Assembly: GCA_026392465.1 (NCBI GenBank)
Contig: JAPLCA010000001.1
Coordinates: 1 to 64,000, forward strand
DNA length: 64,000 nt
Direction: 5' to 3'
Source of the DNA: Propionibacteriales bacterium
GTDB taxonomy: Bacteria > Actinomycetota > Actinomycetes > Propionibacteriales > Nocardioidaceae
The position numbers and the translations under genes are program-made. Of this stretch, positions 1-64,000 are shown in pieces. Under the pieces are notes generated by a model. That model ran no database searches and was not told the DNA's origin. It was given only the letters and a program-made list of their open reading frames with translations. Each line of letters begins with the position of its first letter. The stretch's first letter is position 1.

Positions 1-991
1 CAGCCACGACGCGCTCGTCGCGGAGTACCAGAAGCAACGCACCGCAAACGCGACCTCCACGAAGGACCTGCTGCTCGGAATCTGGCGGTTTGGGGTCTTC
101 AACGAGAAAAGCTGCACGAAGGTGCTCTCCGGAGCTTGTGCCTTTGAGAGCGCCTCGATCGTCTTTAAACCCCTGAAGTTCCTGAAGCCGCTCAAGTACG
201 TCGACGATGCGGCAGAAGCAGGTTCCGACGCCAAGAAGGCCGCGAACACCGCGGTCAAGGTCTGCGCCAACAGCTTCACCGGCGACACGCTCGTGCTCAT
301 GGCCGACGGGCGCAAGAAGGCGATCAGGGACGTCAAGCTCGGCGACGAGGTGATGGCCACCGATCCGGAGACCGGTGAGACCGGCCCACGGAAGGTCATC
401 GACCTCATCCGCCACGGCGGTTTGCACACGATGGTTGCGGTCCGGTTGTCGGACGGGTCGACGATCGACGCGACCGACGGGCACCCGTTCTGGGTCGAGT
501 CCCGCGGGGTGTGGGTCGACGCCATCGACCTGCAGCCCGGCGACGTCTTGGTCACCGCCGGCGGTGATCGCCTCACGGTGGCGAGCCTGGGCATCAGCGA
601 GCAGGACCTGACCGCCTACAACCTCACCGTCGAGGGCCTGCACACCTACTTCGCCGGCGGCGACTCGGTGCTGGTCCACAACGCTGGTTGCGCGAACATC
701 ACCGAGGCAGGGCTTGCGCACTCGTTCGACCGGCACGCTGCGCAATGGTTTGGTGGGCAGCCGACCAAGGCCGGCCAGATGGCTGAGTGGCGGGGGCTGA
801 TCGAACGTACGGCGGGCAGCTCGAAGGTCGTCCCGTGGAGCTCTGGCAGCACGTTGACCGACGCGCACATCGCCCGAATTGACGGCAAGTACTTCGTGGC
901 GCAATTCGACCGCGGGAGCGGTGACCTGGTCACCGCGTTCGTCCCGAAGAACGATCAGCTCAGCGCGATGCTGCGATCATTGGGGCAGTGA
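1..991 (+). CDS. Polymorphic toxin C-terminus: HINT (pretoxin/intein-like) domain plus ~100-aa C-terminal toxin domain; 5' end outside window
   Basis: Frame 2 is open from the window edge. Hint hallmarks: CANSFTGDTLVLMADGRKKAIRDVKLGDEV..., DGHPFWVE, YNLTVEGLHTYFAGGDSVLVHN|AGC. Unique C-terminal domain (HSFDRHAAQWFGG...DAHIARIDGKYFVAQFDRGSGDLVTAFVP) follows the HN cleavage motif. The listed GTG at 122 is probably internal. Confidence 0.9.
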   Translation, partial: SHDALVAEYQKQRTANATSTKDLLLGIWRFGVFNEKSCTKVLSGACAFESASIVFKPLKFLKPLKYVDDAAEAGSDAKKAANTAVKVCANSFTGDTLVLMADGRKKAIRDVKLGDEVMATDPETGETGPRKVIDLIRHGGLHTMVAVRLSDGSTIDATDGHPFWVESRGVWVDAIDLQPGDVLVTAGGDRLTVASLGISEQDLTAYNLTVEGLHTYFAGGDSVLVHNAGCANITEAGLAHSFDRHAAQWFGGQPTKAGQMAEWRGLIERTAGSSKVVPWSSGSTLTDAHIARIDGKYFVAQFDRGSGDLVTAFVPKNDQLSAMLRSLGQ

Positions 992-1734
992 TGACAGATT
1001 TGTATCCAGACCCGCCCCACCTGTCAGCATTCGTCGCGCCCGCGTTGGATTCCTGGGAGGCGCTCGGACTGGCTTGGGACGTGCTCAACGGCCAGGGCTG
1101 TGCGTTCACTGGCGACGTCCTGGTCGCGCGCGAAGACGAGTGGTTCCGAGACGTGAGCGATGTCGAGCGCGAGGTGATCCGGCCGAGCGGTTCGCCGCAC
1201 GACCTGCTGGCGCGACGCGACGCTCTTCGGATCCAGTTCCGTCACCGGAGCATCGGCACTGTTGCGCTGGGTCTCTCGTCGGCCGGCGAGTTTGGTGAAC
1301 CGCATCCGCTTGAAGTCGCGATCCACGCTGGACCCTTGTCCATGCCTGTCGAGCTCTGGTCCAAGTCCGACCGGCAATCCGCGAAGCGCCTCATGGGTTG
1401 GATGGAGAGGTTGCTGCTCGCCCTGGTCGGGCCGACCAAGGCTCAGTACGGAGCGATCGGGATCGAGGCGACCTTCCCGACGCCGGCCGCGTTGGTGGGG
1501 AGCCAGCGCTCAAGGCTCTGGCCGACGACATGGTTCTGGTCAACTCAACTTGGCTCGCGTGCAGTGGCCGAAGAGGAGCAGTTGTTGTCGGGCCTGAACC
1601 AGAGCGCCCTGTCGCGATCCAATGCGGGCACGATCTTCCGAGCCTGGCGACCGTGGAGCGAACCCCAGGCCGACGAGCCCAGCTTGGAACGAGTCGTCGG
1701 TTTTCTAGGCCGCTTCGTCGAGAGTTCCCGCTAG
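991..1734 (+). CDS. Putative cognate immunity protein
   Basis: ATG at 991 overlaps the TGA stop (989-991) of the toxin gene; ~247 aa; position directly downstream of a Hint toxin domain. Confidence 0.65.
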   Translation: MTDLYPDPPHLSAFVAPALDSWEALGLAWDVLNGQGCAFTGDVLVAREDEWFRDVSDVEREVIRPSGSPHDLLARRDALRIQFRHRSIGTVALGLSSAGEFGEPHPLEVAIHAGPLSMPVELWSKSDRQSAKRLMGWMERLLLALVGPTKAQYGAIGIEATFPTPAALVGSQRSRLWPTTWFWSTQLGSRAVAEEEQLLSGLNQSALSRSNAGTIFRAWRPWSEPQADEPSLERVVGFLGRFVESSR

Positions 1735-1779
1735 CCGTCCGATCAGCTGGTCTGGGCGAGTCGCCGTGCTTGGTGGCGG

Positions 1780-1990
1780 TGGCCACGCGTGACTCCGGTG
1801 GGCTCAAGCACACGGCGGTGGATCATCAGAACACGCCGTTGGTGACGTCGACGACGGCGAGCGTGGAGAAGCGTCGTTACTCCCCGTTCGGGGAGGCGTT
1901 GACCGATGCCTCAGCGTTGTGGCGCTCGGCTTCGGCGTTTACGAAGCAAGCGACGTCGGAGGCGACGCGGCCGACGACGCCATGGATGGG
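1780..1990 (+). pseudogene. Rhs/YD-repeat core 3' remnant (toxin gene fragment)
   Basis: Frame-3 translation LKHTAVDHQNTPLVTSTTASVEKRRYSPFGEALTDA resembles the Rhs core end motif (DHLGT..LVTD..G.V..RRYDPFGE) but has no full-length gene around it. Confidence 0.6.
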
Positions 1991-1998
1991 ACACTCCG

Positions 1999-2394
1999 AT
2001 GATGCGGCCTCGAATTCACGGCATGATGCTCCTCAATATCTGGGTCTCCTCCATCGGCGCCGGAGCATTCGTGATGATCTGGGTCGTCGGTGGCATCACC
2101 ATGGTCGCCGAGACCGCGCCCGGCTCTCCCCTGGAATGGTGCATTTACGGCCTGGTGCTGATCATGGTGGTCGACGCCGTCGGTGTCACGATTTACAAGA
2201 TCTTGACAGGCGCTGATCGTCGACGCGCGATCAGCTCCGCCTGGGACGCCTACGATCACAAGGACTATGCGGCCGTGATGGAAACTCTGGAGCCTCACAA
2301 AAGAGATCTGAGCTACGTCGACTACATCCGGTACCTGCGCGCAAAGGACCTTCTTCGTAGGTCGAATGCTCGTCAGTCTGACAGCGAAGGGTGA
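1999..2394 (+). CDS. Small membrane protein (about 2 TM), possible orphan immunity protein
   Basis: MMRPRIHGMMLLNIWVSSIGAGAFVMIWVVGGITMV...CIYGLVLIMVVDAVGVTIY then a soluble tail; in the toxin/immunity array. Confidence 0.55.
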   Translation: MMRPRIHGMMLLNIWVSSIGAGAFVMIWVVGGITMVAETAPGSPLEWCIYGLVLIMVVDAVGVTIYKILTGADRRRAISSAWDAYDHKDYAAVMETLEPHKRDLSYVDYIRYLRAKDLLRRSNARQSDSEG

Positions 2395-2468
2395 GTAGAT
2401 GTCGATTCTAGATCTTTCGGTCACATCGATGCGCCTACCCAAGGCGCGGCTCCACAACGGTGCGACCA

Positions 2469-2551
2469 GCTCTGGCCCTGTCGGACTTCACTCGCGGCCT
2501 TCCTCCGAAACTGAACATGCGGAGGACGGTGAACGGCCATGATGGCCAGGC
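2469..2551 (+). repeat. Segmental repeat copy 1 (about 80 bp), matching 6050-6129
   Basis: GAACATGCGGAGGACGGTGAACGGCCATGATGGCCAGG here versus GAACATGCGGAGAGCGGTGAACGGCCATGATGGCCAGG downstream, with flanking similarity. Confidence 0.7.
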
Positions 2552-2575
2552 TCCGTATTGACTGAAAGCGAACGG

Positions 2576-3076
2576 ATGGAACCGATGAGCGTCTGGACCA
2601 CGGCTGCTGCCGATTGGGCCCGTCGATCACTGGCTCGCGGATCCAGCTTCGAGCAGGTCGATATCGACGAGCTGACTGACGAGCAGTTGCCCGCTGCGGC
2701 AGTTCCGGTGGCGGTGCACTGTGCCCGGGCTGTGCGCTCGCTGCTCGATGAGGCGCACTCTGCGCTCGAGGCAGCTGTCTGCATCCCCTTGGCGCCACTT
2801 GAAGATGAACGGATTCCGACGGCCGTTCCCGACCTCGGGGAGCTCCTCGACCGCGCGTGGCGGTACGGGCCCGGTCATGAGGTCCCGGGCCTCTACCTGC
2901 TCGAACGTGTGCGTTGGTTGCGTGAGGAAGAGAGCGTGGAGTACCGGAGGGTGTTCGAAGATCCACGAGCGCCGGAGGGTTTCGACGTGGCTTACTCGGC
3001 GTGGCGTTCGAGACATGATGAAGAGCGCGGGTGGCCGTTCAACCGATGCATTTGGTTGCGATGTCGACCGAACTGA
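2576..3076 (+). CDS. Hypothetical protein, immunity-array member
   Basis: Open frame MEPMSVWTTAAADWARRSLARGSSFEQVDIDELTDEQL...; start uncertain (2558-2585). Confidence 0.5.
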   Translation: MEPMSVWTTAAADWARRSLARGSSFEQVDIDELTDEQLPAAAVPVAVHCARAVRSLLDEAHSALEAAVCIPLAPLEDERIPTAVPDLGELLDRAWRYGPGHEVPGLYLLERVRWLREEESVEYRRVFEDPRAPEGFDVAYSAWRSRHDEERGWPFNRCIWLRCRPN

Positions 3077-3597
3077 CTGAACGGCCGCGATGCATCTAGG
3101 CAAGCGCATGGCGTTCGGCCGACACGTCACGGCGCATTGGATCATTCGTAGGCTCGGCGGCGCGTCACACTACTTGCGGCGACTATCTCGGCGCTGGTCT
3201 TTCCAAGTCCGGCATGAGCATTCGAGATGCCGGACAGAGCTGGGGTCACCCCAGTTGCGTCGACAGCTCGGGCAGGCGAGATGAAGCTCGTCCAGTCTCC
3301 CTGGACGGCCCAGCCGGCGGACGCTGAGGCACAGGACTCGCGGATCCAGGCGACCACGAGGCGGCGCAGCGATCACGCACTTCGGCAAAAGTACGCTGGG
3401 ATCATGGAGCCGGTGTGGGTCGACATGGACGGTCTATCGATGCTGCGCGGAGTGGATCCCGCGATCTCCTCGCGGATCACGACCGCGTGGGGCCGCTGCG
3501 GACGTGGCCTGCGGCGGAAGGCGACGGCTCGCGTCACCACGCAGGTCTCTTACCGGATCGACGAGATGCATGGCTCGTCGTTCGCGTGGGGGCCCCG

Positions 3598-3954
3598 ATG
3601 AAAGAGCAACTTCGAACTGCCTTCTTCGAGGATCTTGCCCGTGCGATGGACTACTGGGTCGACACCGTCGCCAAGACGGTCGAGGACCCCGACGCTAGTG
3701 GCACGTGGATGGAAGAGCGCGGACCGTTCGAGCGGCTCCACGAGGTGCTCGGAGACCGCGCGGAGTACCTGCGGCCGGTTCTCGCGGAAGGGATGCGCGG
3801 ACTGCTGAACAGTGTGCTTACGACCATCGACGGAGGCACTGCCAGCGCCGAGGTCGGCATCATCGAACTCACCAACGCTGAGGGCGAGGTCTTGGGAGTG
3901 GGACTCCACGAGTTGTTCGTGGATCACCTCTTCCACACGGGTCGGCTGGAGTAG
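3598..3954 (+). CDS. Hypothetical acidic protein, immunity-array member
   Basis: MKEQLRTAFFEDLARAMDYWVDTVAKTVEDPDASGTWMEERGPFERLHEVLGD...; coherent 118-aa ORF. Confidence 0.5.
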   Translation: MKEQLRTAFFEDLARAMDYWVDTVAKTVEDPDASGTWMEERGPFERLHEVLGDRAEYLRPVLAEGMRGLLNSVLTTIDGGTASAEVGIIELTNAEGEVLGVGLHELFVDHLFHTGRLE

Positions 3955-4366
3955 GGCAGCTGGTCCGAGCGAGCGCGTGTGCGGGAGCCAGCCCGCCGGA
4001 AGCTGATCGAGCTGAAGCGTCGACCGACGTCACTGTCTACAGCTCGACCATCAAAGGCAGTCACGACTCGCAAGACGCTGGCGCCCACCTGCTCGTCCAC
4101 GATTGCTCTGTTCGTTCCGGGCGGGCGACGCTACCGGCCCGAACGTAGGGCTGCGGACTTCGATCTCAATGAGTCGGCACAGCTGATCCGAGGCCACGCC
4201 GATGCTCATGACCTCAGGCGGTCATCTCTCCCTGAGACTTGGACCGTGCTGGATGGACAAACAGGAACAAGGCTGTCGGGGACAGACCTCCTACCGACTC
4301 GACGACAAAGGGAGTTCGGGTCATCGTCAACCCGCCATTGCGTAGCACTACCTACCACCCGGGACG

Positions 4367-4783
4367 GTGACCGTGACCGAGCTTGAGGACATCCACGTCC
4401 AGCTGCCGTATGGCCGTACCTTCACGATGCAGATGTTGGTTGACGGTTGGCAGCGACACATCGCGCGCCTCGCGGAGGAGATGCGAGGTCCTGCACGTGA
4501 GGAGACGTGGGGAGCGCACGACTACTTCGCTGCGCTCAGTCTCCGGGATCACATCGAGACTGGCCGCGATGGCCTCGGCCGCAGACACGATCACCTCGTC
4601 GCGGCCAGCGTGGCAGCAACGGACGAGCTGCTGCGCGCGATCACCGAAGAGGATCGTCGTGGCGTGGTGATCCTTTACGGCGAGCCGGAGTCCATTCTGT
4701 CCTCGAGGTGGTGGTGGCATCGCTTGCCGATGGGCGGACTTGTGCGTGAGGAGTTGGACTCGTGGTCTGCGAACGAAGGGTGA
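4367..4783 (+). CDS. Hypothetical protein, immunity-array member
   Basis: MTVTELEDIHVQLPYGRTFTMQMLVDGWQRHIARLAEEM...; GTG start 4367. Confidence 0.5.
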   Translation: MTVTELEDIHVQLPYGRTFTMQMLVDGWQRHIARLAEEMRGPAREETWGAHDYFAALSLRDHIETGRDGLGRRHDHLVAASVAATDELLRAITEEDRRGVVILYGEPESILSSRWWWHRLPMGGLVREELDSWSANEG

Positions 4784-4841
4784 CCCGCGCCGAGGTCGAC
4801 GCTTCGCTCGAGGCTTTGTACTCAGTGGTGCGAAGTTCGAG

Positions 4842-5215
4842 AGGTGCGCCCCCGCCTGCGAGGTCAAGGGAACGGGAGACCAGGTTCGGCTGCAGATCCG
4901 TAGGATGAGGAAGACAGAAGATCAGCCACCTGACCTCAGTGTTTCGTTGAGTCCGACCAGCGATGTTCACGATCCGAGGACGCGCGAATGATGGGGAGCC
5001 TTGCTCATGGAGGTTGAGCCGCAGGAGCTGGCCGTCGTGGTGCGATACAGGCGTTACGACGGTGCTACACCTGCTCAGTGCGTCGACCTGATGAGGTGGT
5101 ACGCCGACCCCGCCGAGGCGGACGCTGAGGCCGCGCGACTGAACGGGGTCCGGCGAGACAGTGTCGAGTACTTCGTGGAGGTCCTGCGGAATCGACCCCT
5201 CAGTGATCAGGCTCT
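4842..5215 (+). repeat. Tandem duplication unit, copy 1 (two ORF segments)
   Basis: Aligns with 5680-6050 at an offset of ~837-838 bp: CEVKGTGDQVRLQIRRMRKTEDQPPDL... and AVVVRYRRYDGATPAQCVDLMRWYADPAEADAEAARLNGVR. Confidence 0.8.
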
Positions 5216-5270
5216 TCACCCGGTCGTCGGTCTCGAACGGGCCGGGTGGCACGGTACGGTCTCGCGATGA
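5007..5270 (+). CDS. Small hypothetical protein, duplicated family (copy 1)
   Basis: MEVEPQELAVVVRYRRYDGATPAQCVDLMRWYADPAEADAEAARLNGVRRDSVEYFVEVLRNR; paralogue at 5845. Confidence 0.65.
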   Translation: MEVEPQELAVVVRYRRYDGATPAQCVDLMRWYADPAEADAEAARLNGVRRDSVEYFVEVLRNRPLSDQALHPVVGLERAGWHGTVSR

Positions 5271-5617
5271 CGGACCTCCACCCTCGTACTCTCGCGATGC
5301 TCGTGCGAAGTGTTGCTCTGCTGGCGATGCCAGCCGGCGCCCAGATCGCCTGGCTCGAGTCTCTGGGTCTGGGCGCTCCTCTCTACGCCGATGAGCTCTC
5401 CCTCGAGCTCGAGAACGGAGTGCTTTTGCTGCCGCAATTCGAACGAGCCGGCTGGGTGACGGCCGAAGCTCGCCGGGCTGCCGAGGCACTGGATGCTCTG
5501 CTCGGAGAGCGGAGCGGTCCGGTCCATGAGGACTTCTGGCACCTCGACTCCGTGCGGGACTCCCCGGAATGGGCTCGTGTGCGGGAGCTTGCCCTCCAAG
5601 CACTGATCAAGCTCTAG
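5267..5617 (+). CDS. Hypothetical protein, immunity-array member
   Basis: MTDLHPRTLAMLVRSVALLAMPAGAQIAWLESLGLGAPLYADELSLELE...; ATGA overlap with the preceding ORF. Confidence 0.55.
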   Translation: MTDLHPRTLAMLVRSVALLAMPAGAQIAWLESLGLGAPLYADELSLELENGVLLLPQFERAGWVTAEARRAAEALDALLGERSGPVHEDFWHLDSVRDSPEWARVRELALQALIKL

Positions 5618-5679
5618 CCTCGTGCCGCCGTGGTCGTGGCACCTGCGCATGCCGTGGAGCGAATCTCGAGAGGCGCAGC

Positions 5680-6050
5680 GGCCCGCCCCCACATATGAGG
5701 TCAGAGGTACCGGAGGCCAGTTCCGGATGCAGATCCACAGGATGACGAAGAGCGAAGATCTGCCAACGGACCTCCAGGTCTTGTTCGGTCCGATCAGCGA
5801 TGAGCGGAATTCGCCGGAGGGCGAGTTGATGGGAAAGATCGTTCATGACACATGAAGCGCAGCTGTTGGCCGTCGTGGTGCGCAACTCGCACTACGACGG
5901 CGCCACTCCCGCCCAGTGCGTCGACCTGATGAGGTGGTACGCCGACCCCTTGGAGGCTGACGCCGAGGCCGCGCGATTGAACCAGGTCCGGGTAGACGGG
6001 GTCGAGTACTTCGTGAAGATCTTGCAGAACCGGTTGCCCAAGCGGCCGGC
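5680..6050 (+). repeat. Tandem duplication unit, copy 2
   Basis: TYEVRGTGGQFRMQIHRMTKSEDLPTDLQVLFGPISDERN and AVVVRNSHYDGATPAQCVDLMRWYADPLEADAEAARLNQVR, paralogous to 4842-5215. Confidence 0.8.
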
Positions 6051-6123
6051 TTCGGGCCCGGTCGGAGCCGACTCGCGACTCTCCTCCGGAGAAGAACATG
6101 CGGAGAGCGGTGAACGGCCATGA
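5845..6123 (+). CDS. Small hypothetical protein, duplicated family (copy 2)
   Basis: MTHEAQLLAVVVRNSHYDGATPAQCVDLMRWYADPLEADAEAARLNQVRVDGVEYFVKILQNR; C-terminus runs into the 6050-6129 repeat. Confidence 0.65.
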   Translation: MTHEAQLLAVVVRNSHYDGATPAQCVDLMRWYADPLEADAEAARLNQVRVDGVEYFVKILQNRLPKRPASGPVGADSRLSSGEEHAESGERP

Positions 6124-6129
6124 TGGCCA
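6050..6129 (+). repeat. Segmental repeat copy 2 (about 80 bp), matching 2469-2551
   Basis: See the 2469-2551 feature. Confidence 0.7.
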
Positions 6130-6353
6130 GGTTCCACAGCGACGGTGTCGAACTGGACCTGTCGAAGGACGAGTACATCTTCGTGTACTTGCTGCTGACG
6201 CATGCGCTGTACGGGGTCGCGATGGAGGATCACGACTTCCGCAACATCCTGGGCATGTTCCGAGAGGATGCGGAGCGGTTCCTGGACAGCATCAGCGCAG
6301 CCGAGGACGAGGCGCGAGCCAGGGGAGATCACTGGAACCCGCCTCGCGCGTGA
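6120..6353 (+). CDS. Small hypothetical protein
   Basis: MMARFHSDGVELDLSKDEYIFVYLLLTHALYGVAMEDHDFRNILGMFREDAERFLDSISAAEDEARARG; overlaps upstream stop (ATGA). Confidence 0.6.
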   Translation: MMARFHSDGVELDLSKDEYIFVYLLLTHALYGVAMEDHDFRNILGMFREDAERFLDSISAAEDEARARGDHWNPPRA

Positions 6354-6704
6354 GACTCCGAGACGCTGCGCCGGTTGCAGCGCAGACTTCATCGGTCAGT
6401 TCGCCGAGGCGCGAGTGCCACCATGAACACCATGACCTTCATCCTCGGCGACCGTGTCTACGACGTGCGTCTGTCGGGTGATGACGCAGCCCGCGCGGCC
6501 GTGTTGACCGTGACGGTGGACGGTCGGTGAGTGGTCCGCGACCATTGCAGGTTGACGTCGAGCCGGCGTCGGATCACGGATAGGGGCCCTCGAGGACCGG
6601 GCGCTTCCCATCAGCATGAGGCTGACGAGAATTGAGCTGGATGCGCGTCGCGCTCGCCTCGCATCCGGGTGCCTCTGTGCCGAAGATCGGGCGTCCACGG
6701 TGTG

Positions 6705-7160
6705 ATGGCGTTTCGATCGAAGGTGCGCGTCAGTCCTGGGAAGATCGAGTCCATGATCAAGGCATCTTTTGCCATCGAGAGTCGCGAGCTGACGCTCGAC
6801 GAGATCAGCGCCGCGATGGCGCGGGAGCCCGATCGAGGCTTCGAACGCGGATCCGTCGGCCCCTCCTCCACATGGACGAGGGACTGGACCTCGTGGTCGA
6901 TGGAGTTGCAGCTGCCACGTGACATTCACGCAGGCACCGAGGGACTGACGACGGCGATTGCGTCGTTGGGCACGCCGATGGCGGAACGAGCAGCGACGCT
7001 TGCCGCGAAAGGGTGCGAGGTCGTGCTCAGCGTCCACCAGGAGCTCGCCGACCGACCCGAGGACACCGGCTTGAATCTGGACTCCGCAGCCATCAGGTGG
7101 CTCGCGGCAGCGGGTGCGGTGCTGTCAGTCGATCAGTACGTCGCCACGGAGCCGACATGA
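6705..7160 (+). CDS. DUF4279-like protein
   Basis: IKASFAIESRELTLDEISAAMAREPDRGFERGS...WTSWSMELQLPRDIHAGTEGLTTAIASLGTPMAERAATLAAKGCEVVLSV: DUF4279 pattern; family common next to polymorphic toxins. Confidence 0.65.
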   Translation: MAFRSKVRVSPGKIESMIKASFAIESRELTLDEISAAMAREPDRGFERGSVGPSSTWTRDWTSWSMELQLPRDIHAGTEGLTTAIASLGTPMAERAATLAAKGCEVVLSVHQELADRPEDTGLNLDSAAIRWLAAAGAVLSVDQYVATEPT

Positions 7161-7227
7161 GCTGGCCGTTCGACTCAAGGTACAAGAGTCGCGAAGCAGC
7201 GATCAGCAGGAGCGGAACGGAGCGCTG

Positions 7228-7779
7228 ATGATCACGCACGGCCGGTTCGTCTCCACCTTCGATGCCATGACGGCGGACCTGCCGACCGGTCCGCCCGACG
7301 TCACCTGTGCTGCCGAGGGCTCCGGGTCGCGGTCGAGGGTGGTCATGGTGCAACCGCGGGGCGGACAGGTGTGGACCGGGACGTTCGCGGCGCCCGACCC
7401 CGGTCGCCCCGCTCTGACTGCGCTGCTCGGCACTCCGGACCCCGCGGGTCTGTGCATCGTGGAGCGGGGAACCGCGTTCCTCGGCGACGTGCTCGCGCCA
7501 GCGAGCTTCGGGGTGATCCCGACCGCAGGGCCTGTCGTGAGCGCGGAGGCTCTGCCGCGCGAGCAGGTGCTGCTCCTCCTGAGCCCGTGGGCGATCACGG
7601 CCATCGGCGAGCGCGGCGTGCTCTGGACGACGCCACGGCTCGCTGTCGACGGCATCCGCCTGGACGAGGCCGACGCCGGTTGGGTCAGAGGAGTGGCGGA
7701 TCCGGACGATGACGAGCCACGCGACGTCGCGGTCGAGCTAGCGACAGGCCTGGTGAGAGGTGGACGCGTGATCGGTTGA
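7228..7779 (+). CDS. Hypothetical protein, immunity-array member
   Basis: MITHGRFVSTFDAMTADLPTGPPDVTCAAEGSGSRSRVVMVQPRGGQVWTG... Confidence 0.55.
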   Translation: MITHGRFVSTFDAMTADLPTGPPDVTCAAEGSGSRSRVVMVQPRGGQVWTGTFAAPDPGRPALTALLGTPDPAGLCIVERGTAFLGDVLAPASFGVIPTAGPVVSAEALPREQVLLLLSPWAITAIGERGVLWTTPRLAVDGIRLDEADAGWVRGVADPDDDEPRDVAVELATGLVRGGRVIG

Positions 7780-7856
7780 GTCCGGGTCGTGCTGGCGTGG
7801 TGGACGGGGCTGGGGACAGGATGATCAGGACCCCGAGGCCGGAGAGAAGGAAGAGC

Positions 7857-8195
7857 ATGCAGCTCACGTACGACCGGCTCCGTGCGGACGAGCTGAGGGG
7901 GAGCACGCAGGCGGACTACCTGGTCTCCCTCGACGCTCACCTCCAGATGGTGGAGAACGGCGCGGTGATCTTCGACGAGCCGGCGTTCCCCGTCGTGGAG
8001 CTGGCGAGAAGCCTTGTGTCGTGGCTGCCGCGGGCTGAGAGCGACGACTTTGAGTTCGACTCGATGTCGTTCGAGGAGCGAGGCACCGTCTTCATCCGAC
8101 GCACTGCGTTGGGCTGGACGTTCGGCTCGGTCCTCGAGCCCGACGCCACCAGCAGACCAGTCGAGCTCGCCGACGTCGTCCGATGCTGCCGATGA
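7857..8195 (+). CDS. Hypothetical protein (DUF7878-like / immunity-like)
   Basis: MQLTYDRLRADELRGSTQADYLVSLDAHLQMVENGAVIFDEPAFPVVELARSLVSWL...; family name is tentative. Confidence 0.5.
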   Translation: MQLTYDRLRADELRGSTQADYLVSLDAHLQMVENGAVIFDEPAFPVVELARSLVSWLPRAESDDFEFDSMSFEERGTVFIRRTALGWTFGSVLEPDATSRPVELADVVRCCR

Positions 8196-8794
8196 CCGGC
8201 TTCGAGCTCTTCCCGCAGGACAGCGACGCGTTCGCTGCCCTGGAGGACGATCGCGCATTCGTCGCCCCCGGCGCCCGGACGCTGCCGTACTCACCGTTCG
8301 CCGGTCGGCTCACGAACTTCCGCCTGGGTCAGTTCAGCGCCGTCCTCAGCGGAGACTTCGCCTCTGACCTGTTCGACCTGGTGCAGGCGTTCGGGGACGA
8401 CCAGGTCTCGTGCGTCGTGCGAGATCCCTCGCCGACCTCCTACCGACTGCACTACGGCGGTTTTCCCGCCTTCAGGATCGCCGCAGCCGACCTGGAAGAG
8501 AGGTTCTGGGACGCGCTCAGCCACGAGCCCGACGACGACCCGACCGGCTCGATCTTCGAGTCGGCGAACATCGTCGCGATGTGGGGTAGTTCCCACCGGT
8601 GGGCGGGCTGGGCCGAGCGGTCGTGGGATGTCGGCGTGGTCGCGACGGAGCGACCGTGGGAGCCTCCTGCGTCGAGCGACGTCGCCTGGGTGTCCGCGCA
8701 GGAAGCGCTGGACTGGTTCACCGAGCCCGACTTCAAGATCCCCTTGGCCCCGGCAGACCGTGCGAGGTTCCTCGCCACTTTCGAAGCGTGCTGA
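8192..8794 (+). CDS. Hypothetical protein, last member of the immunity-like array
   Basis: MTGFELFPQDSDAFAALEDDRAFVAPG...; ATGA overlap with the upstream gene. Confidence 0.6.
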   Translation: MTGFELFPQDSDAFAALEDDRAFVAPGARTLPYSPFAGRLTNFRLGQFSAVLSGDFASDLFDLVQAFGDDQVSCVVRDPSPTSYRLHYGGFPAFRIAAADLEERFWDALSHEPDDDPTGSIFESANIVAMWGSSHRWAGWAERSWDVGVVATERPWEPPASSDVAWVSAQEALDWFTEPDFKIPLAPADRARFLATFEAC

Positions 8795-8859
8795 AGCCTG
8801 CGCACCGACTCGTCCCGTCTCGACCCGCACGAACAGCGTCGACGTCTGACGACCCGGGT

Positions 8860-9179
8860 TCAGTCGTCGAGCGCGTCCAGCTGCTCGAGCGCCTCGCGGG
8901 CGCGCGCCACGCGGGCGTCGGGCTCGTCGTCCCACCAGCGGGGTCCGCGCTCCCCGAGTCCGTGCTTCGCCAGGCCGACGCGGTGCCGTGCCGCGGCGAC
9001 CGCGTGGTCGTCGCCCGCCTTCTTGGCCACGCGCACGCCGGAGCGGCCCCGCCCCAGGTGCGACGTCAGCCGCTCGACGACGTCGTCGGGCAGGCAGGGG
9101 TCGGTGCGGCGCCAGCGTCGACCCTTGACGACGAGGTAGTGCTCGTCCTCGGCAGGGCCGTCCGACGGGCCGTCGTCGC
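8860..9179 (-). CDS. Conserved hypothetical protein (often annotated biopolymer transporter Tol)
   Basis: EDEHYLVVKGRRWRRTDPCLPDDVVERLTSHLGRGRSGVRVAKKAGDDHAVAAARHRVGLAKHGLGERGPRWWDD; start codon uncertain. Confidence 0.6.
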
Positions 9180-9185
9180 TCAGAG

Positions 9186-9572
9186 TCAGGCCTTGACGGC
9201 CACGACGGGCGCGTCGGCCTCGAGGAGGATGCGCTGCGAGGTGCTGCCGAGCACCAGCTTGCCGACGGGCGAACGGCGGCGCTGGCCGATGACGACGAGC
9301 GACACGTCGTCGCCCTTCGCGTGGTCGAGGATCGAGTCGGCGGCACCGCCGGCGCCGCGGAAGTGCACGACGTCGCCCTCGACGCCGGCCTCCGCCAGCC
9401 GCGCCTGCAGCGCGTCGATCTGCTGCTCCTCGGAGATCGCCTCGGCCGTGTCGGCGCCCGGGGTCGCGACCACCGTGAGCCGCGCGGAGTCGCGCTGGGC
9501 CTGGGCGAGTGCCCACGCGAGCGCGGCCTCACCCTCGGGGGTCGGGACGTAGCCGGCGACGATCGTGGTCAT
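9186..9572 (-). CDS. Universal stress protein
   Basis: MTTIVAGYVPTPEGEAALAWALAQA...VVIGQRRRSPVGKLVLGSTSQRILLEADAPVVAVKA. Confidence 0.9.
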   Translation of the reverse strand: MTTIVAGYVPTPEGEAALAWALAQAQRDSARLTVVATPGADTAEAISEEQQIDALQARLAEAGVEGDVVHFRGAGGAADSILDHAKGDDVSLVVIGQRRRSPVGKLVLGSTSQRILLEADAPVVAVKA

Positions 9573-9606
9573 GCTTCCTCCTGGTCGGTGACTCCCACGG
9601 TAGTCC

Positions 9607-10044
9607 TCAGCGGCGGCCACGCGCGGCGAGCGCGTCGACGCTCCAGCGGCCGGGTCCGACGAGGGCGAGCAGGAACGCCACGGCCGCGAGGACGAGCACG
9701 AACTCCGACCCGCCGTCGGAGACCAGGAACGCGTCGCGGTGGGCGTACCAGGCCGCGCCGAGCATGCCGAGGCCGAGCAGCGGCGCGACGACCGGCGTCA
9801 GGGCGCCGAGCACCAGCAGGGCGCCGCCGACCACCTCGAGCGTGGCCAGCGCCACCGCGGACACGTCGGCGAGCGGCACGCCCATGGCGGCGAAGCCGTC
9901 CTGCGTCCCGCCGATGCCGCCGGACCACTTCTGCCAGCCGTGGACGACGAACGTGACGCCGACGACGACCCGTCCGATGAGGAGGCCGAGGTCCTGCGCG
10001 GTGGCGGGTCGGCGATGGTCGATCGTGCGAGCGATGGTGGACAT
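9607..10044 (-). CDS. DoxX family membrane protein
   Basis: LGLLIGRVVVGVTFVVHGWQKWSGGIGGTQDGFAAMGVP... Confidence 0.88.
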   Translation of the reverse strand: MSTIARTIDHRRPATAQDLGLLIGRVVVGVTFVVHGWQKWSGGIGGTQDGFAAMGVPLADVSAVALATLEVVGGALLVLGALTPVVAPLLGLGMLGAAWYAHRDAFLVSDGGSEFVLVLAAVAFLLALVGPGRWSVDALAARGRR

Positions 10045-10183
10045 GGAGACCCCCGAGGTCGATGGACGGTACGAGGGTGGGACGAACGACCGCCGGCCCG
10101 AGTTCCGCAGGGGTGGTGTGAGGCGGGTCGCGCGACGCCGAGAAGCGACCCGCTCAGCCGCGCTCGGGGCCTACGATCCTCGG

Positions 10184-10804
10184 ATGGCGACCTACCTCTC
10201 CTTCCTGGCGTTCGCGGCGCTGCTCGCCGTCGCTCCGGGACCCGACACCTTCCTGACCCTGCGCGCCAGCGTGGTCGGCGGGCGACGGCGGGGCCTGTAC
10301 ACCGCAGCGGGCATCTCGACGGCCGGGGCGCTGCAGGGACTGCTGGCCGCGATGGGCCTCGGTGCGGTGCTCGCCGCGTCGGAGCCGGTGTTCCAGACCA
10401 TCCGCTGGGCAGGCGTCGTCTACCTGACGTGGCTGGGCATCGGTGCCCTCCGCGCGGCGCTGCGCCGCGACGGGTCGGCCTGGACCGTCGGCTCCGGTCG
10501 CGCCCAGGTGCGCCGCCGGACGGCCTTCCGGCAGGGCTTCGTCTGCAACGTCACGAACCCGAAGGTGCTCGCGTTCAACCTGGCTGTCCTGCCGCAGTTC
10601 GTCGGCCACGACCAGGGCGTCGTGGTGCTGGTCGCCTACGCCCTGACGCTCGTGGTCGTCGGCGCGATCGTGCTGCTCGGGGTGGTCCTGGCGGCGTCGG
10701 GCGCGGCGTCGCGCATCGCCCGGCCCGGATTCCGCCGAGGCGTGGACGGCGGCACGGGCGTGGTCATGCTCGGCTTCGCCACCGCCCTCGCCGCCGAGGG
10801 CTGA
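10184..10804 (+). CDS. LysE family translocator
   Basis: MATYLSFLAFAALLAVAPGPDTFLTLRASVVGGRRRGLYTAAGIS... Confidence 0.9.
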   Translation: MATYLSFLAFAALLAVAPGPDTFLTLRASVVGGRRRGLYTAAGISTAGALQGLLAAMGLGAVLAASEPVFQTIRWAGVVYLTWLGIGALRAALRRDGSAWTVGSGRAQVRRRTAFRQGFVCNVTNPKVLAFNLAVLPQFVGHDQGVVVLVAYALTLVVVGAIVLLGVVLAASGAASRIARPGFRRGVDGGTGVVMLGFATALAAEG

Positions 10805-10817
10805 CCGGCCGCGTCCC

Positions 10818-10880
10818 CACGATTCGGTACGTCATCGCCCGCATCTCGCGCTCAGATGGGCGATGACGTACCGAATCGTG
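10818..10880. terminator. Perfect 23-bp inverted repeat, 17-nt loop, between convergent genes
   Basis: CACGATTCGGTACGTCATCGCCC (10818-10840) / GGGCGATGACGTACCGAATCGTG (10858-10880). Confidence 0.75.
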
Positions 10881-11331
10881 CGGAGGACTCGTCGGAGAGC
10901 CCGGCGTCGACGCGGGCTCGCATCTCGTCGGTCATCTCCGGGAGAGCACCGCGGGGGAACCAGCGGGCCTCGGTGTTCTCGCCGTCGGCGGGGTGCGGCT
11001 CGCCCGACACCCACTCGAGCCGGAACGTCAGGTCGACGAACTGCGTCCGGTCGCCGTTGGGGTAGACGACCTCGCCGCTGACGTCGACCGAGGCGAGCCG
11101 GATCGGGACGGCGACCACGCCCGTCTCCTCGAGCGTCTCGCGCACGGCCGCTGAGGCGGGTTGCTCGCCAGGGTCGATGATCCCCGTCACCGGCGTCCAC
11201 GCGCCGGTGTCTGACCTGCGGACCATCAGGACGAGATCGTCCTTGCACACAACGGCAATGGCGCCGGGCAGCCAGAGCGGATCGGTGCCGATCTTGGCGC
11301 GGAGGGCGAGGACGAAGTCCGGGGTGGCCAT
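10852..11331 (-). CDS. NUDIX hydrolase
   Basis: GIIDPGEQPASAAVRETLEETGVVAVPIRL Nudix box-like; its 3' end lies inside the inverted repeat. Confidence 0.9.
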   Translation of the reverse strand: MATPDFVLALRAKIGTDPLWLPGAIAVVCKDDLVLMVRRSDTGAWTPVTGIIDPGEQPASAAVRETLEETGVVAVPIRLASVDVSGEVVYPNGDRTQFVDLTFRLEWVSGEPHPADGENTEARWFPRGALPEMTDEMRARVDAGLSDESSARFGTSSPI

Positions 11332-11386
11332 GCCTCGAGCCTAGACGCCGCGGAATGGTCCACCGGTCGCGTCCGTTGACCCTCTC

Positions 11387-12316
11387 ATGCGTGCCATGAC
11401 CTATGCCCAGTACGGCGACGACGACGTCCTCGAGCTCACCGACCAGCCCACCCCCAAGATCGGGCCGGGCGAGATCCTCGTGGAGGTGCGCGCCGCGTCG
11501 GTCAACCCGGTCGACTGGAAGCTGATGAGCGGCGGCCTCGACGCGATGATGGACGTCCGCCTCCCGGTGGTCCCGGGCTGGGACGTCGCCGGCGTCGTCT
11601 CCGCCGTCGGCATCGACACCCCCGAGTTCTCGGTCGGCGACGAGGTCGTCGCCTACAACCGCCAGGACTACGTGCACCGCGGCACCTTCGCCGAGCTCAC
11701 GACGGTGCCCGTGCGAGCCGCCGCCCGCAAGCCCGTCGACCTGTCGTGGGAGGAGGCGGCGTCGCTGCCGCTCGCCGGACTCACGGCGTTCCAGGCGCTC
11801 GAGCGGCTCGAGGTCGGGCCTGAGGACACCGTGCTCGTCCACGGCGCCGGCGGTGGCGTCGGCTCCTTCGCCGTGCAGCTCGCCGCCCGCGCCTTCCGGG
11901 CCCGGGTGATCGGCTCGGCGTCCGCGTCTCAGCACGACCGCATCCGCGACCTCGGCGGCGAGCCCGTCGAGTACGGCGACGGTCTCGTCGACGCGGTCCG
12001 CGAGCTCGCGCCCGACGGCGTCTCGGTCGTGCTCGACCTCGTCGGCGGCGTCGTCGAGCAGACCGTCGCCGTGCTGGAGGAGGACGGACGCCACGCGTCC
12101 ATCGCCGACCCCGACGTGCTCGAGCACGGCGGCCTGTGGCTGTGGGTCCGCCCCGACGCCGACGACCTCGGCCGCCTCGTCGGCCTGGTCGACGACGGCA
12201 CCGTGCGCGTGGAGGTCGACGGTGTCTACGACCTCGAGGACCTCGCCGACGCGTTCGCGCGCAGCCGCGAGGGCCACGTCCACGGCAAGCTCGCGATCCG
12301 CGTCAGCGAGGGCTGA
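11387..12316 (+). CDS. NADP-dependent oxidoreductase (quinone oxidoreductase-like MDR)
   Basis: MRAMTYAQYGDDDVLELTDQPTPKIGPGEILVEV...VLVHGAGGGVGSFAVQLA. Confidence 0.9.
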   Translation: MRAMTYAQYGDDDVLELTDQPTPKIGPGEILVEVRAASVNPVDWKLMSGGLDAMMDVRLPVVPGWDVAGVVSAVGIDTPEFSVGDEVVAYNRQDYVHRGTFAELTTVPVRAAARKPVDLSWEEAASLPLAGLTAFQALERLEVGPEDTVLVHGAGGGVGSFAVQLAARAFRARVIGSASASQHDRIRDLGGEPVEYGDGLVDAVRELAPDGVSVVLDLVGGVVEQTVAVLEEDGRHASIADPDVLEHGGLWLWVRPDADDLGRLVGLVDDGTVRVEVDGVYDLEDLADAFARSREGHVHGKLAIRVSEG

Positions 12317-12329
12317 GCCGCGTCGTCCC

Positions 12330-12365
12330 GAACGCCCTTCCGCCCCTCGGGGCGGGAGGGCGTTC
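12330..12365 (+). terminator. Intrinsic terminator-like hairpin
   Basis: GAACGCCCTTCCGCCCC-TC-GGGGCGGGAGGGCGTTC. Confidence 0.7.
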
Positions 12366-12392
12366 CGCTGTTCCCGGATCTGTCGCGCTCAC

Positions 12393-12420
12393 TATTCACT
12401 ATATGAATACACATGGTGTA
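12393..12420. promoter_or_regulatory. Candidate PadR operator(s)
   Basis: TATTCA-CTATA-TGAATA (12393-12409) and TACAC-ATG-GTGTA (12408-12420) directly upstream of the PadR start. Confidence 0.5.
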
Positions 12421-12431
12421 CAGTCGCGGCC

Positions 12432-12986
12432 ATGGCCCTCTCCCACGTGCTGCTCGGCATCCTCGTCGACGGTCCCGCACACGGCTACGACGTGAAGCGT
12501 GCGCACGACACCCGCTTCCCGGGCGCCAAGCCCCTCGCCTTCGGACAGGTGTACGCCGCACTCGGCAGGCTCGCCGACGACGGCGCCGTCGAGGTCGTCG
12601 AGACGCCCGACGCGTCGGGCGGCCCCGAGCGCACGACGTACGCCCTCACCGACGACGGTCGCGAACGCCTGCGGGCCTGGCTCGACGAGGTCGAGCCTCC
12701 GGCGCCGGCGGCGGCGGACGACGTGGTCCGCAAGACGATCACCGCCCTGCACGCCGGCGGCGACGCCGTCGCCTACCTCCGCCGCCAGCGGGAGGCCCAC
12801 CTCGAGGCCATGCGTCGCATGGTCCGTCAGCGCGACGCCGCGAGCGACGTCGCCGCGCGCGTCAGCGTCGACCATGCCGTCGCCCACCTCGATGCCGACC
12901 TGCAGTGGTTGCAGGCCGCAGCCGACCGCTTCGCACGAGCCTCCCTCGACCCCCGACCCGCACCGAGCGCAGGAGCCACCCGATGA
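12432..12986 (+). CDS. PadR family transcriptional regulator
   Basis: MALSHVLLGILVDGPAHGYDVKRAHDTRFPGAKPLAFGQVYAALGRLADDGAVEVVE... Confidence 0.92.
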   Translation: MALSHVLLGILVDGPAHGYDVKRAHDTRFPGAKPLAFGQVYAALGRLADDGAVEVVETPDASGGPERTTYALTDDGRERLRAWLDEVEPPAPAAADDVVRKTITALHAGGDAVAYLRRQREAHLEAMRRMVRQRDAASDVAARVSVDHAVAHLDADLQWLQAAADRFARASLDPRPAPSAGATR

Positions 12987-13669
12987 CCGCGTCCCCCACC
13001 GTCGCCCGCGCCCACCACGTGCACCAGTCCTACGGCCGGTCCCTCGCTCTGGCCGGCGCCTCCGTGCAGGTCGCGGCCGGGGAGCGGGTGGCCGTCACCG
13101 GTCCCTCGGGATCGGGCAAGTCCACCCTGCTGCTCACCCTGGCTGGCGTCCTGAGGCCGCAGTCCGGGACCGTCGAGGTGGTCGGGCACGACCTCGAGAC
13201 CCTCGACGACGCCGCTCGCACGCGGCTGCGACGTCGCGAGATCGGGCTGGTGCTGCAGTTCGGCCAGCTCGTCCCGGAGCTCACCGCCGTGCAGAACGTG
13301 GCCTTCCCGCTGCTGCTGGAGCGTTCACCACGCGAGGAGGCCGAGGCCGCAGCGCACCACTGGCTGGAGCGACTCGGCGTCGGTGACCTCGCCGGTCAGC
13401 GGCCCGGCGCGCTGTCGGGCGGCGAGCAGCAGCGGGTCGCCATCGCCCGCGCCCTCGTCACCTCGCCCCGCCTGGTACTGGCCGACGAGCCGACCGGTGC
13501 GCTCGACACCGTCACCGCCGAGGAGGTGCTCGAGGTGATGCGCTCCGCCGCTGCCGAGTCCGGCGCGGCGCTCGTCGTGGTCACCCACGACAACCGGGTG
13601 GCCGCCGCGCTCGACCGCGAGGTCGTGCTGCGCGACGGTCGCGTCGTCAGCGAGGAGGCCGCGCGATGA
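12983..13669 (+). CDS. ABC transporter ATP-binding protein
   Basis: Walker A GPSGSGKST, signature LSGGEQQRVAIARAL, Walker B LVLADEPTGALD; ATGA overlap with padR. Confidence 0.95.
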   Translation: MTASPTVARAHHVHQSYGRSLALAGASVQVAAGERVAVTGPSGSGKSTLLLTLAGVLRPQSGTVEVVGHDLETLDDAARTRLRRREIGLVLQFGQLVPELTAVQNVAFPLLLERSPREEAEAAAHHWLERLGVGDLAGQRPGALSGGEQQRVAIARALVTSPRLVLADEPTGALDTVTAEEVLEVMRSAAAESGAALVVVTHDNRVAAALDREVVLRDGRVVSEEAAR

Positions 13670-15027
13670 GGACCGTCGTCCCCACGCTCCTCCGTGCCGG
13701 CGGAGGACGTCGTGCCCTCGTCGTCGTCGCAGCCACCGCCGTCGCCACGGCCGTCCTGCTGGCGGCTGCGGCGATCGCCATGCTGTGGTTCGACGGTGCT
13801 CCCCGTGGCTGGCAGTCGATCGGGAACGGCGACATGACCCTCTCCGACGGCGAGCTGAACAACATCGTCGCCGAGCCCGGCACCCGTGGCGGCGTGCTCT
13901 TCGGCGCGATCGTCCTGGTGCTCCCCCCGTTGCTCCTCCTCGACCAGGCGGTGCGACTCGGGGCCACGTCGCGACACCGACGCGACGCCGCCCTCCGGCT
14001 CGCCGGCGCCACGCGTCGCGACGTGCGGATCCTCGCGGCCCTCGAGGTGGCTCTGCCCGCGGCCGTCGGTGCGGTGCTCGGCGTCCCGACCTTCCTCGTG
14101 CTCCGAGCGCTGCTCGTGGGGCCCGGGTTCCTCGCCCCGACGTCCTTCCCGCCCCTGTGGATCCTCCCGCTCGTCCTTCTCGGCGTCGTCCTGGTCGGCG
14201 CAGGTGTCGGTGCGCGCTCGGGGAGCGACGACCCCCTGCGGGTCGCGCGCCGCGTCGACCTTCGGGCGGGGCTGTCCTGGTGGGGCCCCGCCGCGCTCGT
14301 CGTCGGTGCCGTCCTCCTGGTCACGCAGCTGGGGTCCGGCTACGGCAGCGACGTCTACCTCGTGCTCACCTTCGTCGCCCTGGGACTCATCGTCCTCGGC
14401 CTGGTCGGCTCCGCGCCCTGGGTCGCCTACGGGATGGCTCGTCGTGCCGTCCGGCGCGCGAGCACGGCACCCGACCTCCTCGCGGCGCAGCGGGTGCTCG
14501 TGGCTCCGGGCGCCGCGGGCAGGGCCGCGGCCGGGGTCGGGGCGATCGGTCTCACGCTCGGCACCACGGCCGCCTTCTCGGGTGACGTCATGGCGATGGA
14601 CCAGTGGGGCATCGGCGACACCTACGACGTCGGCGCGGTGGCGACCGTCGTCGCCGCCCTCGTCGCGCTCGTCGTGGTCGCCGGCTCCCTGGCCGTGCAC
14701 GCCGTCGAGTCGCTCTGGGAGGCGCGACGCGAGATCGCCTTCCTCGCGGCCACGGGGACCACCCAGCGCGACCTCGACCGCGCGCTCCTGCGCCAGGTCC
14801 GGCTGGTCGCCGTGCCGCTGGGCGTGGCGGGCTCGACGATCGGTGCGTTCGGCTACTCCGGTCTGCTCCTCGCCGGTGGCTCGCTCGTCGGCCCGCGGAC
14901 GGTGGCCGTGGTCGTCGGCGTCCTCGGCACCTGGGCCTGTGTCAGCGCCGCGGCATGGGCAGCCGCGCGCCTGGTCAGGCCGGTCGCGGTGGACGCCGCG
15001 CGTCCGGTCCACCTGCGGACGGAGTAG
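13666..15027 (+). CDS. FtsX-like permease family protein
   Basis: Multi-TM permease following the ATPase with ATGA overlap. Confidence 0.85.
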   Translation: MRTVVPTLLRAGGGRRALVVVAATAVATAVLLAAAAIAMLWFDGAPRGWQSIGNGDMTLSDGELNNIVAEPGTRGGVLFGAIVLVLPPLLLLDQAVRLGATSRHRRDAALRLAGATRRDVRILAALEVALPAAVGAVLGVPTFLVLRALLVGPGFLAPTSFPPLWILPLVLLGVVLVGAGVGARSGSDDPLRVARRVDLRAGLSWWGPAALVVGAVLLVTQLGSGYGSDVYLVLTFVALGLIVLGLVGSAPWVAYGMARRAVRRASTAPDLLAAQRVLVAPGAAGRAAAGVGAIGLTLGTTAAFSGDVMAMDQWGIGDTYDVGAVATVVAALVALVVVAGSLAVHAVESLWEARREIAFLAATGTTQRDLDRALLRQVRLVAVPLGVAGSTIGAFGYSGLLLAGGSLVGPRTVAVVVGVLGTWACVSAAAWAAARLVRPVAVDAARPVHLRTE

Positions 15028-15218
15028 GTCGTGGACCGGAACACCGCGGCGACCCGGCGTCGGGTCGCGCTCGGTCGACGACGGCGGCGCATGCGGCAGG
15101 CCGTGGCCACGGCCCTGCTCGGGTCGGCGTTCACCCAGGCCGGTGCGGCCCGCCGTCGGGACGAGCTCTGACTGCGGCCGGGGTGCGCCCGTCGGTGCGG
15201 ATGGCTACCGTCGGTCAC

Positions 15219-15530
15219 ATGTCCAGTCGCGCACCCTCGAAGCAGCCCAGCACCTCGGCCAAGCTCCTCTACCGCCCGGTGGGGATCGTCAGCTCGATCC
15301 TCGGCGGACTCCTGTCGAGCCTGATCTTCAAGCAGATCTGGAAGCGCGTCAGCCCCAGCAGCGACCAGCGCTCCGACGCGCCGGGTCCGCTCGAGAGCGA
15401 GTACCCGATCAAGGAGATCCTCGTCGCGGCGGCGCTGCAGGGCGCGATCTACGCCGTCGTCAAGGCGGTCATCAACCGCCAGGGCGCCCGCACCTTCGAG
15501 AAGGTCACCGGCGAGTGGCCCGGCTCCTGA
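15219..15530 (+). CDS. DUF4235 domain-containing protein
   Basis: KLLYRPVGIVSSILGGLLSSLIFKQIWKRVS...YPIKEILVAAALQGAIYAVVKAVINRQGARTFEKVTGEWPG. Confidence 0.85.
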   Translation: MSSRAPSKQPSTSAKLLYRPVGIVSSILGGLLSSLIFKQIWKRVSPSSDQRSDAPGPLESEYPIKEILVAAALQGAIYAVVKAVINRQGARTFEKVTGEWPGS

Positions 15531-15540
15531 GCCTCGCCCA

Positions 15541-15585
15541 CGACGAAGGCGCTGTCACCCCGGTCGGGTGACAGCGCCTTCGTCG
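15541..15585. terminator. Perfect 20-bp inverted repeat between convergent genes
   Basis: CGACGAAGGCGCTGTCACCC-CGGTC-GGGTGACAGCGCCTTCGTCG. Confidence 0.8.
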
Positions 15586-15598
15586 TCGGTCGTCGCCG

Positions 15599-16159
15599 TC
15601 AGCCGGCGAAGACCTCCACCAGCTTGGCGTTGAACGCGGGGATGTCATCGGGGTTGCGCGAGGTGATCAGGTCCCAGCCGTTCGCCGGGCAGTGGAACAC
15701 CTCGGCGTCCTGCCAGGTGCCGCCGGCGTTCCTGACGTCGGTCGCCAGCGACGGGAACGACGTGAGCGTCTTGCCCGGGAGCACGCCGGCCTCGACCAGC
15801 GTCCACGGGGCGTGGCAGATCGCAGCGACGGGCTTGCCGGCGTCCACGAACGCCTTGACCAGCGCGACCGACGTCTCGTCGGAGCGCACCTTGTCGGCGT
15901 TCACGGTGCCGCCGGGCAGCACGAGGGCGTCGTAGTCGGCGGCCGAGGCGTCGGCCACGGCGACCGTCGCCTCGAACGTGGCGTCCTTGTCGGTGTCGTT
16001 CACCATCGACTGGACGGTGCCGGCCTCGGGCGCGATGTGCACGGGCGTGCCGCCGGCCTCGACGACCGCCTTCCACGGCTCCTCGAGCTCGGGCTTCTCC
16101 ACCCCGATCTCGGCGGTGAGGAAGGCGATGGTCTTGCCGGACAGGGATGCGTCGGACAT
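15599..16159 (-). CDS. Type 1 glutamine amidotransferase domain protein (DJ-1/PfpI)
   Basis: KTIAFLTAEIGVEKPELEEPWKAVVEAGG...AICHAPWTLVEAGVLPGKTLTSFPSL. Confidence 0.92.
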   Translation of the reverse strand: MSDASLSGKTIAFLTAEIGVEKPELEEPWKAVVEAGGTPVHIAPEAGTVQSMVNDTDKDATFEATVAVADASAADYDALVLPGGTVNADKVRSDETSVALVKAFVDAGKPVAAICHAPWTLVEAGVLPGKTLTSFPSLATDVRNAGGTWQDAEVFHCPANGWDLITSRNPDDIPAFNAKLVEVFAG

Positions 16160-16180
16160 GAGAAGTCCTCTCGGTGGGGG

Positions 16181-16477
16181 TCAGGCAGCGCGGTGAGGGT
16201 GCGGGCTGCGGCTGAGGATGTCGCGCCGCTCGGACTCGCTGAGCCCTCCCCACACACCGTACGGTTCCTGCACCGAAAGCGCGTGCTCACGGCACTGCTC
16301 GATCACCGGGCAGCGCGCGCAGAGCTCCTTCGCGGCCTGTTCTCGCCGGGCCTTCGGCGCTCCGCGCTCGGCCTCCGGCGAGAAGAAGCTCTCCGGATCG
16401 ACCTCACGGCAGAGACCGTCGTACTGCCAGTCGTACGTCTCCTGCAGCGGCATCGGCAGGCGTCTGATGTTGACCAT
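16181..16477 (-). CDS. WhiB family transcriptional regulator
   Basis: LCREVDPESFFSPE...ELCARCPVIEQCREHAL...YGVWGGLSESERR: four Cys plus G[VI]WGG motif. Confidence 0.93.
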   Translation of the reverse strand: MVNIRRLPMPLQETYDWQYDGLCREVDPESFFSPEAERGAPKARREQAAKELCARCPVIEQCREHALSVQEPYGVWGGLSESERRDILSRSPHPHRAA

Positions 16478-16656
16478 TTCGTGCCCCCTCTCGGTCGCGT
16501 CGGAGTCTCCGGCGACCTTGATGGGCTCCGGGGCGGCGGTTGCTCCGACCAGAAACACAACTTGCTCACAATCTATGCACCTTGAACCGGAATGGCAAGA
16601 TCCTGGATCCTCCGTAGCATGAGCAACCTACCCAGGAAGGCTGGGAGGTGACGTAG

Positions 16657-17637
16657 GTGAAGGAAACACCAGGACGTCCCGAGGAACCCCGTCAGCCCGC
16701 GGGACAGTGGAGCGACGTCGCCGACGCCGGTACTGACCTGACATGGGGTGTGGGAGCCGTCTCCTCGCGACTTGGTGTCGCCGCGTCGACCCTGCGCACC
16801 TGGGAACGGCGGTACGGCATCGGGCCGAGCCACCGCACGCACGGCGGCCACCGGCGCTACACCGAGCGCGACATCACCCGTGTCGAGCTGGTCCGTCGCA
16901 TGGTGGCGAGAGGGGTCTCCGCCCAGGACGCCGCCCGGGTGGCCCGTCACCTCGACCGCGACGATCTCGCCGCAGCGCTGCGCGGCGAGACCAGCCACAC
17001 GGCGCCCGTCCAGACCGACGACCTCCTCGACTCGTTCCTCGCCGCAGCCACGGCCAGCGACGAGGCACGGCTGCAGCAGATCGTCACCGGCGTGCTGGAG
17101 TCGTCGTCGGTGCTCGAGGCGTGGCGGGACGTGCTGTCGCCGGCGCTCGGCCGTCTCACGCAGGAGGTGTCGCGCGGGAACCTCGACCGCGACGCGCTCT
17201 CCCTGGCCCTGCGGACGGTGCTCGGGGCGCTGCACGTGGTGCGCGGCCCCAGTGCGCCCCCCGCCCAGGGCGGCCTCAAGCCGCAGGTGCTGCTCGCCAC
17301 CTTCACCGAGGAGTCCCAGGCCCTCCCGTTCGTCGCGTGGGCCGCAGCGCTCGCCCAGGCCGACGTGGTGCTGCGCGTCATCGGACCCGACATCGGCCCC
17401 CGTGAGGTGCTCGACCTCGCCTCCCGGCTGTCGCCGTCGGTGGTCGTGCTGTGGGACGCGCCCGGCGACTCGGCCGGGATCGTGCGCCACCACGTCGAGA
17501 ACGGCGGTCGCAGCGCGTTCATCCGTGCCAGCCCCGGGTGGCCGGACGAGGTGCGCATCCGCTTCGGCACCGAGACGCCGGAGGTCGCCGCCGACGTCGG
17601 CACCGCCGTGCGCAAGGTCCTCGACCGCGTGCGCTGA
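16657..17637 (+). CDS. MerR family regulator with C-terminal cobalamin-binding-like region
   Basis: WGVGAVSSRLGVAASTLRTWERRYGIGPSHRTHGGHRRYTERDI HTH; C-terminal architecture CarH/LitR-like. Confidence 0.8.
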   Translation: MKETPGRPEEPRQPAGQWSDVADAGTDLTWGVGAVSSRLGVAASTLRTWERRYGIGPSHRTHGGHRRYTERDITRVELVRRMVARGVSAQDAARVARHLDRDDLAAALRGETSHTAPVQTDDLLDSFLAAATASDEARLQQIVTGVLESSSVLEAWRDVLSPALGRLTQEVSRGNLDRDALSLALRTVLGALHVVRGPSAPPAQGGLKPQVLLATFTEESQALPFVAWAAALAQADVVLRVIGPDIGPREVLDLASRLSPSVVVLWDAPGDSAGIVRHHVENGGRSAFIRASPGWPDEVRIRFGTETPEVAADVGTAVRKVLDRVR

Positions 17638-17673
17638 CCGCGAGCGCGTCCGGGTGAGGTCTAGCCTTTCCCC

Positions 17674-18477
17674 ATGACCACGTCTGCCGTCCTCACCCGC
17701 ATCGACGGACCTGTCGCGTACGTGAGCCTCAACCGGCCCGAGAAGCTCAACGGCGTCGACTTCGAGGTCCTCCAGGGCCTGATCGACGCCGCCGCCGAGG
17801 TGCGCGGTCGTCGTGACGTCCGCGCCGTCGTGCTGCAGGGCGAGGGGGACTCGTTCTGCGCCGGCCTCGACTTCGCCTCGGTGCAGCCCCAGCGGGCGAA
17901 GGTCGCGCGGTTCTTCCTGACCCCGCCCTGGCGCGCCACCAACGGCTTCCAGCAGGCGCTGTGGGCCTGGCGCGAGCTGCCTGTGCCGGTGATCGCCGTG
18001 ACGCACGGTCATGTCTTCGGTGCCGGCATCCAGTTGGCCCTCGCCGCCGACTTCCGGTTCACGACGCCCGACGCGCAGTGGTCGCTGCTGGAGGCCAAGT
18101 GGGGTCTCGTGCCCGACATGAGCGGCACCGTCCCCCTCGTCGAGCTGGTCGGCGCCGACGTCGCCAAGCGGCTCGCGATGACCGGCGAGACCGTCTCCGG
18201 CGAGGAGGCCGCCGAGATCGGGCTGGCGTCCGGCGTCGCCGACGACCCCCTGAAGCCGGCGCTGGAGCTGGTCGACGCGATCGTCGCCCGCTCGCCCGAC
18301 TCCGTCGCGGCCAGCAAGAAGCTGCTCAACCAGGTGCGGCTCGGCGGGCTGCGCTCGGCGTTCCGCCGCGAGCGTCTCTACCAGCTCGCCATGTTCCGCT
18401 CCCCGAACACCGCGATCGCCCGCAAGGCGGGTCTGAAGCGCGAGCAGCCCCAGTTCGGCCCCCGCACGTTCGGCTGA
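17674..18477 (+). CDS. Enoyl-CoA hydratase/crotonase family protein
   Basis: VAYVSLNRPEKLNGVDFEV...AVVLQGEGDSFCAGLDF...HGHVFGAGIQLALAADFRF. Confidence 0.93.
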   Translation: MTTSAVLTRIDGPVAYVSLNRPEKLNGVDFEVLQGLIDAAAEVRGRRDVRAVVLQGEGDSFCAGLDFASVQPQRAKVARFFLTPPWRATNGFQQALWAWRELPVPVIAVTHGHVFGAGIQLALAADFRFTTPDAQWSLLEAKWGLVPDMSGTVPLVELVGADVAKRLAMTGETVSGEEAAEIGLASGVADDPLKPALELVDAIVARSPDSVAASKKLLNQVRLGGLRSAFRRERLYQLAMFRSPNTAIARKAGLKREQPQFGPRTFG

Positions 18478-18596
18478 ACCTGAAGGCGCGCAGCGCCTGA
18501 ACGGTGAAGCCAGGTCGAGTCGTGCACCGGCGGAGCCGGTCCCGCTGTATCGAGACCTCGGCAGCGTCCAGACCCCGGCACGCCCGGGCTGGTGAC

Positions 18597-18704
18597 GCTG
18601 GGCCGTTGCCGGGTGGTCTCGCTCCGTCGCGGCTACGCCCCCTTGCGACGGCTCCACTGTCCGACCGGGCTCCTTCGTCGCCGGTCGGACTACTCGACCA
18701 GCGG
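18597..18704 (+). repeat. Dispersed hairpin repeat, copy A
   Basis: GCTGGGCCGTTGCCGGGTGGTCTCG...stem GTCCGACCGG/CCGGTCGGAC...CTACTCGACCAGCGG. Confidence 0.75.
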
Positions 18705-18758
18705 ATGGGCGTCGCACCGCACGGGCTCGGGGCGGGGTGCGTTGTTAGGCTGGCGCGC

Positions 18759-19519
18759 GTGACGGACGAGAAGCGCAAGAAGGTCGCCGACCAGTACGAC
18801 CGCGGCTACGACTACACGGCCTACTGGGACAACCGCGACTACGAGCACGCCGCCGAGGAGGCGGCGATCCGTCGTCTGCTGGACGGCCGTCACTTCGGCC
18901 GGGCGGCCGACGTCGGCGGCGGCTTCGGCCGGCTCTGCCTGCTGCTGCGCGAGTACGCCGACCACGTCACGCTCGCCGAGCCGAGCCGCACGCAGCTGGA
19001 GGCGGCGGAGCGCGTGCTCGCCGGCACCGACATCGCGCAGGTGCAGATGCAGGCCGACGACCTGCAGTTCGACGACGCGTCGCTCGACCTGCTGACGATG
19101 GTGCGCGTCATGCACCACATCCCCGAGCCGACCACCGAGTTCTCCGAGATCGCGCGCGTGCTCAAGCCCGGCGCGACCGCCCTCATCGAGGTCGCGAACT
19201 ACGGCCACTTCAAGAACCGTCGACGGTTCAAGAAGGAGGGCAAGGCGCTGCCGAAGGAGCCCGTCAGCATCCGCACGGCCACGGCCGAGGAGCCCGACGC
19301 CATCGCGTTCGTCAACCACAACGTCGACACCGTCGTCGACCAGCTCGCGTCCGCGGGGCTGCACCTGGAGCGGAAGCTGTCGGTCTCGAACCTGCGCAGC
19401 GAGAAGCTGAAGAAGGCGCTCCCGACCGGTCTGCTCGTCTCGGTCGAGAAGGCCCTGCAGGAGCGGCTCGCGTCGCGCGATTCGGCCCGAGCATCTTCCT
19501 CGAGCTGCGCCGCCGCTGA
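18759..19519 (+). CDS. Class I SAM-dependent methyltransferase; apparent -1 nt frameshift near 19479
   Basis: VTDEKRKKVADQYDRGYDYTAYWDNRDYEHAAEEAAIRRLL...ADVGGGFGRL...; C-terminal FGPSIFLELRRR* is in another frame from 19481. Confidence 0.8.
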
Positions 19520-20136
19520 CCACCGACCAGTACCTGGTGCCTGCGGGCTCGGCCGACGTCGAGCTCGAGGTCAGCCGCTCGCGGTTCCTCGCGCACGTCG
19601 CCCCGGCGGGCGACGAGCAGGCGGCGCGCGCAGTGGTCGCCGCCGTGCGCGCGCAGCACCCGACCGCCGGGCACCACTGCACGGCGTTCGTCGTGGGTCC
19701 CGACGCGCGCCTGCGCCGCTCCAACGACGACGGTGAGCCGTCCGGCTCCGCGGGTCGGCCGATGCTGGAGGTGCTCACCGGGCGCGGCGTGAGCGACGTC
19801 GTCGCGGTCGTGTCGCGGTGGTTCGGTGGCACGCTCCTCGGGGTCGGCGGCCTGGTGCGTGCCTACGGTGACGCCACCGCGCTGGCTCTCGACGCCGCAG
19901 GCACGCGGGCGCTTCGCCGTCGGCTGCTCGTCGACGTGACGGTCCCGGTGGACCTGGTCGGCGTGGTCGAGAACCGGCTCCGCTCCAGCTGGGACGTCGT
20001 CGACGTCGCCTACGGGTCGCACGTGGTGCTGACGCTCGCCGTCGAGCCCGACCGTGGCGGCGAGGTGGGGGCCAGCGTCGCCTCGCTGACGTCGGGACGT
20101 GGCGACGTCGCGACGGTCGGCGAGACCTGGCGGTAG
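19516..20136 (+). CDS. YigZ/IMPACT family protein
   Basis: EVSRSRFLAHVAPAGDEQAARAVVAAVRAQHPTAGHHCTAFVVG...DDGEPSGSAGRPMLEVL...VVSRWFGGTLLGVGGLVRAYG; start CTG 19516 or GTG 19537. Confidence 0.85.
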   Translation: MTTDQYLVPAGSADVELEVSRSRFLAHVAPAGDEQAARAVVAAVRAQHPTAGHHCTAFVVGPDARLRRSNDDGEPSGSAGRPMLEVLTGRGVSDVVAVVSRWFGGTLLGVGGLVRAYGDATALALDAAGTRALRRRLLVDVTVPVDLVGVVENRLRSSWDVVDVAYGSHVVLTLAVEPDRGGEVGASVASLTSGRGDVATVGETWR

Positions 20137-20188
20137 GTCAGCAAGAACGGTCGGGCACGGGCGGGCCGGGGCCCCTCAGACTGGGGGC

Positions 20189-21139
20189 ATGACCGTCCCG
20201 CCACCGGACCGTGTGCTGGCCCTGCTCGACGCGGTGCTCTCCGACGACCACGGGCAGCTCGACGACATCGCGAGGGGCGCACACCTCTCCGCCTTCCACC
20301 TCGCACGCCAGGTGAGCGGCGCGACCGGTGAGCCGCCCGTGAGCCTGCGGCGGCGGGTGCGGCTCGAGCGGGCCGCCTGGCAGCTGCAGCGCGGCGCGCG
20401 CGTCACCGACGTCGCGCTCGACGCCGGGTTCGAGTCCGTCGACGGGTTCAGCCGCGCCTTCGCCCGCGCCTACGGGTGCGCACCGTCGCAGCTCCCGCCC
20501 ACCGTCGAGCGCGGGCACTGGCTCCCGTCGCCGAACGGCATCCACTTCCACGGACCGTCCGTGCTGTACGTCGACGCCGGGGAGACCCGCGAGCATCCGG
20601 GCGGTGACGTGCTCCAGCTGCTCGTCCGCCACGACCTCGACGACGTGCGCGGCCTGCTCGCTGCCGCGGGTCGTCTGGACGAGGAGGCGCTCGACGTCGT
20701 GAGGATGCCGGGTCACCGTGTCCTGGACTGGCACGGTCCCGAGGAGACGCTGCGCGCCGTGCTCACCCACCTGGCCGGCGACACCGAGCCGTGGCTGGCG
20801 ATGCTCGACGGCGCACCGGCGCGGCCGCGCCCCGGCCGCCCGACCGTCGCCGAGCTCCTCGAGCGGCACGACGACGTGGCACCGCGCTGGCTCGCCTGGG
20901 TGCTCGACGTGGACCGTCGCTCCGCGTGGGCGGACAGCGTCGTCGACGCGCTCTGCGAGCCGCCCGAGTCCTTCCGGCTGGGACAGGTGGTCTCCCACGT
21001 GCTCACGTTCTCGGCGCAGCGACGGCACGTGGCCCGCTGGATGCTCAGCAGCGCAGGAGTCGACGTGCTGCCCGAGCCCGACCCCGTGCTCTGGCACCGT
21101 CGCGCCGGCCACGACGACCCGTCAGGAGCGACGCGATGA
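20189..21139 (+). CDS. AraC-type HTH regulator with DinB-like C-terminal region
   Basis: IARGAHLSAFHLARQVSGATGEPPVSLRRRVRLERAAWQLQRGARVTDVALDAGFESVDGFSRAFARAYGCAPSQ. Confidence 0.8.
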   Translation: MTVPPPDRVLALLDAVLSDDHGQLDDIARGAHLSAFHLARQVSGATGEPPVSLRRRVRLERAAWQLQRGARVTDVALDAGFESVDGFSRAFARAYGCAPSQLPPTVERGHWLPSPNGIHFHGPSVLYVDAGETREHPGGDVLQLLVRHDLDDVRGLLAAAGRLDEEALDVVRMPGHRVLDWHGPEETLRAVLTHLAGDTEPWLAMLDGAPARPRPGRPTVAELLERHDDVAPRWLAWVLDVDRRSAWADSVVDALCEPPESFRLGQVVSHVLTFSAQRRHVARWMLSSAGVDVLPEPDPVLWHRRAGHDDPSGATR

Positions 21140-21687
21140 CCGACCGACCCCGCGCGCGGTACGTGACCGCCACGACCCTCGACGGCTTCCTGGCCGACGA
21201 GCGCGACTCGCTCGACTGGCTGCTCGAGCAGGACCACGACCCGGACGGCGCGGGCGGCCACGAGCACATGACCGGTGCCGGCGCGCTGGTGATGGGTGCG
21301 ACGACCTACCGGTGGGTGGTCGACCACCTCGCCGAGACCGGCGAGCCCTGGCCCTACGAGCAGCCGACCTTCGTCTTCACGCACCGGGAGCTAGCGACCG
21401 TCGCGCCGACGGTCCGCGTCGTCGCCGGCGACCCGGCCGGACCGTGGCCGGAGATCGTCGAGGCGGCGGACGGCCGGGACGTCTGGGTCGTCGGCGGGGG
21501 CGCGCTCGCCGCCGACCTGGCGGAGGCCGGCCTGCTCGACGAGGTCATCGTCTCCGTCGCCCCCGTCACCCTCGGTGCGGGACGGCCGCTGTTCCCGCGG
21601 CGGTTCGACCTGCGTCTGCGCGACGTCGGACGGAACCGTGCGTTCGTCGTCGCGCACTACGACGTCGTCGGCCCGCGGGCCGGCTGA
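21136..21687 (+). CDS. Dihydrofolate reductase family protein (RibD C-terminal type)
   Basis: YVTATTLDGFLADERDSLDWLL...GALVMGATTYRWVVDHL...DVWVVGGGALAADLAEAGLLDEVIVSVAPVTLGAGRPLF. Confidence 0.88.
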   Translation: MTDRPRARYVTATTLDGFLADERDSLDWLLEQDHDPDGAGGHEHMTGAGALVMGATTYRWVVDHLAETGEPWPYEQPTFVFTHRELATVAPTVRVVAGDPAGPWPEIVEAADGRDVWVVGGGALAADLAEAGLLDEVIVSVAPVTLGAGRPLFPRRFDLRLRDVGRNRAFVVAHYDVVGPRAG

Positions 21688-21696
21688 GCCGCTGGG

Positions 21697-22824
21697 TCAG
21701 CGGCGCTTCTGCCAGGCGGCGCGGGCTGCGACGGCGGAGTCGGGGTAGTCGGCGAACACGCCGTCGACCCCGGCGTCGAAGTACCGGAACAGCTCGGTGC
21801 GCACGTCGCCCTGGGCGTTCGGGTCGGTGCCGATGCGCAGGTCGGTGGGCAGGAACTGGTTCTCGTTGCGGATCGTGTAGACGACCACCTTCAGCCCCGC
21901 ACGGTGCGCGTCGTCGACGAGCGACGTCGGCGTCGTGTGCGCGCCCCGGGCGTCGCGGGGGATGACCTGGCTCTTGTCGGGGCCGATCCAGCGGGCGTAC
22001 CGGGCCACGGAGCGCAGGCCCTGCGGCGTCGTCAGGTCGGCGTACGTCGTGTCGTCGCCGCGCGAGACCAGGTCGTACGGCGCGCCGGACGCGGACGTCA
22101 GCTGCACGAGCGGCACCCGGGTCCAGCGGGACAGCTCCTTGAGGTTCGACGTCTCGAACGACTGGACGACGATCGGCGCGTTGCGACGGTCCCAGCCGGC
22201 CTTGCGGATCGCGCGCACGAGCGGGCGGTTCAGGTCGAGCCCGATCGAGCGGAAGTAGGTGGGGTGCTTGGTCTCCGGGGCGACCGCGATGGTGCGACGA
22301 CCGCGGCTCTCGCGCTTCGCGAGCTCGACCACCTCGTCGAAGGTCGGGATCTCGAAGCGCCCGTCGTACACGGTGTTGCCCGGCCGCACCTGCGGGAGAC
22401 GCTCGACCGCGCGCAGCGTCTTGAGCTCGGCGAGCGTGAAGTCCTCGGTGAACCAGCCGGTCACGTCGACGCCGTCGATCACCTTGGTCGTGCGCCGGTC
22501 GGCGAACTCCGGGTGCGAGGCGACGTCGGTGGTGCCGCTGATCTCGTTCTCGTGGCGGGCGACGAGCACGCCGTCCTTCGTGCTGACGAGGTCGGGCTCG
22601 ATGACGTCGGCGCCCTGGCGGATGGCGAGCTCGTAGGCGGCGAGGGTGTGCTCGGGACGGTGGCCCGACGCGCCACGGTGGGCGAAGACGGTGACCGTAC
22701 GGGTGGGCTTCTTGCCGTGCTGGACGACCGGCTTGTCGTGCGTGGGCGCGACCGGCGTGGCGACCGCGACGCTGGGGGTGGCGATCGCGCCGGCGGCGGC
22801 GAGACTGACAGCGAGCAGCTTCAT
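21697..22824 (-). CDS. Secreted glycerophosphodiester phosphodiesterase
   Basis: Signal peptide; FAHRGASGHRPEHTLAAYELAIRQGADVIEPDLVSTKDGVLVARHENEI. Confidence 0.93.
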   Translation of the reverse strand: MKLLAVSLAAAGAIATPSVAVATPVAPTHDKPVVQHGKKPTRTVTVFAHRGASGHRPEHTLAAYELAIRQGADVIEPDLVSTKDGVLVARHENEISGTTDVASHPEFADRRTTKVIDGVDVTGWFTEDFTLAELKTLRAVERLPQVRPGNTVYDGRFEIPTFDEVVELAKRESRGRRTIAVAPETKHPTYFRSIGLDLNRPLVRAIRKAGWDRRNAPIVVQSFETSNLKELSRWTRVPLVQLTSASGAPYDLVSRGDDTTYADLTTPQGLRSVARYARWIGPDKSQVIPRDARGAHTTPTSLVDDAHRAGLKVVVYTIRNENQFLPTDLRIGTDPNAQGDVRTELFRYFDAGVDGVFADYPDSAVAARAAWQKRR

Positions 22825-22886
22825 GACTCCAGGGCAGCCGCCGCGGGTGAACATCGGGCGACATCGCGTCGCCGATCACATGACGG

Positions 22887-23414
22887 TCAGAGGGCGCCGA
22901 GGCGCTGCAGCACGTCGCGCACGTGCTGGAGCGCGTTCTTCTCCGCCAGGCCCGTGGTGTCGTCGAAGTAGAGGCCGTCACCGATGAGCTGGATGGTCCG
23001 GGCCAGCGACTCGTCGCCGAGGTGCTCGCGCAGCACCACGAACCAGCCCTCGCGCAGGTCGGCCAGCGCGTTCGAGGCGCGGGTGTCGTTCTCCTGCGCG
23101 ATGCGTCCCGCGGCGATCAGGGCACGGTCGAAGTCGGAGCCGGAGTCGACCGACGTCTCGAGGTAGTAGCCCACGGGCCCCTCGGGCGCCTCGCTCATCG
23201 CCGCGGCGTCGCGTGCGCCCTGCTCCCGCAGCCGGGTGAGCATGCCGTCGACCAGCTCGTCCTTGCTGTGGAAGTGGTACAGCAGGCCGCCCTTGGACAC
23301 CTCGGCCTGCGCGGCGACGGCGTCGAGCGTGGCCGCGCGGCTGCCCTGGGTGACGAGGAGCGTCTCGAACGCGTCGAGCACACGGTCGCGGGTGGAGCGC
23401 TCGGCCGGCGGCAT
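22887..23414 (-). CDS. TetR/AcrR family transcriptional regulator
   Basis: RDRVLDAFETLLVTQGSRAATLDAVAAQAEVSKGGLLYHFHSKDELVDGML. Confidence 0.92.
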   Translation of the reverse strand: MPPAERSTRDRVLDAFETLLVTQGSRAATLDAVAAQAEVSKGGLLYHFHSKDELVDGMLTRLREQGARDAAAMSEAPEGPVGYYLETSVDSGSDFDRALIAAGRIAQENDTRASNALADLREGWFVVLREHLGDESLARTIQLIGDGLYFDDTTGLAEKNALQHVRDVLQRLGAL

Positions 23415-23479
23415 GGCGCGAGCCTACCCGTCAGGGTGCGACACGGATCACCGACGCGGGGACGCACCCGGGCTGGGAA

Positions 23480-23501
23480 CTGTACCGGCTGGACGGTATA
23501 G
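23480..23501. promoter_or_regulatory. Candidate TetR operator in the divergent TetR-MFS intergenic region
   Basis: CTGTACCG-GCTGGA-CGGTATAG imperfect palindrome overlapping a TATAGT -10-like element. Confidence 0.55.
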
Positions 23502-23562
23502 TGGACCTCATGGTCCGGGCGCCGCCCGGACCGTCCCACGTCCGCCGAGAGGAGGCCCCGCC

Positions 23563-25146
23563 ATGACCACCATCGACCCCCGCTTCGACGACACTCGTCC
23601 GTCGAGCCCCCACACATCGGCACTGCCCGAGGTGCCTCCCGTGCGTGCGGGCCTGCGCGAGTGGTGCGCCCTCGCCGTCCTGATGATCCCCGTGCTGCTC
23701 GTGTCGGTCGACAACACCGTGCTGAGCTTCGCGCTGCCGTCGATCAGCACCGAGCTGCGTCCCACCGGCTCCCAGCTGCTGTGGATCGTCGACGTCTACG
23801 CCCTCATGCTCGCCGGTCTGCTCATCGCGATGGGCAGCATCGGCGACCGCGTCGGACGGCGCCGGCTGCTGGTGATCGGCTCGGTCGGCTTCGGCGCGGC
23901 CTCCCTGGTCGCCGCCTACGCGAGCAGCGCCGAGATGCTGCTCGCGGCTCGTGCGCTGCTCGGCTTCTTCGGCGCCACGCTGATGCCGTCGACGCTCTCG
24001 CTGCTGCGCAACGTCTTCCACCACGCCCACGACCGCCGGCTCGCGATCGCGGCCTGGGCGGCCATGTTCTCCGGCGGCGCCGCGCTCGGGCCGGTGGTCG
24101 GCGGCTACCTGCTCGAGCACTTCTGGTGGGGCTCGGTCTTCCTCATCAACGTGCCGCTGATCGTGCTGCTGGTGCCGCTGGCGCTGTGGCTGGTGCCGGA
24201 GTCGAAGGACCCGAACCCGGGCCCGCTCGACCCGACGTCGATCCTGCTCGCCGTGCTGGCGATGCTGCCGGTCGTCTACGGCATCAAGCACCTCGCGAAG
24301 GCCGGCCTCGACGACGTGACGCTCGCGTCGTTCGGACTCGGTGTCGCCGCCGGTGTGCTCTTCGTCCGCCGTCAGCGGCGCAGTGCGTCGCCGATGCTCG
24401 ACCTCACGCTGTTCCGGAACCCGGTCTTCAGCGGGGCGCTCGCCGCGAACCTGCTGAGCCTCATGGGTCTCACGGGGTTCCTGTTCTTCGCGGCACAGCT
24501 GCTGCAGCTGGTGCTGGGGCTGTCGCCGATGACGTCGGCGATGGTGCTCCTGCCCGGCCTGCTCGTCACGATGGCGTGCGGCTTCGTCGCGGTGCGGCTG
24601 GTGCGCCGGTTCCCGGTGCGCGTGCTCGTGAGCCTGAGCTTCGTCGCGTCGTCGCTCGGCTACGCCGTGGCGGCGTTCACGGGGCACCCGACGGTCGTGA
24701 GCGTCCTGGTCGCCTTCGCGGTGATGGGCGTGGGCATCGGCCTGGCGGAGACCCTGACGAACGACCTCGTGCTCGCGGCCGTCCCGCCGCACAAGGCGGG
24801 GTCGGCGTCGGCGATCTCGGAGACCGCCTACGAGATCGGCGCCGTGCTGGGCACGGCGGTGCTGGGCAGCATCCTCACCGCCACCTACCGGGCCGAGCTG
24901 ACCGTGCCGGCCATGCTGCAGCACGGCGAGCGCGACCACGCGTTCGAGACGCTCGGCAGCACGCTGACGATGGCCGGCCGGTATCCGAACGAGATGGGTG
25001 CCGCGCTGGCTGAGTCGGCGCGTGCGGCCTTCGACCTGGGCGTGCAGCGGACGTCGGGCCTGGCGATCGGCGTGGCCCTGTTGGCCGCTCTCGTCTCCTG
25101 GCGCACGCTCAAGCACGCGCCGTCGGTCGAGAACGTGTCGCACTAG
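23563..25146 (+). CDS. MFS transporter (DHA2-like, 14 TM)
   Basis: LVSVDNTVLSFALPSISTELRPTGSQLLWIVDVYALMLAGLLIAMGSIGDRVGRRRLL. Confidence 0.93.
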   Translation: MTTIDPRFDDTRPSSPHTSALPEVPPVRAGLREWCALAVLMIPVLLVSVDNTVLSFALPSISTELRPTGSQLLWIVDVYALMLAGLLIAMGSIGDRVGRRRLLVIGSVGFGAASLVAAYASSAEMLLAARALLGFFGATLMPSTLSLLRNVFHHAHDRRLAIAAWAAMFSGGAALGPVVGGYLLEHFWWGSVFLINVPLIVLLVPLALWLVPESKDPNPGPLDPTSILLAVLAMLPVVYGIKHLAKAGLDDVTLASFGLGVAAGVLFVRRQRRSASPMLDLTLFRNPVFSGALAANLLSLMGLTGFLFFAAQLLQLVLGLSPMTSAMVLLPGLLVTMACGFVAVRLVRRFPVRVLVSLSFVASSLGYAVAAFTGHPTVVSVLVAFAVMGVGIGLAETLTNDLVLAAVPPHKAGSASAISETAYEIGAVLGTAVLGSILTATYRAELTVPAMLQHGERDHAFETLGSTLTMAGRYPNEMGAALAESARAAFDLGVQRTSGLAIGVALLAALVSWRTLKHAPSVENVSH

Positions 25147-25159
25147 CCCCGACCCCGTC

Positions 25160-25214
25160 GACCGTGACGATGTGGCCCCGCATCCACGCGATCGAGGGCC
25201 ACGTCGTCACGGTC
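25160..25214. terminator. 19-bp inverted repeat between convergent genes
   Basis: GACCGTGACGATGTGGCCC / GGGCCACGTCGTCACGGTC (one mismatch). Confidence 0.7.
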
Positions 25215-26133
25215 AGAGCGGGTGAGGGGGTCGGCCGGTGCCCGAGCCGGCTGCGACGAGGGCGTCGCGCAGGGCTCGCCGGGCCGGGTTGCCGGTGGTC
25301 GCACGTCGCCACACGAGGCCCACGCGACGCTCGGGGACCGGGTCGACGACCGGCACGCACACCACGTCGTCGGGCAGCGGGCCGCGACCCAGGCGTGGCA
25401 CCAGCGCGACCGCCACGCCCGCGGCCGCCAGCGCCACGTGCGACGCGTACTCGTTGTCGGTGAAGCGCAGGTCGGGCCGCAGGCCGTGGCGGGCGAACAT
25501 CACGAGCAGCCAGTCGTGGCAGAGCGTCCCGGCGGGCGTGCACACCCAGCGCTCCCGGACGAGGTCGCGCGGCGTGACCGTCTCGCGGTCGGCGAGGGCG
25601 TGGCCGCGGTGCACGACGAGGTCGGCCCGGTCGAGGAGGAGGTGCTCCTGCTCGACACCGGGTGGGACGTCGAGGTGCACGCTCTCCCAGTCGTGGACGA
25701 TCCCGGCGTCGGCCGCACCCCGCGCCACCTGCAGCACGACGTCGCGCGGGTCGGCCTCCGCGACCGTCACGCGCAGCTGCGGTGCCGAGGCCTCCAGCGC
25801 CGCGAGTGCCGGGGCCAGCACCCCGCGGTGCGCGGTGGTGAACGTCGCCACGTGGAACGAGCCCTGGGGCTGGTCGACGTCGTGGCCGAGGTGGCTGAGC
25901 GTCTCCAGCTCGTCGAGCACGCCCGCGCCACGTTCGGCGAGGAGTCGGCCCACGTCGGTGAGCACCACCCCACGGCCGACGCGCTCCAGGAGGGGGCGGC
26001 CCTGCTGGCGCTCGAGCCGCTTCACCTGCTGGGAGACGGCCGACGGCGTGTAGCCGAGCGCGTGGGCCGCCGCGACCACGCTGCCGTGCTGGTGCACGGC
26101 GAGCAGCGAACGCAGCGCACTCAGGTCGATCAT
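25213..26133 (-). CDS. LysR family transcriptional regulator
   Basis: MIDLSALRSLLAVHQHGSVVAAAHALGYTPSAVSQQVKRLERQQGRPLLERVGRGVVLT. Confidence 0.92.
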   Translation of the reverse strand: MIDLSALRSLLAVHQHGSVVAAAHALGYTPSAVSQQVKRLERQQGRPLLERVGRGVVLTDVGRLLAERGAGVLDELETLSHLGHDVDQPQGSFHVATFTTAHRGVLAPALAALEASAPQLRVTVAEADPRDVVLQVARGAADAGIVHDWESVHLDVPPGVEQEHLLLDRADLVVHRGHALADRETVTPRDLVRERWVCTPAGTLCHDWLLVMFARHGLRPDLRFTDNEYASHVALAAAGVAVALVPRLGRGPLPDDVVCVPVVDPVPERRVGLVWRRATTGNPARRALRDALVAAGSGTGRPPHPL

Positions 26134-26205
26134 GCACGAAACGTACATCGAATCGTGAAGAAAGCATCGCTGGACCTACATCGTCGGTGGGCCCAGACTG
26201 AGCCC

Positions 26206-27096
26206 GTGACCCGCCGTGACAGCCTCCTCGCCGTGCTCGTGGCCGTCCTGTGGGGGTGCAACTTCGTCGCGATCCACCTGGGCCTGCGCGACGTGCCGCC
26301 GTTCCTGTTCCTCGCGATCCGGTTCGTGCTCGTCGCGTTCCCGCTCGTCCTGCTGGTGCCACGACCGAAGGCGTCGTGGCAGGCGGTGGTGGCGATCGGC
26401 GTCTTCATGAGCCTCGGCCAGTTCGGTCTGCTGTACCTGGCGCTTGCGATCGGCATGCCGGCCGGGCTGGCGTCGCTCGTGCTGCAGGCGCAGGTCGTGC
26501 TGACGATGGTCATCGCGTCGGTCGCGCTGGGCGAGCGGGCCACGCGCCGCCAGGTCGTCGGAGCGCTCGTCGGCACCGCCGGTCTCGTGACCGTCGCCGT
26601 GGGCTTCGGCGCCGGGGCGTCGGTCGTGCCGTTGCTCGTCACCGTCGGCGGGGCGCTGTCGTGGGCGGTCGGCAACGTCGTCGCCCGCGCGGCGAAGGTC
26701 GAGTCGGGGCTGTCGCTGGTGGTCTGGTCGGCCCTGGTCGTGCCCCTGCCCTGCCTGGCCGTCTCCCTCGTCGTCGACGGGCCCGACGCGATCGGGGCGG
26801 CCCTCGCCGGCTTCGGCTGGACCGCGCTGCTCAGCACGCTCTACACCGTCGTCGCCGCCTCACTGGTCGGCTACACGATCTTCAACGGTCTCGTCGCGCG
26901 GCACCCGGCGTCGTCCGTCGTGCCGTACATCCTGCTCGTGCCGCCCGTGGGCATGCTCTCCGCCTGGCTCGTCCTCGACGAGGTGCCCAACCTGCTCGAG
27001 TCGATCGGCGCGGTGGTCATGCTCGTGGGGGTCGCCGTGGCGGTGACGTCGGCGCGACGTCCGTCGCCGCTCGTCGCCGCCCCGACGTCCGGCTGA
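26206..27096 (+). CDS. EamA family transporter
   Basis: VTRRDSLLAVLVAVLWGCNFVAIHLGLRDVPPFLFLAIRFVLVAFPLV; 10 TM DMT fold. Confidence 0.9.
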   Translation: MTRRDSLLAVLVAVLWGCNFVAIHLGLRDVPPFLFLAIRFVLVAFPLVLLVPRPKASWQAVVAIGVFMSLGQFGLLYLALAIGMPAGLASLVLQAQVVLTMVIASVALGERATRRQVVGALVGTAGLVTVAVGFGAGASVVPLLVTVGGALSWAVGNVVARAAKVESGLSLVVWSALVVPLPCLAVSLVVDGPDAIGAALAGFGWTALLSTLYTVVAASLVGYTIFNGLVARHPASSVVPYILLVPPVGMLSAWLVLDEVPNLLESIGAVVMLVGVAVAVTSARRPSPLVAAPTSG

Positions 27097-27121
27097 GGGC
27101 GCGTCTCGCGCCGAGCCGTGC

Positions 27122-27670
27122 TCAGGCGAGGAGGGCGGCGCGGGCCATGCGGGCGAGCAGGGTCCGCAGGGCCTCCTCGCCGATGCGGGCGCTGTGCGGG
27201 GTGGAGTTCAGCAGCCCGAAGACCGCCTGGACGACGGCGCGGGCCTCGGCGCGCTGCAGGTCGTCGCGCAGCGACCGGACGACGTCGACCCACAGGTCGA
27301 CGTAGGCCAGCTGCAGGGCACGCACCTCGGCGCGCGCGTCGGCGTCGAGCCGCGACCACTCCCGCTCCTGCACGACGATGTAGGCGGGGTGGCTGACGGC
27401 GAAGTCGATGTGCCAGTCCACGAGCGCGTCCAGCCGGTCCGACGCGTCGTCGTGCGCGGCGACCCTGGCGCGCCCGGTGTCGAGCAGCTCGGTGCTGATG
27501 TCGACGAGCGCCTGGGCCAGCACCTCCTCCTTGCCGCGGAAGTGCTTGTAGATGGCCGGGCCGGAGATGCTCGACGCCGCACCGACGTCGCCCACGCTGA
27601 CGCCGTGGAAGCCGCGGTCGGCGAAGAGCTCGACCGCGCTGCGGGCGATCTCGCGACGGCGGCTGCTCAT
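27122..27670 (-). CDS. TetR/AcrR family regulator of the leucine-catabolism operon (inferred)
   Basis: [51 protein letters not shown]; divergent from the MCC genes. Confidence 0.9.
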
Positions 27671-27689
27671 GGGAGCACGATACCGCAGC

Positions 27690-27709
27690 AGGTTAATGAG
27701 TGTTAACCT
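27690..27709. promoter_or_regulatory. Candidate TetR operator
   Basis: Perfect palindrome AGGTTAA-TGAGTG-TTAACCT between tetR and the carboxylase operon. Confidence 0.6.
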
Positions 27710-27716
27710 CGCTCGC

Positions 27717-29333
27717 ATGAGCCCCGCCACCTCGCCGACGATGCGCGACCTCGTCGACCAGCTGCACGAGCGTCTGGCCGTGGTCCGCCGCGGCGGCAGC
27801 GACGCCTCGCGCGAGCGGCACGTGTCGCGCGGCAAGCTGCTGCCGCGCGACCGGGTCGACCGGCTGCTCGACCCCGGCTCCCCGTTCCTCGAGATCGCCC
27901 CGCTCGCGGCCTACGGGATGTACGGCGACGACCGCCGCGACGACTACGCCGTGCCCAGCGCGTCGATCGTCACCGGCATCGGCCGGGTGGCGGGCCGCGA
28001 GGTGATGGTCGTGGCGAACGACGCGACCGTCAAGGGCGGCACCTACTACCCGCTCACGGTCAAGAAGCACCTGCGCGCCCAGACGATCGCGCTGCAGAAC
28101 CACCTCCCGTGCGTCTACCTCGTCGACTCCGGCGGGGCGTTCCTGCCGATGCAGGACGAGGTCTTCCCCGACCGCGAGCACTTCGGCCGGATCTTCTTCC
28201 ACCAGGCCCAGCTGTCGGCGCGCGGCATCGCGCAGGTCGCTGCGGTGATGGGCTCGTGCACGGCCGGCGGCGCCTACGTGCCGGCGATGAGCGACGAGAC
28301 GGTCATCGTCCGCGAGCAGGGCACGATCTTCCTCGGCGGCCCGCCGCTCGTGAAGGCCGCCACCGGAGAGGTCGTCACGGCCGAGGACCTCGGCGGCGGC
28401 GACGTGCACGCCCGCACCTCGGGCGTCGTCGACCACCTGGCCGACGACGACGCGCACGCGCTCGACATCGTCCGCTCGATCGTCGGCACCCTGGGCCCCG
28501 CGCGCACCCACCTCGCGCCGCAGCCCGTCCTGCCCCCGCGCGAGGACCCGGAGACGCTGCTCGACATCGTGCCCGTCGACGGCCGCACCCCCTACGACGT
28601 GCGCGAGGTGATCCGTCGGGTCGTCGACGACTCCCGGCTGCACGAGTTCAAGCCGCTGTACGGCGACACCCTCGTCTGCGGGTTCGCCCACGTGGAGGGC
28701 TACCCCGTCGCGATCGTCGCCAACAACGGCATCCTGTTCAGCGAGTCGGCCCTCAAGGGCGCCCACTTCGTCGAGCTCGCCAACCAGCGCGGCATCCCGC
28801 TGCTCTTCCTGCAGAACATCACCGGCTTCATGGTCGGTCGCGAGTACGAGAACCGCGGTATCGCGAAGGACGGCGCCAAGCTCGTCACCGCGGTCGCCTC
28901 GAGCGTCGTGCCGAAGCTGACGGTGGTGATCGGCGGCTCGTTCGGCGCGGGCAACTACGGCATGTGCGGGCGCGCCTACGACCCCCGCTTCCTCTGGACC
29001 TGGCCCAATGCGCGGATCTCCGTCATGGGCGGTGAGCAGGCGGCCTCCGTGCTCGCCACCGTCCGCCGGGACGGCATCGAGGGGCGCGGCGAGGCGTGGT
29101 CGGCTGACGAGGAGGAGACGTTCAAGGCGCCGATCCGCGCCCAGTACGAGGAGCAGGGCAACCCCTACTACGCCACCGCCCGACTCTGGGACGACGGCAT
29201 CATCGACCCGCGCGAGACCCGGCGCGTGCTCGGCCTCGCCCTGCAGGCCTGCGCGAACGCGCCCGTGCCGTCCTTCGCCGACCGACCCGATGGCGACGCC
29301 GGCGCACCCGGCTTCGGCGTCTTCCGGATGTGA
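27717..29333 (+). CDS. Acyl-CoA carboxylase beta subunit (methylcrotonoyl-CoA carboxylase type)
   Basis: [66 protein letters not shown]... Confidence 0.93.
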
Positions 29334-31186
29334 GCGCCATGACCGAGACCCGACCGATCCGTACCGTGCTCGTCGCCAACCGCGGCGAGATCGCGCGCCG
29401 CGTCGTCTGTGCCTGCCGGGCCGCGGGCCTGCGCAGCGTCGCCGTCCACACCGACCTCGACGCCTCCTCGTTGCACGTGGCCGAGGCCGACGACGCCGTG
29501 CGCGTCGGCTCCTACCTCGACGTCGCGGAGGTCGTGGCCGCAGCGGTCTCGTCGGGTGCCGACGCCGTGCACCCCGGCTACGGCTTCCTGTCGGAGAACG
29601 CCGGGTTCGCGCGGGCCGTGCAGGACGCAGGCCTCGTGTTCGTCGGGCCCTCGCCCGACGTGATCGAGCTGATGGGCCGCAAGGACCGTGCCCGCGACGT
29701 GGCCGAGCGCGCCGGGGTGCCGGTGACCCCACGGCACGAGGTCGACGACGTGCCGCCCGACGCCTACCCCGTGCTGGTGAAGGCCGCCGCCGGCGGTGGT
29801 GGCAAGGGCATGCACGTGGTGCGTCGCGCCGAGGACCTGGCCGACGCGGTCGCCACCGCGCGACGTGAGGCGGCGTCGTCCTTCGGCGACGACACCCTGC
29901 TCGTCGAGGCGTACGTCGAGGGTGGTCGGCACGTGGAGGTGCAGGTCTTCGGCGACCGGCACGGCACGGTCGTGCACCTCTTCGAGCGCGACTGCTCCGC
30001 CCAGCGCCGACACCAGAAGGTCGTCGAGGAGGCGCCCGCGCCCGACCTCGACCCCGCCCTCCGCGACCTGCTGCACCGCTCGTCGGTGGCGCTCTGCGAG
30101 GAGGTCGGGTACGTCGGTGCCGGGACGGTCGAGTTCCTGGTCGCGACCGGGGCGGACGGCTCGCAGGTGGCCTACTTCCTCGAGATGAACACCCGGCTGC
30201 AGGTCGAGCACCCCGTCACCGAGCAGGTGACCGGCCTCGACCTCGTGCAGTGGCAGCTCGACGTCGCCGCCGGTCGCCCCCTCCCGCTCACCCAGGACGA
30301 GATCACCTGCACCGGCCACGCGGTCGAGGTGCGCGTGTACGCCGAGGACCCGTACGCCGGGTTCCTCCCGCAGGCCGGGCACGTGCTCGACGCTCGGTGG
30401 TGCGGGGGACAGGGCCACGAGGTCCACGCGGCGATCGAGGGCGAGAGCGTCGTGTCGTCGGCGTACGACCCGATGCTCGCGAAGCTCGTGGCCCACGGGC
30501 CCGACCGCGACGCCGCGATCGACGCGCTGCTCGACGTGGTCGACGGCTCGGCCGTCGAGGGCATCGCGACCAACCTCGGCTGGGTGCGTCGACTCGTCGA
30601 CTCCGCGCCGTTCCGCTCCGGGAAGGTGCACACGGGGTGGCTCGACGCCTACGAGGGACCGCTCCTCGAGCGACCCGACGTCGCCCCCGAGGCGTTGCGT
30701 GTGGCTGCCCTGCTGCTCGGCGAGCCCGAGGACTCCTCGCCCTTCGGCCGGGGCGACGGCTGGCGCTCGGCCGGGCCTGCGACCCCCGTCGTCGTGCACG
30801 TCGCCGAGCCCGACGGCACGACCCACGCCGTCACGGTCGACTCCCGGAGCGAGGTCGCCGACGCCACCGCGCGCGGACGTCGGGTCTGGGCCACCTGGCA
30901 GGGCCAGACCTGGGTCCTCGAGCAGGCCGACGCCATGCGGCGCACGTCATCGGCAGCGGTCGGCGACGCCGACGTCGTCTCGCCCATGCCCGGGTCGGTC
31001 GTCGCGCTCGACGTCGAGGTCGGCGACGTCGTGGTCGAGGGCCAGCGGCTCGGTGCCGTCGAGGCCATGAAGATGGAGCTCGCGCTCGTCGCTCCCCACG
31101 CCGGCACCGTCACCCACGTCGGCGCCACGGTCGGCGACCAGGTGGCGATGGGGCACGTCGTGGTGCACGTCGAGGAGTCCGCGTGA
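29330..31186 (+). CDS. Biotin-dependent acyl-CoA carboxylase alpha subunit (BC + BCCP)
   Basis: [22 protein letters not shown]...; biotinyl motif EAMKMEL; start 29330 (GTG) or 29339 (ATG). Confidence 0.94.
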
Positions 31187-32112
31187 GACTCCCCATGGTC
31201 GTGCCCGAGCCGGGCCTCCCCGACCGGGTGACGATCTACGAGGTCGGCCCCCGCGACGGCCTGCAGAACGAGAAGGCGGTCGTCCCGCTCGACGTGAAGG
31301 CCGCGTTCGTGCGCCGGCTGGTCGCCGCGGGGCTGCCCGTCGTCGAGGCCACCAGCTTCGTGCACCCGCGGTGGGTGCCGCAGCTGGCTGACGCCGCCGA
31401 CCTCGTCGAGGAGCTGCGCGAGGCCCCCACGTTCCCGTACCCCGTCCTCGTGCCGAACGAGCGCGGGCTCGACCGCGCGCTCGAGGCCGGCTGCGCCCAC
31501 GTGGCCGTGTTCGCCAGCGCCACCGAGACCTTCGCGATGAAGAACCTCAACAGCACCGTCGCCGACCAGATGACGATGTTCGCGCCCGTCGTGCGCCGCG
31601 CCCTCGACGCCGGCGCCGACGTGCGCGCCTACGTGTCGATGTGCTTCGGTGACCCGTGGGAGGGTCCCGTCGACCCGGACGCCGTGGTGCGGGTCGGGTG
31701 CGAGCTGCTCGAGCTGGGCGCGACCCAGCTGTCCCTCGGCGACACGATCGGGGTCGGGACCGTCGGCCAGGTCGGCGACCTGGTGCACCGCTTCGGCGAG
31801 GCCGGTGTCGGGCCGGAGCGGCTCGCGCTGCACTTCCACGACACCTACGGCCAGGCCCTCGCCAACGTGCACGCGGGCCTGCAGGCGGGGGTCACGACGT
31901 TCGACGCGTCGGCCGGTGGTCTCGGCGGCTGCCCGTACGCCCGCAGCGCGACCGGCAACCTCGCGACCGAGGACCTCGTGTGGTTCCTCACCGGGCTCGG
32001 GATCGAGCACGGGGTCGACCTCGACGCTCTCGTCGCCACCAGCGCCTGGATGGCCGAGCGGCTCGGCAAGACGCCCGCGAGCGCCGTCGTGCGGGCGCTC
32101 ACCGGGGGCTGA
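31183..32112 (+). CDS. Hydroxymethylglutaryl-CoA lyase
   Basis: VTIYEVGPRDGLQNEKAVVPLDVKAAFVRRLVAAGLPVVEATSFVHPRWVPQLADA; GTGA overlap with the upstream stop. Confidence 0.93.
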   Translation: MRLPMVVPEPGLPDRVTIYEVGPRDGLQNEKAVVPLDVKAAFVRRLVAAGLPVVEATSFVHPRWVPQLADAADLVEELREAPTFPYPVLVPNERGLDRALEAGCAHVAVFASATETFAMKNLNSTVADQMTMFAPVVRRALDAGADVRAYVSMCFGDPWEGPVDPDAVVRVGCELLELGATQLSLGDTIGVGTVGQVGDLVHRFGEAGVGPERLALHFHDTYGQALANVHAGLQAGVTTFDASAGGLGGCPYARSATGNLATEDLVWFLTGLGIEHGVDLDALVATSAWMAERLGKTPASAVVRALTGG

Positions 32113-32156
32113 GCTCGCGCCGCGCCGCATCGCGCGCCCGGTGACAGGATGAAGGC

Positions 32157-33581
32157 ATGACGTCGGCAGTGGTGGTGGGCAGCGGTCCGAACGGCCTGGC
32201 GGCGGCGGTGCGGCTGGCGCAGGAGGGTCTCGACGTCACCGTGCTGGAGCGGTCCGACCGGGTCGGCGGCGGCACGCGCACGTCGGAGCTGACGGTGCCC
32301 GGCCTGCTGCACGACGAGTGCTCGGCCTTCCACCCGATGGGCGTCGCGTCGCCGTTCCTGGCCTCCCTCGACCTCGAGCGGCACGGTCTGCGCTGGCTCT
32401 GGCCGGAGATCGACCTCGCCCACCCTCTCGACGACGGCCGCGCGGGGGTCGTCAGCCGCGACATGGATCGCACGGCGGCCTCCCTCGGCGTCGACGCACG
32501 TTCCTGGCGTCGGCTGTTCGAGCCGCTCGCCGACGGGTTCGACGACCTGCTCGCCGACGTCCTGCGCCCGGTGGTGCACGTGCCGTCGCACCCGTTCGCC
32601 CTCGGCCGGTTCGGGCTCAACGCCGCCCTGCCGGCCACCCTGCTGGCCCGACGCTTCGACGACGAGCCCGCCCGGGCGCTGTTCATGGGCGTCGCGGCCC
32701 ACGTCTTCGGCCGTCTCGACACGCCGCTCAGCGCGTCCGTGGGGCTCATGCTGACCGCCGCCGGCCACCGGTACGGCTGGCCGGTCGCCGAGGGCGGGTC
32801 GCAGTCGATCGCGGACGCCCTCGTGTCGCTGCTGGAGGAGCTCGGCGGCAGCATGCGCACCGGGGTGCAGGTGACGAGCCTCGACCAGCTGGCCGACGTC
32901 ACCGGTGCACGACCCGACGTCGTCATGCTCGACACGTCCCCGCGCGGTGCCCTCGGCATCGTGGGCGACGCGATGCCGTCGCTCGTGGCGCGTGCGCTGC
33001 GCGCGTACCGCTACGGCCCGGCGGCGTTCAAGATCGACCTCGCGGTGGAGGGCGGCATCCCGTGGACCAACGAGGACGTGCGTCGCGCCGGCACCGTCCA
33101 CGTCGCGGGCGACGCGGCCGAGGTCGTCGAGGCGGAGGGTCGCACGGCGCGCGGCACGATGCCCGAACGGCCCTTCGTGCTGCTCGGCCAGCAGTACGTG
33201 GCCGACCCGAGCCGGTCGCAGGGCGACGTGCACCCGGTCTGGGCCTACGCGCACGTCCCGCACGCGTGGCCCGGTGACGCGACCGAGCAGATCATCGGCC
33301 AGGTCGAGCGCTTCGCGCCGGGCTTCCAGGACCGGGTCGTGCAGGTGGTCTCCAAGGGCACGGCGCAGCTGGAAGCCTACAACCCGAACTACGTCGGCGG
33401 CGACATCGGCACCGGCGCGAACACCTGGCGCCAGATCCCGCTGCGCCCGCGACCCACGCTCGACCCCTACTCCCTCGGTGTCGCCGGCGTGTACCTCTGC
33501 TCCGCCGCCACCCCGCCCGGCGGCGGCGTGCACGGGATGGGCGGCTTCAACGCCGCCGAGACCGCCCTGCGCCGCCTCTGA
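32157..33581 (+). CDS. NAD(P)/FAD-dependent oxidoreductase (phytoene desaturase-like)
   Basis: MTSAVVVGSGPNGLAAAVRLAQEGLDVTVLERSDRVGGGTRTSELTVPGLLHDECSAFHPMG; C-terminal PPGGGVHGMGGFNAA. Confidence 0.92.
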   Translation: MTSAVVVGSGPNGLAAAVRLAQEGLDVTVLERSDRVGGGTRTSELTVPGLLHDECSAFHPMGVASPFLASLDLERHGLRWLWPEIDLAHPLDDGRAGVVSRDMDRTAASLGVDARSWRRLFEPLADGFDDLLADVLRPVVHVPSHPFALGRFGLNAALPATLLARRFDDEPARALFMGVAAHVFGRLDTPLSASVGLMLTAAGHRYGWPVAEGGSQSIADALVSLLEELGGSMRTGVQVTSLDQLADVTGARPDVVMLDTSPRGALGIVGDAMPSLVARALRAYRYGPAAFKIDLAVEGGIPWTNEDVRRAGTVHVAGDAAEVVEAEGRTARGTMPERPFVLLGQQYVADPSRSQGDVHPVWAYAHVPHAWPGDATEQIIGQVERFAPGFQDRVVQVVSKGTAQLEAYNPNYVGGDIGTGANTWRQIPLRPRPTLDPYSLGVAGVYLCSAATPPGGGVHGMGGFNAAETALRRL

Positions 33582-33610
33582 CCCTCACCTCCCCCTCCCC
33601 CTCCCCCTCC

Positions 33611-33675
33611 CCGCTGAGTGTGACGTTTGCGGGCCGACAACGACGCTTCTGGCCCGCAAACGTCACACTCAGCGG
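33611..33675. terminator. Perfect 25-bp inverted repeat between convergent genes
   Basis: CCGCTGAGTGTGACGTTTGCGGGCC (15-nt loop) GGCCCGCAAACGTCACACTCAGCGG. Confidence 0.8.
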
Positions 33676-33686
33676 GAGGGGAGGGG

Positions 33687-35267
33687 TCAGCGGCGGGTGG
33701 CGACGAGGATGCTGTCGCGCACGACGTGGGCGCCCATGCCGGTGTGGGTGCGCTCGACGACCTCCGCGCGCGCGTCCCACGTCTCGTCGAGCGCCGGCAG
33801 CAGCGCCTCGGGCTCGAAGAGGTCGTCGCGGGCCCTGACGCCCGCCGGCACGTCGCCGGGGTGGTGCCCGACGACGAGGAGCGTGCCGCCCGGGGCGACG
33901 GCCGACGCGAGCCGGCGCACGACGTCGAGCATCGGCTCCGGTGGCAGGTGCACGTAGTGCGCCGTGACGAGGTCCCACCGCTCGTCGCCCGGCTCCCAGG
34001 TGCGGACGTCGCCGACACGGAACGACGTCCGGTCGGCGACCCCGGCGTCCTCGGCGTGCTGCCGCGCTCGCTCGAGCCCCGTGGGGGAGAAGTCCATGCC
34101 GGTGACCTTCCAGCCGTGCTGCGCGAGCCAGATGACGTCGCCACCCTCGCCGCAGCCGACGTCGATGGCCGTGCCCGGCGTCAGCCGCTCCGCGCGGGCC
34201 GGCACCTGCGGGTTGACGCGACCGCTCCAGACGGCCGACGGGGTGCCGTAGCGCTCCTCCCACGCCTCCGGCTCGCGCATCGCCTCGCGGGCGCGCTCGA
34301 CCGCGGCCTGGGTGTCCTCCTCGACCAGACCGGCGTTGAGGAACGCCCCGGCCTGCACGCCCGCTGCGGCGGCCGCCGCCACCGTGGCCATGGGTGCCGC
34401 GGCGTTCCCGACCGCGACGACACCGGCGACCGGCGTCACGCCGTTCGCGTCGGCCTCGAGCGCGACGGCGAGCGTCGTGCCGTGCATCTCGAGCGGCCGG
34501 GTCGGCACGCCGAGCAGGTCGGCGACCTCGGTGCGGGCGCGGGGGAACGACTGCACGGCCAGGGCGTCGAGCTCGACGACGGTGCCGTCGGCCAGGCGCA
34601 CGCCGACGAGCCGGTCGTCGTCGACCAGCACCTCCGCGACGCGCCCCTCCACGGTCGCCTGGCCGCGTGCGCGCAGCGGCTCGCGCTCGCCGTGCCCCAG
34701 CTCGACCTCGTGCGTGAGCACCGTGAGCGCATCGGTGAGCTGTCCGAACAGACCGGCCTGGTGCAGGCCCATCGGGCTGCTGAGCAACACGCCGACGCGC
34801 TGGTCGCGCACCTCCCACCCGTGGCAGTAGGGGCAGTGCAGCACGTCGCGTCCCCAGCGGTCGGCGAGGCCGGGCACGTCGGGCAGCTCGTCGACCACAC
34901 CGGTCGCGAGCACGACGCGACGTGCGAGGAGGCGGCTGCCGTCGTCGAGCGTCACGGCGAAGCTCGGCACGTCGCCGGGCAGCGCCTGCGCGTCCACGAC
35001 TCGACCTGCGACGACCGTCGCACCGTAGGACTCCACCTCCTCGCGACCGAGCCGCGCGAGCTCGAGCGGCGGGGTGCCCTCGCGGCCGAGGTAGTTGTGC
35101 ATGTGGTCGGCGGGCGCGTTGCGCTGCTCGCCGGCGTCGACCAGCACGACGGACCGGCGCGAGCGGGCGAGCACCAGCGCGGTGCTCAGCCCGGCGGCGC
35201 CTCCTCCCACCACGACGACGTCGACGGAGGTGACAGGGGAACGGGGGGACTCGGGGTTCGTGCTCAT
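33687..35267 (-). CDS. Fused thioredoxin-reductase-like FAD oxidoreductase / class I SAM methyltransferase
   Basis: VDVVVVGGGAAGLSTALVLARS...HCPYCHGWE CxxC...; then TPGTAIDVGCGEGGDVIWLAQHGWKVTGMDFSPTGLERA in one ORF. Confidence 0.93.
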   Translation of the reverse strand: MSTNPESPRSPVTSVDVVVVGGGAAGLSTALVLARSRRSVVLVDAGEQRNAPADHMHNYLGREGTPPLELARLGREEVESYGATVVAGRVVDAQALPGDVPSFAVTLDDGSRLLARRVVLATGVVDELPDVPGLADRWGRDVLHCPYCHGWEVRDQRVGVLLSSPMGLHQAGLFGQLTDALTVLTHEVELGHGEREPLRARGQATVEGRVAEVLVDDDRLVGVRLADGTVVELDALAVQSFPRARTEVADLLGVPTRPLEMHGTTLAVALEADANGVTPVAGVVAVGNAAAPMATVAAAAAAGVQAGAFLNAGLVEEDTQAAVERAREAMREPEAWEERYGTPSAVWSGRVNPQVPARAERLTPGTAIDVGCGEGGDVIWLAQHGWKVTGMDFSPTGLERARQHAEDAGVADRTSFRVGDVRTWEPGDERWDLVTAHYVHLPPEPMLDVVRRLASAVAPGGTLLVVGHHPGDVPAGVRARDDLFEPEALLPALDETWDARAEVVERTHTGMGAHVVRDSILVATRR

Positions 35268-35420
35268 GGGTCGAGCATGCGGTGGCAAGCGCGCAAACGA
35301 CAAACATCTTTGCTGCTCTGGCAAACTTTGAGGAGTCGCGGCGTCTGGCACGATGGGCCTACGGCTACGGAATTGCACCGTGCGACCACACCTGGGGAGC
35401 AGACATGACCAGCCAGACGA

Positions 35421-35507
35421 CTGGACGTCGACGAGGGTCTGCGCGACTTCGGCCAGGGTGTCAAGGACACGGCGAGCGACGTGTGGGACGCGGTGACCCC
35501 GTGGTGA
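35421..35507 (+). CDS. Micro-ORF, 28 aa (start codon uncertain)
   Basis: LDVDEGLRDFGQGVKDTASDVWDAVTPW*; strong GC3 bias in this frame; TGA overlaps the GTG start of the next gene. Confidence 0.5.
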   Translation: MDVDEGLRDFGQGVKDTASDVWDAVTPW

Positions 35508-36313
35508 GCGGCACGGAGACGAGGCCGTCGTCGCCGCGACCGCCTCTCGGGCAGGTGCTCGGCATGGGTGCGGCCGCGGTGGTGATCGGCCCGGCCCTCC
35601 TCGCGTCGTCGGTGCCGCTGCTCACCCGCGGCAACCTGCTCCTCGGCGCTGCCGGTGTCGCCATGGCGGTGACCGCCGTCCTCGCGGTCGGGTACCTCGT
35701 GCGCTTCCTCGTCACGCCGCGGGGGGCCCACGAGGCGTCGCTCGACGACGGCGCCACCGTGCTCCCGGAGTCGCGTGTGGCGCGGTTCCTCGCATGGGGC
35801 ACCACCGGGGCCGCCGTCCTCCTCTCCACCCTCCTGGTCCTCTCGGCGGTCGCCGGGACAGGGCCGACGGGGCCGTCGGTCGGACTGGTGGGTGCGACGG
35901 TCGTGCTGGTGCTCGCCGTGCCGACCGTGGTCGCCGTGCTCGCCGGTCGACGCCCTCGCGGCGCCCTGGTGCTGACCCCCCACGCCGCCCGGCTGCGCAC
36001 CTGGAGCTCGGAACGGGAGGTCGCCTGGGACGACGTCGTCGAGGTGGTCGCGCTGCGGCAGCCGCGTCGCACGCTCGTCGTCTACGCCCGCATGGAGGAC
36101 CAGGTGCAGGTGCTGCGCGCCCCGGCCGGGTTCGGCGAGCAGCAGGCGCGACCGATCCCGGAGGCTGACCGGGGGCTCGCGGTCTCCTTCCCGCACCTCA
36201 CTGGCGACCCGGCCGTGCTCCTCGCGGCTCTCGACCACTGGCGTCGGGTGCGCAAGGACCGCGCGGAGCTCGGCGCCGAGGCCTCGCTACGCCGACTGGA
36301 TCCCGCCGCATGA
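35504..36313 (+). CDS. Membrane protein with C-terminal PH-like domain
   Basis: Four TM segments then GALVLTPHAARLRTWSSEREVAWDDVVEVVALRQPRRTLVVYAR. Confidence 0.7.
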   Translation: MSGTETRPSSPRPPLGQVLGMGAAAVVIGPALLASSVPLLTRGNLLLGAAGVAMAVTAVLAVGYLVRFLVTPRGAHEASLDDGATVLPESRVARFLAWGTTGAAVLLSTLLVLSAVAGTGPTGPSVGLVGATVVLVLAVPTVVAVLAGRRPRGALVLTPHAARLRTWSSEREVAWDDVVEVVALRQPRRTLVVYARMEDQVQVLRAPAGFGEQQARPIPEADRGLAVSFPHLTGDPAVLLAALDHWRRVRKDRAELGAEASLRRLDPAA

Positions 36314-36879
36314 CCTCCTCGGACCTCGACGACGTACTGGCCGGCGTGGGCCCTCGTCTGCGACAGCTGCGCCTGGAGCGCGACGCGACGCTCGCCGACG
36401 TCGCCGGGCAGACCGGCATCTCCGTCAGCACGCTGTCACGGCTGGAGTCGGGGCAGCGCAGGCCGACGCTGGAGCTCCTGCTGCCGCTCGCTGCTGCGCA
36501 CGGCGTCGCGCTCGACGAGCTCGTCGACGCACCCGAAACGGGCGACCCGCGCGTGCGGGCGCGTCCGGTGGTGCGGCACGGGCGCACCTTCGTGCCGCTG
36601 ACGCGACGACCAGGCGGGCTGCAGTCCTACAAGATCGTCATGCCGGTGGAGGCGGACGCCGAGCCGAGCCTGCGCACGCACGACGGCTACGAGTGGATGT
36701 ACGTCCTGTCCGGGCAGGTGCGGCTGGTCCTGGGCTCGCGCGACCTGACGATCGGGCCCGGCGAGGTCGTCGAGTTCGACACGCGCGCGCCCCACTGGGT
36801 CTCCAACCCCGGCCCCCACCCCACCGAGGTGCTCGCCATCTTCGGCCCCCAGGGCGAGCGGATGCACGTCCGCACCTGA
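36310..36879 (+). CDS. XRE family regulator with cupin domain
   Basis: GPRLRQLRLERDATLADVAGQTGISVSTLSRLESGQRRPTLELLLPLA...; C-terminal cupin. Confidence 0.93.
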   Translation: MTSSDLDDVLAGVGPRLRQLRLERDATLADVAGQTGISVSTLSRLESGQRRPTLELLLPLAAAHGVALDELVDAPETGDPRVRARPVVRHGRTFVPLTRRPGGLQSYKIVMPVEADAEPSLRTHDGYEWMYVLSGQVRLVLGSRDLTIGPGEVVEFDTRAPHWVSNPGPHPTEVLAIFGPQGERMHVRT

Positions 36880-36886
36880 CCCCGCC

Positions 36887-36930
36887 GCATCTGCGCGTTG
36901 ACGTGGGGCCCCACGTCAACCTGCAGATGC
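36887..36930. repeat. GTGGGGCCCCAC-centred loopless palindrome
   Basis: GCATCTGCGCGTTGACGTGGGG|CCCCACGTCAACCTGCAGATGC. Confidence 0.85.
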
Positions 36931-36953
36931 AGCGCACGTTTGCGTGGGGGAGA

Positions 36954-36985
36954 GCCTGTTTCCGTGGGGCCCCACGGAAACAGGC
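36954..36985. repeat. GTGGGGCCCCAC-centred perfect 32-bp palindrome
   Basis: GCCTGTTTCCGTGGGG|CCCCACGGAAACAGGC. Confidence 0.9.
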
Positions 36986-37012
36986 ACCAGCGGCGAGGGT
37001 GGGGCGGCGCGC

Positions 37013-38044
37013 TCAGGTCGGCGGCAGCGGCTCGACGGTGGGCGAGGTCGCGACCTGCTCCTCGACGTACCGGGGCTCGCCGACCTTGACCAGCACGACA
37101 CCGGCCAGGACGAGGAGTCCGCCGAGCAGCTGGGCCGTGGTCGGCAGCTCGTCGAGCAGCAGCCAGGCGAACAGCACGGCCATGAGCACCTCCGAGAGGG
37201 CGACGAACGACGCCACGCGCGACCCAAGCCGTCGTCCCGCTGCGATGCCGGTGACGTACGCGAGCGCCGCGGTCACGACGCCGAGCAGCCCGACGAGCAG
37301 CCACCAGGGGAGCGCGACGTCGCCGAGCGTCGCGTCGGCGGTCGACGCGGTCATCGGCAGCACGCCGACGAGCCCGCCGAGACCGAGTGCGGCGCTGCCG
37401 ACGAGCAGCCCGCCGCCCGCCAGCGCGACCGGCGGCAGACCGACGCGGTCGTCGGCGGACAGCAGGAAGTAGGTGGCGGCGCCGACCGTCGCGCCGAGTG
37501 CCCACAGGACCCCGACGCCGTCGAGCGAGACGCCGGAGAGCAGACCCAGCACGAGCGCGAGCCCGCCCATCGCCACGACGGCTCCGGCGACGGTGAGCCG
37601 ACCGGGACGCTCCCCACGGGCCGTCCACAGGAACAGCACGACGGCCACCGGCGCCATGTACTCGATGAGCAGTGCGACGCCGACCTGCAGCGTCTGCACG
37701 GCGTAGAAGTAGCAGAGCTGCGCTCCGGCGACGGCGAGCAGCCCGTAGAGCAGCACCATCGGCGCGGCGCGCCGGACGCCCCGCCAACGACCCCGCATCG
37801 CGAGGGCGGCGGGGAGGGCCACCACGGCCGCGGCGACGCCCATGCGGACCGCGGCGGCCGCGCCCGCGCTCCAGCCCGACTCCAGCAGTCCGCGTGCCAG
37901 GGAGCCGGACAGCCCGAAGGCGGAGGCGGACACCAGGGCGAACACAAGGCCCGACGTGGTGCGTCCGGTCCCGGCGTTCGGGGAGCGTCGCGCCGACGCC
38001 GAGGCGCCGGTCACCGATCCGGCGTCAGGGGCGTTCATGGTCAT
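37013..38044 (-). CDS. EamA/DMT family transporter
   Basis: SGLVFALVSASAFGLSGSLARGLLESGWSAGAAAAVRMGVAA... Confidence 0.9.
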   Translation of the reverse strand: MTMNAPDAGSVTGASASARRSPNAGTGRTTSGLVFALVSASAFGLSGSLARGLLESGWSAGAAAAVRMGVAAAVVALPAALAMRGRWRGVRRAAPMVLLYGLLAVAGAQLCYFYAVQTLQVGVALLIEYMAPVAVVLFLWTARGERPGRLTVAGAVVAMGGLALVLGLLSGVSLDGVGVLWALGATVGAATYFLLSADDRVGLPPVALAGGGLLVGSAALGLGGLVGVLPMTASTADATLGDVALPWWLLVGLLGVVTAALAYVTGIAAGRRLGSRVASFVALSEVLMAVLFAWLLLDELPTTAQLLGGLLVLAGVVLVKVGEPRYVEEQVATSPTVEPLPPT

Positions 38045-38083
38045 GGGTCCTGACGATAGAGGCCGATGTCGTAAGGTGTCAAC

Positions 38084-38632
38084 ATGACCTTCGCTCCTGA
38101 CATCGAGGCCAACCTGCTGGCCACCGTCGAGCTGGTCAACACGGCGGAGGACCCGGACACGCTCACCACGGTCGAGCAGCTCGACGCCTTCTACGAGCGG
38201 CACGGCTACACCGGCCACCGCGACCGCGACGCCGGCGAGCTCGCGCAGGTGCGCGCCCTGCGCCCCGTGCTGCGCGGGTTGCTCACGACCGGCGACCCCG
38301 AACAGCTCGCGGTGCTGGTCAACGACCTGCTCGACGCCCATCCCACTCGGGTTCGGCTCGTGACGCACGGACCGCTGGGGCGGCACCTGCACGTCGCCGA
38401 CGACGACAGCCCGTGGCCCTCGCGCATCTGCGTCGAGGCGGCGATCGCCGTCAGCGACGTCCTGATCGCCGGCGAGCTGTCACGGTTCGGCGTCTGCGCC
38501 GACGACGGCTGTGACGGCATCGTCCTCGACCTCTCCCGCAACCGGTCCCGTCGCTTCTGCAGCACCGCGTGCGGCAACCGTCACGCCGCCGCGGAGTACC
38601 GGGCCCGCCAGCGCGAGCAGGACCAGGCATGA
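38084..38632 (+). CDS. CGNR zinc finger domain-containing protein
   Basis: C-terminal CADDGCDGIVLDLSRNRSRRFCSTACGNRHAAAEYRAR. Confidence 0.92.
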   Translation: MTFAPDIEANLLATVELVNTAEDPDTLTTVEQLDAFYERHGYTGHRDRDAGELAQVRALRPVLRGLLTTGDPEQLAVLVNDLLDAHPTRVRLVTHGPLGRHLHVADDDSPWPSRICVEAAIAVSDVLIAGELSRFGVCADDGCDGIVLDLSRNRSRRFCSTACGNRHAAAEYRARQREQDQA

Positions 38633-39249
38633 CGCTCGACCGTAAGCGCACGCTCGCCCCCTACCGGGCCCGGCGCGGGGTCTTCGACGTGGTCGAGGTG
38701 CCCCCGCTGACGTACCTGGCCGTCGACGGCACGGGCGACCCCAACACGTCGGCCTCCTACGCCGAGGCGCTCGCCGTGCTCTACCCGGTCGCCTACACCC
38801 TGCGCTTCGCCGGCAAGGCACTCGGTCACGACGAGAAGGTCATGCCGCTGGAGGCGCTCTGGTGGTCCGACGACATGGCGGCGTTCACGAGCGCACGCGA
38901 CAAGAGCCGCTGGAGCTGGACCGCGCTGATCCTCGCGCCCACCTGGGTCGACGACGCCGCGTTCGCCGACGCCGTCGCGACCGTGGCGCGCAAGAAGCCC
39001 GACCTGGGCGGCCTGGAGCGGGTCGACCTGCGCGTGCTGGACGAGGGCCTCTGCATGCAGACGCTCCACGTCGGCCCCTACGACGACGAGGGCCCGGTGC
39101 TCGCCCGGATGCACGACGTCGAGATCCCCGCGGCAGGTCTGCGCATGACGGGCCGCCACCACGAGATCTACCTCGGCGACCCGCGGCGCACCGCCCCGGA
39201 GCGCCTGCGGACGATCCTGCGCCAGCCGGTGGAGGCCGTCGAGTCCTGA
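38629..39249 (+). CDS. GyrI-like domain-containing protein
   Basis: FDVVEVPPLTYLAVDGTGDPNTSASYAEALAVLYPVAYTLRF...; ATGA overlap. Confidence 0.88.
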   Translation: MTLDRKRTLAPYRARRGVFDVVEVPPLTYLAVDGTGDPNTSASYAEALAVLYPVAYTLRFAGKALGHDEKVMPLEALWWSDDMAAFTSARDKSRWSWTALILAPTWVDDAAFADAVATVARKKPDLGGLERVDLRVLDEGLCMQTLHVGPYDDEGPVLARMHDVEIPAAGLRMTGRHHEIYLGDPRRTAPERLRTILRQPVEAVES

Positions 39250-39269
39250 CCCGTGGTCCCGGTCAGGCT

Positions 39270-39381
39270 GCTGATTCCTATGAAGTGATGGGAATCCCCC
39301 GCTCACCCTCGGAATCATCCGCGGGTGAGTGAGGAAGAACCATGGTCAGGTGCTGATTCCCATCAGTTCATGGGAATCAGC
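39270..39381. repeat. Direct tandem pair of hairpin units
   Basis: GGTCAGGCTGCTGATTCCTAT-GAAGTG-ATGGGAATC and GGTCAGGTGCTGATTCCCAT-CAGTTC-ATGGGAATCAGC. Confidence 0.75.
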
Positions 39382-39392
39382 AACGATTGGGT

Positions 39393-40079
39393 TCAGCGTT
39401 GCCGCTTCGGGATGTTGCGGTCCTTCAGCTCGCGAGCGGCGTACTGCCCGATCTGGTGGGTCGACCACCCGTCGGACCCGCCCGCGACGGCGCCGCCGAT
39501 GAGCGGCACGCGGCGTGCGACGAGGGTGACAGCGCGGCGGCCGACCGTGCGGGTGACGAGCTCGGCCGTGACCTCGTGGGAGATGATCCGGTCGAGCTCG
39601 GGGGAGTGCACGGGCGACGTCGCGAGCGTCATCGGCGGCGACGGCAGCTTGCCCGACTTCAGCAGGTCCTTCACGGCATCCTCGCCGAGCATGCAGACCA
39701 GGATCGCGTTGCGCACCCGCGGGTCGGTGAGGTCGTAGCCGCGCAGCGCGGCCACGCCCGCGACCATGTGCGCCTGCACCAGCGTGACGCCGACGACGTT
39801 CGCCGGCACCGACACGGCCACCGCCGCGATGCCACCGAGGTTGGTCACGAAGCCCTGCGCGCCGGCCAGCGCGGTGTGCCGGCGCACGAGACGCGTGATC
39901 GCCGCCTCGACGTCACCGTCGGTGTCGACGAGGTGGGCGTCGGCGGCCTTGCGGGCCGACGGGAGCGGGCCGACGCCGTCGATCGCCCGGTCCAGGACCT
40001 GACGGACGAACCCGCCGGCCACCTGCGGAGCGATCTTGTTCGTCGCCGCGACCGCGGCCCTGCCTCGAAGTCCAGCCAT
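39393..40079 (-). CDS. EcsC family protein
   Basis: AITRLVRRHTALAGAQGFVTNLGGIAAVAVSVPANVVGVTLVQAHMVAGVAALRGYDLTDPRVRNAILVCMLG. Confidence 0.88.
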   Translation of the reverse strand: MAGLRGRAAVAATNKIAPQVAGGFVRQVLDRAIDGVGPLPSARKAADAHLVDTDGDVEAAITRLVRRHTALAGAQGFVTNLGGIAAVAVSVPANVVGVTLVQAHMVAGVAALRGYDLTDPRVRNAILVCMLGEDAVKDLLKSGKLPSPPMTLATSPVHSPELDRIISHEVTAELVTRTVGRRAVTLVARRVPLIGGAVAGGSDGWSTHQIGQYAARELKDRNIPKRQR

Positions 40080-40144
40080 GCCCCCATCCTAGGGACGCGG
40101 CCGAGGTCCGCCCCCCGAACAGCCGCGGGCCCTACGCTCGGCCC

Positions 40145-41104
40145 ATGGACCAGGCGTTCAGCCGACGTGTCACCTCCTCGGGCTGGCTCGAGGAGGCGCA
40201 CGGCTGGATCCATGCCCGCGCGGAGGAGGCCGGGCACGCGCTCGCCGGCCCCATCGAGCAGCGTCGTGTACGGCCGTGGTCGACACAGCTGGTCGTGCCG
40301 ACCGACCGCGGGCGTCTGTGGTTCAAGGCGAACTGCCGGTCGATGGCGTTCGAGCCCGTGCTGCACGCGCTGCTGGCCGACGTCGCGCCCGACCAGGTGG
40401 CCGCGCCGCTCGCGGTCGACGCCGCGCGGGGGTGGATGCTCACCGCCGACCGTGGCGTGACGCTCGGCGACTCCCGCGAGCCGACCCTCGCCGACTGGCG
40501 GGGCGTCATGATCGCCACCGCTCGGCTGCAGCGTCGGCTCGTCGACCAGCGCGACGTCGTGCTCGCGACCGGTGTCCCCGACTGCTCGCCCGAGACCGTC
40601 CCGGCACGCTTCGACGCCCTGCTCGAGCGGCTGGCGACGCTGCCGGCCGAGCACCCCTCGTCCCTCGACCACGCCGGAGCCACCGCGCTCGCCGCACGTC
40701 GCGACCAGCTGCTCGAGGCCGTCGCCCGCCTCGCGTCGTCGAGCGTCCCGGTCACCGTGCAGCATGGTGACGTGCACCCGTGGAACGCCTTCGCCGACCT
40801 GCGCGTGTTCGACTTCGGCGACCTGCAGTGGTCCCACGCGCTCGAGGTCCTGAGCGTCCCCTACGGCTGGATCACGACGCGCAGCACGCTGGCCTGGGAC
40901 GACGTGCTCGCCACCTACTCCGAGATGTGGTCCGACGTCGCCGACCCGCGCGACCTCGCCGAGCTGCGCGCCGCCACGGCCTTCACGCAGCCCGTCAACC
41001 GGGCCCTGACCTGGTGGGACTCCCTCGAGGGGGCCACCGACGAGGAGTGGCGCGAGTGGGGCGAGATGCCTGCGCACCACCTGAGCCGCGTGCTGGAGGC
41101 CTGA
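40145..41104 (+). CDS. Phosphotransferase (aminoglycoside phosphotransferase-like)
   Basis: VTVQHGDVHPWNAFADLRVFDFGDLQWSHALEVL kinase catalytic motifs. Confidence 0.88.
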   Translation: MDQAFSRRVTSSGWLEEAHGWIHARAEEAGHALAGPIEQRRVRPWSTQLVVPTDRGRLWFKANCRSMAFEPVLHALLADVAPDQVAAPLAVDAARGWMLTADRGVTLGDSREPTLADWRGVMIATARLQRRLVDQRDVVLATGVPDCSPETVPARFDALLERLATLPAEHPSSLDHAGATALAARRDQLLEAVARLASSSVPVTVQHGDVHPWNAFADLRVFDFGDLQWSHALEVLSVPYGWITTRSTLAWDDVLATYSEMWSDVADPRDLAELRAATAFTQPVNRALTWWDSLEGATDEEWREWGEMPAHHLSRVLEA

Positions 41105-41105
41105 C

Positions 41106-41795
41106 GTGCCCGCCGTGCCGCTGCCCCCGACCCCGTGGGAGTTCCGCCCCGACCTCTGGCCCCGGTCCGACTGCGTCGCCGCCGGTGCCGACCTCGAGCC
41201 GTCGACGGTGGTCGAGGCCTACCGGCACGGCGCGTTCCCCATGCCGGACGAGGGGGACCTGCTGTGGTGGTCGCCGGTCGAGCGCGGTGTGCTCGAGCCG
41301 TCGGCGCTGCGCGTCTCGCGGTCGCTGCGCCAGGCGGTGCGACGGATGACGGTCACGATCGACACCGCGTTCGCCGAGGTGGTCGACGCCTGCGCCGACC
41401 CCAGCCGACCCGGCGCCTGGATCGACCGCGGCATCCGTGACGCGTACGTGCGCCTGCACGAGCTCGGCTGGGCGCACTCCGTCGAGACCCGCGACGCCGA
41501 CGGCAACCTCGTCGGCGGGCTGTACGGGCTCTCGGTCGGACGCCTGTTCGCGGGCGAGTCGATGTTCCACCACGCGCGCGACGCGTCGAAGGTGGCGCTG
41601 GTGGCGCTCGTCGACGCGGTGGGGCCGGACGGGCTCGTCGACGTGCAGTGGGCGACCCCGCACCTGGAGTCGCTCGGCGTCGTGCGGTGGCCCCGGGAGC
41701 GGTACCTGGGAGCCCTGCGGAGCCTCGTCGACGCTCCCGGCCCCGACTGGGACGCCCTCCAGGGCCCGATATCACGGGCACGAGGCACGCCGTAG
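41106..41795 (+). CDS. aat: Leucyl/phenylalanyl-tRNA--protein transferase
   Basis: GADLEPSTVVEAYRHGAFPMPDEGDLLWWSPVERGVL...HSVETRDADGNLVGGLYGLSVGRLFAGESMFHHARDASKVAL. Confidence 0.93.
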   Translation: MPAVPLPPTPWEFRPDLWPRSDCVAAGADLEPSTVVEAYRHGAFPMPDEGDLLWWSPVERGVLEPSALRVSRSLRQAVRRMTVTIDTAFAEVVDACADPSRPGAWIDRGIRDAYVRLHELGWAHSVETRDADGNLVGGLYGLSVGRLFAGESMFHHARDASKVALVALVDAVGPDGLVDVQWATPHLESLGVVRWPRERYLGALRSLVDAPGPDWDALQGPISRARGTP

Positions 41796-41874
41796 GGGCC
41801 GGGGTGCACCGGAATGTCGGGGTTTCCTGCCTAGACTGCTGAGCGCACAACATCCGAACTCTCTAGGAGTCCCC

Positions 41875-42153
41875 GTGGCTATCTCCCGCAGCGACCTCGT
41901 CTCGGCCCTCGCCGAGAAGGCCGACACCACCAAGTCCACCGCCGACGACGTCCTCAGCGCGCTGGCCGACGTCCTCATCGACGCCGTCAGCAAGGGCGAG
42001 AAGGTCGCCATCCCCGGCATCCTCTCGGTCGAGCGCGTCTCGCGCGCCGCGCGCACGGGTCGCAACCCCGCGACCGGTGAGACGATCGACATCCCCGCCG
42101 GCTACGGCGTGAAGGTGAGCGCCGGCTCGAAGCTCAAGGCTGCCGCCAAGTGA
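41875..42153 (+). CDS. HU family DNA-binding protein
   Basis: AISRSDLVSALAEKADTTKSTADDVLSALADVLIDAVSKGEKVAIPGILSVERVSRAARTGRNPATGETIDIPAGYGVKVSAGSKLKAA. Confidence 0.95.
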   Translation: MAISRSDLVSALAEKADTTKSTADDVLSALADVLIDAVSKGEKVAIPGILSVERVSRAARTGRNPATGETIDIPAGYGVKVSAGSKLKAAAK

Positions 42154-42170
42154 GCTAGGCCCGTCAGCCA

Positions 42171-42211
42171 CGGAGAGGCCCCCCGGACCACACGGTCCAG
42201 GGGGCCTTTCC
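42171..42211. terminator. Terminator-like hairpin after HU gene
   Basis: AGGCCCCCCGGACC-ACAC-GGTCCAGGGGGCCT. Confidence 0.8.
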
Positions 42212-42225
42212 GCGTCCGGGGACGC

Positions 42226-42534
42226 TCAGCTCTCGGTGGGACGACCCGCGGCCTCCCAGGCGTCCATGCCGCCGGCCAGGTTGACGACGTCGTGCCCCTG
42301 CTGCCCGAGCCATGCCGTGGCCCGCGCCGACCGACCGCCGAGGTGGCAGACGACGAGCGTGCGGGCCTGCGGGTCGAGCTCGCCGACGCGCGCGGGGAGG
42401 TCGCCGAGCGGCACGTGCACGGCGCCCGGGACGTGGCCGGCCTCCCACTCGTGGGGCTCGCGGACGTCCAGCACGACGAGGTCGTCGGGCAGCGGGTCGG
42501 GCAGGTCGGCAACGGTCGTCGTGGGCACGTCCAC
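42226..42534 (-). CDS. Rhodanese-like domain protein
   Basis: LVVLDVREPHEWEAGHVPGAVHVPLGDLPARV...LVVCHLGGRSARATAWLGQQGHDVVNLAGGMDAWEAAG. Confidence 0.93.
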   Translation of the reverse strand: MDVPTTTVADLPDPLPDDLVVLDVREPHEWEAGHVPGAVHVPLGDLPARVGELDPQARTLVVCHLGGRSARATAWLGQQGHDVVNLAGGMDAWEAAGRPTES

Positions 42535-42648
42535 GGGGGCTCCTGAAAGGTCTGGCGCCCGTGCGGAGCAGGTCGCGCGCGGCGTCCGCGGCGGGAGGTG
42601 GGCCACACGGGCTGGATTATCGGCTGCTGACTGGTTACTTTGGACTAT

Positions 42649-43092
42649 ATGCACCCGGGCGGAGAACAGGTCGACGGCAACGCCGCGGCGACCACCCGTC
42701 CCTCCGCCACCGTGCGTCTGCCCTTCGAGCCGTCGACGCCGAGCATCGCCCGCACCAAGCTCGCCGGCTTCCTCACCGTGCACCGCGCGTCGTCGACCGT
42801 CATCGACGACGCCCTCATCGTGCTGAGCGAGATGGTCGCCAACGCCGTCGCGCACGGCCAGCCGTCCGACGACGGCACGATGGAGCTGGCGTGGACCATC
42901 GACCCCGAGCGGCAGCTGCTCGAGATCAGCGTCCACGACGACGGCCAGGGCGGTTCGCTCAAGCCGATCGACTTCGACGAGGACTCGCTCAGCGGTCGGG
43001 GGCTGTCGATCATCAACCGCGTCGCCGACCGCTGGTGGGTCGACATGTCGGCCGGCACTCGGGTGGGCGCCGAGCTGCCGCTCGCCCGCTGA
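42649..43092 (+). CDS. ATP-binding protein (anti-sigma/HATPase_c family)
   Basis: LIVLSEMVANAVAHGQPSDDGTMELAW...VHDDGQGG...GRGLSIINRVADRWWVD. Confidence 0.88.
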   Translation: MHPGGEQVDGNAAATTRPSATVRLPFEPSTPSIARTKLAGFLTVHRASSTVIDDALIVLSEMVANAVAHGQPSDDGTMELAWTIDPERQLLEISVHDDGQGGSLKPIDFDEDSLSGRGLSIINRVADRWWVDMSAGTRVGAELPLAR

Positions 43093-43158
43093 CCACCCCA
43101 CGGCCAGCAGCGACCCTGCGGCCTGCCGACGGCTGCACCCCTGGCTAGGGTGCGACCC

Positions 43159-44004
43159 ATGGGAAAGAAGTCGCGCCGCACGAAGGCGCCGAAGCCGGCC
43201 CGCATGCCGTTCGTCGCCCGCACGTTCGAGGGCCTTCCGCACGAGGGTGACTGGATCGCGCTGCGCGAGTTCGTGCCGTCCGCGACCGCCACCGTCACGC
43301 TCACCGACGGCGAGCAGGTGCGCGTGTGCTCGCTGCTGCCCGGTGGCGGCGCCGGCATCCGTCGGCCGGACGGCGAGATCTGGCTCGGCCTGCAGGTGCT
43401 GCACAACTACGGCGACGTCAGCCGCGACCTCGCCGGCGCCATCGAGGCCGCCCGCGAGACCGAGCCCGGCAACCCGGTCCGCCTGACCGACCCGGGCGTC
43501 GGCGACCGGCTGCAGCAGATCGTCGACCCTGCGTCGTCGTTCGACGTGGAGGCGCACGACGGCTTCGACTTCTGGGTCGAGGGCACCGACGCCGAGGGCT
43601 CCGAGGCGCTGGCCGCCGCGAACGAGTCGATCGCCCCCACGGAGCGCCTGACCTCGGTCGAGGCGGCCTACTGGGTCCGCATGGGCGACAAGCGCTACCT
43701 GCGCTGGGTCGTCACGGAGAGCGAGGCCACGGTGCTCGACGGCTTCGCGCGTCTCGCGGCCGCCGGCGAGGAGACCCTCGGCGACGGCACGAAGCTCATC
43801 GGCATGTTCCGCGCCCACGGGCTGCTCGTGCCGGTGTGGGAGATGGACCCGGCCGTCGTCGACGACGGAGCGGCTGCGCTGGAGGAGCCCGTCGCGGCCC
43901 TCGCCCAGCGGCTGGAGGGTGCGATCGCCGACGACGCGCCCCTCACCCAGGAGCAGCGCAACGCCCGCGCCAACCTCACCAGCCGTCAGCTCACCATCCG
44001 CTGA
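43159..44004 (+). CDS. DUF5926 family protein
   Basis: MGKKSRRTKAPKPARMPFVARTFEGLPHEGDWIALREFVPSATATVTL. Confidence 0.85.
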   Translation: MGKKSRRTKAPKPARMPFVARTFEGLPHEGDWIALREFVPSATATVTLTDGEQVRVCSLLPGGGAGIRRPDGEIWLGLQVLHNYGDVSRDLAGAIEAARETEPGNPVRLTDPGVGDRLQQIVDPASSFDVEAHDGFDFWVEGTDAEGSEALAAANESIAPTERLTSVEAAYWVRMGDKRYLRWVVTESEATVLDGFARLAAAGEETLGDGTKLIGMFRAHGLLVPVWEMDPAVVDDGAAALEEPVAALAQRLEGAIADDAPLTQEQRNARANLTSRQLTIR

Positions 44005-44023
44005 CCCCGGCCCGACGCCCCCC

Positions 44024-44057
44024 TCACCCTTGGGGTGGGGCCCCACCCCAAGGGTGA
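44024..44057. repeat. GTGGGGCCCCAC-centred perfect 34-bp palindrome
   Basis: TCACCCTTGGGGTGGGG|CCCCACCCCAAGGGTGA. Confidence 0.9.
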
Positions 44058-44136
44058 CTCCCCACCGCAGCGCTGAGGTGGGACGCACCCCTTGAGGTGG
44101 GGAGACGCGTCGGCCTCGACGTGGGACGCTGACCCC

Positions 44137-45615
44137 ATGAGCGAGCTGGACGCGGTCCGACGGGCCGGTATCGAGGTCACGGGCATCGAGATCGTCGACG
44201 AGGCGGAGCGCACGGCGAAGCCGTCGGACCTGTTCTGGCCCTGGTTCGCCGCGAACGTGTCGGTGTTCGGCATCTCCTACGGCAGCTTCGTGCTCGGCTT
44301 CCGGCTGTCGCTGGCGCAGGCCGTGGTCGTCACCGTCCTCGGCGTCGTGGTCTCGTTCGCGGCGTGCGGGCTCGTCGCGATCGCCGGCAAGCGCGGCTCG
44401 GCGCCCACGATGATCCTGAGCCGCGCGCCGTTCGGCGTCGTCGGCCAGAAGCTGCCCGGCGTCTTCAGCTGGCTGATCTCCATCGGCTGGGAGACCTTCC
44501 TGGCCATCACCGCGACCCTGGCCACGGCCACCGTCCTGCGCGAGCTCGGCTGGGGCGGCGGCACGGCCACGAAGGTCGTCGCCTGCGCCGTGATCGCCGC
44601 TCTGATCGTCGCCGCGTCGGTCGCGGGCTACCACGTGATCATGCGCCTGCAGTCGGTGCTGACCTGGCTCACCGGCGCCGCCACCATCGGCTACATCCTC
44701 CTCACGTTCGACCAGATCGACCTCGACCGCGTCACGTCGTTGCCCGGCGGCTCCGGCCAGGCCATGGTCGGGGCGTTCGTCATGGTCATGACCGGGTTCG
44801 GCTTCGGCTGGATCAACATCGCCGCGGACTGGTCGCGGTACCAGCGGCGCGACACGTCGGGCGCGCAGATCGTCGCGTGGAACACGCTGGCCGGGGCGCT
44901 CGCGCCCGTCGTGCTCGTGGTCTACGGCATCCTGCTCGCGGGCTCGTCCGACACCCTCAGCGCGGGCATCGTGAACGACCCCGTCGGCACGCTCGCGTCG
45001 GTCCTGCCCACCTGGTTCCTCGTGCCGTTCCTCGTCGCGTCGGTGCTGGCGCTCGTGTCGGGCGCCGTGCTCGGCATCTACTCCTCCGGGCTGACGCTCC
45101 TCAGCCTCGGCGTGCGCATCCCGCGGCCGGCCGCCGCGCTCGTCGACGGCGTCATCCTGACGGCAGGCACGGTGTACGTCGTGTTCGTCGCGCAGACGTT
45201 CCTCGGCCCCTTCCAGAGCTTCCTCATCACGCTCGGCGTCCCCGTCGCCGCCTGGGCCGGCATCATGATCGGCGACATCGCCCTGCGACGGCGCGACTAC
45301 GACGAGGCGGCGCTGTTCGACGCCTCGGGACGCTACGGCGCCGTCGCGTGGACGTCGGTGGTGACGATGGTCGTCGCGTCAGTCGTGGGCTGGGGCCTGG
45401 TCGTCAACCAGATCTCCGGCACGGCGTGGAACGACTGGCAGGGCTACCTCATCGAGCCGTTCGGGCTCGGCGCCCGCCTGCCCGACGGCGCCGGTTGGGA
45501 CGGTGCATGGCCGTACGCGAACCTCGGCGTGCTGGCCGCCTTCGCGATCGGGCTGCTCGTCACCCTCGTCGCGCGGCGCTCGACCGTGCGTCGCCAGGAG
45601 GCCGGTGCCGCGTGA
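44137..45615 (+). CDS. NCS1 purine-cytosine permease family protein
   Basis: DLFWPWFAANVSVFGISYGSFVLGFRLSLAQAVVVTVLGVVVSFAACGLVAIAGKRGSAPTMILSRAPFGVVG. Confidence 0.92.
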   Translation: MSELDAVRRAGIEVTGIEIVDEAERTAKPSDLFWPWFAANVSVFGISYGSFVLGFRLSLAQAVVVTVLGVVVSFAACGLVAIAGKRGSAPTMILSRAPFGVVGQKLPGVFSWLISIGWETFLAITATLATATVLRELGWGGGTATKVVACAVIAALIVAASVAGYHVIMRLQSVLTWLTGAATIGYILLTFDQIDLDRVTSLPGGSGQAMVGAFVMVMTGFGFGWINIAADWSRYQRRDTSGAQIVAWNTLAGALAPVVLVVYGILLAGSSDTLSAGIVNDPVGTLASVLPTWFLVPFLVASVLALVSGAVLGIYSSGLTLLSLGVRIPRPAAALVDGVILTAGTVYVVFVAQTFLGPFQSFLITLGVPVAAWAGIMIGDIALRRRDYDEAALFDASGRYGAVAWTSVVTMVVASVVGWGLVVNQISGTAWNDWQGYLIEPFGLGARLPDGAGWDGAWPYANLGVLAAFAIGLLVTLVARRSTVRRQEAGAA

Positions 45616-45625
45616 GGGTCGGGGC

Positions 45626-46147
45626 ATGACGCAGACCTGGTTGGTGGTCGTCGACCCGCAGCGGGTCTTCGCCAACCCCGCGTCGCCGTGGGGCTCGCCG
45701 ATGTTCGCCGCGACCCTCGAGCCGGTGCGTGCCCTGGCGGCGACGATGCCGACGATCGTCACGCGCTGGGTGCCGGCTCCCTACGCCGAGCGGGTCGGGT
45801 CGTGGCGGGCCTACTTCGACGCCTGGCCGTTCGCCGACCGGCCGGCCGACGACCCGATGTTCGACGTCGTGCCCGAGCTGGCCGACGTCGCGGCGGCGTC
45901 GACGGTGGTGGCGGCGCCGACCTTCGGCAAGTGGGACGTCGTGCGGGCGGTGACCGGCGAGGCCCCGGACCTCGTCGTCGCCGGCGTCTCGACCGACTGC
46001 TGCGTGCTGTCGACCGTGCTCGCCGCCGCCGACGCCGGAGCCACCGTGCGGGTGGCCGTCGACGCATGCGCCGGCTCGACGCTCGAGAACCACCGTCGCG
46101 CCCTCGACGCCATGGCCCTCTACGCGCCCCAGGTCACCCTCGCCTGA
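45626..46147 (+). CDS. Cysteine hydrolase (isochorismatase family)
   Basis: TWLVVVDPQRVFANPASPWGSP...VVAGVSTDCCVLSTVLAAADAGATVRVAVDACAGST. Confidence 0.9.
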   Translation: MTQTWLVVVDPQRVFANPASPWGSPMFAATLEPVRALAATMPTIVTRWVPAPYAERVGSWRAYFDAWPFADRPADDPMFDVVPELADVAAASTVVAAPTFGKWDVVRAVTGEAPDLVVAGVSTDCCVLSTVLAAADAGATVRVAVDACAGSTLENHRRALDAMALYAPQVTLA

Positions 46148-46158
46148 CCCATCCCGCG

Positions 46159-46251
46159 CACCCTTGGGGTGGGGCCCCACCCCAAGAGTGACCTCCCACC
46201 CCCGCGCTGAGGTGGGACGCATTCTTTGGGTGGGGCCCCACCCGAAGAATG
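46159..46251. repeat. Two GTGGGGCCCCAC-centred palindromes with conserved linker
   Basis: 46159-46190 CACCCTTGGGGTGGGG|CCCCACCCCAAGAGTG; linker GCGCTGAGGTGGGACGCA; 46220-46251 CATTCTTTGGGTGGGG|CCCCACCCGAAGAATG. Confidence 0.85.
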
Positions 46252-46405
46252 TCCGCCCGACGTCCGCCCGCGGGGGACGCTGACCGACGTCACCGCCGCT
46301 CATCACCCCCACCCGAAGGATTCACCCCACCCCAGCGCTGGGTGGGTGAGTCACCCTTTGGGTGGGGCCCAACCCCAAGGGCGGCGAGGGTGGGGGGAGG
46401 GTGGG

Positions 46406-47626
46406 TCAGTCGCGGAGGACGGGGCAGGACATGCAGCGCGGGCCGCCGCGGCCCGACCCGAGCTCGGAGCCGCTGATGGCCACGACCTCGATGCCGTGCT
46501 CCTCCAGGCGGGCGTTGGTCTGCTCGTTGCGCTCGTAGGCGACGGCGAGACGGGCGTCGATGGCGAGGGTGTTGTTGCCGTCGTCCCACTGCTCCCGCTC
46601 GGCGGTCACCGGGTCGAGGCCGGTGTCGATGCGGTGCAGGCGCTCGATGCCCATCGCGTCGGCCGCGGCGGCGAAGAACGACCGCTCCGGACCGACCCGC
46701 AGGTCGCCGTCGTCGTCGAGGGTCACCGCCAGCGCGCGCAGCTGGTCGGCCATGTTCGGGTAGATCACGACGGTGTCGACGTCGACCATCGTGACGATCG
46801 TGTCGAGGTGCATCGTGGCGCGCTCCTGGGCGATCGGCACCGCCAGGACCGTCTCGGCGAGCGCTCCACCTCCTGCGGCCCCCGGCCCCGCACCCCCGCC
46901 GGGCGCCAGCACCTGCGCCGCGAACCGCTCGAACCCGGCCGGGGTGGTCCGCTCCCCGACCCCGACCGCGACGACGCCGGGCGCGAGCAGCAGCACGTCA
47001 CCGCCCTCCAGGTGCTCCAGGTGCGGGCCGTGGACGCGCTCGACGCCTGCGAAGCGCGGGTGGTGGGCGTAGACGAGGCCGGTCAGCTGCGTCTCGCGGA
47101 CGCGCGCCGGCATCGCCAGGCTCGTCACGGCCACCCGGTCGGGCAGCCAGACGGAGGAGTCGCGGGTGAAGAGCAGGTTGGGCAGCGGGTCGACGAGGAA
47201 GTCGTCGGGACGCAGCAGGCTCGTGACGATGCTGCGGTGCGCGACCTCGTCGTTGCGCAGGCCCGCGGTCACGACCGCGGCGAGGTCGGCGGGCGCGAGG
47301 TCCGACAGCGCGGCCACCAGGTAGCGACGCAGGCTGTCGCCGAGGTGCAGCGTCGACGTCGTGCTCTCGACGATCTCGGCCCGCGCGTCGGCCTGCTCGA
47401 GGGTCTCGGTGAGCAGCTCGACGAGGTACAGCACCTCGACGTCGTGGTCGCGCAGCGCCTGCGCGAACGCGTCGTGCTCGTCCTGGGCGCGCCCCAGCCA
47501 GGGGATGCCGTCGAACAGCAGCGAGTCGTTGTTACGCGGCGTCAGCCGCGCGAGCTCCTGGCCCGGCCGGTGCAGCAGCACCGTCCGCAGGCGGCCGACC
47601 TCGCTCGAGGCACCCCACGTCGTCAT
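46406..47626 (-). CDS. arcA: Arginine deiminase
   Basis: WGASSEVGRLRTVLLHRPGQELARLTPRNNDSLLFDGIPWLGRAQDEHDAFAQ...; C-terminal SELGSGRGGPRCMSCPVLRD. Confidence 0.95.
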   Translation of the reverse strand: MTTWGASSEVGRLRTVLLHRPGQELARLTPRNNDSLLFDGIPWLGRAQDEHDAFAQALRDHDVEVLYLVELLTETLEQADARAEIVESTTSTLHLGDSLRRYLVAALSDLAPADLAAVVTAGLRNDEVAHRSIVTSLLRPDDFLVDPLPNLLFTRDSSVWLPDRVAVTSLAMPARVRETQLTGLVYAHHPRFAGVERVHGPHLEHLEGGDVLLLAPGVVAVGVGERTTPAGFERFAAQVLAPGGGAGPGAAGGGALAETVLAVPIAQERATMHLDTIVTMVDVDTVVIYPNMADQLRALAVTLDDDGDLRVGPERSFFAAAADAMGIERLHRIDTGLDPVTAEREQWDDGNNTLAIDARLAVAYERNEQTNARLEEHGIEVVAISGSELGSGRGGPRCMSCPVLRD

Positions 47627-47635
47627 GCGCCCACC

Positions 47636-49609
47636 CTAGGTGGCGTCGGGCACCAGCCAGAGCACCCCGGCCGGAGGCAGCTGCACGGACGCCGACGCGG
47701 CGAAGCCGTGGTGCGGCACGCCCTCGGCCTCCACAGCACCGAGGTTGCCCACCCCGGAGCCGCCGTACGCCTGCGCGTCGGTGTTCAGCACCTCGCGCCA
47801 CCGGCCCAGGAGCGGCAGCCCCACGCGGTAGTCGTGGTGCGGCGCGCCGGAGAAGTTCGCCAGGCACGCCAGCTGCGACCCGTCGCTGCCGATCCGCAGG
47901 AAGCACACGACGTTCCCCGCGACGTCCGACGCGTCGATCCACCGGAAGCCGTCGGGGGTGGTGTCGGCGGTGTGGAGCGCCGGCATCGAGCGGTACGTCT
48001 GGTTCAGGTCGGCGACCAGCTCGAGGACGCCCGCGTGCAGCGGGTCGCGCAGCTCGTCCCAGTCGAGCCCGCGGGACTCCGCCCACTCGCCCTCCTGCCC
48101 GAACTCCCCGCCCATGAACAGCATCTGCTTGCCGGGGTGGGCCCACATGAACGCCAGCAGGGAGCGCACGCCGGCCGCCTTGTTCCACGCGTCGCCCGGC
48201 ATCCGGCCCCACAACGACCCCTTGCCGTGCACGACCTCGTCGTGGGAGAGCGGCAGCACGAAGTTCTCGGTCCAGGCGTAGTCGATGGCGAACGTCATCT
48301 CCCCGTGGTGGTACGAGCGGTGCACGGGGTCGTGGCCCAGGTAGGAGAGCGTGTCGTGCATCCAGCCCATGTTCCACTAGAAGCCGAAGCCGAGCCCGCC
48401 CGCGTCGGTGGGTGCGCTGACCCCCGGCCACGCCGTCGACTCCTCGGCGACCATCATCACGCCGGGGTGGTGCTTGTAGACCGTCGCGTTGAGCTCCTGC
48501 AACAGCTGCACGGCCTCGAGGTTCTCGCGTCCGCCGTGCTTGTTGGGCACCCACTCGCCGTCGTTGCGCGAGTAGTCGAGGTAGAGCATCGACGCGACGG
48601 CGTCGACGCGGAGGCCGTCGAGGTGGAACTCCTCGAGCCAGAACAGTGCGTTGGCGACGAGGAAGTTGCGCACCTCCGGGCGACCGAAGTCGAAGACGTA
48701 CGTGCCCCAGTCGGGCTGCTCGCCGCGGCGGGGGTCCGGGTGCTCGTAGAGCGGGGTGCCGTCGAAGCGGGCGAGGGCCCACTCGTCCTTCGGGAAGTGC
48801 GCAGGCACCCAGTCGACGATGACCCCGAGGCCCCGCTGGTGCAGCTCGTCGACGAACCAGCGGAAGTCGTCGGGCGATCCGAACCGCGACGTCGGCGCGT
48901 AGTACGACGTGACCTGGTAGCCCCAGGAGCCGCCGAAGGGATGCTCGGCGACCGGCAGCAGCTCGACGTGGGTGAAACCCATCTCGAGGAGGTAGTCGCC
49001 CAGCTCCTCGGCGAGCTCGCGGTACGTGAGCCCGGGTCGCCACGACCCGAGGTGCACCTCGTAGATGCTCACGGGGGCCTCGGCCCAGCGGGTCGCGTCG
49101 CGCTGCTCGACCCAGGCGTCGTCGCGCCAGCGGTGCGCGGGCTCGACGACGACCGACGCCGTCGCGGGCGGCACCTCGGTGCCGAAGGCGAGCGGGTCGA
49201 TCTTCTCGTGCCAGGCGCCGTCGGCACCCTCGACGCGGAACTTGTACCGGGTGCCGGCGCCGACGCCCGGGACGAACAGGTCCCAGACACCCGGTCCGCC
49301 GAGCGGTCGCATGGCGTGCGCGCCGCCGTCCCAGCCGTTGAAGTCGCCGACGAGCTGCACGCTGCGGGCGTTCGGGGCCCAGAGCGCGAACGAGGTGCCC
49401 TCCACGGGGCCGTCGGTGCCGTCGTGGGTGCGGACGTGGGCGCCCAGCACGTCCCAGAGCCGCTCGTGGCGACCCTCGCCGATGAGGTGCAGGTCGAGCT
49501 CGCCGACCGCGACGGGCCAGCCGTCCGCGGGCTCGCCGCTGGTGGACGCCCCGCCGTCGGGGGTGTTGCCGTCGGGGGTGCTGCCGGTGGGGATGCTTCC
49601 GGACGTCAT
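47636..49609 (-). pseudogene. glgB: 1,4-alpha-glucan branching enzyme interrupted by an in-frame TAG (48377-48379)
   Basis: Same frame on both sides: ...[38 protein letters not shown]...; family motif reads F-K-W-N-M-G-W. Confidence 0.92.
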
Positions 49610-49610
49610 G

Positions 49611-50996
49611 TCAGGCCTCCTCGGTGAGGATGCGGGCGATGGAGCCGAGCGGCACGTCGGTCCAGTCGGGCCGGTTGGCGTGCTCGTAGCCCACCTCGTA
49701 GACCGCCTTGTCGAGCTCGAACCCGCGCAGCAGCACGGCCTCGTCGCGCGGGTCGTGCCCGGCCGCCTTGGCGTAGCCGTCGCAGAACGCGGTCCGGTTG
49801 TGGACGGCCCACGCGTCGGCGCGCTCGCGGCGGTCGGCGTCGTGCGGCTGGCCCACGAGCAGCTGGTGGGCGGCGTAGTCGAAGGAGCGGAGCATGCCGG
49901 CGACGTCGCGCAACGGCGAGCGCAGCGCCGAGCGCTCCGCGAGGCTGGCCGCGGGCTCCCCCTCGAAGTCCAGGACGAGCCACCCGGCGACGGTGCGCAG
50001 CACCTGGCCGAGGTGCAGGTCGCCGTGGACGGGCTGCAGCGGCTGCCGCAGCTCGACGTCGGCGACGGACTGGAAGGCCGCGCGGATGCCGTCGGCGTGC
50101 TCCCGCAGGGCGGGGACCACGGCGGCCACCCGGTCGAGCCGACGCTCCATCGCCCCGACCGTGCGGGCGAGGTCGTCGCTCGCGGCCGTCTCGGTGCCCA
50201 GGGCGCGGGCGAGGTCGGCGTGGACGTCGGCCACGGCGCGACCGAGCCGGTAGGCCTCGCCGGAGAAGTCGCCACCGAGGTCGCCGGGCGGCAGCCCCGC
50301 GTCGTCGGCCATGTAGTCGCGGACGCTCGTGGTGGCCATGACCCAGCCGTCGGCGGCGTCGGGCAGGAACCGCTGCAGCATCGCGAAGGTGACCTCGTCG
50401 TCACCCAGCACCCCGCTGATCGCGCCGAGCGGCTCGGCGACGTGCGCCGACCCGACCTCGCGCAGCGCACGGTGCAGCACGAGGTCCTTGTTCGTGCCCG
50501 GCGTCAGCCGCCGGAAGAGCTTGAGGATGTACTGGCCGCCGTACACGAGCGAGGTGTTGCTCTGCTCCGACGTGATCGGGTGGGCGCGCAGCCCGGTCAC
50601 GAGCTCGGCGCCCGGCTCGGGCTCGAACCGCAGGTCGCCCACGACGTCGCCGGCGGCCACGTGGTCGAGCAGCACGCCGGTGAGGTCGGCGTCGCCGCTG
50701 GCCTCGTACCAGACGGGACCGTCCTCGACCCCGATCGCCGCGGCCGCCGGGACGTCCGGCAGGCCGTCGCTGCGTCGCCCCAGCAGCAGCTGGTAGGGCT
50801 CGGTGCGGTCGTCCTGCCCGACCTCGACCACGAGGTGCACGAGGGTCGGGTCTCCGTCCTCGACGACGGTCCAGGCCAGCGGCCGCACGGTGGTCACCTC
50901 GCGGTCCTTGCCCCCGAACCACCGCTGGGAGGGCAGCCAGCCGGGCAGGGCCGCGGCGACCTGGTCGACGTCGTGCTGGGTCACGGGCTGGCTCAC
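49611..50996 (-). CDS. Maltokinase
   Basis: [19 protein letters not shown]...[28 protein letters not shown]; downstream of treS. Confidence 0.92.
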
Positions 50997-52825
50997 AGCA
51001 TGCTCCTTCGTTCGCCCTCGTCGCCGAGCTCGACCAGCTGGAACCAGTAGAAGCCGTGGCCCGGCAGGGTCAGCAGGTAGGGCAGCTCCCCGACGCGCGG
51101 GAAGCGCACGCTGCCGGTCAGCTCGACGGGGGTGCACCCCTCGTGCTCGCCGAGCTCGAGCTCGACGGGCTGGGGGAAGCGGGACAGGTTGTTGACGCAC
51201 AGCACGACGTCGCGCTCGCCGTCCGGGCGGGTCCAGACGCGCTGGTAGGCGAGGACGCTCGGGTTGGAGCCGCCCAGGTCGACGAAGTCGCCCTCGGCGA
51301 AGGCCAGGTGCTGCTTCCGCACCTCGATCATCCGCCGCGTCCACGACAGCAGCGACGCCGAGTTGCCCATCTGCGCCTCGACGTTGACCGCCTCGTAGCC
51401 GTAGGTGGGGTCCATGATCGGCGGCAGGTAGACGCGACCGGGGTCGGACCGGGAGAAGCCCGCGTTGCGGTCCGGCGACCACTGCATCGGCGTGCGGACC
51501 GCGTCGCGGTCGCCGAGCCAGATGTTGTCGCCCATCCCGATCTCGTCGCCGTAGTAGAGCACCGGGGATCCCGGCAGGCTCAGCAGCAGTGCGGTGAACA
51601 GCTCGAGCTGGTTGCGGTCGTTCTCCAGCAGCGGGGCGAGCCGTCGGCGGATGCCGATGTTGGCCTTCATCCGCGGATCGCGGGCGTACTCGCGGTACAT
51701 GTAGTCGCGCTCGTCGTCGGTGACCATCTCTAGGGTCAGCTCGTCGTGGTTGCGCAGGAAGATGCCCCACTGGGTGCCGGCAGGGATCGGCGGCGTCTGC
51801 GCCAGGATCTCGGAGACGGGGAAGCGCGACTCGCGGCGCACGGCCATGAAGATCCGCGGCATCAGCGGGAAGTGGAAGGCCATGTGGCACTCGTCGCCGC
51901 CGACCTCGGGGTCGCCGAAGTACTCCACGACGTCCGACGGCCACTGGTTCGCCTCGGCGAGCAGCACGCGCCCCGGGAACTCGCGGTCGATCGTCGCGCG
52001 CACCTCCTTGAGGTACTCGTGGGTGCGCGGCAGGTTCTCGCTGCTCGTGCCCTCCTCCTCGAAGAGGTAGGGCACCGCGTCGAGCCGGAAGCCGTCGATG
52101 CCGAGGTCGAGCCAGAAGCGCAGCACGTCGAGCATGGCCTCGCGGACGGCGGGGTTCTCGAAGTTCAGGTCGGGCTGGTGGCTGAAGAAGCGGTGCCAGA
52201 AGAACTGGCCGCGCACCGGGTCGTACGTCCAGTTCGACGTCTCCGTGTCGACGAAGATGATGCGTGCGTCGCTGTACTCGGTGCCGGTGTCGCTCCACAC
52301 GTAGAAGTCGCCGTACGGTCCCTCCGGGTCCTGGCGCGACGCCTGGAACCAGGGGTGCGCGTCGGAGGTGTGGTTGAGCACGAGGTCGGTGATCACCCGG
52401 ATGCCGCGGCGGTGCGCCTCCTCCAGCAGGTGCACGAAGTCCTCGACCGTGCCGAACTCCGGCAGCACCGCGCGGAAGTCGCTGATGTCGTACCCGCCGT
52501 CGCGCAACGGCGAGGCGTAGAACGGGGGCAGCCACAGGCAGTCGACGCCGAGCCACTGGATGTAGTCGAGCTTGTCGGCGAGGCCGCGCAGGTCGCCCGT
52601 GCCGTCGCCGTTGGAGTCGTTGAACGCGCGGACCAGCACCTCGTAGAACACGGCGCGCTTGAACCACTCGGGGTCCGACGGGGCCTGCTCGGCGTGGCCG
52701 AAGTCGTCGGCGCTCGGCTCGGAGAGCGTCCCGTCGGCGGCGACGTCCTCACCGGTGTGCGGGGTCTGCTCGAGCCCGTCGAGCGCAGCGTCGGGTGCTG
52801 TCGCCTCGGGGGGTGCGTCGGCCAT
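50993..52825 (-). CDS. treS: Maltose alpha-D-glucosyltransferase (trehalose synthase)
   Basis: [64 protein letters not shown]. Confidence 0.95.
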
Positions 52826-52854
52826 CTGGTCTCCTCCCAGGAGGGGGCGCGGGG

Positions 52855-54825
52855 TCATCGGGGGGTCACGTGCAGGATGTGCGCGGGCGCGCGGGCCGGG
52901 TCGAGGCGTACGTAGGTGGCCGGGCCCCAGGCGTAGGTCTCGCCGGTCACCTCGTCGTGGGCGACGAGCTCGGCGTCGGGCGACAGGCCGAGCACGTCGA
53001 GGTCGAGGAAGACCGTGCCCTCGCGGGCGTCGTGCGGGTCGAGCGAGAGCACCACGACGACGAGGTCCCCGGTCGCGGGGTCCTGCTTCGACCAGGCGAG
53101 CAGCGCGTCGTGGTCGACGTGGTGGAAGTGCAGGGTGCGCATCTGCTGCAGGGCCGGGTGGGCGCGGCGGATCTCGTTGAGGCGGGTGATCCAGGGCTCC
53201 AGCGAGCGTCCCTCGGCCAGCGCGGCGGCGTAGTCGCGCGGACGCAGCTCGAACTTCTCGGAGTGCAGGTACTCCTCCGCGCCGGGGCGGAGGGGCTCGG
53301 CCTCGAACAGCTCGTACCCGGAGTAGACGCCCCAGGTGGGGGCGAGCGTGGCAGCCAGCGCGGCGCGCAGCGCGAACATGCCCGGGCCACCCACCTGCAG
53401 GTGCTCGGGAAGGATGTCGGGCGTGTTGACGAAGAGGTTGCCGCGACCCTCGTCCCAGTGGTCGCGCAGGTCCTCGCCGAACTCGACGATCTCCTCCTTC
53501 GTCGTGCGCCAGGTGAAGTACGTGTAGCTCTGCGTGAAGCCCAGGCGCGCGAGCCCCCAGAGCCGCGCCGGCCGCGTGAACGCCTCGGACAGGAACAGCA
53601 CGTCGGGGTGGCGCTCCTTGACCTCGGCGATCAGCCACGCCCAGAAGCTCGGCGGCTTCGTGTGCGGGTTGTCGACGCGGAAGATGCGCACCCCGCGCTC
53701 GACCCAGTGCAGCGTCACGCGCAGCACCTCGGCGTAGATGCCGTCGGGGTCGAGGTCGAAGTTCAGAGGGTAGATGTCCTGGTACTTCTTCGGCGGGTTC
53801 TCGGCGTAGGCGATGGTGCCGTCGGGCAGCGTCGTGAAGAAGTCGGGGTGCTCACGGACCCAGGGGTGGTCGGGCGCGGCCTGGAGGGCGAGGTCGAGGG
53901 CCACCTCCATCCCGAGCTCCTCGGCCCGTGCCACGAACGCGGCGAAGTCGGCGTCGTCGCCGAGCTCGGGGTGGATCGCGTCGTGACCGCCCTCGGCGGC
54001 ACCGATGGCCCAGGGCGAGCCGACGTCGTCGGGCCCGGGCGTGAGGGTGTTGTTCGGACCCTTGCGGTTCTCGCGCCCGATCGGGTGGATCGGGGGCAGG
54101 TAGACCACGTCGAACTGCATCGCGGCCACCCGGTCGAGCGCCTCGGCGGCCGTGCGCAAGGTGCCGTGCACCGGTCGCCCGTCGGCGTCGACGCCACCGG
54201 TGGACCGGGGGAAGAACTCGTACCAGGAGCCGAACGCCGCGCGGTGGCGGTCGACCCACACGCGACGGACCGGTCCACGGGTGAGGAGCTGGCGCACGGG
54301 GTGGTCGTGCATGACCGTGCGGACGGCGGTGTCCAGCGCCGGGCCCACACGGGCGCCCAGCGGCAGGGTGTCGTCGCGCAGCGCCGCAGCCGCACCGGCC
54401 AGCGTGCCCGCCTCGGCGCGCCGGTCGCGGCGCGCCGCGACCTCGTCGAGCAGGCGCGCGGCGATCTCGAGGTCGTTGGCCAGCTCCGCCGGGGTCTGGC
54501 CCGCGGCCAGCTTCGCCTCGAGGGCGTGCACCGCGGTGGCCCACGGGTCGCTCCAGGCGTCGACGCGGAAGGTCCACAGGCCCTCGGCGTCGGGGACGAT
54601 CGTGGCGGCGAAGAGGTCGAGGCCGGTGCCCTGCTCATGCATCCGCACGGTGCGGTCGCGCCGCTCGCCCGGCCCGCGCCAGGCGACGGTGGCCGCCACG
54701 GCGTCGTGACCCTCGCGCCAGACGGTGGCCCGCACGGGGACGTGCTCGCCGACGACCGCCTTCGACGGGTAGGTCCCGTCGCCGGACAAGGGTCGGACGT
54801 CGTCGATGCCGATCCGGTCCGTCAT
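52855..54825 (-). CDS. glgE: Alpha-1,4-glucan--maltose-1-phosphate maltosyltransferase
   Basis: [44 protein letters not shown]...[12 protein letters not shown]...; gene context. Confidence 0.95.
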
Positions 54826-54916
54826 GCGGTGCACTCCCGTCGCTCGCGTCGGACGACTCGTCGGCCGCCGTCTCGAACGTACCCAGGTTCGGGGGGTTGC
54901 GCGATCCGCCGAGGCC

Positions 54917-57043
54917 TCAGTCCTGGCGCGGCGCCTTCAGCAGCAGGAGCGATCGACCCTGCACCGTCACCCGTCCTCCCGCGGGAAACGGGTCGGTCGA
55001 GGCCGGCGACCCGTCCGCGGACGTCGTGTCGAGGGTCGGCTCGAACGTCTCCCCGAACTCCGGGCCCGGAAGGACGACGTCGACCGGCTCGGCCCCGGCG
55101 TGCAGCAGGAGCAGCCACGAGTGGTCGGTGAGCAGCTCGCCCTCGCGCGTGCGGGACTGGCTGTGGGAGCCGTCGATCCACATGCCGAGGGTGCGTCGCT
55201 CCGGGTCGAGCCAGTCGGGCTCGGTCATCTCGTGGCCGTCGGGGCGCAGCCAGATGAGGTCGGGCCGGCCGGTCGGCGTCGTGCGGCCGTCGAAGAACTC
55301 CGCCTGCCGCAGCGCCGGGCTGTTCGCGCGCAGGTGCACGACGCGCCGCGTGAACGCGAGCATCGCGTCGCTCTCGGGCGTCGACGTCCAGTCGACCCAC
55401 GAGGTCGGGTCGTCGAGGCAGTAGGCGTTGTTGTTCCCGCCCTGCGTGCGCCAGCGCTCGTCGCCGGCGACGAACATGGGGGTGCCGGTCGACAGCATCA
55501 GCGTGGCCAGCAGGTTGCGCGCCTGACGGGTCCGCAGGGTCAGCACGTCGGGGTCGTCGGTCTCGCCCTCGACGCCGTGGTTCCAGGAGCGGTTGTCGTC
55601 GGTCCCGTCGCGGTTGTCCTCACCGTTCGCCTCGTTGTGCTTGTGGTCGTAGGAGACGAGGTCGCGCAGCGTGAAGCCGTCGTGGGCGGTGACGAAGTTG
55701 ATCGACTGCCACGGTCGGCGCAGGGTGTGGTCGTACAGGTCGGAGGAGCCGGACAGGCGGTACGCGAGCTGGTCGACGCCGGCCGACGCGCCGCGCCAGA
55801 AGTCGCGCACCGTGTCGCGGTACATGCCGTTCCACTCGGCCCACTGCGCACCGAACGCGCCGACGCGGTACCCCTCGCCGGTCGCGTCCCACGGCTCGGC
55901 GACGAGCTTGCAGCGGGCGAGCACCGGGTCCGTGGTGATGGCGGTCAGGAGGGTGCTGTCGCGGTCGAAGGCGCCGCCGTGCGGCCGGCCCATCGTGGAG
56001 GCGAGGTCGAAGCGGAATCCGTCGACGCCGAGCTCGGTGGCCCAGTAGCGCAGCGAGTCGGTGACGAGGCGGACCACCGCGGGCGACCCGGCCTCCAGCG
56101 TGTTCCCGCAGCCGGTGATGTCGGCCATGTGCCCGTCGTCGTCGTGCAGGTAGTAGGCCGGCGCCTCGAGTCCGCGCAGGCTGAGCGTCGGTCCGTCCGG
56201 GCCGCCCTCGCACGTGTGGTTGTAGACGACGTCGACGAGGACCTCGATGCCCGCGGCGTGCAGCGCGGCGACCATGGTGCGGAACTCCTCGACCTCGCGC
56301 CCGGGCTCGCTCGCGTAGCCCGGGTGCGGCGCGAAGTAGCCGAGGGGGGAGTAGCCCCAGTAGTTGTGCCGGCCGGCCGCCACGAGCGACGGCTCGTCGG
56401 TGAACGCCTGCACGGGCAGCAGCTCGACCGTGGTGACGCCGAGCCGCAGCAGGTGCTCGACCACCGCGGGGTGCGCGAGGCCGAGGTAGGTGCCGCGCAG
56501 GTGCTCCGGGACGTCGGGGTGCTGCTGGGTGAAGCCCTTGACGTGCAGCTCGAGGACGACGGTCTCCTCGAACGGCACCTCGGGCTTCGTGCCGGTGTCG
56601 GGTCCGCCGGGGCTCGTGACGACGGCGAGCGGCACGTGGCCGAGGGAGTCGACGCTCGACATCTCGACCCCCTCGGGGTCGTCGGCCCACCCGCGGGCGG
56701 CCGCCATGTCCGTGAGCGCGCCGGTGACCCGGCGCGCGTAGGGGTCGAGCAGGATCTTGTGCGGGTTGCACCGCAGGCCGGTCTTCGGCTCGTACGGGCC
56801 GTGCACGCGGTACCCGTACGTCTGCCCGGGCAGGACGCCCTGCACGAGGCCGTGCCACACCCCGAAGGTGCGCTCGGTCAGCTCGATGCGGTGCTCGCTG
56901 CCGTCGTCGTCGACGAGGCACAGCTCGACGCGCTCGGCCACGCTGCTCGCGACGGCGAACCGGACACCCCCCGCCTCCGGGTGGGCGCCCAGCGGGAACG
57001 GGCGGCCGGCGAGCACGGGCAGGTCCTGCGGGCTCGACGTCAT
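54917..57043 (-). CDS. glgX: Glycogen debranching protein GlgX (paralogue 1)
   Basis: [33 protein letters not shown]...[27 protein letters not shown]... Confidence 0.93.
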
Positions 57044-57124
57044 GCGCCCCAGTCTCTCAGGCGGTGGGTGCGGTGCGGGCTGGTCCGTCGTGACGTCGTG
57101 GAGGTTGCCGGTGGCGTGGCTCGC

Positions 57125-57198
57125 GCTGAGCCGTTGCCGGGTGGTCTCGATACGACCCTCCATGCTCCTTCGTCGCAGGAGGGTCTACTCGACCAGCG
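57125..57198 (+). repeat. Dispersed hairpin repeat, copy B
   Basis: GCTGAGCCGTTGCCGGGTGGTCTCGATAC...stem GACCCTCC/GGAGGGTC...TACTCGACCAGCG. Confidence 0.8.
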
Positions 57199-57272
57199 AG
57201 GGTGTCGCGGGTGGGTCTGCTCGACCGGCGAGGGTGTCGCGGGTGGGTCTGCTCGACCAGCGAGGGGCGAGG
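57188..57272 (+). repeat. 32-bp tandem repeat, about 2.6 copies
   Basis: CTCGACC[A/G]GCGAGGGTGTCGCGGGTGGGTCTG repeated at 57188, 57220 and partly at 57252. Confidence 0.8.
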
Positions 57273-57274
57273 GG

Positions 57275-57415
57275 TCAGGAGTACGGACCCGAGAAGGGGG
57301 CGGGGGCGTCCGGGTCGTCGACGTCGCCCTCGACACCCGGGTCCTGCTTCTTGTGCTTCTGGTCGTCGTCCCAGTCCTCGTGCTTGCGAGGATCCTCGCT
57401 CGGCATGTCGCTCAT
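57275..57415 (-). CDS. Small acidic protein, 46 aa
   Basis: MSDMPSEDPRKHEDWDDDQKHKKQDPGVEGDVDDPDAPAPFSGPYS*; below the length cutoff of the supplied ORF track. Confidence 0.6.
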   Translation of the reverse strand: MSDMPSEDPRKHEDWDDDQKHKKQDPGVEGDVDDPDAPAPFSGPYS

Positions 57416-57440
57416 GCCTCAGTGTGCGGCGGGCGCGGCC

Positions 57441-59114
57441 TCAGCGCTCGCCGGACGACCAGACCACCTCGTCGCCGCGGCGCACCTCGGCCCGCTCGGC
57501 GTCCAGGTCGACGTCGACGACGAACGGACCGCGGTGCAGGAGCACGCGGCGGTCGTCGTCGGCGACCTCGACCCTCGTGTCGACGAGGGAGGGGTCGCGC
57601 AGCTCGGGGTGGGCGCGGCGCAGCGCGACCAGCGAGCGGTAGACCTCCAGCACGCCACGGTGCCGGGGCTCGTCGAGCTCCGCCCACCGCAGCGTCGAGC
57701 GCTCGAGGGTCGCGGGGTCCATCGGGTCGGGCACCTCCGACTCGCCCCAGCCGTGCCGGCCGAACTCGCGCCGACGGCCGGTGCGCACGGCCTCGGCCAG
57801 CTCGGGGTCGGGGAAGGAGGCGAAGAACTGCCACGGCGTGCTCGCGGCCCACTCCTCGCCCATGAAGAGCATCGGCGTGAACGGTCCGAGCAGCACCAGC
57901 GCCGCCCCGCAGGCCAGCAGGTCCGGCGAGACCGTGTCGGAGATGCGGTCGCCCGTGGCCCGGTTGCCGACCTGGTCGTGGTCCTGCAGGTAGGTCACGA
58001 ACGCGTGGCCCGGCGCGGCGTGGACGTCGACCGGACGCCCGTGCGTGCGGCCGCGGAAGGACGACCAGGTGCCGTCGTGGAAGAACGCGCCGCGCAGCAC
58101 CTTGGCGAGCGCGCCGGGCTCGGCGAAGTCGGCGTAGTAGCCGTCGGTCTCGCCGGTCAGCGCCACGTGCAGCGCGTGGTGCACGTCGTCGGCCCACTGC
58201 GCGTCCATGCCCAGGCCGTGCTGGTCGCGCGGGACGACCGTGCGCGGGTCGTTGCGGTCGGACTCCGCCACGAGTGAGAGCGGTCGGCCCAGGCGCTGCG
58301 ACGCCCGAGCGGTCTCCAGCGACAGCTCCTCGAGGATGGTCAGAGCCCTCGCGTCGGACAGCGCGTGCACGGCGTCGAGGCGCAGCGCGTCGACGTGGAA
58401 GTCCTCGAACCACGAGAGCGCGTTGTCGAGCACGTAGCGCCGCACCTCGTCGGAGCCCTCGCCGTCGAGGTTGAGGCCGGGGCCCCAGTCGTTCTCGCCG
58501 GCGAAGTACGGACCGAAGCGGTCGAGGTACGCGCCGGACGGGCCGAGGTGGTTGTAGACGACGTCGAGCACGACGCCGAGGCCCCGGGCGTGGCAGGCGT
58601 CGACGAACCGCTTGAAGCCGTCGGGTCCGCCGTACGGCTCGTGCACCGCGCCCCACAGCACGCCGTCGTAGCCCCAGCCGTACGGGCCGTCGAAGCTGTT
58701 GACCGGCAGCACCTCGACCAGCTCGACGCCCAGGTCGACGAGGTGGTCGAGCCGCTCGACGGCGGCGTCGAAGGTGCGACCGGGCGTGAACGTGCCGACG
58801 TGCAGCTCGTAGATCACGGCACCGCGCAGGGCGCGACCCTCCCAGCCGTCGTCCGTCCACGCGAACGCGTCGTGGTCGTAGGTACGTGACGCCGCGTGCA
58901 CGCCGTGCGGCTGCCAGACGGAGCGAGGGTCGGGCAGCGGGGTGTCGTCGTCGCCCAGCAGGAACGCGTAGTCGGTGCCCGGCGCGAGGTCGACGTCGTG
59001 CCACCACCACCCCGAGCGCGCCTCGCCGGGCTCCCACGCCTGCATGCGGTGCTCGACGCCGTCGATCCGCACGCGGACGCGGTCGTGGTCGGGGGCCCAG
59101 AGGGTGACGGCCAC
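57441..59114 (-). CDS. treZ: Malto-oligosyltrehalose trehalohydrolase
   Basis: VAVTLWAPDHDRVRVRIDG...YELHVGTFTPGRTFDAAVERLDHLVDLGVELVEVLPVNSFDGPYGWGYDGVLWGAVHEPYGGPDG. Confidence 0.94.
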   Translation of the reverse strand: MAVTLWAPDHDRVRVRIDGVEHRMQAWEPGEARSGWWWHDVDLAPGTDYAFLLGDDDTPLPDPRSVWQPHGVHAASRTYDHDAFAWTDDGWEGRALRGAVIYELHVGTFTPGRTFDAAVERLDHLVDLGVELVEVLPVNSFDGPYGWGYDGVLWGAVHEPYGGPDGFKRFVDACHARGLGVVLDVVYNHLGPSGAYLDRFGPYFAGENDWGPGLNLDGEGSDEVRRYVLDNALSWFEDFHVDALRLDAVHALSDARALTILEELSLETARASQRLGRPLSLVAESDRNDPRTVVPRDQHGLGMDAQWADDVHHALHVALTGETDGYYADFAEPGALAKVLRGAFFHDGTWSSFRGRTHGRPVDVHAAPGHAFVTYLQDHDQVGNRATGDRISDTVSPDLLACGAALVLLGPFTPMLFMGEEWAASTPWQFFASFPDPELAEAVRTGRRREFGRHGWGESEVPDPMDPATLERSTLRWAELDEPRHRGVLEVYRSLVALRRAHPELRDPSLVDTRVEVADDDRRVLLHRGPFVVDVDLDAERAEVRRGDEVVWSSGER

Positions 59115-59116
59115 GC

Positions 59117-60121
59117 TCAGACCACCCGCGTGGGCGGCGACGCCGTCGTGCTCGGGTCGGTCGTCGGGATGCTGCCCAGCACCTCGTCGATGGTCGCGAG
59201 CACGTCGTCGTCGAGGGTGATCCCGCTGGCGGCCGCGTTCGACTCGACCTGCTCCGGGCGCGAGGCGCCGACGATCGCGCCGGCGACGTTGTCGTTCGCG
59301 AGCACCCACGCGATGGCGAGCTGGGCCATGGTGATGCCGAGGTCGTCGGCGACGGGACGCAGCCCCTGCACGGCGGTGAGCACCTCGTCGTCGAGGAAGC
59401 GCTTGATCATGTCGGCGCCGCCCTTCTCGTCGGTGGCGCGGCTGCCCTCGGGCGGCGCGGCACCGGGCTCGTACTTGCCGGTGAGCACACCCTGCGCGAT
59501 CGGCGACCAGACGATCTGCGAGAGGCCCAGCTCGCGGCTGACAGGCACGACCTCGCCCTCGATGACCCGCCACAGCATCGAGTACTGCGGCTGGTTGGAG
59601 ACGAGCCGGACGCCGAGGTCGCGGGCGAGCTCCTGCCCGGCGCGGATCTGCTCGGCGGTCCACTCGCTGACCCCGATGTAGTGCGCCTTGCCGGCGCGGA
59701 CGACGTCGGCGAACGCCTGCATCGTCTCCTCCAGCGGCGTCTCGTGGTCGTACCGGTGCGCCTGGTAGAGGTCGACGTAGTCGGTCTGGAGCCGCTGCAG
59801 CGAGCCGTCGATCGACTCCATGATGTGCTTGCGGGAGAGGCCGGTGTCGTTCGGTCCGCCGGGCCCGGTGGGCCAGTAGACCTTGGTGAGGATCTCCAGC
59901 GACGCGCGCCGCTCGCCCTTCAGCGCCTCGCCGAGCACGCTCTCGGCCTTGCCGTTGGCGTAGACGTCGGCGGTGTCGAACGTCGTGATGCCCGCGTCGA
60001 GCGCGGCCCGCACGCACGCCGTGGCCGCGTCGTTCTCGACCTGCGAGCCGTGGGTCAGCCAGTTGCCGTAGATGATCTCGCTGACCTTGAGGCCGCTGTT
60101 CCCGAGGTACCTGAACTCCAT
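59117..60121 (-). CDS. Aldo/keto reductase family protein
   Basis: MEFRYLGNSGLKVSEIIYGNWLTHGSQVENDAATACVRAALDAGITTFDTADVYANGKAESVLGEAL. Confidence 0.95.
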   Translation of the reverse strand: MEFRYLGNSGLKVSEIIYGNWLTHGSQVENDAATACVRAALDAGITTFDTADVYANGKAESVLGEALKGERRASLEILTKVYWPTGPGGPNDTGLSRKHIMESIDGSLQRLQTDYVDLYQAHRYDHETPLEETMQAFADVVRAGKAHYIGVSEWTAEQIRAGQELARDLGVRLVSNQPQYSMLWRVIEGEVVPVSRELGLSQIVWSPIAQGVLTGKYEPGAAPPEGSRATDEKGGADMIKRFLDDEVLTAVQGLRPVADDLGITMAQLAIAWVLANDNVAGAIVGASRPEQVESNAAASGITLDDDVLATIDEVLGSIPTTDPSTTASPPTRVV

Positions 60122-60170
60122 GCTCTGAGCCTAGGCGCGCTGCGCCGTCCCGCGACCCGGGCGAGCACCT

Positions 60171-60228
60171 CGCTGGTCGAGTAGTCGACGCCCGTGAGGA
60201 ACGAGCGTGGCGGAGACGTATCGAGACC
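60171..60228 (-). repeat. Dispersed hairpin repeat, copy D (reverse orientation)
   Basis: CGCTGGTCGAGTAGTCGACGCC...GGCGGAGACGTATCGAGACC. Confidence 0.7.
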
Positions 60229-60259
60229 AGTCTCGGCGGATCAGCGTGGGTCGCCTTGC

Positions 60260-60360
60260 GCTGAGCCGTTGCCGGGTGACCTCGATACGCGGCCACGTCG
60301 CTCGTTCCGCCCCCGCAAGCGGGAGGTGCCCCCAGCGCGTGGCCGCTACTCGACCAGCGG
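60260..60360 (+). repeat. Dispersed hairpin repeat, copy C
   Basis: GCTGAGCCGTTGCCGGGTGACCTCGATAC GCGGCCACG...CGTGGCCGC TACTCGACCAGCGG. Confidence 0.8.
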
Positions 60361-62652
60361 GGGGCGGGTGAGGAGGGCGACGGGGTAGGTGGCCAGGAGG
60401 TCGGCGAGCCGGACGTCGCCGCCCGCGGACGTGGCACCCGTCAGCACGTCGATCCACGACCCCGTCTCGAGGGGGAGGGTGGTCTCGCCCCAGCCGCCGC
60501 GCCGCTCGAGCCCGACCGGGAGACGGGTCGCGACGGCGACCAGGTCGTCGCTGCGGCCGAACGCGAGCGCGTGCTCGGCAGCCGGTCCCGACGCCGCCAG
60601 CGGGGTGTACCCGCGGAACAGGTCGGGCCGGTCCCTGCGGAGTCGCAGCACCCGACGCACGAGCGACGTCTTCGCCGCGCCCGACGCGTCGACCTCGGGC
60701 AGCCAGCCGTCGTCGAGGCGACGCAGCAGGGTGCGGAACGCGTCGTGGTCGACGGGACGTCGGTTGTCGGGGTCCACGAGGGAGAAGTCCCAGCCCTCCG
60801 TGCCCTGGTAGACGTCGGGGACGCCGGGGCCCGCCAGCTGCAGCAGCTTCTGCGACAGCGACACCGTCCAGCCGAGGGCCTGGATCGTCCCGACCAGGGC
60901 CTGCACCTCCGGACCGAGCTCGGAGCGCACGCGCGCGGGCCACGTCGCGACGGACTCCTCGAACGCCTCGTCCGTCTCGGTCCACGTGGTCCGGACCTTC
61001 GACTCGCGCGCGGCCTTCAGCAGGTAGTCCGAGAGCCGCTCGTCGCTGATCGGCCAGGCTCCGAGCAGCGTCTGCCACGCGAGGAGGTCGAGCGCCGGCT
61101 CGTCGATCCCGCAGCGCGCCGACCAGTCCTCGACGGTCGACGTGACCTCCTCGCCCAGCTCGGCGAGCACCAGCATGCGCGCGCGGGTGTCCTCGGACCG
61201 CTTCGTGTCGTGCGTCGTCAGGGCGGTCATGGCCGCCGGGTGGTCGGCCTCGCGCGCCGCGGCCAGCGCGTGGAAGCCCTCGACGTCGACGCCCCAGACG
61301 TCCGGGGAGCCGCCGACCTCGTTGAGCGCCGCGAACCGGGTGAAGCGGTAGAAGGTCGTGTCCTCTGTCCCCTTGGCGACGACCATCCCCGACGTCTGCT
61401 GGATGCGGGTCGCGAGCTCGCCGGTCGGGTCCTCCGTCACCTGGAGGTCGAGGGCGCGGATCGCCGGGTCGACGTCGGGCCGCCGCGCGCGGGCCCGCTC
61501 GACGGCTGCGTCCCACGCCTCGCGTCCCGCCTCGGGCAGGTAGGAGCGGTAGACGCCGAACGCGACCATCGTCTCGGCCACGGCGGTCCGCGCGGCGTCC
61601 TCGTGCACGTCGCGCAGCAGCGCCGCGATCCGACGCACCTCGGCCACGAGCACCTTCCGGGTGACCATGCGTCGGGCGTCCTCCTCGACCGCCGCGTAGT
61701 CGGTCGGTGCGCCGAGCCGCTCGGCGAGCGCCTGCCAGGGTGCCTCGCCGGCCGGGTCCAGCAGCACGCCGGCGACCTCGCGCATCGCGTCGTAGCCCGT
61801 GGTGCCGTCGACCGGCCAGCTGGTCGGCAGCTCCTCGCCCGGGTGCAGGATCTTCTCGACCACCAGCCAGGCGTCGGGAGCGGCGTCGTGCAGACGTCGC
61901 AGGTAGCCGCCCGGGTCGGCGAGCCCGTCGGGGTGGTCGATGCGCAGACCCGTCACCCGACCCTCGCCGACCCAGCGCAGCACCTCGCGGTGGGTGTCGT
62001 CGAAGACCGCCGGGTCCTCCACCCGCACGGCGGCGAGCGTCGTGATGTCGAAGAAGCGCCGGTAGTTCAGCTCCGACCCGCCGCGACGCCAGCCGACCAG
62101 CTCGTAGTGCTGCCGGTCGTGCACCTCCTGCGGCGTCATCGAGGCGAAGCCCGGGTCGTCGAGAGTGGCGCGGTCGACCGGGAACCGGTGGTCGTAGTAC
62201 GTCAGCTCGTCGCCGTCGACGGACAGCTCCGCCACGTCGGCGTCGTCGCCCAGCACCGGCACGAGCACGCGCCCGCGCGTCCAGTCGACGTCGAAGTGTC
62301 CCGCCCAGGGTGACGCCTCCCCCTCGGCCAGCACCGACCACCACCACGGGTTGGCGCGTGGCACCTCGACCGACATGTGGTTGGGCACGACGTCGACGAC
62401 CAGGCCGAGCCTCGCGTCGCGCACGGCAGCCGTGAACGCGTCCCAGGCCTCGGGGCCACCGAGCTCCGGGCGCGCGCGGGTGGGGTCGGTGACGTCGTAG
62501 CCGTGGGTCGAGCCGGGCGTCGCGTCGAGCACGGGGGAGACGTACACCGCGCCGACGCCGAGGTCGCGCAGGTAGGGCACGAGCGCCTGCGCCTCGGCGA
62601 AGCCGAACTCCGGACGCAGCTGCAGGCGGTAGGTCGAGCTGGGAGCGTTCAC
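60346..62652 (-). CDS. treY: Malto-oligosyltrehalose synthase
   Basis: [66 protein letters not shown]. Confidence 0.95.
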
Positions 62653-64000
62653 GACTCGACCCGCTGCAGCACCACGAGGGAGCGGGCCGTGACGTCGATC
62701 GTCGCGCCGCCCTCGACGAGGTCGTCGCCGGGCTCGTGGACGCTTCCGGTGGCCGTGTCGACGACGACGCCCCAGGTGCTGGCGTACTCGCCGTCGGGGA
62801 CGGTGAAGGTGATGTCCTCGTGGTGGGCGTTGAAGGCGAGCAGGAACGAGTCGTCGACCACCCGCTCGCCCCGCTCGTCACGTTCGTCGATCGCCCGGCC
62901 GTTGAGGAACACGGCGACCGCCCGACCGAAGTCGTCGTCCCAGTTCTCGTCGGTCATCTCCTCGCCGGCCGGGGTGAACCAGGCGATGTCGCGCAGCTCG
63001 TCGGCCTTGCGGACCGGCTTGCCCTGGAAGAAGCGACGGCGGCGGAACACGGGGTGCGCGGTGCGGAACGCCGCGAGCGCCGACGTGAAGCCGAGCAGGG
63101 CGTGCTCGTGCTCGTCGAGGTCCCAGTCGACCCACGACGTCTCGTTGTCCTGGCAGTAGACGTTGTTGTTGCCACCCTGCGAGCGGCCCAGCTCGTCGCC
63201 GTGCAGCACCATCGGCACGCCCTGCGACAGCAGCAGCGTGGCCAGGAAGTTGCGACGCTGGCGCCGGCGCAGGTCGAGCACCTCCGGGTCGTCGGTCGGG
63301 CCCTCGACGCCGCAGTTCCAGGAACGGTTGTCGTCGGCGCCGTCGCGGCCGTCCTCGCCGTTGGCGTCGTTGTGCTTCTGCTCGTAGGAGACGAGGTCGT
63401 CGAGCGTGAACCCGTCGTGGGCGGTGACGAAGTTGATCGACGCGTAGGGCCGGCGCCCCGTGTCCTGGTACAAGTCCGACGAGCCGCTGATGCGGGACGC
63501 GAACTCGCCGAGGGTGGCCGGCTCGCCGCGCCAGAAGTCGCGGACCGTGTCGCGGTACAGACCGTTCCACTCCGTCCAGAGCGGCGGGAAGTTGCCCACC
63601 TGGTACCCGCCGGGCCCGACGTCCCACGGCTCGGCGATGAGCTTGACCTGGCTGACCACCGGGTCCTGCTGCACGAGCTCGAAGAACGTGGCGAGCTTGT
63701 CGACGTCGTAGAACTCGCGGGCGAGCGTGGCGGCGAGATCGAAGCGGAACCCGTCGACGTGCATCTCGGTCACCCAGTAGCGCAGCGAGTCCATGATCAG
63801 CTGCAGCGGGCTGGGGTGGCGAACGTTCAGGGAGTTGCCCGTGCCCGTGTAGTCCATGTAGTGCTGCGGGTCGTCCTCGACGAGGCGGTAGTAGGCCTGG
63901 TTGTCGATGCCGCGCATCGAGAGCGTCGGGCCGAGGTGGTTGCCCTCCGCCGTGTGGTTGTAGACCACGTCGAGGACGACCTCGATGCCGGCGGCGTGCA
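62649..64000 (-). CDS. glgX: Glycogen debranching protein GlgX (paralogue 2), truncated by right window edge
   Basis: [62 protein letters not shown]; frame open to the window end. Confidence 0.93.

What the first reader, a model, noticed from the sequence alone, without database searches (positions are those of the whole stretch)
1..8794. Compact polymorphic-toxin locus with an array of ~10 diverse small orphan immunity-like genes
A Hint-toxin gene end is followed on the same strand by a ~7.8 kb run of short, mutually dissimilar ORFs, several with ATGA overlaps. One is DUF4279-like, one a small membrane protein. A buried Rhs-core fragment lies in the run. Established knowledge: polymorphic toxin loci accumulate arrays of orphan immunity genes and displaced toxin cassettes. 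Most members here match no family I recognise, so this is the best candidate in the window for uncharacterised toxin/immunity pairs.
Basis: partly seen in the sequence, partly recalled or inferred. Interest (0 to 1): 0.7.

Follow-up and report, generated by a model that had tools for sequence, protein, structure and literature searches.

The report
Orphan immunity-gene array behind toxin gene
A bacterium, probably an actinobacterium, carries one large secreted antibacterial toxin gene followed by its own antidote gene and about a dozen leftover antidote genes whose toxins have decayed; this is a known kind of locus, but it exposes several toxin/antidote families absent from the curated family libraries searched.

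Summary
Confirmed and largely explained. Window 1-991 is the 3' end of an Rhs/Hint polymorphic toxin; the contig starts inside it. Its cognate immunity gene and 13 small same-strand ORFs follow, up to a conserved flank at about 8.86 kb. (1) The site is hypervariable: between the same flanks one relative has almost nothing, one has an IS and fragments, and one has the same cassettes shuffled behind a toxin with a different tip. (2) Homologues of 10 of the 13 orphan ORFs (nine families) lie directly 3' of toxin tips in other genomes. (3) Broken remnants of matching tips survive at 4114-4367, 4858-4991 and 5701-5855. (4) Between two species ten orphan ORFs are under purifying selection (dN/dS 0.11-0.46), while two tip remnants drift (0.8-1.0). 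The live pair (BECR-fold RNase-like tip plus 247-aa immunity protein) recurs as adjacent genes in all 15 loci found by a collection scan, though only 10 downstream ORFs match by single-sequence search. Nine tip families match no Pfam or NCBIfam model; the DUF4279 partner is Ntox33-like. It is a new member of a known kind. Two ORFs stay unpaired, two genes are truncated, and neutralisation is untested.

The parts
2..991 (+). 3' end of an Rhs/Hint polymorphic toxin gene, 5' part off the contig. Pretoxin HINT about 290-685; C-terminal toxin domain (tip) 686-988
   Evidence: PT-HINT E 2e-22. The N-terminal part of a toxin 98% identical to that of G027 runs off the end of own-genome contig C13 next to fhaA
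991..1734 (+). Cognate immunity gene imm1 (possible GTG start at 988), 247 aa
   Evidence: Directly 3' of homologous tips in G309 and G319. All 15 scanned tip loci have a 220-275-aa ORF there, 10 matching imm1 by phmmer
1775..1922 (+). Displaced Rhs-core fragment
   Evidence: 90% DNA identity to the Rhs core of the G027 toxin
2023..2394 (+). Small membrane protein, immunity-like, no toxin partner found
   Evidence: Frameshifted paralogue on own-genome C26. dN/dS 0.15 against it
2562..2588 (+). Possible scar of the last codons of a toxin tip (LKANGWNR*), overlapping the next start
   Evidence: G027 has LMANGWNL* at the same place and the G133 tip ends LIANGWNL* before the homologous gene. Not significant by E-value alone; the argument is positional
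2585..3076 (+). Orphan immunity gene
   Evidence: Homologue directly 3' of a 2180-aa Hint toxin in G133. dN/dS 0.19, p 3e-8
3598..3954 (+). Small ORF, immunity-like by position only
   Evidence: Best codon score in its frame. Only fragments in G027 and G007; dN/dS unresolved
4114..4367 (+). Frameshifted remnant of the toxin tip cognate to 4367-4783
   Evidence: tblastn E 3e-9 and 4e-5 in two frames to the G068 tip; 0 of 1100 shuffled tips reach 1e-4
4367..4783 (+). Orphan immunity gene
   Evidence: Homologues directly 3' of one tip family in G068, G156 and G257, and next to a broken tip in G574. dN/dS 0.46, p 0.015
4858..4991 (+). 5'-truncated toxin-tip remnant A1
   Evidence: E 4e-6 to the G367 tip. 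dN/dS 0.82, not different from 1
5007..5270 (+). Orphan immunity gene B1
   Evidence: Homologue directly 3' of a Hint toxin in G367. dN/dS 0.26
5267..5617 (+). Orphan immunity gene
   Evidence: Homologues directly 3' of one tip family in G348 and G312. dN/dS 0.17, p 4e-7
5701..5855 (+). 5'-truncated toxin-tip remnant A2
   Evidence: E 2e-7 to the G367 tip. dN/dS 1.03
5845..6123 (+). Orphan immunity gene B2, paralogue of B1
   Evidence: Same family as B1. dN/dS 0.19, p 1e-5
6120..6353 (+). Orphan immunity gene, 77 aa
   Evidence: Homologue is the ATGA-overlapping gene directly behind the live toxin in congener G027. dN/dS 0.13 against the orphan copy in G027
6423..6530 (+). Truncated immunity-like gene (35 of 112 aa)
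   Evidence: 112 aa in G027. Homologue in an array behind an Rhs toxin in G735, away from a toxin in G613
6753..7160 (+). DUF4279 orphan immunity gene
   Evidence: Pfam E 5.8e-6. Homologues directly 3' of Ntox33-like tips in G679 and G614 and of a similar tip in G499. dN/dS 0.19
7228..7779 (+). Orphan immunity gene
   Evidence: Homologues directly 3' of one tip family in G012, G348, G336 and G320. dN/dS 0.11, p 1e-12
7857..8195 (+). DUF7878 orphan immunity gene, 3'-truncated by a 131-bp deletion relative to G027
   Evidence: Pfam E 1.5e-16. Homologue directly 3' of a Hint toxin in G303, similar tip end in G187. dN/dS 0.29
8192..8794 (+). Orphan immunity gene, 200 aa
   Evidence: Homologues directly 3' of one tip family in G084, G742 and G867. 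dN/dS 0.31
8860..10044 (-). Conserved right flank (small protein, universal-stress-type protein, DoxX-like protein)
   Evidence: 79-95% DNA identity and same order in G007, G027 and G019

Best explanation
This is the variable 3' half of a secreted Rhs/Hint polymorphic toxin locus at a hypervariable site next to fhaA. New tip-plus-immunity cassettes have repeatedly recombined into the 3' end of one toxin gene. Each arrival pushed older immunity genes downstream; the old toxin tips decayed while the immunity genes were kept. The present tip is most likely an antibacterial BECR-type RNase neutralised by the adjacent 247-aa protein. The downstream genes most likely protect against toxins still carried by neighbours. 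Shown: the anatomy, the variability of the site between species, adjacency of nine orphan families to toxin tips elsewhere, the tip remnants, and purifying selection on ten orphan genes. Inferred: the order of events, RNase activity, neutralisation and benefit in competition.
For: Hypervariable site: about 1 kb between flanks in G019, IS plus fragments in G007, shuffled cassettes behind a different tip in G027. Half of the window tip plus imm1 is a displaced cassette in G027 at 96.5%. Nine orphan families lie directly 3' of toxin tips, several in 2-4 genomes each. Tip plus downstream ORF in 15/15 collection loci in Actinomycetota, Myxococcota and Chloroflexota. Tip remnants upstream of 4367, B1 and B2. 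dN/dS 0.11-0.46 for orphan ORFs against 0.8-1.0 for two tip remnants. BECR-like model of the tip and a T6SS-immunity-like fold for imm1. Precedent for the displacement model in Vibrio, PMC5361080.
Against: No binding or neutralisation data. 2023-2394 and 3598-3954 have no toxin partner. Two orphan genes are truncated, so part of the array is debris. Some homologues lie away from toxins (DUF4279 in G217 and G188; imm1 in G356, G378, G352 and G366; others). Foldseek E-values for the tip are only 0.01-0.05. dN/dS rests mainly on one species pair; imm1 is too similar there to test (0.65, p 0.29), and the remnants tested have only 35-37 codons.
Confidence: 0.9

Rival explanations
1. Neutral debris: the array is a graveyard of old cassettes without present function.
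For: Truncated genes at 6423 and 7857, decayed tips, atypical codon use in several ORFs.
Against: Orphan immunity frames stay open with dN/dS 0.11-0.46, while tip remnants in the same two genomes show 0.8-1.0. Selection could, however, have acted in donor lineages before transfer.
Confidence: 0.08
2. Cassette reservoir: the orphan cassettes are kept as a store from which the toxin can switch its tip by recombination.
For: In G027 the window's tip end and imm1 lie downstream as a cassette at 96.5% identity, and the 6120-type gene has the reverse position.
Against: The tips found in the window's array are truncated or frameshifted and evolve neutrally, so they could not be reused intact.
Confidence: 0.1
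3. A generic genomic island of unrelated small genes at a hotspot, with the toxin as one cargo among many.
For: Low GC, site hypervariability, IS in G007, three ORFs without a firm toxin link.
Against: Ten of the 13 orphan ORFs have homologues directly behind toxin tips elsewhere.
Confidence: 0.04

Closest known systems
Regular polymorphic toxin loci with downstream toxin cassettes (Zhang et al. 2012, PMC3482391)
   Same: Constant toxin body with HINT processing domain, exchangeable 3' tip, immunity gene directly after it, string of immunity genes and displaced cassettes behind
   Different: The displaced tips found here are all broken, so the array is mostly immunity genes; most families are not in the libraries searched
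Heterogeneous polyimmunity loci (Zhang et al. 2012, PMC3482391)
   Same: Many structurally different immunity genes in tandem on one strand
   Different: Here toxin remnants interrupt the row and a live toxin heads it; the definition excludes interrupting cassettes
Orphan immunity arrays of Vibrio cholerae T6SS clusters (Kirchberger et al. 2017, PMC5361080)
   Same: One live effector-immunity pair followed by older immunity genes and effector 3' fragments, explained by successive displacement
   Different: Sec-type Rhs/Hint toxin and no T6SS seen at the locus; heterogeneous families here, in a different phylum
Rhs-Ntox33 / DUF4279 pair in Salmonella T6SS (PMC13304343)
   Same: DUF4279 gene directly behind an Ntox33-like tip (in relatives of the window gene)
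   Different: In the window the DUF4279 gene is an orphan
Colicin E5 / colicin D / CdiA-CT RNases (BECR fold)
   Same: Predicted fold of the live tip
   Different: No sequence similarity detected; activity and target unknown

Membership tests
Polymorphic toxin locus | Conserved toxin body with exchangeable C-terminal toxin domain | tested here: met
   Own-genome and G027 toxins are 98% identical over the N-terminal 1105 aa, and the two loci end in different tips; the own-genome gene is split over two contigs that were not joined
Polymorphic toxin locus | Pretoxin processing domain before the tip | tested here: met
   PT-HINT E 2e-22
Polymorphic toxin locus | Immunity gene directly 3' of the toxin | tested here: met
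   imm1 overlaps the toxin stop; the arrangement recurs in 15/15 scanned loci and in G309 and G319
Polymorphic toxin locus | Toxin kills or inhibits and immunity protein neutralises | not testable with these tools
   Needs expression assays
Heterogeneous polyimmunity locus (strict) | Tandem, structurally different immunity genes on one strand | tested here: met
   Nine orphan families by context, all + strand
Heterogeneous polyimmunity locus (strict) | Never interrupted by toxin genes or cassettes (PMC3482391) | tested here: not met
   Toxin-tip remnants at 4114-4367, 4858-4991 and 5701-5855
Orphan immunity array by sequential displacement | Orphan immunity genes match those of live pairs elsewhere | tested here: met
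   Ten of 13 ORFs
Orphan immunity array by sequential displacement | Intermediate arrangements in related strains | tested here: inconclusive
   G027 shows a shuffled array with the window's cassette displaced, but only species-level genomes are held
BECR RNase (live tip) | Fold | tested here: met
   AF2 pLDDT 95; Foldseek prob 0.98-0.99 to colicin E5, colicin D and a CdiA-CT, but E only 0.01-0.05 and TM about 0.5
BECR RNase (live tip) | RNase activity | not testable with these tools
   Needs an assay

The most novel reading that the evidence does not exclude
One locus exposes about ten toxin/immunity pairs, nine with tips in neither curated library searched, among them a widespread BECR-fold tip with a PA0821-like inhibitor, and shows directly that selection keeps orphan immunity genes while their toxins decay.
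Probability: 0.6. Interest if true: 0.55.

Novelty: new member of a known kind. Interest (0 to 1): 0.5.

Why it matters
It turns a row of nameless small ORFs into defined, testable toxin/immunity pairings, most of them outside the curated libraries searched. The contrast between selected immunity genes and drifting toxin remnants in one array also offers a simple test of whether orphan immunity genes are a maintained defence or debris.

Tried and rejected
Pfam and NCBIfam on tips and immunity ORFs: nothing beyond HINT/intein-type matches, DUF4279, DUF7878, weak Ntox33 and, on another contig, EndoU. PDB sequence searches: no relative. Codon-bias gene calling missed several of the genes because the array is atypical in composition; comparative dN/dS was used instead. 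The CTD row used a wrong frame offset and is disregarded. A DNA match to the tip in G024 gave no protein match on inspection. No significant tip remnant was found upstream of 6120, 6753, 7228, 7857 or 8192. Supplementary lists of earlier toxin surveys could not be read.

Full report
What is there. The window is the first 64 kb of contig C28 of a 3.69-Mb high-GC genome. Bases 2-991 are the end of a gene with a pretoxin HINT domain and a C-terminal domain of about 100 aa (the tip). Its immunity gene imm1 follows with an overlapping start, then 13 small + strand ORFs up to 8794. GC is lower there than in the flank, and several ORFs start in ATGA-type overlaps.

The missing front. A protein search of the own genome with the first 1105 aa of the G027 toxin hits only contig C13 (98% identity), where the gene runs off the contig end behind a 928-aa protein and fhaA. 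The contig ends were not joined. The Rhs-core fragment at 1775-1922 repeats toxin sequence and may explain the assembly break; that is inference.

A hypervariable site. In G019 the fhaA side and the right flank lie about 1 kb apart. In G007 the gap holds other genes, transposase pieces and fragments of window sequence. In G027 it holds a 2244-aa toxin with a different tip, the 6120-type gene directly behind it, and then window pieces in another order. In G027 the second half of the window's tip plus imm1 is a displaced cassette at 96.5% identity. These are different species; no strains were available.

Pairing by context. A concatenated query of the ORFs hit 18 of 299 family genomes, 30 of 397 order genomes and, with a somewhat different set of ORFs, 19 of 396 class genomes, counting the own genome and congeners. 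Neighbourhoods were read. Directly 3' of toxin tips lie homologues of 2585 (G133), 4367 (G068, G156, G257), the B family (G367), 5267 (G348, G312), 6120 (G027), DUF4279 (G679, G614, G499), 7228 (G012, G348, G336, G320), DUF7878 (G303) and 8192 (G084, G742, G867). Where a family has several cases, the tips look alike by reading; they were not formally clustered. Other homologues of these families lie away from recognisable toxins. 6423 is in an array behind an Rhs toxin in G735. 2023-2394 and 3598-3954 have no partner.

The live pair. A scan of the species-genome collection with the tip gave 15 loci in Actinomycetota, Myxococcota and Chloroflexota. All 15 have an ORF of 220-275 aa directly 3' of the tip, and 10 of these match imm1 by single-sequence phmmer. 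The tip model (pLDDT 95) is closest to colicin E5, colicin D and a CdiA-CT. The imm1 model (pLDDT 86.5) is closest to the T6SS protein PA0821; that PA0821 is an immunity protein is recalled knowledge, not tested here.

Decay and selection. Remnants of matching tips lie just upstream of 4367 (E 3e-9, two frames), B1 (4e-6) and B2 (2e-7); none of 1100 shuffled tips reached 1e-4. Between the window and G027, dN/dS is 0.11-0.46 for ten orphan ORFs and 0.22 for the short 6423 fragment, each below 1 at p 0.022 or less without correction for multiple tests. Two tip remnants show 0.8-1.0 over only 35-37 codons. imm1 is too similar to test, and 3598 is unresolved.

Placement. The plan matches known polymorphic toxin loci and the displacement model from Vibrio. 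It fails one defining feature of a strict polyimmunity locus, because toxin remnants interrupt it. DUF4279 as likely immunity to Ntox33 is already reported. Nine tip families match no Pfam or NCBIfam model; the DUF4279 partner is weakly Ntox33-like. Absent from these libraries does not mean never noticed.

Noticed in passing
own-genome contig C17:27731-28435 (L044 7732-8436): A second Hint toxin gene with an EndoU nuclease tip (Pfam E 4e-11).
   Followed up: partly
own-genome contig C26:52835-53232 (L043 8836-9233): Frameshifted paralogue of the membrane protein 2023-2394, with no toxin seen nearby.
   Followed up: no
G027 locus (L038/L039 reverse complement) 16803-18817 and 22836-23357: Further small genes in the relative's array, including a barstar (E 6e-19) and hydrophobic proteins.
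   Followed up: partly
L120, L121, L123, L124: imm1 homologues without a toxin at one conserved position in four large-genome relatives.
   Followed up: no
window 991-1734 and 2585-8794 against G027: dS is 0.035 for imm1, about 0.18-0.54 for orphans and 0.07 for a flank gene, suggesting that parts of the locus have different transfer histories.
   Followed up: partly
window 2471-2554 and 6052-6135: 84-bp repeat (81%) carrying the start of the 6120 gene; at 2471 it is a start-only fragment fused upstream of 2585, a recombination joint also seen in G027.
   Followed up: partly
window 9607-10044: DoxX-like protein with a below-cutoff match to HvfX, a copper-RiPP maturation family (E 4e-10).
   Followed up: no
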